Shown here in pieces: positions 1-29,866 of a DNA stretch of 29,866 nt (the stretch's first letter is position 1; the number at the start of each line of letters is the position of its first letter). Below the pieces are notes generated by a model, which searched no databases, was not told where the DNA came from, and was given only the letters and a program-made list of their open reading frames with translations. The position numbers were made by a program, and so were the translations under genes. The stretch is from IMG/VR virus record IMGVR_UViG_3300017605_000122, positions 1 through 29,866 of that record. The stretch is one strand, 5' to 3'. Source of the stretch: a virus.

Positions 1-19
1 CAGAACGCCGACGGAAGAC
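1..19. repeat. Terminal direct repeat, left copy
   Basis: The first 19 bases are identical to the last 19 (29848-29866). This is what an assembler leaves when a circular or circularly permuted molecule is cut open. It could also be a short physical terminal repeat, but 19 bases is very short for that. Gene order supports closure: an HNH nuclease lies at the right end and the large terminase at the left end, and these are usually adjacent. Confidence 0.9.
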
Positions 20-64
20 CTGGCTCCTCGAAAGCCGGATATAACGCCAGGAGCGTGCATAACT

Positions 65-1537
65 ATGCAGGGGCAGTTCGGCAACGCCGCGAAACGCCTG
101 CAGAACGACACGCCGGGGCCGTGGCGGTCGTGGCGCAAGCTGTCCCGCCACGCGAGGGCGATCAAGTTCATCCAGACATTCTGCGTGGTGCCGAAGGGTC
201 ACGGCAGCGGCAAGCCGGTGCGGCTCGGCAAGTTCCAGAAAGCGATGCTCGAGGAGATGTTTGCGCCCGGCGTCGACTCGGCGGTGCAGCAGCTCCCGAG
301 GGGCAACGGCAAGTCGACGTTCGAGGCGTCGGTGGCGACGTGGGCGCTGTTCGACGAGGATCCTGATAGCGGCGCACCTCAGGTGCCGATCGTGGCCACG
401 ACCATGAGTCAGGCCGTGCGGTCGGTGTTCGGGGTCGCGAAGGCGATGATTGCCGCCAACCCTGAGCTCGAGACGCGCTCGATCCCTTACAGCGGCATCG
501 GCAATACCCGTGTCTGGGTGCCGTTCAACGGCGGCGAGATGTTCCCGGTGTCCTGCGACCCTGACGGGCTGCAGGGTCTCGACCCGTCGTTGGCGATCTG
601 TGACGAGCTCGGGTTCATGCCGATCGAGTCGTGGGATTCGCTGCTCCTCGCCAGTGGCAAGCGGCCCCGGTCGCTGGTGGTCGGAATCGGCACACCGGGC
701 TTCGATCGTGACAATGCGTTGTGGCATCTACGCCAGCGGGTGCTCGAGGGCGGCAGGCCGCCGGGGTTTCGGTTCACCGAGTACGCCGCGGACGCCGGCT
801 GTGATGTGCGCGACGAGGACCAGTGGCGGAAGGCCAACCCTGCGCTCGCCGAACGGTTCATGTCGATCACCGCGCTGCGCACGGCGGTGGCGATGTCGCC
901 GGAGGCGCATTTCAGGATTTTCCGTCTCGGGCAGTGGGTGGACGGTGTCGAGTGCTGGCTGGGCACCGACGGGCTCGGCGTGTGGTCGAAGCTGGCCGAC
1001 CCGTTTCAGTTCGTTGACCACGAGCCGACATGGTGCGGTGTCGACGTGGCGTTGCGGCACGATTCGACGGCGGTGGTCGCGGTGCAGCGGCGTCCTGACG
1101 GTCGGCTGCACGCGAAGCTGCGCTGTTGGCTGCCTCAGCCTGACGGCAAGCTGGACGTGTCCGACGCGATGCATCATCTCCGCGAGCTGCACGCCCGTTA
1201 CGACGTGCGCTCGATCGCGTTCGACCCTCGGTTTTTCGATTTGCCGGCGCAGATGCTGTCCGACGAGGGGTTGGCGATGTTGGAGGTGCCGCAGTCGCCG
1301 GAGCGTATGACGGCCGCGGTGGGCGCGACGTATGAGGCGGTGTTGCGGGGCGAGGTCTCCCATGATGGCGATCCGCTGTTCGCGCAGCAGGTGTTGGCGG
1401 CGGTGGCCCGTTACAACGAACGCGGGTTCATGCTTGCCAAGTCGAAGTCTCGTGACCGGATCGACGCCGCGATCGGTCTGTGTCTTGCCGTGCATCAGGC
1501 GAGTGTGAATGAGGCGCCGGTGCCGGCGATCTACTGA
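65..1537 (+). CDS. terL: Phage terminase large subunit
   Basis: This is the DNA-packaging motor: an N-terminal ATPase threads DNA into the prohead and a C-terminal nuclease cuts it. The 490 residues have the usual length for the family. Walker A is LPRGNGKST at about residues 77-85 and Walker B is LAICDE at 176-181, followed by a GIGTP segment near 208-212. The nuclease half shows an RNase H-like acidic set: GVDVA (D327), FDPRF (D387) and DRIDAA (D464/D467). The ATG is preceded by a CAGGAG ribosome site about 11 bases upstream. On the circle an HNH nuclease gene lies about 130 bases before it. No small terminase gene is recognisable beside it. A TATAAC at 40-45 could be a weak -10 box. Confidence 0.96.
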   Translation: MQGQFGNAAKRLQNDTPGPWRSWRKLSRHARAIKFIQTFCVVPKGHGSGKPVRLGKFQKAMLEEMFAPGVDSAVQQLPRGNGKSTFEASVATWALFDEDPDSGAPQVPIVATTMSQAVRSVFGVAKAMIAANPELETRSIPYSGIGNTRVWVPFNGGEMFPVSCDPDGLQGLDPSLAICDELGFMPIESWDSLLLASGKRPRSLVVGIGTPGFDRDNALWHLRQRVLEGGRPPGFRFTEYAADAGCDVRDEDQWRKANPALAERFMSITALRTAVAMSPEAHFRIFRLGQWVDGVECWLGTDGLGVWSKLADPFQFVDHEPTWCGVDVALRHDSTAVVAVQRRPDGRLHAKLRCWLPQPDGKLDVSDAMHHLRELHARYDVRSIAFDPRFFDLPAQMLSDEGLAMLEVPQSPERMTAAVGATYEAVLRGEVSHDGDPLFAQQVLAAVARYNERGFMLAKSKSRDRIDAAIGLCLAVHQASVNEAPVPAIY

Positions 1538-1547
1538 GGGAGTCAGC

Positions 1548-2819
1548 GTGACGCTGCGAGGCTGGCTGTTCGGGTTTACGCCGAACTACGCGGGTGAGAT
1601 CCCGAACGCGAACCCTCCCGGCTCGGTCGGCCCTCCCGGCTACCATCCCGGCGACCCGAACGGCGTCGACGCGACAGCCTTCGATACCGAGACGTTCTCG
1701 CGCGGGTTGTCGCCGTTCGTGCCGTCGCCGTGGTCGGGTTGGCCGGCCGACTGGTCAACGCCAAACTTTGGCGCCGGCCCCGGTTTCGGCCAGCTCGTCG
1801 ACACCGCATGGGCGGGGCTCGACCTCAACTCCTCGGTGATCGCGGCGATGCCGGTGTACCGGACGGTCGGCTACGAGATCGCCGAGCCGTTGACGTGGAT
1901 GTCGAACCCCGACCCGACGATTTACACGTCGTGGTACGAGTTCGCGAAGCAGCTGTTCTGGGAGTTCATGCTGGGTGAGGTGTTCGTGTTGCCGTTCGAG
2001 CGGTTCACGAACGGCTACCCGCGCACGATGCGGGTGATCCCGTCGGCGTTCGTGACGGTCGAGATGGTCGGCGGTGTCCGCAGGTACCGCATCGGTCAGA
2101 TGGACGTGACCGCCGACATTCTGCACATCCGTTATCAGTCGTCGACGACGACCCCGCACGGTGTCGGCCCGTTGGCGGCGGCGGGCGCGCGGATGGTGAC
2201 GGCCGGGCTGATGGCCCGCCAGATGGACGAGGTTGTGTCGTCGGGTGGCACGCCGCGTTACGTGATCGAGATCGAGAAGGCGCTGACCCAAACACAGGCC
2301 GACGAGGTGCTCACCCAATGGCTGCAGTCGCGGGCCGGGTCGATGGGGGCACCGGCGCTGATGACCGGCGGTGCCAAGTTGACGTCGGTGCAGCAGATGT
2401 CACCGAAAGACCTCGCGCTGCTCGAGCTCGCACAGTGGAACGAGTCGCGGATAGCGATCGCGCTCGGTGTGCCGCCGTTCCTTCTCGGTCTGCCGTCGGG
2501 CGGCGACTCGATGACGTACTCGAACGTGTCGGCGCTGTTCGACTTCCATGACCGCGCGTCGATCCGTCCGAAGGTGGTCGCGGTCATGTCGGCCCTGTCG
2601 AACTGGGCGCTGCCGCGCGGTCAGTGTGTCGAGTTGAACCGCGACGAGTACACCCGGCCGGCATTGGCCGAGCGGGCTACGGCTTACGCCACGTTGCACG
2701 GCATCGTCGACCCCGACGGCACGTCGGCGTTGTCGGCGGCCGAGATACGTGCGATGGAACGCTTCCACGGCGAACCGTCAGCGGCAGCTCTCACGGGAGG
2801 CGACGCCGGTGCATATTGA
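1548..2819 (+). CDS. HK97-type portal protein
   Basis: The portal forms the ring at the capsid vertex through which DNA passes. The reading frame is open from an upstream ATG at 1509, but that start lies inside terL without a ribosome site. The GTG at 1548 follows a GAGGGAG motif 6 bases away, giving 423 residues. The N-terminus is rich in Gly and Pro (about residues 10-45). The core carries portal-like segments such as HIRYQS and GVGPLAAAG around residues 190-215, and SRIAIALGVPPFLLG near 300-315, the typical entry to the crown region of HK97 portals. It sits directly between terminase and protease, as expected. Confidence 0.93.
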   Translation: MTLRGWLFGFTPNYAGEIPNANPPGSVGPPGYHPGDPNGVDATAFDTETFSRGLSPFVPSPWSGWPADWSTPNFGAGPGFGQLVDTAWAGLDLNSSVIAAMPVYRTVGYEIAEPLTWMSNPDPTIYTSWYEFAKQLFWEFMLGEVFVLPFERFTNGYPRTMRVIPSAFVTVEMVGGVRRYRIGQMDVTADILHIRYQSSTTTPHGVGPLAAAGARMVTAGLMARQMDEVVSSGGTPRYVIEIEKALTQTQADEVLTQWLQSRAGSMGAPALMTGGAKLTSVQQMSPKDLALLELAQWNESRIAIALGVPPFLLGLPSGGDSMTYSNVSALFDFHDRASIRPKVVAVMSALSNWALPRGQCVELNRDEYTRPALAERATAYATLHGIVDPDGTSALSAAEIRAMERFHGEPSAAALTGGDAGAY

Positions 2820-3396
2820 GTTTCGTCAAGCGCGCACGGGAGCGGTCGATTTCGCCGAGCGCACGATCGAAGTGCGGGTGATTCCGTACAACGAGGAGAT
2901 CGAGGTCGACGACCACGGCAAGCTGATGCGCGAACGGGTAGATCCTGGCGCATTCAAGGGAATCGACCCGAAGGCGACGCGTATCACGGTGAATCGTGAC
3001 CACCAGTACGACCGCACGGTCGGCCGCATCGTCGAGCTGCGCGAAGAACCGGACGGCGCTGTCGGCGTCACGAAGATCTCTAAGACGCTCCTCGGTGACG
3101 AGACGTTGCAGCTCGCCGAGGACCGCGTGCTTGGCGCGTCGGTCGGGATGATGGTCGCCCGTTCTGGGATGGAGATTCGTAACGGGCTACGTCGCATCTT
3201 CCGTATCGACGTGCTCGACCATGTCGCGCTGCTGCCGAATCCCGCTTATGCGGGCGCGGAGGTGCTCGACGTTCGCGAGGCGGCTGAGCCTGTCACTGAC
3301 GTGGCGATGCCGAACCTTGAAGAAGTCCTGTCGATAGATGGGATCTATGACCTCATCCGAGGTCGAGGCGCTATGGCGCAGGAGGGAAAACCGTAA
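2809..3396 (+). CDS. Prohead maturation protease (HK97 family, S78-like)
   Basis: A serine protease that cleaves the capsid scaffold domain during prohead maturation. Starting at the GTG at 2809 it has 195 residues; a GGGAGG ribosome site ends 8 bases before that start, which overlaps the end of the portal gene by 11 bases. The frame extends to an ATG at 2749, which is less likely. Candidate catalytic residues are H65 in NRDHQ and S111 in LGASVGM, the spacing seen in this family. A typical VALLPNPAYAGAEVL segment follows near 140-155. Its stop overlaps the capsid start by one base (TAATG), which suggests translational coupling. Confidence 0.93.
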   Translation: MHIEFRQARTGAVDFAERTIEVRVIPYNEEIEVDDHGKLMRERVDPGAFKGIDPKATRITVNRDHQYDRTVGRIVELREEPDGAVGVTKISKTLLGDETLQLAEDRVLGASVGMMVARSGMEIRNGLRRIFRIDVLDHVALLPNPAYAGAEVLDVREAAEPVTDVAMPNLEEVLSIDGIYDLIRGRGAMAQEGKP

Positions 3397-4658
3397 TGGC
3401 CGAATATGTCCAACAGTCCGACGCCATGATCGATCGCCTCGAGCGTGAGCTGCAGGAGCGCAGCGCGTTCATCCAAGGCACCATCGGTTCAGCGCAGGAT
3501 GGCAACGGGCGCGACCTCACCGACAACGAGAAGGAACTCGTGATGTCGGCGAAGACCCGCGTTGATCAGATCAGCGACCAGCTCGAGATGCTCCGCGCTG
3601 CAAGCCGTGCAACGACTGACGCTCGTCATCGCATCACCGAGCTGTCGCACGAGATGGAGACGCTGCGTCGCAACGTCGACACGGGCCCTGTCGAGTACCG
3701 CTCGGCGGGTTCGTACATTCTCGACACGTGGTCGGCGGCGATCGGTGACCGGCCGGCGAGGGAACGGCTTGACATGTTCCTGCGCACTGCCGCTCATCAG
3801 AAGACGTCCGACAACCTCGGCATCATCCCCGACCCGATCCTCGGGCCGGTGCTGAACTTCATCGATTCGGCGCGGCCGCTGGTCACGTTCGACGGTCCGC
3901 AGATGATGACCAACGCGACGTTCTACCGTCCGAAGGTCACCCAGCACACCACGGTCGCGAAGCAAGGTTCGGGTGGTCTGCCCGCCGATGAAAAGTCGGA
4001 GCTGAGCTCGCAGAAGATGACCATCTCCCGTATCACGGGCACCGCGGTTACCTACGGCGGCTATGTCAACGTGTCCCGTCAGAACATGGACTTCTCGAGC
4101 CCGCAGATCATGGACACCGTGATCAACGACCTTGCCGCCCAGTACGCGATCGCAACGGAGGCGGCGTTCGGCGCGGCGCTGATCGCTTCGTCGAACACGA
4201 TCGAGCTCGCGCCGGTCGCGACCGGCACGAACCCGTCAGCGTCGGAAGCGACGGTTGCTCTGTGGGCGGCGGTGGCTGCCGTGTACACGGCGGTCAAGGG
4301 CCAGGGGCGTGTCGCGTTGGCGGTCTCGCCGGGCAAGCTGTCCGCGTGGGCGTCGCTGTTCGCTCCGGTGAACCCGCAGAACTCGCAGTCGACCGGGTTC
4401 CGCGCCGGTGACTTCGGTCAGGGCGTCATCGGTCAGATCTCCGGCATTCCGGTGATCATGTCGGCGGGCATTGCTGGCGCCGCGACCGACTTCGGTGTCG
4501 TGTTCTCCACCGCCGCGATCGAGTCCTATGAGCAGCGGGTGGGATCGCTGCAGGCAGTTGAGCCGTCGGTGCTCGGTGTGCAGGTTGCGTACGCCGGTTA
4601 CTTCACGCCTCTCGTCGTCGAGACGGGTGGCATTCAGAGAATCACGAACGTCACGTGA
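3396..4658 (+). CDS. Major capsid protein, HK97 fold with delta domain
   Basis: The main shell protein, 420 residues. Residues 1 to about 100 are charged and predicted helical (for example RLERELQERSAF and ITELSHEMETLRR), matching the N-terminal delta domain that scaffolds assembly and is removed by the protease encoded just upstream. The rest resembles HK97-fold capsids, with a segment on aligned F-Y-R-P-K near 195 and a C-terminal Gln/Val-rich strand region. It starts by a one-base overlap with the protease stop. The exact cleavage site cannot be read from sequence alone. Confidence 0.94.
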   Translation: MAEYVQQSDAMIDRLERELQERSAFIQGTIGSAQDGNGRDLTDNEKELVMSAKTRVDQISDQLEMLRAASRATTDARHRITELSHEMETLRRNVDTGPVEYRSAGSYILDTWSAAIGDRPARERLDMFLRTAAHQKTSDNLGIIPDPILGPVLNFIDSARPLVTFDGPQMMTNATFYRPKVTQHTTVAKQGSGGLPADEKSELSSQKMTISRITGTAVTYGGYVNVSRQNMDFSSPQIMDTVINDLAAQYAIATEAAFGAALIASSNTIELAPVATGTNPSASEATVALWAAVAAVYTAVKGQGRVALAVSPGKLSAWASLFAPVNPQNSQSTGFRAGDFGQGVIGQISGIPVIMSAGIAGAATDFGVVFSTAAIESYEQRVGSLQAVEPSVLGVQVAYAGYFTPLVVETGGIQRITNVT

Positions 4659-4888
4659 TCGTCTGGCCTGATGGTTCAGTAACGGGTTCGGTGAACGTCG
4701 CCGAGCTCGAGGAGATTGAGAAGGCTCGCAAGGGCATGTCCGCCAAGAAGCTCGCCGCGATCGGCCCTGTCGAATCGTTGGCGCAGCTTCTGGCGGGTCC
4801 GCCCGACGAGCCGAAGCCCGAACCGGAGTCGGGGCCCGAGGCGTCGGAGGCGGCGCCAGAGGCCCCGACGACCAAGAAGGGGAGCTGA
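4655..4888 (+). CDS. Small hypothetical protein next to capsid
   Basis: A 77-residue protein starting at a GTG that overlaps the capsid stop (GTGA). Residues 1-45 look folded and helical (VAELEEIEKARKG). The C-terminal 30 residues are a low-complexity Pro/Glu/Ala tail ending in a Lys-containing patch. I do not recognise a family. Its place immediately after the major capsid gene is where small decoration or capsid-associated proteins are often encoded, but nothing in the sequence proves such a role. Confidence 0.7.
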   Translation: MIVWPDGSVTGSVNVAELEEIEKARKGMSAKKLAAIGPVESLAQLLAGPPDEPKPEPESGPEASEAAPEAPTTKKGS

Positions 4889-5199
4889 TGGCCACATCCA
4901 CACGCAAAGCCGACTATCTCAGCCGCAACCTGACGAACGGCACGCCGGGCACCACTGACCCCGTGACGGACTACCTGGGGCGCAACACGTCGTCGACGAC
5001 CGACTACACCGGTCGGCTTCTGACGGTGCTCACGTGGCCGGGTGCGGTCGCGATGGCGCTCGGTGAGCAGTACTGGGTGGCCGGCGGGTATCTGGTCGTG
5101 ACGACCGCGGGCACCGCCGCGGCCGGCGCGCCGACGATCCCCGGCACGATCGGCGGTACCGTCGTCTCTGGCACGGTCACGCTCACCCGCTGGCGATAG
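4888..5199 (+). CDS. Candidate capsid-associated or decoration protein
   Basis: A 103-residue protein whose ATG overlaps the preceding stop (TGATG). The N-terminal half contains three imperfect copies of a DYLxRN/DYTGR motif (DYLSRNL, DYLGRNT, DYTGRLL) spaced about 15-18 residues. The C-terminal half is a Gly/Ala/Thr/Val-rich stretch likely to form beta strands and ends in TLTRWR. Position between capsid and connector genes fits a head protein, and decoration protein is an inference from position only. The repeated motif might bind a symmetric capsid surface. Confidence 0.7.
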   Translation: MATSTRKADYLSRNLTNGTPGTTDPVTDYLGRNTSSTTDYTGRLLTVLTWPGAVAMALGEQYWVAGGYLVVTTAGTAAAGAPTIPGTIGGTVVSGTVTLTRWR

Positions 5200-5206
5200 T
5201 TGACCA

Positions 5207-5842
5207 GTGACCATCACGAACGGCTACGCCACCCAGCTCGAGGCGAAGCAATGGCTGAACATGGCCGACGCCAGCCTCGACGACCTGATGGTCGACAACC
5301 TCGTCACGGCGGCGTCACGCGCGGTGGACGGCTACTGCGGTCGGTACTTCTACCCCGACCAGGCCGCCACCGCGCGCACGTTCCTGACGACCGCCGCCTA
5401 CACCGCAGCTATTGACGACGTGTGGGATACCGCTACCGCCGTCGTCAAGACTGACAGCGGCCAGGATGGCACGTACGAGACGACGCTGACCGTGTCGACC
5501 CAGTACATCTTCGAGCCAGTCAACGGGGTCGTGGCCGGTGTCGGCGGTTGGCCGGCGACGAGAGTCACCCTGGTCGGCGGGACGCTGTTCCCGACGCCCA
5601 CCTATGGCAGACCTCAGCTGCAGGTCACCGCGAAGTGGGGATGGACAGCGGTGCCGGCCCCGGTGAAACAGGCGACGTTGCAGGTCGTCGGCGAGCTCTG
5701 GAAGCGGAAGGACGCGCCGTTTGGCGTGCTCGGCGGCCAGGAGTTCGGGACGATCTACCTGTCGCCTGATGCGATGCGGTCGGTCGGTTCGCTGCTGGCG
5801 CCATATGGGCGGGCAAGTTCGTCTGTTGGCGCGTTGGCGTGA
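5207..5842 (+). CDS. Head-tail connector (gp6-like adaptor)
   Basis: A 211-residue protein that probably forms the ring under the portal. The N-terminus reads TNGYATQLEAKQWLNM, then a helix with LVTAASRAVDGYCGRYFY, typical of phage gp6-like connectors whose helical bundle begins with a residue-position motif of this kind. A beta-rich insert fills the middle, and a final helix (VKQATLQVVGELWKRK) sits near residues 150-165. The GTG start at 5207 has no clear ribosome site, but the encoded N-terminus matches the family. It overlaps the next gene by four bases (GTGA). Confidence 0.82.
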   Translation: MTITNGYATQLEAKQWLNMADASLDDLMVDNLVTAASRAVDGYCGRYFYPDQAATARTFLTTAAYTAAIDDVWDTATAVVKTDSGQDGTYETTLTVSTQYIFEPVNGVVAGVGGWPATRVTLVGGTLFPTPTYGRPQLQVTAKWGWTAVPAPVKQATLQVVGELWKRKDAPFGVLGGQEFGTIYLSPDAMRSVGSLLAPYGRASSSVGALA

Positions 5843-6255
5843 ACCTCAGCGACATACGCGCCGGGCTCGAGGCGAACCTGTCCGCCGTGAACGGTGTGAG
5901 CGTGTACGCCGAATGGCCTGACACGCCGAACTTCCCGGCGGTGTGCATCGTGTCGGGCGAGCCGTACATCGAACCTCATCAGACGTTCGACATCAGCCAC
6001 ATCACGAAGGTCAACCTGATCGTGGCGGTGATCGTGTCGAAGCTGCCCGACGTCGCACGCGCGCAACGCGCGCTCGACGAGCTGCTCTCCTATGACCTGC
6101 CCAACGCGGTGACGACGGACATCACGCTCGGCGGCGAATCTGAGTCGGTCGTGTGGCGGGAAACGTCAGGGTTGAAAGAGATCATCATCGCCGGCGTGTC
6201 CTATCTCGGGCACGAGATGTCGGTCGAGGTCTACGCGCGGCACGGGAGCACCTAG
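5839..6255 (+). CDS. Tail-completion / head-tail joining protein candidate
   Basis: A 138-residue alpha/beta protein beginning MNLSDIRAGLEANLS, a pattern common in small tail-terminator and neck proteins: an initial helix, then strands such as PAVCIVSGEP and KVNLIVAVIV, a helix RAQRALDELLS, and a last strand EMSVEVYAR. It lies between the connector and the tail-tube-like genes, exactly where a terminator or stopper protein is usual. Which of the two it is cannot be decided from sequence. The GTG start overlaps the previous stop. Confidence 0.65.
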   Translation: MNLSDIRAGLEANLSAVNGVSVYAEWPDTPNFPAVCIVSGEPYIEPHQTFDISHITKVNLIVAVIVSKLPDVARAQRALDELLSYDLPNAVTTDITLGGESESVVWRETSGLKEIIIAGVSYLGHEMSVEVYARHGST

Positions 6256-7011
6256 ATGGCTGTCCAGGCATTCACGAACGCGTCTGTGCTCATCGGCGAC
6301 CTCGACGCGTCACCGTTCACGAACAAAGTCACGTCACAGGTCACTGTCGAGATGCTCGACGCGACAGTGTGCGGCACCGGCGGGTTCCGCTCGTACGCCC
6401 CTGGTCTGCGCAATGGTGAGCTGTCCGCCGAAGGGTTCGCCGATTATGCGGTCGGCGGCACTTTCGAGAAGATCAGCACTCCTGACGGTGGCACGTCGAC
6501 GCTCATGTCGATGGCTCCGATCGCGCCTGGCGCGACGTTGACGGCTGGCGATCCGTGCTGCTTCATGCGGGGCCCGCTCGACCAGATGACGGTCGGCCCT
6601 GACGGTGAGGCGGCCGGGCTCGCGAAGTTCGGGATTCACATCGCGAACGATTCGGTGTTCGCGATGGGTGTCGTGCTGCATCCGATTGCGACACGTTCGA
6701 CGACCGCGTCGGGCACCGCTGTCGCGCTGACCGGGCCGACGTTCACACAGACGTTGTGGGCGGGTCTGCATGTGACGACCGGCAGCGGTGGCACGTTGAC
6801 GGTGCGCGTGCAGACCGACGACAACGCCGGGTTCACGACACCCACGACGCGCATCACGTTCACCGCGACGACCGGCCCGGTGGCGATGGGCGAGATGAAG
6901 TTCCTCGTCCCCGTGAACATCTCGACAGAAACGCACATCCGCGCGGACTGGACGATCACGGCCGGTTCGTTCACGTTCGCCGTCAACGCCGGCATCGTCC
7001 CGAACGTCTAG
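6256..7011 (+). CDS. Tail-tube-like protein A with C-terminal beta domain
   Basis: A 251-residue protein with an upstream GGGAG ribosome site. Residues 1-150 share landmarks with the next gene: both begin MAVQA-x-T, continue VL-x-G, and contain a GxGGFRxY motif followed by FxDYAxGG. This marks the two as paralogs. Residues from about 160 add a separate Thr/Gly-rich beta domain absent from the second copy, similar in character to the Ig-like additions on many tail-tube proteins. Position between connector and chaperone genes supports a role in the tail tube. Either copy could be the principal tube subunit. Confidence 0.78.
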   Translation: MAVQAFTNASVLIGDLDASPFTNKVTSQVTVEMLDATVCGTGGFRSYAPGLRNGELSAEGFADYAVGGTFEKISTPDGGTSTLMSMAPIAPGATLTAGDPCCFMRGPLDQMTVGPDGEAAGLAKFGIHIANDSVFAMGVVLHPIATRSTTASGTAVALTGPTFTQTLWAGLHVTTGSGGTLTVRVQTDDNAGFTTPTTRITFTATTGPVAMGEMKFLVPVNISTETHIRADWTITAGSFTFAVNAGIVPNV

Positions 7012-7023
7012 CAAGGGGAACCA

Positions 7024-7506
7024 ATGGCAGTCCAAGCTCTCACACAAGGCAAGGTCCTGTTCGGCACGAGCTGGACTGGCACCGCTCCCGGCCCGCCGGG
7101 CACCCAGACCGTCGCGGGCACGATCGCCTCGAGCACCGACCTGTCGTTCTGGGGCAAGTCGATCTCGACGCCCGAGGCTTTCGAGGCGCTCGACGCGAGC
7201 GGGTTCGGTAGCGGCGGTTTCCGGAATTACGTCGCAGGCATGGCGGCGATGCAGGGGTCGATCACGTTCTTCCAGGACTACGCCGCCGGTGGCCCCTACG
7301 CGACGCTGTCAGCGGTCACGCTCGCGAAAACGCTCACCTACTGGGATGTGCAGCCGGTGAACGCTGCACGGTCGGCGACGAACCCGTCGCTGGTGTTCGC
7401 CGCGTTCATGACGTCGTTCGACTTCATGACGGCGGCTACCGGTGAGGTCATGGAGGTCACGGTTGGCCTGCAGGTCACCGGCAGGTGGGCGCACCTCACC
7501 AGCTGA
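7024..7506 (+). CDS. Tail-tube-like protein B, paralog of A
   Basis: A 160-residue protein with a strong AAGGGGA ribosome site 6 bases before ATG. It shares MAVQA and the GSGGFRNY / FQDYAAGG block with the preceding gene but lacks the extra C-terminal domain. Its length and beta-rich content fit a compact major tail-tube subunit, and the strong ribosome site suits a highly produced virion protein. It ends overlapping the ATG of the gp10-like gene (TGATG). Tandem tube genes of unequal length could produce a mixed tube. Confidence 0.78.
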   Translation: MAVQALTQGKVLFGTSWTGTAPGPPGTQTVAGTIASSTDLSFWGKSISTPEAFEALDASGFGSGGFRNYVAGMAAMQGSITFFQDYAAGGPYATLSAVTLAKTLTYWDVQPVNAARSATNPSLVFAAFMTSFDFMTAATGEVMEVTVGLQVTGRWAHLTS

Positions 7507-7934
7507 TGCCCGCCAAGATCGAGATCGTGGGGTGGAACGCATTCATCCGCGATCTGTCGCAGATGGACGAGGACACACAGAAGGCGTTCGCCGACGACAT
7601 GAAAGCCGTCGCCGAGACGATCGCCCAGGCGGCAGCTCGAAAGGTGCCGTCGAAGTCCGGCAACGCGATCTCGTCCATCGTGTCGAAGGGCACCGTCAAG
7701 GGCGCGTCGGTCGGCGAGGGCGGGTCGGTCGCGCCGTACATGAAGTGGCTCGACTTCGGTTCGAGGACACCACGCAAGGGCAACAGCCGCGAGGAAGGCC
7801 CGTGGCGCGGCAGCGGCGCCGGCCCGAAGGGCGGCCGGTTCATCTATCCGGCGATCGAGGACAACGAAGCGAAGATCGAGGCGGCCGCGCTCGAGGCGGT
7901 CGACAAGGCAGCAAGAAAGGCAGGCTTTCACTGA
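7506..7934 (+). CDS. HK97 gp10-like morphogenesis protein
   Basis: A 142-residue protein of the HK97-gp10 type, a head-tail joining or tail-completion factor. Recognisable parts are the opening helix with RDLSQMDED, a long helix AVAETIAQAAARKVPSKSGN, the turn APYMKWLDFGSR typical of the family, and a C-terminal RFIYPAIEDNEAKIE helix. The frame is open from 7485, but the ATG at 7506 overlaps the tube B stop and fits coupling. It lies downstream of the tube genes here rather than upstream of them, an uncommon order. Confidence 0.85.
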   Translation: MPAKIEIVGWNAFIRDLSQMDEDTQKAFADDMKAVAETIAQAAARKVPSKSGNAISSIVSKGTVKGASVGEGGSVAPYMKWLDFGSRTPRKGNSREEGPWRGSGAGPKGGRFIYPAIEDNEAKIEAAALEAVDKAARKAGFH

Positions 7935-8188
7935 TGAAGATGACCTTCGTTACCAGCGACGGGGTCGAACAGGTAGCCGACGTGCGGGTGTGGGATATGG
8001 CGGAAGCCGAGGAGCACTATCCGACGAACCAGACCAAGCGCGGCCTTTACATGGGCTGGTCGGCGTTGTGTCGTGACGGCATCGAAACTCGCGAGTTCGT
8101 CGCGTGGGCGCAGTCGATCACGAAGGTGCCCGACGTCGACCTCGAGGGCGAGGGCGAGACGGACCCAAAAGAGTCTTCTACCGTCTAG
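7934..8188 (+). CDS. Tail assembly chaperone, short form (gpG-like)
   Basis: An 84-residue protein just before the tape measure gene, starting at the ATG that overlaps the gp10-like stop. It has a small beta N-terminus (MKMTFVTSDG) and a helix with RDGIETREFVAWAQSI, then an acidic linker (EGEGETD). In long-tailed phages the gene in this position makes a tape-measure chaperone, with a fraction of ribosomes shifting to yield a longer form. The slippery heptamer CCCAAAA at 8164-8170 in the right frame supports that reading. Confidence 0.85.
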   Translation: MKMTFVTSDGVEQVADVRVWDMAEAEEHYPTNQTKRGLYMGWSALCRDGIETREFVAWAQSITKVPDVDLEGEGETDPKESSTV

Positions 8189-8301
8189 TCGCTCAGGTGG
8201 TAGCGGCGACCGGTGCCGACTGGCGCGGGCTCGTGATGATGCCGCCCGAGATGTTCGCCGACGTGTTCGATGCGCTGACGAGGAGCAACGATGGCAAGTG
8301 A
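7934..8301 (+). CDS. Tail assembly chaperone, -1 frameshift form (gpGT-like)
   Basis: A product made when ribosomes slip back one base on CCCAAAA (8164-8170). Reading then continues as RVFYRLVAQVV and runs to a TGA at 8299-8301, giving about 122 residues. The added 43-residue tail contains a helix and a DWRGLVMMPPEMFADVF segment, typical of the T portion that binds the tape measure. That extension has no good independent start and overlaps the tape measure start by 11 bases, as usual for G/GT pairs. The frame arithmetic is seen directly; use of the shift is inferred from conservation in siphophages. Confidence 0.85.
8164..8170 (+). promoter_or_regulatory. Programmed -1 ribosomal frameshift slippery site
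   Basis: CCCAAAA fits the X-XXY-YYZ pattern with the zero-frame codons CCA (8165-8167) and AAA (8168-8170). A shift places reading in the frame that stays open to 8301. The zero-frame stop (TAG) comes 15 bases after the heptamer. GC-rich sequence downstream (about 8195-8235) could form a stimulatory structure, which was not folded here. Confidence 0.85.
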
Positions 8302-9799
8302 ACGGCAGCTTGTCGTCAAGTTCGTCGGCGACGTCTCGAGTCTGAAGAAGGCCGGCGCCGAGGCCGAAGGTTCGCTGAACAAGCTGAGCGGCGTCGCGAA
8401 GGCCGCGGCTGGTGCGTTCGCCGCCGGCTATGTCGCTGACAAGGCTGTCGCTTTCCTCGAGGACTCGGCGAAAGCCGCGCAGGAAGACCTCAAGTCTCAG
8501 GCGCTTCTCGCTACTCAGCTGAAAACTTCGGTCGGCGCGACCGACGCTCAGGTCAAGTCCACCGAGGACTTCATCAACAAGCTCGAGCGGGCGACCGGCG
8601 TCGCCGATGACGATCTCCGCCCCGCCCTCGCGTCGCTTGCTCGCGGCACGAAGGACACCGACCAGGCGCAGCGTGAGCTCGCCATCGCTATGGACATCGC
8701 CGCCGCGCGTGGCGTCGACCTTACGACGGTCACGTCCGCGATGGAGAAGGCGCACAACGGCAACATCGGTGCGCTCGGCCGGTTGGGTGTCGCGACGAAA
8801 GACGCCGAAGGAAACACGCTGTCGCTCGAGCAGGCAATGGCTGGCGCCGCCGAAACGTATAAGGGTGCAGCCGAAGCCGCGGTCACACCAGGGCAGCGGA
8901 TGTCCGTCGCCTTTCAAGAGCTGAAGGAACAGGTCGGCACCGCGCTCCTGCCTGTGTTGAACGCGCTGTCGACGTACATGGCCGACACGCTGCTCCCGGC
9001 GTTCCAGAACGCGGTTGTCTGGCTACAGGAGAACTGGCCGCAGATCTCCAAGACGATCGGCGACACGTTCGACAAGATCAAGCCGTTCCTCGACGAGTTC
9101 GTGCATTCGATCGAGCTGGCGTTCGACATCATCAAGGGCGTGTTCGAGGTCGTCAGCGACTTGTTGCAAGGTCACTGGTCGGACGCGTGGCGTGCGTTCA
9201 AGGACATGATCGGCAACGTGTTCGGCGACATCGCGAAACTCGTCGGCGACAAGGTCGACCAGGTGAAGGAACTGTTTGGCGGGCTTGTCTCCTATGTCGC
9301 CAGTCTCCCCGGCAAGATCGCTGACGCGGCGGTTGGCATGTTTCATGGGATCGTCGATGAACTCAAGAAGCTGCCAGGGCAGATCGCGTCGGCGGCTGTC
9401 GGCGTGTTCGATGGCATTTATGACGCGTTCAAGAGTGTCGTAAACGACATCATTGACCTGTTCAACAGGTTGCTTGATCACATCGGCATTCATATCCACG
9501 AGGACCCGCTGGGGTCATTCGGTCCGTCGCTCAACTTCGATTGGGATTTTCCCTATCGGGTCGGACATCTAGCTAGCGGCGGCATCGTCACCCGCCCGAC
9601 CCTTGCGCTCATCGGCGAGGCTGGCCCCGAGGCGGTCGTGCCGCTCGGCCGTGGTGGCGGCATGGGTATGACTGTGACCGGGCCGATCTATGTGCAGATG
9701 ACCGGTCAGTACGATCCCGACAAGATCGTCGAAGCGGTGCAACGCCACGCCCGATCGAACGCCGGTGTGCGCATTCCCGGCGGCGTCGTGACAGTCTGA
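8291..9799 (+). CDS. Tape measure protein
   Basis: The 502-residue tape measure sets tail length and is short for the family; with the usual 1.5 angstrom per residue it would suggest a tail near 75 nm. It begins with a conserved-looking VVKFVGDVSSLKKAGAEAE helix, followed by a phage TMP domain (about residues 60-220, with SAMEKAHNGNIGALGRLGV). Hydrophobic helices follow near 225-400, with repeated LPGKIADAAVGMF / LPGQIASAAVGVF turns. The C-terminal ASGGIVTRPTLALIGEAGPE signature lies at about 428-447. The start overlaps the end of the frameshifted chaperone. Confidence 0.95.
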   Translation: MASERQLVVKFVGDVSSLKKAGAEAEGSLNKLSGVAKAAAGAFAAGYVADKAVAFLEDSAKAAQEDLKSQALLATQLKTSVGATDAQVKSTEDFINKLERATGVADDDLRPALASLARGTKDTDQAQRELAIAMDIAAARGVDLTTVTSAMEKAHNGNIGALGRLGVATKDAEGNTLSLEQAMAGAAETYKGAAEAAVTPGQRMSVAFQELKEQVGTALLPVLNALSTYMADTLLPAFQNAVVWLQENWPQISKTIGDTFDKIKPFLDEFVHSIELAFDIIKGVFEVVSDLLQGHWSDAWRAFKDMIGNVFGDIAKLVGDKVDQVKELFGGLVSYVASLPGKIADAAVGMFHGIVDELKKLPGQIASAAVGVFDGIYDAFKSVVNDIIDLFNRLLDHIGIHIHEDPLGSFGPSLNFDWDFPYRVGHLASGGIVTRPTLALIGEAGPEAVVPLGRGGGMGMTVTGPIYVQMTGQYDPDKIVEAVQRHARSNAGVRIPGGVVTV

Positions 9800-9803
9800 G
9801 CGC

Positions 9804-9971
9804 ATGAAACCAGCGACCATCTTCCGCATTCTCACCATTGCCGGCGTCACTTTGGCGCTCGGCTGCATCGTCACCGGCCAGCTTCTCGTCGGTCTGTGCA
9901 TGGGTGTCGTGTCCTACGCGTTGACCGTCATCGCTGACGCCGAGGAGTCGCGTGGCGTGGCCCGGCGGTAA
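9804..9971 (+). CDS. Small two-helix membrane protein
   Basis: A 55-residue protein starting 4 bases after the tape measure stop and overlapping the next gene by 20 bases. It has two hydrophobic segments, about residues 5-24 and 26-44, joined by a short turn, then a charged tail (DAEESR). A membrane protein between tape measure and distal tail genes is unusual. It could be an extra holin-like or antiholin protein or a membrane-targeted virion component. No family is recognised, and the evidence is open frame, compact spacing and hydrophobicity. Confidence 0.55.
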   Translation: MKPATIFRILTIAGVTLALGCIVTGQLLVGLCMGVVSYALTVIADAEESRGVARR

Positions 9972-11235
9972 AGCCTGGTTCGACGGCGTAGACATCGCAC
10001 TCGAGTTCTCACCGACAACCGACTGGAAGACCGCGGCCACATGGGTGGACATCACCGCGAACCTGCAGTCGATCAGCTACACGTACGGTCGCACGTCGTC
10101 AGTGCTCGCCCAGCCGTCGGCGGGAAAGATGCGGGCGACGCTCGTCGACAATCTGCGCGTGTTCGACCCGTCCTATGCGAGCTCGCCCTACACCGGTGGC
10201 GGGCTCACACCACGCAAACAGGTGCGGCTCAGGGCTCGTTACGCGACCGTCGAATATACGCTCGGCACCTGGTACGTGAACGGGTGGAAGCAGATCCCCG
10301 AACCGTCGAACGGTCTGACGCTCGTCGAGCTGACCGCTACCGACGGGTTCGACATTCTGTCAAGGGCACAAGTGCCCATCTCGGCGGGCGTGTTCGAGGG
10401 CGGCGGCGAACGGGTCGGCGCGCGTATCGGGCGGCTGCTCGACTTCGCGTCATGGCCAGCTGCGCAACGCAACCTCGACACTGATAGCCCGGCCGTCGGC
10501 ACGCTCGACCGCAACTCGACCTACGGCGTGCTGTCCGAGATCCAGACGACGGCAGCGTCGGATTTCGGCATCTTCTTCATGGCCGCGAACGGTGACGCCA
10601 CTTACCGCGGCCACCGCTGGTCGCTTGCCAACAACCTGACCCCGGCGGCGACGCTCGGCGACACGGCCGGCGAGGTCGGCTACTCCGACGCCCAACGCGA
10701 CTACGCCGACGACCAGATCGTCAACCATGTGAAAGGCGCGGCATATACGCCGTTGCTGCCGACCTTCTACGGTGACCCGAACTCATCGCCTTACGTGCTC
10801 GAGTCGGTCGAAGTGTCCGACGCGACTTCGATCGCCAGCTACGGCGAGACCGTGCTCGACCTCGGCACCGTTCGGATCTTGAACAGCAATGTGCTGCAAG
10901 ACACGGTCGAATATGCGCTCGCGTTCAACGCTCAACCAGTCGTGAGGGCACAGCAGATCACGCTCGTGCCACGACGGGCCGCGGCGACCATGTTTCCGGT
11001 CGTGCTCGGCTCTCATATGGGGACACGGTTCACGTTCAACCGTCGCCCCAACAACGTCGGCTCGGTCGCCTCGGTGGATGTCATCGTCGAGGGCGGCAGT
11101 GTCAGCCTCGACTTTGGCGGCTCCATGTCGGTCGGCTACTGGGTGTCACAGGCCGCGCAGGCGAGCGCAGGAACGAACTATTGGATCCTCGGAACGTCAA
11201 AGCTCGGCTCGAGCGGGAATGCTATTTGGGCGTGA
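9952..11235 (+). CDS. Minor tail protein (distal tail / hub candidate)
   Basis: A 427-residue protein starting at GTG, with a GAGGAG ribosome site 5 bases upstream inside the preceding small gene. It begins GKAWFDGVDIALEF and has a beta-rich N-terminal region with SSVLAQPSAGKMRATLVD. The middle includes RNSTYGVLSEIQTTAASDFGIFFM, a type of segment seen in tail-hub and distal-tail proteins of actinophages. Position directly after the tape measure supports a baseplate or tail-tip role. The exact subtype (distal tail or tail-associated hub) is not resolved. Confidence 0.75.
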   Translation: MAWPGGKAWFDGVDIALEFSPTTDWKTAATWVDITANLQSISYTYGRTSSVLAQPSAGKMRATLVDNLRVFDPSYASSPYTGGGLTPRKQVRLRARYATVEYTLGTWYVNGWKQIPEPSNGLTLVELTATDGFDILSRAQVPISAGVFEGGGERVGARIGRLLDFASWPAAQRNLDTDSPAVGTLDRNSTYGVLSEIQTTAASDFGIFFMAANGDATYRGHRWSLANNLTPAATLGDTAGEVGYSDAQRDYADDQIVNHVKGAAYTPLLPTFYGDPNSSPYVLESVEVSDATSIASYGETVLDLGTVRILNSNVLQDTVEYALAFNAQPVVRAQQITLVPRRAAATMFPVVLGSHMGTRFTFNRRPNNVGSVASVDVIVEGGSVSLDFGGSMSVGYWVSQAAQASAGTNYWILGTSKLGSSGNAIWA

Positions 11236-11246
11236 AAGGGTAGGCC

Positions 11247-12284
11247 GTGGCGTTCTCTGACCCGCAGTCCACCCAGAATCCCGCGGTGGGCACGAAGGCG
11301 ACCGCGGCCCTTCTGAACGTGTGGGACGCTGACCAGGACTTTCTGCACGACCCGTCGACTGCTCCCGGTGCTTCGGCGCACCGGACGACGAACCAGACGA
11401 TCACCGGCACGCAGACGATCAACTGGACCGCCGAGACGTTCGACGTTGGCACGATGCACGACAACGTCACGAACAACGAGCGGCTCACGATCCCCACCGC
11501 CGGTGACGGTCTCTACCTTGTCTGCCTCCAAGTGCGTGGCACCGGCGGGACGACGATCACACCCCGCATCGTGAAAAACGGGACAACCGTCCTCGCCAAG
11601 AAGACGAGGACGAACGGCAACAACTCTGACGTTGCCTGCTCTTGTGCCTGGTTCGGGAAGCTCGTCGCCACCGACTACCTGATCGGCACTGTCACCGGGG
11701 GCACAACGCTCGACGCCGGGAACCTGCGGGTCTCGCTTTCGGCCACCTGGCTCGGTCTGGGCGTGGGCAGCGAATCGTTCCTCTACACGTCGCTCGCTGA
11801 CATCATGGCGACCCCGTACAACGGCCAGGTGATGCCGGCCGCGTTCGGCGACCAGGTCCGCGAAAACCTGATGGCGTTGTACACGGGCGAGACGTTCAAG
11901 GTCTCGAGCACCGTGGCGCAAACCTCGGGGATTCTCTACACGTACAACACGCTCAACTGGGCAACGCCGAACGTGCGAACGGCGGCGGGCACAGGCTTCG
12001 CCGGTTACACGGCCGGCTCGGTTCAAGTGCCGCCCGGCGTCTGGATCGTCGGGTTCTGCGCCGACCAGTCGAACACCCCCGTTTCGCTTCGCATCGCCGA
12101 CGCCCAGGGGCGCACGCCGGGAGCGACCCAGACGTTCGCCCGAGACAACACCGCAAACGTGTTCAGTGTCTACGCCTTCGCTGCGGGTCTGAACACTGTC
12201 TCGGTCCTGCCCGACGCCACGCCCTCGACTTCCGTCTCCGAGATCCAGACCGAGCTGTGGGGCTACCAGCTCTCCGACCTATGA
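11247..12284 (+). CDS. Tail tip/adhesin protein with two C1q-like jelly rolls
   Basis: A 345-residue protein starting at GTG after an AAAGGGTAGG stretch. Residues 50-175 contain the motif series THDN-like turn, RLTIPTAGDGLYLV and RIVKNGTTVLA, typical of C1q/TNF-like jelly-roll domains found in phage tail fibres. Residues from about 200 repeat a related layout: QVRENLMALYTGETFK, then strands with PGVWIVGF. These folds often trimerise and bind receptors. Position in the tail cluster suggests an adhesin or tip spike. The following gene has a single domain of the same sort. Confidence 0.65.
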   Translation: MAFSDPQSTQNPAVGTKATAALLNVWDADQDFLHDPSTAPGASAHRTTNQTITGTQTINWTAETFDVGTMHDNVTNNERLTIPTAGDGLYLVCLQVRGTGGTTITPRIVKNGTTVLAKKTRTNGNNSDVACSCAWFGKLVATDYLIGTVTGGTTLDAGNLRVSLSATWLGLGVGSESFLYTSLADIMATPYNGQVMPAAFGDQVRENLMALYTGETFKVSSTVAQTSGILYTYNTLNWATPNVRTAAGTGFAGYTAGSVQVPPGVWIVGFCADQSNTPVSLRIADAQGRTPGATQTFARDNTANVFSVYAFAAGLNTVSVLPDATPSTSVSEIQTELWGYQLSDL

Positions 12285-12823
12285 CGTACTCATCGCTCGC
12301 CACGCAGGCCGACACGCCGACCGCCGGCCCCAACGCCGCCTACATGCAGCAGGTCATCGACAACTTCGCCGCGATACGCGTCGACCGGGTCGGGGCGATC
12401 ATTCGCAAGACCGGCACGCAGACGATCACGCCGGCGGCGACGCCGGTGGCGGTCACCTTCGATGTCGAGGACATCGACCACGGCGGCTGTGCGAACCTCG
12501 GCACGAACAATGACCGCATCACGGTTCCCACGTCGATGGGTGGCCGGTGGGCGTTCGGTTGTACCGCTGACTTTCACATCACGAACAACGGTGTGACCGC
12601 GGCATACCTGTATCTGGTGGCTCAGGGGACGGTCATCTCCCAGGATTTGCTCGCAGGGCAGACGACAGCGCCCGGCCCGGTCAAGTGGTGCGGTGCCCTC
12701 ACGATGACGTTGAACGCCGCCGACACGATCCAGCTGTTCGCCGTCCACACGACGCTGAACAATCAGATCATCGGCAATACCGAAGTGTTCGCGACGCTTT
12801 GGGCGTGGCGGCTCTCGGCCTAA
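12281..12823 (+). CDS. Second C1q-like tail protein
   Basis: A 180-residue protein whose ATG overlaps the previous stop (ATGA). An N-terminal helix (AAYMQQVIDNFAAIR) precedes a domain with RITVPTSMGGRWAFG, and further strands ending in VFATLWAWRLSA. The phrase NDRITVP parallels NERLTIP in the upstream protein, so the two are probably related. It is likely a trimeric tail adhesin component. Only the fold type is supported, not a receptor. Confidence 0.62.
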   Translation: MTYSSLATQADTPTAGPNAAYMQQVIDNFAAIRVDRVGAIIRKTGTQTITPAATPVAVTFDVEDIDHGGCANLGTNNDRITVPTSMGGRWAFGCTADFHITNNGVTAAYLYLVAQGTVISQDLLAGQTTAPGPVKWCGALTMTLNAADTIQLFAVHTTLNNQIIGNTEVFATLWAWRLSA

Positions 12824-12875
12824 CACCCCGCAGCTCTAGACCTCGGCGGCGGTCCACTGATTGGAGAACGCCGCA

Positions 12876-14057
12876 ATGCGAATCAACAAACGTCTCGCCG
12901 TGCTCGCGGGCACGGCCGCCATCGTCCTAGGTGCCGCGGCGGTGAACGTCACCAGCTCGAGCGCGGACTCACTCATCTTCTCGGCCGACTTCGCGCAGTC
13001 GTCCGACTTCGCCGCCCAGTTCGACTACGGCTTCTCGGGCGGCGCCGAGATCGGCACAACCTTCCACGGCGACCATGCGGTCGCGCCGATGCCGAACTGC
13101 TCAGGACCGACAACGCTGCGTGATGTGACGATCGGCGGGACGACACAGCAGAACGTCGACTTCTCACAGCTGTTCTGGTGGTGCGCGCCCGACGGGACAC
13201 CCGCCTCAGGCCATATCATGACCGGCGTCGACACGACCGGCTACAACATCGCCTGGTTCGCACCAAAGGCGACGTTCACGCAGATCACCAAGGTCTGCTG
13301 GGATCAGAACATGACGGCCACGTCGGGCCGCAAGTGGAATCAGGTGCTGTTCGTGTCACCTGCCGACGCTGCCCGCTATCCGGCCGGCACGCCCATCCAG
13401 GACGGCGGCACCCTGTCGTCGGCCCGTGGTACGGGCGGGTTCGACCTCGGCTATACGTCCCCCGACTTCCGGGTCGTCGGCGGTGTCGGGACGGGTCTGT
13501 TCCCGCAGGGCGGCACGCTCGCCGGGTTCAAGACCCAGTCGGGCAGCTCCGAATGGTTCCAGAACCAGGACACGTGGACGACCCGCAACCAGGGCCCCGC
13601 GAACTACATCACGCTCGGCACTGACAAGGCGACACGGGTCAAGCACTGCCTCGAGCAGACCGACCCGAACACGATCACGCTCACCCGTGACATGCCGTCG
13701 GGCCCGCTGGTGCGGACAATGGCCGGCCAGATCCCGCAGGGGTCAGTCCGAGTCGTGTTCGAGGACGACAACTACGACCCGTCGAAGGACACCGCGAACT
13801 ACAACCCCGACAACCTGACCTGGCACTGGGACAACGTCCAGATATTCACCGCTGGCGGCCCGCCGCCCACGACGACCGTGGCGCCCACGACGACGGTGGC
13901 CGCTACAACCACCGCGCCGACGACGACCGTGGCCTCTACGACCACTACAGCGGCCACCACGACGACTGTGCCGGCGTGCCCGCCGTCGTTCGCCGCTGAC
14001 GCCCAGGCATGGTGCGCGCAGGTCAACGCAAGGCTCCACGCGCTCGACGGCGGCTGA
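12876..14057 (+). CDS. Secreted jelly-roll-like protein with Thr-rich linker
   Basis: A 393-residue protein in the tail cluster that carries a bacterial-type signal peptide: basic MRINKRL, hydrophobic AVLAGTAAIVLGAAAV, and a probable cleavage after about residue 31. Residues 33-325 look like a beta-rich lectin or lyase-like fold with several Cys (NCSGP, WWCAPDG, KVCWDQN, KHCLEQ) and a final TWHWDNVQIF strand; no catalytic motif is clear. Residues 327-367 are repeated TTTV blocks, and the end holds a CPPSF...AWC pair. ATG at 12876 follows GGAG. Unlike virion proteins, this should be exported from the host. Confidence 0.75.
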   Translation: MRINKRLAVLAGTAAIVLGAAAVNVTSSSADSLIFSADFAQSSDFAAQFDYGFSGGAEIGTTFHGDHAVAPMPNCSGPTTLRDVTIGGTTQQNVDFSQLFWWCAPDGTPASGHIMTGVDTTGYNIAWFAPKATFTQITKVCWDQNMTATSGRKWNQVLFVSPADAARYPAGTPIQDGGTLSSARGTGGFDLGYTSPDFRVVGGVGTGLFPQGGTLAGFKTQSGSSEWFQNQDTWTTRNQGPANYITLGTDKATRVKHCLEQTDPNTITLTRDMPSGPLVRTMAGQIPQGSVRVVFEDDNYDPSKDTANYNPDNLTWHWDNVQIFTAGGPPPTTTVAPTTTVAATTTAPTTTVASTTTTAATTTTVPACPPSFAADAQAWCAQVNARLHALDGG

Positions 14058-14060
14058 CCG

Positions 14061-14732
14061 GTGGCGATCGCCCTCGTCTCATCCGTGCGGTTCCCCTCGA
14101 CCGGCGGCACGACCTCGTCGGCGATCGACACGACCGGCGCGAACCTTCTCATCTGTCTGCTGTCCAACATGGTCGGCACGACGATCACCGACTCGAAGTC
14201 CAACACATGGACGGCGCTGACCCTCTACTCCGGCACCGGTCCTGACATCAAGTTCTTGTACGCGAAGAACGCGACGACCGGCACCGGGCACACGTTCACG
14301 ACACCAAACTGGGATCAGGCTGTCGTCGCCGCGTTCTCGGGTGCTGACACGTCGGCACCGTTCGACCAGGAGAACGGGCAGAACCAGGGCGCCGGCATCA
14401 CGACGCCCGGCTCGATCACCCCGACCGCGAACGGTGCCCTCGTCGTCGCCGGTATCGCTTCGATCAACTTCGCGGGCACCGCCACGGTCGACTCATCCAT
14501 GTCGATCATCGACCAGGCCGCGTCGGTCGGCGGCAACCCTGAGGGTTCGGCGCTCGCCTACATCGTGCAGGGGACAGCGGGCGCGATCGCTCCGACATGG
14601 ACGCTGGCAGCGAGCGCCGGCTCGGCGAACATCGCATCGTTTCTTGCCGCGACGGGCGGCGGCGCTGCCGGTGTGCCCGGCCCGCCGATCGTCGTGCCCC
14701 GCTACGCGGTCCACCGTTCGACTCTCCAATAA
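14061..14732 (+). CDS. Beta-rich tail/adhesin-like protein
   Basis: A 223-residue protein from a GTG 3 bases after the previous stop. It has alternating strand-like segments (GANLLICLLSN, DSKSNTWTALTLY, KFLYAKNA, AVVAAFSGAD), a layout I associate with Ig-like surface domains in phages and bacteria, plus a Gly/Ala/Pro-rich C-terminal tail ending VPRYAVHRSTLQ. No signal peptide is seen. Its place between the secreted protein and other tail-side proteins suggests a virion decoration or fibre component. The family is not certain. Confidence 0.55.
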   Translation: MAIALVSSVRFPSTGGTTSSAIDTTGANLLICLLSNMVGTTITDSKSNTWTALTLYSGTGPDIKFLYAKNATTGTGHTFTTPNWDQAVVAAFSGADTSAPFDQENGQNQGAGITTPGSITPTANGALVVAGIASINFAGTATVDSSMSIIDQAASVGGNPEGSALAYIVQGTAGAIAPTWTLAASAGSANIASFLAATGGGAAGVPGPPIVVPRYAVHRSTLQ

Positions 14733-14754
14733 CCCAAATACATAAGGAGCCCTA

Positions 14755-15225
14755 GTGGCATTGCACCGTTACACCTGCCAGATCGGCGCTGCCGGCGCCG
14801 CCGCCGCCGAACCTCTCGCCGCAGGCACGGCCGAGACCGTCCTGCAGCTCGTCGCCGCGGCGACCCGCTGGGCGACCATCACCGAGATCGGCATCGGGTT
14901 CGACTCGGTCACGGCGTCGAACGTCCCCGCCACTGTCGAGCTCATGTTGCAGTCGACGGCCGGCACGTCGGCGGCGTTCACGCCGCTGCCCGACACGCCC
15001 GGCATGCCCGCTGCCATCACCACCTGCCTGCACCACTTCACGGCTGAGCCGACGACGACTACCTGCCTGTGGTCGATCACGGTTCCCGTGGTCGGCGGCA
15101 CATTCGTCATCCAGGCGCCGCTCGATCGTGAGATCTACACGATGCCTGTCTCGACGAGGGTCGGCCTGCGCATCACGTCACCGTCTGTGGTGAACGTGCG
15201 CGGGTACATGCGCTTCGAGGAGTAG
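14755..15225 (+). CDS. Hypothetical virion-associated protein
   Basis: A 156-residue beta-rich protein with a strong AAGGAG ribosome site 5 bases before its GTG. It begins LHRYTCQIG and ends VNVRGYMRFEE, a start and finish I recall from small proteins in actinophage tail regions, without a known function. Four Cys fall in two places (TTCLHHF and TTCLWSI among them). The 22-base gap upstream is AT-richer than the surroundings. A structural role is inferred from position. Confidence 0.6.
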   Translation: MALHRYTCQIGAAGAAAAEPLAAGTAETVLQLVAAATRWATITEIGIGFDSVTASNVPATVELMLQSTAGTSAAFTPLPDTPGMPAAITTCLHHFTAEPTTTTCLWSITVPVVGGTFVIQAPLDREIYTMPVSTRVGLRITSPSVVNVRGYMRFEE

Positions 15226-15229
15226 CTAG

Positions 15230-16369
15230 ATGCCCCGGCCGCTTGGCCGGCGCGTACTCCACCAGCCGTGGGTGCTGCGCCAGCCGGGCATTGTCCCTGG
15301 CGCGCCCTCACGGCCGATCACGGTCGTCACGACCGCGCAGCGGACCGCGCTCATCAACGCGCGCGGGTTCCGTCATCGGGGCTCCGGTGTCGTACGGGCG
15401 CGCCAGGACGGCATCGTTCCCGCGCGGCCGTACATCCCGATCGTCGTGTCGACCGCGCAGCGGACGGCGGTCGTCAACGAGCGCAACCTTCGCCACCGCG
15501 GGCAGGTCATCCGTGGCCGCCAGGACGGCATCGTTCCCGGTGCCCCGGTCAAGCCGGTCACGGTTGTCCCGGCGTGGCGGCGGGCGCTCGCTCAGCTGCA
15601 GCGCGCGCGCGGTGGCAGCCTGCTCATCACCGGGCCGCTCACCGCTCCGGTGCCCGCGGGGGCGCCGACCCAGCCGGTCACGGTCGTCACCGAGCAGGCG
15701 CAGCGGTCGATCCTGGCCCGTGTCCGTAAGCGTGGCGCACGGATCGTCGCCCTACAGGGCGCCGGCATCAACGCGGTGCCGCCGATCGCGCCGCAGACCC
15801 TCGTCCTGCAGGCGGTCCGCACGGCGGCACCGAGACGCCAGCGGGTCCGTGGCCGCGTCGAGGTCATCACGGGACCGCTTACCGCGCCGGTCACGTCGGG
15901 CAACCCGACCGCACCGGTCACGGTTGTCACCGAGATCGCCGGGCTCACCGCTCGTGCTCGAGCGCAGCGCGGCAAGGGTCGCAGCGTCCAAGTCTTCCAA
16001 GAGCTGCAGTTCCAGGCGCCTACCCAGCCGGTCACGCTCGTCGAGGTCGCCGGCCGCACGTCGAAGGCGCACGGGCAACGTGTCCACGGCCGCGCCTACG
16101 TCATCACGCCCGCGGCTGCCCCGCCGCCGTCGGCCTTCCCGGTCCACCCGATCACCGTCGTCACCCAGGCCGTCCGCTCGGTGGCGGTCAGGTTGCGGCG
16201 CCGGCCGTTCTTCCTCCGTGCCCGCCAGGTCGGGGTTGCGGTGCCGCCGTCGGTGGGCGGTCACGGCTTCGAGGTCGTCACGGTGCAACATGGCACCGAG
16301 ACAGTCACAGCCCAGCACGGCGGCGAGACAGTCGTCGCCCAGCACGGCACGGAGGTCACTGACACATGA
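15230..16369 (+). CDS. Arg-rich protein of eight 40-residue repeats
   Basis: A 379-residue, strongly basic protein with an internal repeat. Units beginning P-[IVQ]-[TV]-[VL]-V start at residues 29, 70, 109, 149, 188, 229, 267 and 307, spacing 38-41. Each carries a TVVT-like strand, an AQRTA-like stretch, a basic R-x-R-x-x-R patch and, in several, a GIVPG or GPLTAP turn. The C-terminus has three QHG units (residues 353, 362, 371) 9 residues apart. No family is recognised. A fibre-like virion protein or a nucleic-acid-binding protein are both possible. A longer overlapping frame covers this region but is a composition artefact. Confidence 0.7.
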   Translation: MPRPLGRRVLHQPWVLRQPGIVPGAPSRPITVVTTAQRTALINARGFRHRGSGVVRARQDGIVPARPYIPIVVSTAQRTAVVNERNLRHRGQVIRGRQDGIVPGAPVKPVTVVPAWRRALAQLQRARGGSLLITGPLTAPVPAGAPTQPVTVVTEQAQRSILARVRKRGARIVALQGAGINAVPPIAPQTLVLQAVRTAAPRRQRVRGRVEVITGPLTAPVTSGNPTAPVTVVTEIAGLTARARAQRGKGRSVQVFQELQFQAPTQPVTLVEVAGRTSKAHGQRVHGRAYVITPAAAPPPSAFPVHPITVVTQAVRSVAVRLRRRPFFLRARQVGVAVPPSVGGHGFEVVTVQHGTETVTAQHGGETVVAQHGTEVTDT

Positions 16370-16671
16370 GCGCAGCGGTCGACACCGGTCCCTACGCGGT
16401 GAACGAGAAGGTCAAGACCACCTACACGTTCCAGGACTACAACGACGTCGCCACCGACCCGACCACGATCACGTTCAAGTACCAGAAGCCCGACGGCACC
16501 ATCACCTCGATCGTGTTCCCCGGTGCTGGCATCACGAAGCTCAGTACGGGCGTGTACTACGCCGAAGTTACGTTCGACACGGCGGGGTCGTGGTGGCGGC
16601 GGTGGGAGGGCACCGGAGCGATCACCGACGGTTACGAGGCGCCCTGGTTCGTGACGTTCTCCAAGTTCTGA
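16366..16671 (+). CDS. Small Ig-like tail-region protein
   Basis: A 101-residue beta-sandwich-like protein whose ATG overlaps the preceding stop. It includes VNEKVKTTYTFQDYN, TTITFKYQKPDG and SWWRRWEGTG, a pattern seen in short phage proteins of Ig-like or baseplate type. It is followed by the endolysin. Function is not known; a structural role at the tail is the simplest inference. Confidence 0.6.
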   Translation: MSAAVDTGPYAVNEKVKTTYTFQDYNDVATDPTTITFKYQKPDGTITSIVFPGAGITKLSTGVYYAEVTFDTAGSWWRRWEGTGAITDGYEAPWFVTFSKF

Positions 16672-16682
16672 CGAGGAGCCCG

Positions 16683-17255
16683 ATGGACTACCCGTACATG
16701 CCCGCCCATCTCCAATGGCCGCGGCCATCCACGGCACGCCCCACCCTGCTCGTCGTGCACACGATGGAAGCGGCCGAGCTCTCGTCGACAGCGGAGAGCT
16801 GCGCCAAGTTCTTCCAGAAGCTCACCGCCACCGGCTCGGCGCACCTGTGCATCGACAACGACTCGATCGTCCAGTCGGTGCCGTTCGAGCGAATGGCCGC
16901 CGGTGCTAGAGGTGCCCCGTACAAGGGGAAGTCGGTGAACAGCTGGGCGATCCATTTCGAGCACGCCGGCTACGCCCGCCAGAACGCGTCCGACTGGGCG
17001 GACGACTTCTCGGTCAAGATGCTGTTCTGGTCGGCGATCGCGGCGGCGAAGGTGTGCCACACGTACAACATCCCGCCCGCATGGCTCGACCCCGGCCAGC
17101 TACGACAGGGCCAGGTCGGCGTCACGTCACACGCGAACATCTCGAAGGCGTTCAACGTCACCGGCGGTCACACCGATCCTGGCACCGCGTTCCCGGTCGC
17201 CTCCTACATCGCCGCCGTGTCGTACTGGCTGGCCTATCTGGTGGCGCACCCGTGA
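16683..17255 (+). CDS. N-acetylmuramoyl-L-alanine amidase endolysin
   Basis: An Amidase_2-type endolysin of 190 residues that cleaves the bond between muramic acid and the peptide stem. The ATG at 16683 has AGGAG 4-5 bases upstream; a much longer open frame upstream in the same phase is not real coding. Candidate zinc and catalytic residues are H26 in VVHTME, E93 in HFEHAG, H150 in TSHANIS, H163 and D165 in GHTDPGTAFP, the last closely matching actinophage amidase domains. No cell-wall-binding domain is attached. Small membrane proteins follow it, while the r1t-like holin lies beyond the leftward operon. Confidence 0.92.
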   Translation: MDYPYMPAHLQWPRPSTARPTLLVVHTMEAAELSSTAESCAKFFQKLTATGSAHLCIDNDSIVQSVPFERMAAGARGAPYKGKSVNSWAIHFEHAGYARQNASDWADDFSVKMLFWSAIAAAKVCHTYNIPPAWLDPGQLRQGQVGVTSHANISKAFNVTGGHTDPGTAFPVASYIAAVSYWLAYLVAHP

Positions 17256-17264
17256 GGTGCGCGC

Positions 17265-17534
17265 GTGGCGACCGTTGACTGGAACCGGATAGTCGAGGCG
17301 TTCTTCGTCGCCCTCGCAACAGCGACGGCGGGCGTGTTCATCGGCGGCGTGATCGGGCTGTTCCGTTTCATCCGGCGGATGGACGCCCAGCGGATCGACC
17401 AGATCAAGGGTACCCAGCATCGCCAATGGCATGTGATCCGCTGGGCGCGGGTAGTGGGAAGGCATGTCGGGGTTCCGTTCCCGCTCGAGGACGACATCGA
17501 CAACGACGACGAATGGGATGAGGGATTGAGATGA
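17265..17534 (+). CDS. Single-pass membrane protein, possible lysis factor
   Basis: An 89-residue protein with one long hydrophobic segment (about residues 9-34, FFVALATATAGVFIGGVIGL), then a basic stretch (FRFIRRM) and an acidic C-terminal tail. The GTG start has GAGGTG upstream. It follows the endolysin within 10 bases. This topology could suit a holin partner or antiholin, but no known family was recognised. Confidence 0.7.
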   Translation: MATVDWNRIVEAFFVALATATAGVFIGGVIGLFRFIRRMDAQRIDQIKGTQHRQWHVIRWARVVGRHVGVPFPLEDDIDNDDEWDEGLR

Positions 17535-17704
17535 CCTACGCCGTGAAGCTCGTAGCCGACGACAACTTCCACCTCCTGATGCTCCTCGCCGCCGTGCTGT
17601 TCGTCGTCGCCACCGTCGTGGCCGTGATGGAGCGGGCATGGTGGGCGGGGCTGATGGCGGCCGGGCTGGCGTTCTTCGCGCTCGCCTACGTCGTGGTTTC
17701 GTGA
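17531..17704 (+). CDS. Two-helix membrane protein, holin candidate
   Basis: A 57-residue protein starting with the ATGA overlap at the preceding stop. Two hydrophobic helices are clear, about residues 14-33 and 37-56, separated by a short ER-AWW turn. This is a usual shape for class II holins. Its 3' end overlaps the 3' end of the leftward operon by 19 bases. Because another gene (18997-19269) matches a known holin type, this one may be an accessory or antiholin. Confidence 0.65.
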   Translation: MTYAVKLVADDNFHLLMLLAAVLFVVATVVAVMERAWWAGLMAAGLAFFALAYVVVS

Positions 17705-17871
17705 GCGTTCGCTACAGCGAAGCGACGGGGGCGCCGGCGAGCGTCACGCTCACCGTCGAGGACATGCGCGGGTTCGAGTAGAGGCCACCAGGCATTCCGG
17801 TCTACGGCGGTAACGGCCCCGCGACGAGCGAGCACGGCTAGTGCTGTCTGTTGACGTGGCGTCAGGCTCAT
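17686..17871 (-). CDS. Third gene of leftward operon, basic HTH-like protein
   Basis: A 61-residue protein read leftward from ATG at 17871, overlapping the stop of the gene before it (ATGA). It begins LTPRQQTALAVLARRGAVTA, the look of a winged-helix start, and has a basic middle (RDARRRPRRF). It lies tail-to-tail with the rightward membrane-protein gene. The HTH reading is tentative, since only about half of the sequence fits one. Confidence 0.5.
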   Translation of the reverse strand: MSLTPRQQTALAVLARRGAVTAVDRNAWWPLLEPAHVLDGERDARRRPRRFAVANAHETTT

Positions 17872-18041
17872 TTCACTTTCCACCTTTCGATGGTCGACGT
17901 CCGCCACACAGGCGTCGCCGCCAGCAGCGCGTCAGGCTCGGGCAGCTTGCCACGGTGATACCAGAGGCGGACGAGGGGACGGTCGACGCCGAGCATGGCG
18001 GCGATCTCCACGAGGCCGACAACCTCGAGCGGGCGGGTCAT
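17868..18041 (-). CDS. Small HTH DNA-binding protein (excisionase/MerR-like)
   Basis: A 57-residue protein in the leftward operon, starting at an ATG that overlaps the previous stop (TGATG). Residues 8-32 (VGLVEIAAMLGVDRPLVRLWYHRGKLP) form an HTH of the HTH_17/AlpA/MerR kind: helix, turn, recognition helix, then a wing-like basic turn. A terminal TSTIERWK helix completes the fold. Proteins of this size act as excisionases or small transcription regulators. In this phage no integrase was found, which favours regulation. It could bind the palindrome in its own promoter. Confidence 0.75.
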   Translation of the reverse strand: MTRPLEVVGLVEIAAMLGVDRPLVRLWYHRGKLPEPDALLAATPVWRTSTIERWKVK

Positions 18042-18235
18042 CAGATTCCCAGCTCACGTCGGGCGAACGCCTCGGCCTCGTCGAGAGTCTTGAAGCAGCG
18101 GGCACTGGCGAACTTCCAGACCGGCGCTTCGACGGTGCCCCGAAGGTTCAACCGGCGAACCGTGAACGGTGCCGACAGGTTACCCTTGTCGATGACTTCT
18201 GCTTTCTTGCTTCCCTTTTCGAGTGTCTTTGTCAT
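18041..18235 (-). CDS. First gene of leftward leaderless operon
   Basis: A 64-residue basic protein, ATG at 18235. The -10 box of the leftward promoter ends only 6 bases before this ATG, so the message would begin at or right next to the start codon. The sequence has Lys-rich ends, a strand-like SAPFTVRRLNLRGTVEAPVWKF and a helix TLDEAEAFARREL. No family is recognised. As the first product of the only counter-strand operon it is a candidate Cro- or repressor-like regulator, but no HTH is evident. Confidence 0.68.
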   Translation of the reverse strand: MTKTLEKGSKKAEVIDKGNLSAPFTVRRLNLRGTVEAPVWKFASARCFKTLDEAEAFARRELGI

Positions 18236-18270
18236 GTCTTCATTATGACACAGATGGTGTCACCCGTCAA
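18236..18270 (-). promoter_or_regulatory. Leftward sigma70-type promoter, leaderless
   Basis: Reading leftward, TTGACG (18270-18265) is followed by a 17-base spacer and CATAAT (18247-18242). Five of six bases match at each box. The first gene's ATG begins 7 bases after the -10 box, about where transcription should start, so the transcript should be leaderless, a start mode common in actinobacteria. It is the best promoter match in the window. Confidence 0.85.
18246..18262. promoter_or_regulatory. Palindromic operator in leftward promoter
   Basis: TGACAC-N5-GTGTCA forms a perfect inverted repeat with 6-base arms, lying between the -35 and -10 boxes, where a bound dimer would block RNA polymerase. 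The five-base centre gives half-site centres about one helical turn apart. The likely binder is one of the small HTH proteins of the phage, though which is unknown. Confidence 0.75.
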
Positions 18271-18380
18271 GAGGTTCGCCACAGGTTGTTTCAGTTCTCC
18301 CGTTCGCCTTGCTGGGAGGCGACGGGCGAAGCCCTCGGCCGGGGGCACCCCCAGCACCCAACCCGAGAAAGGACACCAGC
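18271..18380. other. Intergenic region between divergent genes, with stem-loops
   Basis: About 110 bases without a gene. A stem-loop at 18299-18326 pairs CCCGTTCGCCT with AGGCGACGGG (one bulge), followed by GGGC-GAA-GCCC at 18324-18334 and a GGGG/CCCC pair at 18341-18352. No run of T follows these, so terminator function is not supported. They could shape the leader of the rightward gene at 18381. No convincing rightward promoter was seen. Confidence 0.55.
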
Positions 18381-18722
18381 ATGAGTGACATGGAGAAGGC
18401 CGTCGAAGGCGGCGCCGAGTTCATCGCCGAACAGCAAGCGCACGTCGCCGAAGTGGCAGCCGCCGAGGAAGCACGGCGGGCAGCCGCCGAGGCTGAGGCC
18501 GGCTACCCGCGCCAGTACGACGCCCACACCCGCATGGTCGACGAGACCAACGGCCACGAGTTCATCGGCACCCAATGGGGCTACAACACCGAGGCCGAAG
18601 CGCTCGCCGCCATCGACGCCGCGCGCGCGGCAGACAAGTACGTTATGTACGCGAACCCCGGCGGCGGCAGCTACATCAACGAGCTGTCAGCCGACGACTT
18701 CCGCATCAACGTGGAGGACTGA
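18381..18722 (+). CDS. Small Ala/Glu-rich hypothetical protein
   Basis: A 113-residue protein, ATG preceded by GAGAAAGGA. An N-terminal Ala/Glu-rich helix (about residues 5-38) is followed by a compact C-terminal region (YDAHTRMVDETNGHEF, YNTEAEALAAIDAARAADKYVMY, SADDFRINVED). No family is recognised. It overlaps the next gene by one base and may be cotranscribed with the holin. Confidence 0.7.
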   Translation: MSDMEKAVEGGAEFIAEQQAHVAEVAAAEEARRAAAEAEAGYPRQYDAHTRMVDETNGHEFIGTQWGYNTEAEALAAIDAARAADKYVMYANPGGGSYINELSADDFRINVED

Positions 18723-19000
18723 TGCCCAACCTCGACAACAACCACTACCCGCGCATCGTCAGCCGCGACGCCCACGTCCACGACGACGGGCTCACCTACG
18801 AGACCGAGACGCTGCAATACGACACCGAGGACGAGGCGGCCGGCGGCGCGGACTCCTACCGGTACCGTGGCTGTCTCGTCGTGGCCGGCGCCGAGAAGGC
18901 GTCGGGCGGGTGGAACATCACCGTCCAGACCGATGGCACCACGCCCGCGAAGGTGAAGGCCGAGCAGCTGCCCGCTGAACCGGAACCCGAGGCGACATGA
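18722..19000 (+). CDS. Small hypothetical protein
   Basis: A 92-residue acidic protein starting at the TGATG overlap. It contains YRYRGCLVVAGA and GGWNITVQTDG, both strand-like, with an acidic C-terminal stretch. No recognised family. Between the preceding small gene and the holin it may act in lysis timing, but this is position-based only. Confidence 0.6.
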   Translation: MPNLDNNHYPRIVSRDAHVHDDGLTYETETLQYDTEDEAAGGADSYRYRGCLVVAGAEKASGGWNITVQTDGTTPAKVKAEQLPAEPEPEAT

Positions 19001-19269
19001 ACCAGCCGGTGCCGCCGCTCGTCACGCCCGTCCCCGCGCACCCGTGGTACTTGGACGCGCTCGAGCGGGTCGGCTGGACGTTCGTCGAGACGTTCACGGC
19101 CACGCTGATCCTCGCTGGTGCGCTCGACGTGTCGACCGCGAAGTCGGCGGCCCTGGCCGGGGTCGCGTCTGTGCTCGCGGTCGTCAAGGCGATCGCGGCG
19201 AAGCATGTCGGCGAGACAGGCACGGCGGCGACGTTGCCGACACCGGTGCCGGAGCTGCCCAAGGGGTAG
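18997..19269 (+). CDS. Holin, r1t-like
   Basis: A 90-residue membrane protein that likely makes the holes that release the endolysin. It carries the features I know from r1t-like holins of actinophages: an HPWYLDALERVGWTF start, then hydrophobic TFTATLILAGALDVS, then AALAGVASVLAVVKAIAA. A short polar tail with Pro residues follows. Two transmembrane helices are predicted, about residues 28-45 and 50-66. It ends at a strong terminator 50 bases on, which closes the rightward late transcription unit. Confidence 0.85.
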   Translation: MNQPVPPLVTPVPAHPWYLDALERVGWTFVETFTATLILAGALDVSTAKSAALAGVASVLAVVKAIAAKHVGETGTAATLPTPVPELPKG

Positions 19270-19318
19270 CCTCGACATGGCAGGGACTTCGAGGTCACGG
19301 CTCGGAGGTCCAAACGAA

Positions 19319-19345
19319 GGCCCCCGACTTCGGTCGGGGGTCTTT
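19319..19345 (+). terminator. Intrinsic terminator after holin gene
   Basis: CCCCCGAC, a UUCG loop and GTCGGGGG form an eight-base perfect GC-rich stem with an especially stable tetraloop, followed by TCTTT. This is a textbook rho-independent terminator and divides the holin unit from the next operon. Confidence 0.92.
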
Positions 19346-19360
19346 CGTCGTTTCCGGTGC

Positions 19361-19390
19361 TTGCTTTCCATGCGCAGCCCTGCGCATACT
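19361..19390 (+). promoter_or_regulatory. Candidate promoter for the HTH / surface-protein cassette
   Basis: TTGCTT (19361-19366) and CATACT (19385-19390) are separated by 18 bases. The match to consensus is moderate. The expected start of transcription would fall near 19397, so translation at ATG 19400 or 19409 would again be leaderless, and no ribosome site precedes either ATG. The -10 box lies inside the first palindrome. Confidence 0.45.
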
Positions 19391-19410
19391 CCATGCGCAA
19401 TGGTGCGCAT
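19370..19410. promoter_or_regulatory. Twin 18-bp palindromic operators
   Basis: Two copies of ATGCGCA-N4-TGCGCAT sit at 19370-19387 and 19393-19410, 23 bases centre to centre. Each contains two TGCGCA hexamers 10 bases apart, so four copies are on one face of the helix (19371, 19381, 19394, 19404). The second palindrome runs into the ATG codon at 19409. The obvious candidate binder is the HTH protein that begins there, giving autoregulation. Confidence 0.82.
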
Positions 19411-19606
19411 GAACGACTACTGGATGTCATCGACGGTTGCTGCCGCGATGCTCGGCCTTTCGAGGTCGCAGATCAACCGGCTAGCGGCCGCCGGCGAGCT
19501 GAACGCCGAGAAGATCGGCGGCGTGTGGATGTTCCGCAGCTCCGACGTGGACGCCTACGCCCTCCGTCGTGGCCGGGTGGGTTCCACATCCCACCCACAC
19601 GGCTAA
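19400..19606 (+). CDS. Excisionase-type HTH regulator
   Basis: A 68-residue protein from ATG 19400, or 65 residues from ATG 19409, both without a ribosome site. The central part (STVAAAMLGLSRSQINRLA-to-AGELNAEKIGGVWMF) is an HTH_17 excisionase-family domain: two helices, a turn, and a wing region with the GGVWMFRSSDVDAY pattern typical of these proteins. Small regulators and excisionases share it. No integrase was found, and its start lies inside a pair of palindromes, so an autoregulated repressor is favoured. It is followed by a surface-protein gene. Confidence 0.85.
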   Translation: MVRMNDYWMSSTVAAAMLGLSRSQINRLAAAGELNAEKIGGVWMFRSSDVDAYALRRGRVGSTSHPHG

Positions 19607-19619
19607 CCCACCCGGCCAC
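19569..19619 (+). promoter_or_regulatory. Large inverted repeat with alternative pairing
   Basis: A perfect 15-base arm (19569-19583, with core GGCCGGGTGGGTT) pairs with 19605-19619. The arm overlaps the end of the HTH gene. The loop contains CCCACCC (19590-19596), which could pair with GGGTGGG (19575-19581) instead, making the two structures mutually exclusive. No T run follows, so it is not a standard terminator. It sits before the ribosome site of the surface protein and could gate its translation. Confidence 0.7.
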
Positions 19620-19649
19620 CCCTGTCACAACACCAACGAAAGGCAAGAC

Positions 19650-20561
19650 ATGAGAACCTGGACCGACGCCCACGACCCCCGACTCTCGCGAACCGTCGGC
19701 CTCGGCCTCGGCCTCCTCGCGATCGCCGTCCTGCTGCTCGTCGCGATCTTCGCGCTCGGCGGCAAAGCCGGCGCCAACGTGCCGAACACGAACGAGGTCG
19801 CCTACTGGTGCCCGAACGGCGGCGTCAAGTACGACAACCTGACGTCGAGCTCGTTCACGGTGCCGGCACCGCCCGACGGCAAAACATGGTCGCTGCTCGT
19901 GCTCAAAGCCGGCTCCGACCAGTCGGTCGAGAATGAGAACGAGACGTTCCCGAACCCGGTGGTGGGTCAGTCGTACTCACACTCGAGCGGGAAGACGCTG
20001 AGCCATGCGATCTTGTGCTACGGCCCGCCGGTGACCACCACGACAGGTGCCACCACGACCGGGGCGTCAACAACGCTGGCGACCACGACCACGGGCGCGA
20101 CCACGACCGGTGGCACGACGACAGTCGTCGTGACGAACCCGCAGACCGTCCCGACGACCACGATCGCGACCACCACGACGTTCTGCGACGAGGACGAATG
20201 CACGACCACGACCGCGCCGACGACCACGGCCGCGACGACGACGGTGCCGCGCACGACGACGACCGCAGCGACAACGACCGCAGCGACAACGACCGGCCCG
20301 CCGTGCGATGTCGCTCACAGCTGCATCTCGATCCCCGTCACGACCGCCTCGACGATCGCCACCACGACGACCGTGGCGCCGCCAACGACGATCCCCGACA
20401 CCACCGCCGTCGACCAGACGCTGCCACCCGCACCGGCGGCACCGGTGACGCCTGCGCCGACGACGCTGCCGGTGACCGGTGGCTCGCCGTGGTGGCTGGC
20501 GCTGTTCGGTGTGTGCCTTGTCGGTCTCGGCGGTCTGCTCGTGGCGTGGCGGCGGTCGTGA
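19650..20561 (+). CDS. LPXTG cell-wall-anchored surface protein
   Basis: A 303-residue predicted sortase substrate. Residues 16-37 are a strongly hydrophobic signal segment, with likely cleavage after KAGA. Residues 45-120 form a small domain (VAYWCPNGGVKYDN, KTLSHAILCYGP) of a sort seen in actinobacterial wall proteins. Residues 124-272 are a Thr-rich stalk interrupted by CDEDEC and CDVAHSC pairs. The end is LPVTG at 273-277, a hydrophobic span and RRS, a complete sortase sorting signal. The ribosome site is GAAAGG. A phage protein fixed on the host wall suggests surface remodelling or superinfection exclusion; this is inference. Confidence 0.88.
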   Translation: MRTWTDAHDPRLSRTVGLGLGLLAIAVLLLVAIFALGGKAGANVPNTNEVAYWCPNGGVKYDNLTSSSFTVPAPPDGKTWSLLVLKAGSDQSVENENETFPNPVVGQSYSHSSGKTLSHAILCYGPPVTTTTGATTTGASTTLATTTTGATTTGGTTTVVVTNPQTVPTTTIATTTTFCDEDECTTTTAPTTTAATTTVPRTTTTAATTTAATTTGPPCDVAHSCISIPVTTASTIATTTTVAPPTTIPDTTAVDQTLPPAPAAPVTPAPTTLPVTGGSPWWLALFGVCLVGLGGLLVAWRRS

Positions 20562-20662
20562 CGAAAAAGACGCCCCGTAACGGTTACACGCCCAAGAAGG
20601 GTCGGCCGACCCCCAAGCAGGTAAAGGGTCATATCCCCCAACCGAAGAAGGGGACACCGTGA
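20558..20662 (+). CDS. Small basic Lys/Pro peptide
   Basis: A 34-residue open frame starting with the GTGA overlap at the surface-protein stop and overlapping the next gene's GTG by four bases. It is very basic and includes KKGRPTPKQ, which resembles the start of actinobacterial DUF3043 proteins. No independent evidence of function exists; its tight packing supports it being read. It may be a translated linker. Confidence 0.5.
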   Translation: MTKKTPRNGYTPKKGRPTPKQVKGHIPQPKKGTP

Positions 20663-21723
20663 CCACCGCTGACTTGTGGGATGCCCTCGACCACGCCGAC
20701 AAGATCCCCCGCGACCGCTACGGCCGGCCGATCATTCCGCCCGCGTCGGGAGGAAAGCCAAAGCCCTATACGCGCGTGACAACTTTGGCCGAGACCTTGG
20801 ATGACCGCTACAACCTGGAGAAGTGGAAGCAGCGACAGGTCGCCGTCGGGCTCATGCTGCGCCGCGACCTCTTGAACCTTGTCGCCGCTCAGAAGGACGA
20901 CAAGCAGGCCCTCGACAAGACGTGCGATGAGGCGATCAGCGCGGCCAGTGGCGGTGCCGCGGCGAACACGGGCACGGCGCTGCACGCCCTCACCGAGCAG
21001 CTGCACAAGGGCGCCGACCATACGCTGATCCCCGAGCATCTCCGTGACGACATCGCCGCCTATCAGGCGTGCCTGGAACGGCACAGCATCACGGTCGTCG
21101 AGGTCGAGCAGTTCGTGGTGTGCGAGGCGCTCGAGGTCGCGGGCACGCTCGACCGCGTGATGCGAGTGAACGGCCAGCTGTGCATCGGTGATCTCAAGAC
21201 CGGCGCGGGAGCGGTCGATTACGGCCTGGCCGGCATCGCCATTCAGCTCGCTTGCTATGCGCACGCGGAGACTTCGTGGTCACCGGCGGAAGGACACAAG
21301 GAACGTCCGTTCATCAACGGCTCACGCGCCTACGTGCTGCATCTCATCCCCGGCAGCGGCCACTGCGAGCTCGTCGAGGTCGACATCGTGGTCGGGTACG
21401 AAGCCGCTCAACGTGCCAGATGGGTACGCGAGTACCGCAAACGCAAAGACCTCGGCCGCTCGGTGACGTCGGCGGCGGACACGCTCGACTTCCGACGGGA
21501 ATGGATCGCGCAACGTGTCCGCGCGCTCCCCGATAACGCGGTCGAGACGTTGGCCCGCATGATCGTCGACGCCGAGCTGCCACGGGTCAGCATGTCCACC
21601 GACGCCCACCTCGACGACTGGGCGACGCTGCTCGACGTGATCGAGGCCGAGTATCAGGTGCCGTTCGGACCGTTCGACCCGACCAAACCGAAGACCAAAC
21701 GACCAGCGAAACGAAAGGCATAG
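20659..21723 (+). CDS. RecB/Cas4-like PD-(D/E)XK exonuclease
   Basis: A 354-residue nuclease likely acting in recombination or DNA processing. Motifs appear in order: TGTALHALTEQL with H109, VEVEQF (E150), AGTLDRV with D165, GDLKTG with D178 and K180, then the QLACY motif (Q196, Y200) of the RecB/Cas4 superfamily. No iron-sulfur Cys cluster is evident, so a Cas4 role is not supported. The C-terminus is basic. It is followed by an SSB-like gene and later by a resolvase-like nuclease, forming a recombination group. Confidence 0.88.
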   Translation: MTTADLWDALDHADKIPRDRYGRPIIPPASGGKPKPYTRVTTLAETLDDRYNLEKWKQRQVAVGLMLRRDLLNLVAAQKDDKQALDKTCDEAISAASGGAAANTGTALHALTEQLHKGADHTLIPEHLRDDIAAYQACLERHSITVVEVEQFVVCEALEVAGTLDRVMRVNGQLCIGDLKTGAGAVDYGLAGIAIQLACYAHAETSWSPAEGHKERPFINGSRAYVLHLIPGSGHCELVEVDIVVGYEAAQRARWVREYRKRKDLGRSVTSAADTLDFRREWIAQRVRALPDNAVETLARMIVDAELPRVSMSTDAHLDDWATLLDVIEAEYQVPFGPFDPTKPKTKRPAKRKA

Positions 21724-21725
21724 CC

Positions 21726-22133
21726 GTGACCACATGGGATGAGTTCGACAAGCCGACCCCCGCGGGTGACTTCCCGCCCTCTTTCAAGTTCGACATGATG
21801 GGCGCCAGCATCGCCGGCACCATCACTGAGATCCGCACGTTCACCGCGACCGATGGTCGTCGACTGCCCGACCTCTGGATCGACACCGACGAGGGGCCGC
21901 GCTCGGTCATCTGTGGACCGACCGACCTTCTCACCCAGCTCCTCGACAAGCGGCCGAATGTCGGTGACCGGATCGCGATCGTGTACGCGTCGCAGCGCAA
22001 GGCCGGACAGTTCATGCAGAAGATCTTCGACGTGTCGCTCAAGCGTGCCGACAGCAGCGAAAGCAAGACCGAGCCCGCGGCCGCGGCGCAGAACGCGACC
22101 GTGAAGCCGAAGACCGCGGCCGACCTGCTGTGA
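21726..22133 (+). CDS. SSB-like OB-fold protein
   Basis: A 135-residue protein that fits a small OB-fold strand layout: SFKFDMMGASIAGTITEIR, then RRLPDLWIDTDEGPRSVICG and GDRIAIVYASQRKAGQFMQK, then a flexible Ala/Lys tail ending in KTAADLL. The strand order and the basic KRKAGQ region are compatible with ssDNA binding, and its neighbour is an exonuclease. Proteins of this kind stand beside RecB-like nucleases in several actinophages. No characteristic acidic SSB tip is present, so the call is moderate. Confidence 0.6.
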   Translation: MTTWDEFDKPTPAGDFPPSFKFDMMGASIAGTITEIRTFTATDGRRLPDLWIDTDEGPRSVICGPTDLLTQLLDKRPNVGDRIAIVYASQRKAGQFMQKIFDVSLKRADSSESKTEPAAAAQNATVKPKTAADLL

Positions 22134-22300
22134 GCGATCAGATCATGCGTGGCATCCGCGGCAACTGTCCCGCTTGCCACGGCGCGTGGATCATGGCCGT
22201 CGTCGCGCGTGACGCACACGAGCCCGAAGACGGCTACCTCGTTTGTGTCAACCCCGCCTGCACAGACGTGCAAGCGGCACAACGAAGGCTGACACCATGA
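22130..22300 (+). CDS. Small zinc-ribbon-like protein
   Basis: A 56-residue protein from a GTGA overlap. It has CPAC at 13-16 and C39...C44, the four Cys of a likely zinc ribbon, with HGAW between. Small proteins like this can bind nucleic acid, but no specific role is known. It ends overlapping the resolvase-like gene (ATGA). Confidence 0.6.
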   Translation: MSDQIMRGIRGNCPACHGAWIMAVVARDAHEPEDGYLVCVNPACTDVQAAQRRLTP

Positions 22301-22638
22301 CCGCCAAGTCCCCGAAGGCCAGGGGCACCGAGTTCGAGTCGCTGATCGTCCGCGGGTTCAACGACACCGGCTGGCCGTACGTGGAACGCCGCGCCCTCAC
22401 GGGCGCGGTGGACCGCGGCGACATCACCGGCATCCCCGGTGTCGTGGTGCAATGCAAGGCGTCATCGAGGGTCGACCTGTCGGGCTGGCTGAAGGAAGTG
22501 CAGCAACAGGTCGCCAACGACCGGGCTGACATAGGCTTTGTCGTTCACAAGCGACGCATGCATGCCGACCCGCTCGATCAGTACGTGCTCACTGATGTGC
22601 GCACGATCCTGCAGCTGCTCAACGAGGCGGGGCGATGA
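22297..22638 (+). CDS. Holliday-junction-resolvase-like endonuclease
   Basis: A 113-residue PD-(D/E)XK-type nuclease. GTEFESLIVRGFN carries an acidic pair (E12/E14), DRGDITG contributes D42, and VVQCK gives the Q52-x-K54 catalytic end. Later ADIGFVVHKRR matches small actinophage nucleases annotated as Holliday-junction resolvases. The likely task is resolving branched DNA in replication or before packaging. It overlaps both neighbours by four bases. Confidence 0.82.
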   Translation: MTAKSPKARGTEFESLIVRGFNDTGWPYVERRALTGAVDRGDITGIPGVVVQCKASSRVDLSGWLKEVQQQVANDRADIGFVVHKRRMHADPLDQYVLTDVRTILQLLNEAGR

Positions 22639-22715
22639 CGCTCGCGAACGTTCTCTATCTCATCGGCTCATGCTGTTTCGCCGGTGGCACGATCGTGAAC
22701 ATGGTGCGACGATGA
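22635..22715 (+). CDS. Tiny membrane peptide
   Basis: A 26-residue open frame with a single hydrophobic stretch (VLYLIGSCCFAGGTIVNM) and a basic end (RR). It overlaps the resolvase stop (ATGA) and the next ATG (ATGATC). Compact packing suggests it is translated. Function unknown. Confidence 0.45.
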   Translation: MTLANVLYLIGSCCFAGGTIVNMVRR

Positions 22716-22894
22716 TCGCCCTGACCCCGCTCACCTCATGGCTGCTACTCATCACCGTCGGCGTCACCGGTGCCGCGATCGCCATCGCGGTCGCGCGTGC
22801 GTGGGATGCGGCCGAGGATCGGCGCAGCATCGAACAGTGGCGCGCGATGACTAAGTCACTTGACCTTTATGACTGGGAAGATCACGATGACTAG
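22712..22894 (+). CDS. Small single-pass membrane protein
   Basis: A 60-residue protein starting at the overlap with the preceding peptide. It has a hydrophobic helix (about residues 5-31) followed by a charged, partly acidic tail (DRRSIEQW...DWEDHDD). No family recognised. Its location between nucleic-acid genes and a GNAT gene gives no clear clue. Confidence 0.6.
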   Translation: MIALTPLTSWLLLITVGVTGAAIAIAVARAWDAAEDRRSIEQWRAMTKSLDLYDWEDHDD

Positions 22895-23339
22895 CCTGCG
22901 GCTCGTTCCCGTTTCGTTCCGCGAAGCGTCAGCCTTCGTCGAAATGTGGCACCGTCATCTCAAGCCACCGCGCGGCATGAAGTTCTGTGTCGGTCTTGCT
23001 GACGAGCTCGACGTGCTCGTAGCGGTTGCCATGTGCGGTCGTCCTGTCGCCCGCAACTTCGACGACGGGCTCACGCTCGAGGTGAATCGGACAGCGACTA
23101 ACGGCACCGACAACACAAACTCGATGCTGTACGGCGCGTGTTGGCGGGCAGCCAAGGCGCTCGGCTACCGGCGGCTAATCACCTACACCCAAGAAGGCGA
23201 AACGGGCGCAAGCCTCCGAGCAGCTGGCTATCGAGTCGTAGCCGAGCTCGTACCCCGCGCGGGATGGACCGCGCCGTCACGTCCCCGCGAAGACTATGGC
23301 GCTGATGGCATCGCCCGAACCTTATGGGAGGCCGTATGA
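22887..23339 (+). CDS. XF1762-type GNAT-like protein
   Basis: A 150-residue protein whose whole sequence matches what I know of the XF1762 family: VPVSFREASAFVEMWHRHL, MCGRPVARNFDDGLTLEVNR, then NSMLYGACWRAAKALGYRRLITYTQEGETGASLRAAGY, the acetyl-CoA-like fold seen in GNAT enzymes. The substrate in phages is unknown. The ATG at 22887 is preferred over an in-frame ATG at 22860. It overlaps the preceding gene slightly and the next by four bases. Confidence 0.83.
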   Translation: MTSLRLVPVSFREASAFVEMWHRHLKPPRGMKFCVGLADELDVLVAVAMCGRPVARNFDDGLTLEVNRTATNGTDNTNSMLYGACWRAAKALGYRRLITYTQEGETGASLRAAGYRVVAELVPRAGWTAPSRPREDYGADGIARTLWEAV

Positions 23340-23632
23340 CTAGCCATTGGCCGACGTTCGCCGACGGCCTGTTCTGGTGCGCGTGCGACAACCGCACGTT
23401 CGCCACCCAGGACGAGTGGCAGGCGCATGTCGTCGAGAGTGTTTGGCGTGAGTCGCTGCCGAAGCATTCACTGGTTTACATCAGCCCGAACACCGGCGAC
23501 GTTGAGTGTCGATGTGGCTTCATATGCCACCGTAGCGACATCATCTTTGCCGTCGACGACTATGCCCAGCATCGTGTCGACAGCGTTCAGCCCGTAGACG
23601 TCGCGGTCGAGCAGCCGCACCGAGGCTCATGA
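23336..23632 (+). CDS. Putative zinc-binding protein
   Basis: A 98-residue protein with two Cys/His groups: CAC with a TQDEWQAH helix (C15, C17, H31) and CRCGFICH (C58, C60, C64, H65). These resemble loose zinc fingers. Residues 66-98 are acidic. Function unknown. ATGA overlaps on both sides place it in the same unit as the GNAT-like gene and the lysozyme-like gene. Confidence 0.6.
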   Translation: MTSHWPTFADGLFWCACDNRTFATQDEWQAHVVESVWRESLPKHSLVYISPNTGDVECRCGFICHRSDIIFAVDDYAQHRVDSVQPVDVAVEQPHRGS

Positions 23633-24036
23633 CGTGGCCCCGCACGCTGTGCGCCACCGTCCTGACCGTCCTGCTGTTATTGACCCCGGCGCGTGCCGGC
23701 GCCCAGGACAACCCCTGCGCCCCGGTCGACTGCGCGGCGGTGATCGCCTACGAACGAACCTTGCCGCCCGACGTGCTCATCAGGATCACGTGGGCGGGCA
23801 CCGGCGACACCGAGCGGATGCTCGCGATTGCTCGACGCGAGTCCGGTATGCGGTGCGACGCTGCGAATCCTCGCAGCTCGGCCGCCGGCCTCCTGCAGAC
23901 GATGGGCATACACCGACCTCGAGCCGAGCGCATGGGTCTGTCGTGGGCGAACGTCGAAGGCCCCGACTGTCTCGACGACGTGCTCCTCGCCAAGGCTCTG
24001 TACGACGACTCGGGGCTGCGCCCGTGGGCGCTGTGA
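23629..24036 (+). CDS. Secreted lysozyme/transglycosylase-like protein
   Basis: A 135-residue protein with a signal peptide (hydrophobic residues 7-19, cleavage after ARAGAQ at about 26). The body carries a transglycosylase-type pattern: MLAIARRESGM with E71 as the catalytic candidate, then SSAAGLLQTMGIH, a later WANVEGPDCLDDVLLAKALY and a final GLRPW. Four Cys (30, 35, 76, 114) would form disulfides outside the cell. It is compact and lies far from the amidase and holin genes, within DNA-metabolism genes. It may be a second lytic enzyme or modify the wall early in infection. Confidence 0.8.
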   Translation: MTWPRTLCATVLTVLLLLTPARAGAQDNPCAPVDCAAVIAYERTLPPDVLIRITWAGTGDTERMLAIARRESGMRCDAANPRSSAAGLLQTMGIHRPRAERMGLSWANVEGPDCLDDVLLAKALYDDSGLRPWAL

Positions 24037-24040
24037 TGTC

Positions 24041-24322
24041 GTGAACGTCTACCCGCGACAGACACTAGAAGCCGAACGGGACGCCTATGACAGTGTGCGG
24101 TCGGTGTTCGCCATCGACCCCGACGACGACGGGCGCTACCTGTTGGGTGGATTCACGACCGAGGTGTTCGACCTGCTGTTCGTTCCCGCCGAACGGCTAG
24201 ACGCACTCATCGAAGCGGCACGGGCCATTGAGCGCGCTCACAGCGACAACATCGGCCATGCGTGCAACCAGCACGACCTGTGCGTAGCCGTCCGCGCGTA
24301 TGACGAAGGGCAGGAACAGTGA
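24041..24322 (+). CDS. Hypothetical acidic protein
   Basis: A 93-residue acidic protein, GTG start 5 bases after the previous stop without a clear ribosome site. Two helical regions (EAERDAYDSVRSVF and DALIEAARAIERAH) flank a strand-like YLLGGFTTEVFDLLF. One Cys pair (CNQHDLC) lies near the C-terminus. No recognised family. It starts a run of three coupled small genes leading to the methyltransferase. Confidence 0.6.
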   Translation: MNVYPRQTLEAERDAYDSVRSVFAIDPDDDGRYLLGGFTTEVFDLLFVPAERLDALIEAARAIERAHSDNIGHACNQHDLCVAVRAYDEGQEQ

Positions 24323-24615
24323 GCGGCTTCAGCCTGAGAAACAGGCATCACCGGTCATCGTGGAACGCCGACAAGTGCGCCTGGTGCAGCGAGCCGTGGC
24401 CCTGCCCCGATAGCAACCCGCACGCGCTCGGCCAGGACAACTACTGCGCCGCGTGCGGATTCTCCTACCCGTGCGAGGGTGCATGGCGTGCGGACGCCGA
24501 ACGCCTCGCCGCGTTGCTGCGCATGACGTGGCGGCATGTTGACGCCGGTGGTGGCGACTGTGATGTGTGCGCCGCCCTCGTCGCGCATGATGCGCTCACA
24601 GGAGACAAGAAGTGA
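24319..24615 (+). CDS. Cys-rich putative zinc-binding protein
   Basis: A 98-residue protein with eight Cys: CAWC (20, 23), C29, CAAC (43, 46), C52 and CDVC (81, 84). Two zinc sites are likely. Many small actinophage proteins have this look and no known function. The start is a GTGA overlap. It may bind nucleic acid or another protein. Confidence 0.65.
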   Translation: MSGFSLRNRHHRSSWNADKCAWCSEPWPCPDSNPHALGQDNYCAACGFSYPCEGAWRADAERLAALLRMTWRHVDAGGGDCDVCAALVAHDALTGDKK

Positions 24616-24890
24616 ACCCGCTCCACGAGTCGCACCCGACCGAATACGGCACCGGCTTTCGCGAAGGCTACGAAGCGGGGAGCGGCACTTGTGCTGATGA
24701 GTTGGACGCTGCGGAGTCGCGCATCGCCGCCGCCCTCGCCTGCCACGCAGAATCGTTCGTGCCCACGACCTCCAACATTGCCGTTCACGCTGGCGATAGG
24801 TACTGCGCTGGATGTCTGTGCTCGTGGGACACCGAGGTTGACCGTTGCACGTCCCCTACCGTCACCGCGCTACTAGGCGACGACGGGTGA
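24612..24890 (+). CDS. Small Cys-containing hypothetical protein
   Basis: A 92-residue protein with a helical N-terminus (FREGYEAGSG, ELDAAESRIAAAL) and a C-terminal cluster CAGCLCSWD with C79, giving six Cys in all. It overlaps both neighbours by GTGA. No family recognised. The Cys cluster suggests metal binding. Confidence 0.6.
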   Translation: MNPLHESHPTEYGTGFREGYEAGSGTCADELDAAESRIAAALACHAESFVPTTSNIAVHAGDRYCAGCLCSWDTEVDRCTSPTVTALLGDDG

Positions 24891-26530
24891 CGACAAGCTC
24901 GACATGGATCATCTCCTGTCGAGGGGCGAAACGATGGTTCGACCTCGACGCGGTGCGACACGAACACATGACACCGGACACACGCGCTGTCACGCCGTAC
25001 CCGCGGCAGATGAAAGGCCGCATTGGCACCGACGGCGAGAACGGGCCGAGCAGCAGTGCAAACAACCCCGCGGGCGCGCCGCCGCTCGACTGGCATTCGG
25101 ACCTGCCCGACCCAGCCGGAGCCATCCGGCTCGCCGGCGACTTCTACAACGAACACGACCAGTCGAACGCCTCAGCGATCATCGAACGGACAGAGGACGA
25201 CATGACGCTCCGCTACATCGTCGGCGATACCCGCGACGTGACCGCCACCATCCCCGACGGCTCCATCGACCTCATCTTCACCAGTCCTCCCTTCTTGGCG
25301 TTGCGTTCGTACCTGCCCGCCGACCACCCGGACAAGCATCGCGAGATCGGCAGCGAGGCGAACCCGGCAGCGTTCCTCGACGTGCTGCTCGAGCTCACCG
25401 CCGAATGGGGGCGGGTGCTCGCACCACACGGCACGCTCGCCGTCGAACTAGGCGATACGTACAGCGGGTCGACGGCTGACGGTGGAGATTTGACGTCACC
25501 GAATCGTTCAGGTAAAGGCGTCGGTGTGAAGAAGATGGGTGCGCCCACTGTCGGCAGAAAGAAGCCCGACGGTTGGCCGCTCGCGAAGTCGCTTGCCTGT
25601 ATCCCGCAGCTCTACATGATCGCCCTCGCCTACGGCATAAACCCGCTCACCGGCCAGCCGTCACCCGCCGGCAGGTGGCGTGTCCGCAACTGGATTGCAT
25701 GGCATCGCCCGAACCCGCCGGTGGGCGCGTTGGGCGACAAGTGGCGTCCCGCGTCGTCGTACATCACTGTCGCCTGCCGAGGGGCGAAACGATGGTTCGA
25801 TTTGGACGCGGTGCGGACGGAAGCGCAAGTGCAGATGGGGCGCAACGTCCCGGGCAACAACGTCAAGGGCGGTGACGATGCGTCGTTCCGCTTCGCCGAG
25901 CGTGTGGACAGTAATCCTGCTGGCGCGCCGCCGCTCGACTGGCACACCGACGGCGACCTCGGCACGGGACACATCATCCTCTCAACCCAGCCCTACCCCG
26001 GCAGCCACTACGCCACGTTTCCCGTCGACCTGCCCCGCAAGATCATCGACTGCATGTGCCCACGCGCCGTTTGTCGCGTCTGTGGGGTCGCGAGGGAACG
26101 TGTGACGGGCGATGCCGAGTACGTGAAGCCTGACGGCCGAGCGCACCAGTTCCACGGCGACGGATTCGAGACCAATGAAGGGTTGGCGAACCGTCGGAAG
26201 GTGACCGGTGCCGACAACGGCAACATGACCCGTGGCGCTCCGACCCTCGGCTGGACCGATTGCGGCTGCGATCCCGCCGACCCAATGGTGAACAGGTCGA
26301 CCGATGGCCGCTGGGCGCTCGACTCTGAGCGGTGGCGGTCCGGCATCGTCTACGACCCCTTCGCCGGCTCCGGCACCACTTTGGAGGCCGCTCAGGATTT
26401 GGGGCGTGACGGTATCGGCGCCGACCTCGACGAACGCAACAGCTGGCTGGCCCGTGAGCGGCTCGGCATGTTCGCCGAATTCGAAACGCTCGAGCCCGAA
26501 GTCGTCGACATCGTCAGCGACCTCCTATGA
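24887..26530 (+). CDS. DNA methyltransferase (N6-adenine/N4-cytosine, beta type) with duplicated N-terminal block
   Basis: A 547-residue frame from GTG 24887, or 442 residues from ATG 25202. Motif IV is TSPPF at residues 132-136 and motif I is DPFAGSGTT at 490-498; the order IV then I is that of beta-type amino methyltransferases. A Cys-rich insert (CMCPRAVCRVCG and DCGCD) may bind zinc. The first 105 residues repeat an internal block: CRGAKRWFDLDAVR and NPAGAPPLDWH occur both near the start and within the target-recognition region. The canonical enzyme probably begins at 25202. It may protect phage DNA from host restriction. Confidence 0.88.
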   Translation: MTTSSTWIISCRGAKRWFDLDAVRHEHMTPDTRAVTPYPRQMKGRIGTDGENGPSSSANNPAGAPPLDWHSDLPDPAGAIRLAGDFYNEHDQSNASAIIERTEDDMTLRYIVGDTRDVTATIPDGSIDLIFTSPPFLALRSYLPADHPDKHREIGSEANPAAFLDVLLELTAEWGRVLAPHGTLAVELGDTYSGSTADGGDLTSPNRSGKGVGVKKMGAPTVGRKKPDGWPLAKSLACIPQLYMIALAYGINPLTGQPSPAGRWRVRNWIAWHRPNPPVGALGDKWRPASSYITVACRGAKRWFDLDAVRTEAQVQMGRNVPGNNVKGGDDASFRFAERVDSNPAGAPPLDWHTDGDLGTGHIILSTQPYPGSHYATFPVDLPRKIIDCMCPRAVCRVCGVARERVTGDAEYVKPDGRAHQFHGDGFETNEGLANRRKVTGADNGNMTRGAPTLGWTDCGCDPADPMVNRSTDGRWALDSERWRSGIVYDPFAGSGTTLEAAQDLGRDGIGADLDERNSWLARERLGMFAEFETLEPEVVDIVSDLL

Positions 26531-26757
26531 CCCGCCCGGCGTGGATGCAGGCCGCCGCGTGCGTCGGCCGCACGTCGCTCATGTACCCGGTCGACGCCCA
26601 CGGCCAGGCTGTCGCCGCCCACATCTGCCGCGGCTGCCCCGTCATCGCCGAATGCCTCGAGCATGCCCTCGCCACCGACGAGCACTTCGGGACATGGGGC
26701 GGCACGTCCGAGCATGAGCGGCGGCGCATCCGTTCACGACGGCGAAAGGTGGCGTAG
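26527..26757 (+). CDS. whiB-like: WhiB-family transcription regulator
   Basis: A 76-residue WhiB-like protein, restricted to actinobacteria and their phages. Four Cys (12, 34, 37, 43) hold a 4Fe-4S cluster. G55-T-W-G-G59 is the family's turn motif, followed by a strongly basic tail (ERRRIRSRRRK). Proteins of this kind bind sigma factors and redirect host transcription. Its ATG overlaps the methyltransferase stop, and it precedes the primase-helicase gene directly. Host takeover or timing control are likely roles. Confidence 0.93.
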   Translation: MTRPAWMQAAACVGRTSLMYPVDAHGQAVAAHICRGCPVIAECLEHALATDEHFGTWGGTSEHERRRIRSRRRKVA

Positions 26758-28679
26758 TGATCGAAGCGAAAGCCGTCTACGCCCGCGCCGCCCACATCTA
26801 CCGCGACCACGGCTGGCAAGGCGTTCTACCCCTCCCCCCCGGCGCCAAGGCCCACCCGCCGACCGGGTACACGGGTGCGACAGGCGTCGACCCGACCGAC
26901 GAGCAGATCCAACTGTGGTGCGATTCGATGCCCGACGGCAACATCTGCCTCCGGCTCCCCGACGGGGTCATCGGCATCGACATCGACGCCTACGGCGACA
27001 AGCACGGCGACGCATCGCTGCTCGCGCTCGAGGCCGAGCTCGGCCTGCTACCCGCCACGTGGACGAGCACGTCGCGTGGTCTCGGCAAGTCGGGGATACG
27101 TCTGTTCCGCGTGCCGCCGGGCCGCTACTCCGACCAGCCGGCGCCCAGCATCGAGATCATCCAGCACCATCACCGCTACGTGGTCGTCATGCCGTCCATT
27201 CATCCCGAAGGGCGGCCCTACCTGTGGTTCGACGTCGACGGGGTCGAACAGCACCGCCCGCCACGGCTCGAGGAGCTCGCATTGCTGCCCGAGAAGTGGG
27301 TCGAGCAGCTCCGCGAACGGCCACGGACCGCGGGCGACTACCAGCCGCGGCCGCACGCCGTCGACGAATGGTCGGCCGCGGTCACCCGCGCGTTCACCAA
27401 GGCGCTCCTCGACATGCCCGGCGGACGCCACGACGCCGCTCTGCACGGCTGTCTCGCCCTCTACCGGCTCCACACGCTCGATCATCCCGGCGCCGACCAG
27501 GCACTCGTCCAGCTCGCCGACCGGTTCATGGCCGCCATCAGTGACCGCTCAACGCCCGCACAAGCCGAGAAAGAGTGGCGGGACATCTACGACGGGGCGC
27601 GCGCCATCGTGGCTGAGACGCCCTCACAGGCCCCCAAATGGGAGCCGTGGACGCCAGGGGCGTCACAGGCGGACGTCGACGACTGGTTGCGCACACGGCA
27701 ACGGGCCGACGAAACGCCGGCCGACCCCGCCGTCCATGTGCATGTCCGTCTCGTGCCCGGCGGCGACTTCGCATTGGACATCCCCGACGTGACCCCGGCC
27801 GTATGGGGCGCCGACTCTGAGGTGTTGTGGGCCGAAGGCGAATCGATGCTCATGGTCGGCCCGCCCGGTGTCGGCAAGACCACCGTCACCCACCAGATCG
27901 TGCTCGCTCGCCTCGGATTCGGTGACAGCGTGCTCGGCTGGCACGTCAAGCCCGCCATCGGCCGGCTGCTCTATTTGGCCTGTGATCGGCCAGCACAAAT
28001 CGCCCGCTCACTACACCGAATGGTTACCGAAGAACACCGTGATCTGCTCAACGAGAAGCTGACCATTTGGCGTGGCCCGCCACCCGCCGACTTCGCGAAA
28101 GAACCCATGTTGCTCACGAAGATGGCCCAGGAGGTCGGCGCTGACACCGTGTTCATCGACTCATTGAAAGATGTCGCTATCGGGCTTGTCGACGACGACG
28201 TAGGCGCCGGCTACAACCGGGCACGACAGCACGCCCTGGCCGAAGGCGTCGAGCTGGCTGAGCTGCACCATCAGCGCAAGGGGCAAGGCGGCGTCAAGCC
28301 GAAGGCGCTCGAGGACGTCTACGGGTCGATATGGCTGACCGCTGGTGCCGGTTCCGTCGTGCTGCTGTGGGGGCAGGGCGGCGACCCGCTCGTCGAGCTC
28401 ATCCACCTGAAGCAGCCCGCCGACCAGATCCAGCAGCCCGTCTCGATACGCCACGACCACGACCTCGGCCGGTCTGAGCTGATCGGTGCCGTCGATCTGT
28501 TGACGCTCGTGCGCAACGCCCGAGGCGGGCTCGCGGCGCCGGCGATCGCACGGCTGGTGTACGAGAAGACACCGACCAAGGGTGAGATCGAGAAGGTCAG
28601 ACGCAAGCTCGACGGGCTGGTCGCCAGGGGTCAGATCGTGAAGGTTGACGGCTCCTATGGGCCGTGTGAAATGGCATGA
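26757..28679 (+). CDS. Primase-polymerase / RecA-like helicase
   Basis: A 640-residue replication protein that combines a prim-pol (archaeo-eukaryotic primase type) N-terminus with an AAA-type helicase domain. VIGIDIDAYGD holds the DxD metal site (D75, D77), and IEIIQHHHRYVVVMPSIHPEG is the typical later primase motif. Walker A is GPPGVGKTT at 368-376 and Walker B is TVFIDS at about 464-469. A small C-terminal winged-helix-like domain (EIEKVRRKLDGLVARGQIVKV) follows. The GTG overlaps the WhiB stop; GAAAGG lies upstream. No DNA polymerase gene is present, so the phage probably depends on a host polymerase. Confidence 0.92.
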   Translation: MIEAKAVYARAAHIYRDHGWQGVLPLPPGAKAHPPTGYTGATGVDPTDEQIQLWCDSMPDGNICLRLPDGVIGIDIDAYGDKHGDASLLALEAELGLLPATWTSTSRGLGKSGIRLFRVPPGRYSDQPAPSIEIIQHHHRYVVVMPSIHPEGRPYLWFDVDGVEQHRPPRLEELALLPEKWVEQLRERPRTAGDYQPRPHAVDEWSAAVTRAFTKALLDMPGGRHDAALHGCLALYRLHTLDHPGADQALVQLADRFMAAISDRSTPAQAEKEWRDIYDGARAIVAETPSQAPKWEPWTPGASQADVDDWLRTRQRADETPADPAVHVHVRLVPGGDFALDIPDVTPAVWGADSEVLWAEGESMLMVGPPGVGKTTVTHQIVLARLGFGDSVLGWHVKPAIGRLLYLACDRPAQIARSLHRMVTEEHRDLLNEKLTIWRGPPPADFAKEPMLLTKMAQEVGADTVFIDSLKDVAIGLVDDDVGAGYNRARQHALAEGVELAELHHQRKGQGGVKPKALEDVYGSIWLTAGAGSVVLLWGQGGDPLVELIHLKQPADQIQQPVSIRHDHDLGRSELIGAVDLLTLVRNARGGLAAPAIARLVYEKTPTKGEIEKVRRKLDGLVARGQIVKVDGSYGPCEMA

Positions 28680-28874
28680 AAGTGGGCTCAGAAAACGCAC
28701 GGGCAACCACACGGTTGCATGTCACGGCAAAACGCACGGTGTGCACGAAAACTGTAAAAGACCAGGTCAGGAGTGCACGATCCCGTGCACGCAAATCCAC
28801 GCCCAAAACGCACGATTTCTCACTGTGTTACACAGTGAGATCGTGCGTATGCCGCCTCCCAGAGGAGCATCGCC
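28680..28874. other. Candidate replication origin: iterons and hairpin
   Basis: About 195 bases, less GC-rich than the rest, after the primase-helicase gene. AAAACGCACG occurs at 28692-28701, 28729-28738 and 28805-28814. A looser copy lies near 28770-28779. GTGCACG/CGTGCAC arms at 28773-28779 and 28784-28790 make a palindrome. A large hairpin spans 28808-28848: outer ACGCACGA/TCGTGCGT arms, then TCTCACTGTG, a TTA loop and CACAGTGAGA, with two unpaired T on the left. Iteron-like repeats next to a primase fit an origin. A 69-residue basic frame also crosses this region but has weak coding signals. Confidence 0.62.
28808..28848. repeat. Large perfect-arm hairpin in candidate origin
   Basis: Inner arms of 10 bases (28818-28827 and 28831-28840) are perfectly complementary around TTA. 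Outer 8-base arms (28808-28815 and 28841-28848) add to the stem, leaving only TT (28816-28817) unpaired on one side. No T run follows, so it is not a typical terminator. It could form a cruciform or a replication initiation site. Confidence 0.85.
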
Positions 28875-29342
28875 TTGTCCGTTGACCCGATCGCCCGACA
28901 GCTGCAGACCGCCGCCGAATGCGTCGCCCGGCTCCAACGCGACCATCGGGCCGTCACCGCGAACATGGCCGCCGGCATGGTCCCCGCCCGCAGCCTCACC
29001 GTCACCGCTACCGCCGACCCTGACGGGTCCGTCACCTGGACGTCGGTGGAGGCATCCGGCAACCTGCGGATCCACACCCAAGTTGGTCGCTACCAGCAGC
29101 TCGTCGAACACGCCCTCGTCAACCTCCTCGAAGCCGACCTCCTGCGAGGGCTCAACGTCACCGCCAACACGGTGCCCCTCGTCGCCCAGGAGCGTTGCGA
29201 CGGCGGCCACGGCGACTGGGCCGACCCGACCTGTGAGCGCAACGCCGTGAGTAAGGCGATATGGATCGAGGGCATCCAGCACCAACTGTGCCAGCGGTGC
29301 TGGGATCGCTACCGGCAGCAGAAGCATCGGGGGCAGACGTGA
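28875..29342 (+). CDS. Hypothetical protein with C-terminal zinc-finger-like Cys set
   Basis: A 155-residue protein starting at TTG 28875, with AGAGGAG 7 bases upstream. The first 100 residues have a helix (LQTAAECVARLQRDH), a strand pair (RSLTVTATADPDGSVTW) and further helices. Four Cys (108, 120, 139, 142) with DWADPTCERN and CQRCWDRYRQQK form a likely zinc site with a basic tail. It lies just after the candidate origin and before the packaging genes. No family recognised; a small-terminase role cannot be excluded but nothing shows it. Confidence 0.7.
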   Translation: MSVDPIARQLQTAAECVARLQRDHRAVTANMAAGMVPARSLTVTATADPDGSVTWTSVEASGNLRIHTQVGRYQQLVEHALVNLLEADLLRGLNVTANTVPLVAQERCDGGHGDWADPTCERNAVSKAIWIEGIQHQLCQRCWDRYRQQKHRGQT

Positions 29343-29350
29343 CGTGGTTG

Positions 29351-29378
29351 TTGTCACAGACTTACCGCTCGGTATAGG
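29351..29378 (+). promoter_or_regulatory. Candidate promoter for the packaging/late genes
   Basis: TTGTCA (29351-29356) and TATAGG (29373-29378) are separated by 16 bases. The -35 box is near consensus, the -10 box weaker. It lies in the gap between the zinc protein and the acidic peptide, the right place to drive HNH, terminase and structural genes around the circle. The 82-base gap also contains the leader of the acidic peptide. Confidence 0.55.
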
Positions 29379-29424
29379 GTGCCAGTCACCTACTGTCCCC
29401 GACCTGTCCCCAGGGAGACATCAG

Positions 29425-29508
29425 ATGTCCGACGTGCCTAACGACGAACAGCCCGAAGACGAGGCCGAGGCCGAGGACACCGAGCCTGAGGCTGACCCCG
29501 AGGAGTAG
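29425..29508 (+). CDS. Tiny acidic peptide before HNH
   Basis: A 27-residue open frame, ATG with CAGGGAG 10 bases upstream. Fourteen of 27 residues are Asp or Glu, and none is basic. It is directly followed by the HNH gene. Acidic peptides of this sort can mimic DNA or bind basic proteins, but this is an inference. Its independence as a gene is uncertain because of its short length. Confidence 0.55.
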   Translation: MSDVPNDEQPEDEAEAEDTEPEADPEE

Positions 29509-29510
29509 GC

Positions 29511-29801
29511 GTGCACCCGGCTCGAGGTGCCGGCACCCACACCGTCAGGGTGCCCCGTGCCTGCCTTACGTGTGGCATGCCCACCACCGCCACCCGCTGC
29601 ACGACCTGTCAGCACCTCCACCGTGGCGGCACCTACGCCCGAAGATCACGCCAAGTGCGAGCCAACGCAACCGTGTGCTGGCTGTGCGGACGAGGCCCCG
29701 ACCCGCACGATGGGTGGGAAGCCGACCATGTCGACCCGTCGAACCCGCTCAGCGAGCTGCGCGCGGCTCATGCGTCATGCAACCTCGCACGACGCACATG
29801 A
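29511..29801 (+). CDS. HNH endonuclease
   Basis: A 96-residue HNH nuclease: CWLCG (C56, C59), then WEADHVDPSNPL with D72-H73 and N78, and AAHASCNLARRT with H87, C90 and N91. An additional N-terminal Cys group (C18, C21, C30, C33) suggests a second zinc site. HNH nucleases placed just before the terminase cooperate with it in cutting the genome at cohesive ends, for example in HK97. On the circular map it lies about 130 bases before terL. The GTG start is 2 bases after the acidic peptide stop. Confidence 0.93.
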   Translation: MHPARGAGTHTVRVPRACLTCGMPTTATRCTTCQHLHRGGTYARRSRQVRANATVCWLCGRGPDPHDGWEADHVDPSNPLSELRAAHASCNLARRT

Positions 29802-29866
29802 ACACGCGTTGACCGCGGCAACGTTGTGACCTGCCGTTTTTTGGTGGCAGAACGCCGACGGAAGAC
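29802..29866. other. Right end: non-coding junction, candidate packaging site
   Basis: No gene runs from 29802 through the closure to terL at 65, about 130 bases on the circle. The stretch holds CTGCC (29831-29835) facing GGCAG (29846-29850) with T6 between, the 19-base end repeat (29848-29866), and on the left side CCTGGC (19-24) facing GCCAGG (46-51). A cos or pac site would be expected next to terminase and HNH, but no overhang sequence can be read. Confidence 0.4.
29848..29866. repeat. Terminal direct repeat, right copy
   Basis: Exact copy of bases 1-19. It supports circular closure, as described for the left copy. The unique length is then 29,847 bases. Confidence 0.9.

Follow-up and report, generated by a model that had tools for sequence, protein, structure and literature searches.

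The closest described relatives of the protein reported here are the sortase-dependent proteins of actinobacteria (LPXTG/LAXTG; class E sortase substrates, PMC5148588), which share with it an apparent signal peptide, an N-terminal domain of the same family, a Thr-rich stalk, an L(P/A)XTG motif, a transmembrane (TM) segment and an Arg tail. They differ in three respects: our protein is encoded by a phage, the domain identity is about 45%, and the phage motifs are LPVTG or LPHTG, whereas the intact chromosomal cousins that we read have LATTG or LAATG. A phage-borne LPXTG gene has also been reported from phiD12-like prophages of group B streptococcus (PMC6546898), which we liken to ours by description. 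That gene, however, is cargo of a Firmicute prophage and a proposed adhesin, whereas the present gene lies in an exonuclease-side operon of a record in which no integration genes were seen. In their effect, two small phage proteins made during lytic growth offer an analogy, because they exclude other phages: T5 Llp, a periplasmic lipoprotein that blocks FhuA (PMC9586334), and Fruitloop gp52, which acts on Wag31 (PMC6426606). Neither is wall-anchored, unlike the protein predicted here. The literature that we searched hardly describes any phage protein that changes the Gram-positive wall surface by way of the host sortase.

The DNA analysed (the window) is the whole virus record IMGVR_UViG_3300017605_000122, positions 1 to 29,866 (29,866 nucleotides), a siphophage-like contig of 29.9 kb with 66% GC. 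Its left part holds a terminase of the phrog_9 type, portal-, protease- and capsid-like genes, a tape measure, an Amidase_2 endolysin and a holin (the portal, protease, capsid and tape-measure names come from inspection of the sequence alone); its right part holds exonuclease, RusA, Mom-like, methyltransferase, WhiB and primase-helicase genes. Of the 343 GenBank phage records that match the exonuclease, 342 are actinobacteriophages by name, with Streptomyces, Mycobacterium, Gordonia, Corynebacterium, Nocardia or Microbacterium as the host named, and the remaining one is Dulem virus 32. An actinobacterium is thus the most likely host of the window phage.

A phage gene for a predicted wall-anchored protein

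The features discussed below are collected in Table 1. The first-pass annotation had placed a complete LPXTG gene in a cassette running from 19370 to 20662; the gene is indeed complete, and it stops at 20561, the remainder of the interval (from 20558) being a separate open reading frame (ORF).

Table 1. Positions of the features in the window; the parts of the LPXTG protein are given in residues.
Feature	Position	Strand	Basis or remark
Second secreted Thr-rich protein	12876-14057	+	Signal peptide, TTTT stalk, no LPXTG; among tail-side genes
Intrinsic-terminator-like hairpin	19316-19347	+	End of lysis/holin operon; fold energy; terminator-like minus-strand match on the same stem
Palindrome 1, ATGCGCAGCCCTGCGCAT	19370-19387		ATGCGCA-N4-TGCGCAT; putative operator
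Palindrome 2, ATGCGCAATGGTGCGCAT	19393-19410		ATGCGCA-N4-TGCGCAT; over start of HTH gene
HTH_17/excisionase-type DNA-binding protein, 67 aa	19403-19606	+	Start GTG 19403 or ATG 19409; putative early-operon regulator
Inverted repeat, 15 bp perfect, 21-nt loop	19569-19619	+	z -5.3; straddles HTH stop codon
LPXTG surface protein gene, 303 aa	19650-20561	+	ATG start; TIGR01167 over cut-off; architecture of viral homologues
Its apparent signal peptide	residues ~1-42
Its globular domain (~85 aa)	residues ~45-125
Its Thr-rich stalk	residues ~127-270
Its sorting signal end	residues 273-303
Basic ORF, 34 codons, VTKKTPRNGYTPKKGRPTPKQ...	20558-20662	+	Overlaps both neighbours by 4 nt
Cas4-like / PD-(D/E)XK exonuclease	20659-21723	+	Next operon gene; PHROG 466 E 2.7e-68; PF12705

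By eye rather than by a signal-peptide predictor, the N-terminus shows a basic start, about 20 hydrophobic residues and AGA before residue 43. At the other end, LPVTG at residues 273-277 is followed by a TM helix and an RRS tail, and TIGR01167 matches residues 272-302 with 18.5 bits (cut-off 15.9). The proposal, made in the first-pass annotation, that a phage gene here encodes a protein of the sortase-anchored type is supported. The product appears to be built for export and for fixation to the bacterial wall, where a sortase would cleave and link it.

The AlphaFold model of the N-terminal domain, based on 13 sequences, is a confident beta-rich fold (pLDDT 88), and a disulfide may join the two cysteines that the alignment shows in most members. 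Comparison with the PDB, by sequence and by fold, and with a viral fold library gave no convincing match (no structure at E 0.001 or better). The protein's family likewise has no match in Pfam, the PHROGs or GenBank phages, the last searched with tblastn. We describe a real phage cargo gene of a generally known kind, whose family and setting are absent from the libraries searched.

Relatives in other phages and in chromosomes

An alignment-based genome scan found nothing; relatives did turn up when HxxGKx(hydrophobic)SH(A/V)(I/V)xC was sought as a degenerate pattern at the DNA level. In IMG/VR, homologues lie on four other virus contigs: L001 (7.1 kb), L002 (record G002, 58 kb) and the near-identical pair L004 and L005 (records G003 and G004). 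All keep the apparent signal peptide, the same domain, the Thr-rich stalk, the membrane helix and the basic tail. Homologues lacking LPXTG had been named beforehand as evidence that would tell against a wall-anchored product; every phage homologue carries the motif, as LPVTG in L001 and as LPHTG in the other three. The TIGR01167 cut-off is passed by the window protein and L002 only; L004 reaches 13.9 against 15.9, and L001 matches a related model only, below that model's cut-off.

Between the window, L001 and L002, the N-terminal domains are 81-88% identical in pairs with a dN/dS of 0.19-0.20, which indicates purifying selection on the gene in phages. Judged by their genes, G002 (phrog_38-type terminase, portal and tape measure) and G003 (phrog_38-type terminase and helicase) are real tailed phages with a terminase family other than that of the window. 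The gene occurs in three different neighbourhoods; L001 and G003 are alike in the surrounding gene order, and G002 differs. That separate phage lineages conserve the gene under selection suggests that it pays the phage. In G002 it is accompanied by glycosyltransferase, FkbM methyltransferase, PIG-L and glycerophosphotransferase genes, a set of glycan-modifying neighbours that fits surface remodelling and makes glycosylation of the stalk possible. On contig IMGVR_UViG_3300010397_000011 (L020:4172-10243), glycosyltransferases, an FkbM methyltransferase, a PIG-L deacetylase and a glycerophosphotransferase surround an LPXTG gene.

Among bacteria, the degenerate pattern located the domain in Actinotalea, Microlunatus, Cellulomonas, Nostocoides, several uncultured Actinomycetota and one Saccharibacteria assembly. 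It is sparse there, being present in 4 of 396 genomes in the phylum and in 9 of 296 in the class of one carrier genome, the weaker matches being uncertain. In G006 and G659 the chromosomal copies are built in the same way, carry an LATTG or LAATG signal and have housekeeping genes as neighbours. Sortase genes are present in eight of nine bacterial genomes with the cousin domain that were checked and in none of the phages. Because the phages keep LPXTG, three of their N-terminal domains show a dN/dS of about 0.2, and the chromosomal cousins of like architecture mostly occur together with sortases, the gene looks like a host surface protein captured from an actinobacterium and held under selection. 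Phages apparently retain it and pass it among themselves as a means of altering the infected cell's surface, perhaps so as to exclude rival phages.

A tree of 17 domains unites the window, L001 and L002 in a supported clade and places L004 close by. A chromosomal copy, L042, which has an in-frame stop and lacks LPXTG, sits between L004 and that clade. That the chromosomal sequence standing closest to the phage copies is broken and lacks LPXTG counts against our preferred reading, given below, and because L042 falls inside the phage group, a single capture, or a single phage origin, stays unproven. More than one capture is possible, as is a phage-derived origin of L042 itself. At L056 (about 3900-4677, plus strand) lies a chromosomal homologue of the domain that has an in-frame stop and lacks LPXTG; of the bacterial sequences in the tree, it stands closest to the phage copies.

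Place in the operon and probable function

The LPXTG gene, the 34-codon ORF and the exonuclease gene overlap by 4 nt at each junction and are therefore probably one translation-coupled unit. The 34-codon ORF has no family match; its phrase TPKKGRPTPK presumably recalls actinobacterial DUF3043 proteins. The window's gene order recurs in the Streptomyces phages Loofah and Pablito, namely endolysin, holin (a hypothetical gene in Pablito), minus-strand gene, regulator, variable gene, Cas4 exonuclease and, further on, RusA/resolvase. They differ from it in that the gene in the variable slot is unrelated and does not encode an LPXTG protein, and in that their regulator is an annotated repressor that by eye is unlike the HTH_17 protein. 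By gene order, then, the HTH gene would be a lysis/early boundary regulator belonging to the early operon, and the LPXTG gene would occupy the variable slot before the Cas4-like exonuclease. Between the endolysin and holin genes of the window lie two small opposite-strand ORFs, 17868-18041 (-) and 18041-18235 (-); the product of the former is weakly HTH_17/MerR-like and is possibly a counterpart regulator.

Our preferred reading, to which we give a probability of roughly one half, is that the gene is captured actinobacterial cargo (a moron) whose product is made early, anchored by sortase and blocks phage adsorption. Lying between the boundary regulator and the exonuclease on the early side, it would be expected to be expressed soon after infection or derepression. 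The host Sec system would export the protein, the host sortase would cut LPVT|G and join it to the wall, and the 85-aa beta domain would be displayed on the Thr-rich stalk. By shielding or occupying a wall receptor, it could prevent adsorption by other phages, or by the phage's own progeny on debris. The best guess, by analogy with known exclusion proteins, is that it acts at the wall as a shield or decoy, produced at an early stage of infection and probably serving superinfection exclusion. A wider proposal, which we offer tentatively, is that a mobile sortase-anchored family is swapped among unrelated actinobacterial phages as such a shield at the wall, working through the host sortase, and that the stalk in one phage may be glycosylated by neighbouring phage-encoded glycosyltransferases. 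The family offers a small candidate for the way in which phages of little-studied actinobacteria manage competition at the cell surface.

Superinfection exclusion is plausible and is ranked first, and adhesion to the benefit of the host cell second. In the latter case, the displayed protein would be fitness cargo rather than an anti-phage device and would promote adhesion, aggregation, biofilm formation or resistance to grazing. The cousins are indeed ordinary chromosomal surface proteins of actinobacteria, and the adhesin proposed for group B streptococcus prophages is a precedent. Against this, neither a tyrosine integrase (PF00589) nor a serine recombinase (PF00239) was found in the four virus records searched, the window included, so that a lasting lysogen is not evident, with the limit that the records may be incomplete; moreover, the gene shares its operon with the exonuclease and replication-side genes. 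We regard a benefit to the host cell as rather unlikely.

Regulatory elements and a second Thr-rich gene

The elements upstream of the gene that the first-pass annotation had listed are all present, and the non-coding ones exceed chance. The terminator is as strong as had been proposed (stem 19321-19340 with a TTCG loop; extended hairpin -24.4 kcal/mol, z -5.3). The palindrome pattern occurs at these two sites in the window and nowhere else, and TGCGCA occurs four times in 39 bp, whereas 300 Markov-2 simulations gave at most two in 45 bp. With either start codon, the HTH gene begins inside palindrome 2, as described earlier. Any sigma-70 promoter in the palindrome region would be poor, the match being 7/12, and none at 9/12 or better was found. 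The HTH protein matches PF12728 (E 1.2e-11; 45.2 bits against a cut-off of 27), TIGR01764 (33.8 bits, over the cut-off) and PHROG 66. As for a role as Xis, no partner integrase was found in the window with PF00589 and PF00239, in a record that may be incomplete.

The inverted repeat, with arms GTGGCCGGGTGGGTT (19569-19583) and AACCCACCCGGCCAC (19605-19619), is alone in the window in having arms of at least 11 bp and a loop not exceeding 30 nt, and 30 simulated windows yielded none of 14 bp or more. The alternative pairing claimed for it also exists: the left arm can pair instead around 19590-19596, in a short hairpin of -15.6 kcal/mol versus -31.9 kcal/mol for the main one. Sequestration of a ribosome-binding site is ruled out, since the ribosome site of the LPXTG gene, GAAAGG at 19638-19643, lies 3' of the hairpin, and a classical terminator is disfavoured because a T tract is absent. 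The hairpin may be a pause, a partial terminator or a processing site. The idea of an RNA switch in the gap before the LPXTG gene finds no support in the comparison: no homologous leader was found beside the other homologues, nor any Rfam match.

The first-pass annotation had read the HTH gene, the palindromes, the hairpin and the LPXTG gene as one deliberate cassette, in which the first three would form a dedicated switch timing the fourth. In favour of such a switch, both the palindromes and the hairpin exist and lie well outside chance expectation, and the HTH gene starts within an operator-like palindrome. However, when the same gene order was looked for in related phages, no HTH_17 gene, TGCGCA sites or long inverted repeat was found beside the homologues, and the order of regulator, variable gene and exonuclease recurs, without LPXTG, in the Streptomyces phages. 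This shared order allows the HTH gene and palindromes to be explained as the operon's own control, with no need of a switch for the LPXTG gene, whose ribosome site is in any case outside the hairpin. Among the 28 other IMG/VR contigs with the operator pattern, several of which are simple tandem repeats, none has a homologous HTH gene within 1 kb, and the pattern thus fails to link operator to regulator; short exact peptides retrieved no IMG/VR relatives of the HTH protein or the exonuclease. We consider a dedicated switch decidedly improbable.

That the LPXTG protein is part of the virion is very improbable: the second secreted Thr-rich gene lies among the tail-side genes, so that exported Thr-rich proteins occur beyond one module, but LPXTG with a TM helix and a basic tail serves to retain a protein at the wall, the gene is outside the structural block, and its homologues are bacterial surface proteins. 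The second Thr-rich protein itself has no family match in Pfam, PHROG and LPXTG-model searches. Finally, a small MSDMEKAVEGGAEF... protein occurs in similar sequence in the window at 18381-18722 (+) and in G002 at 29269-29616 (-), which is a hint that the two phages share a host group.
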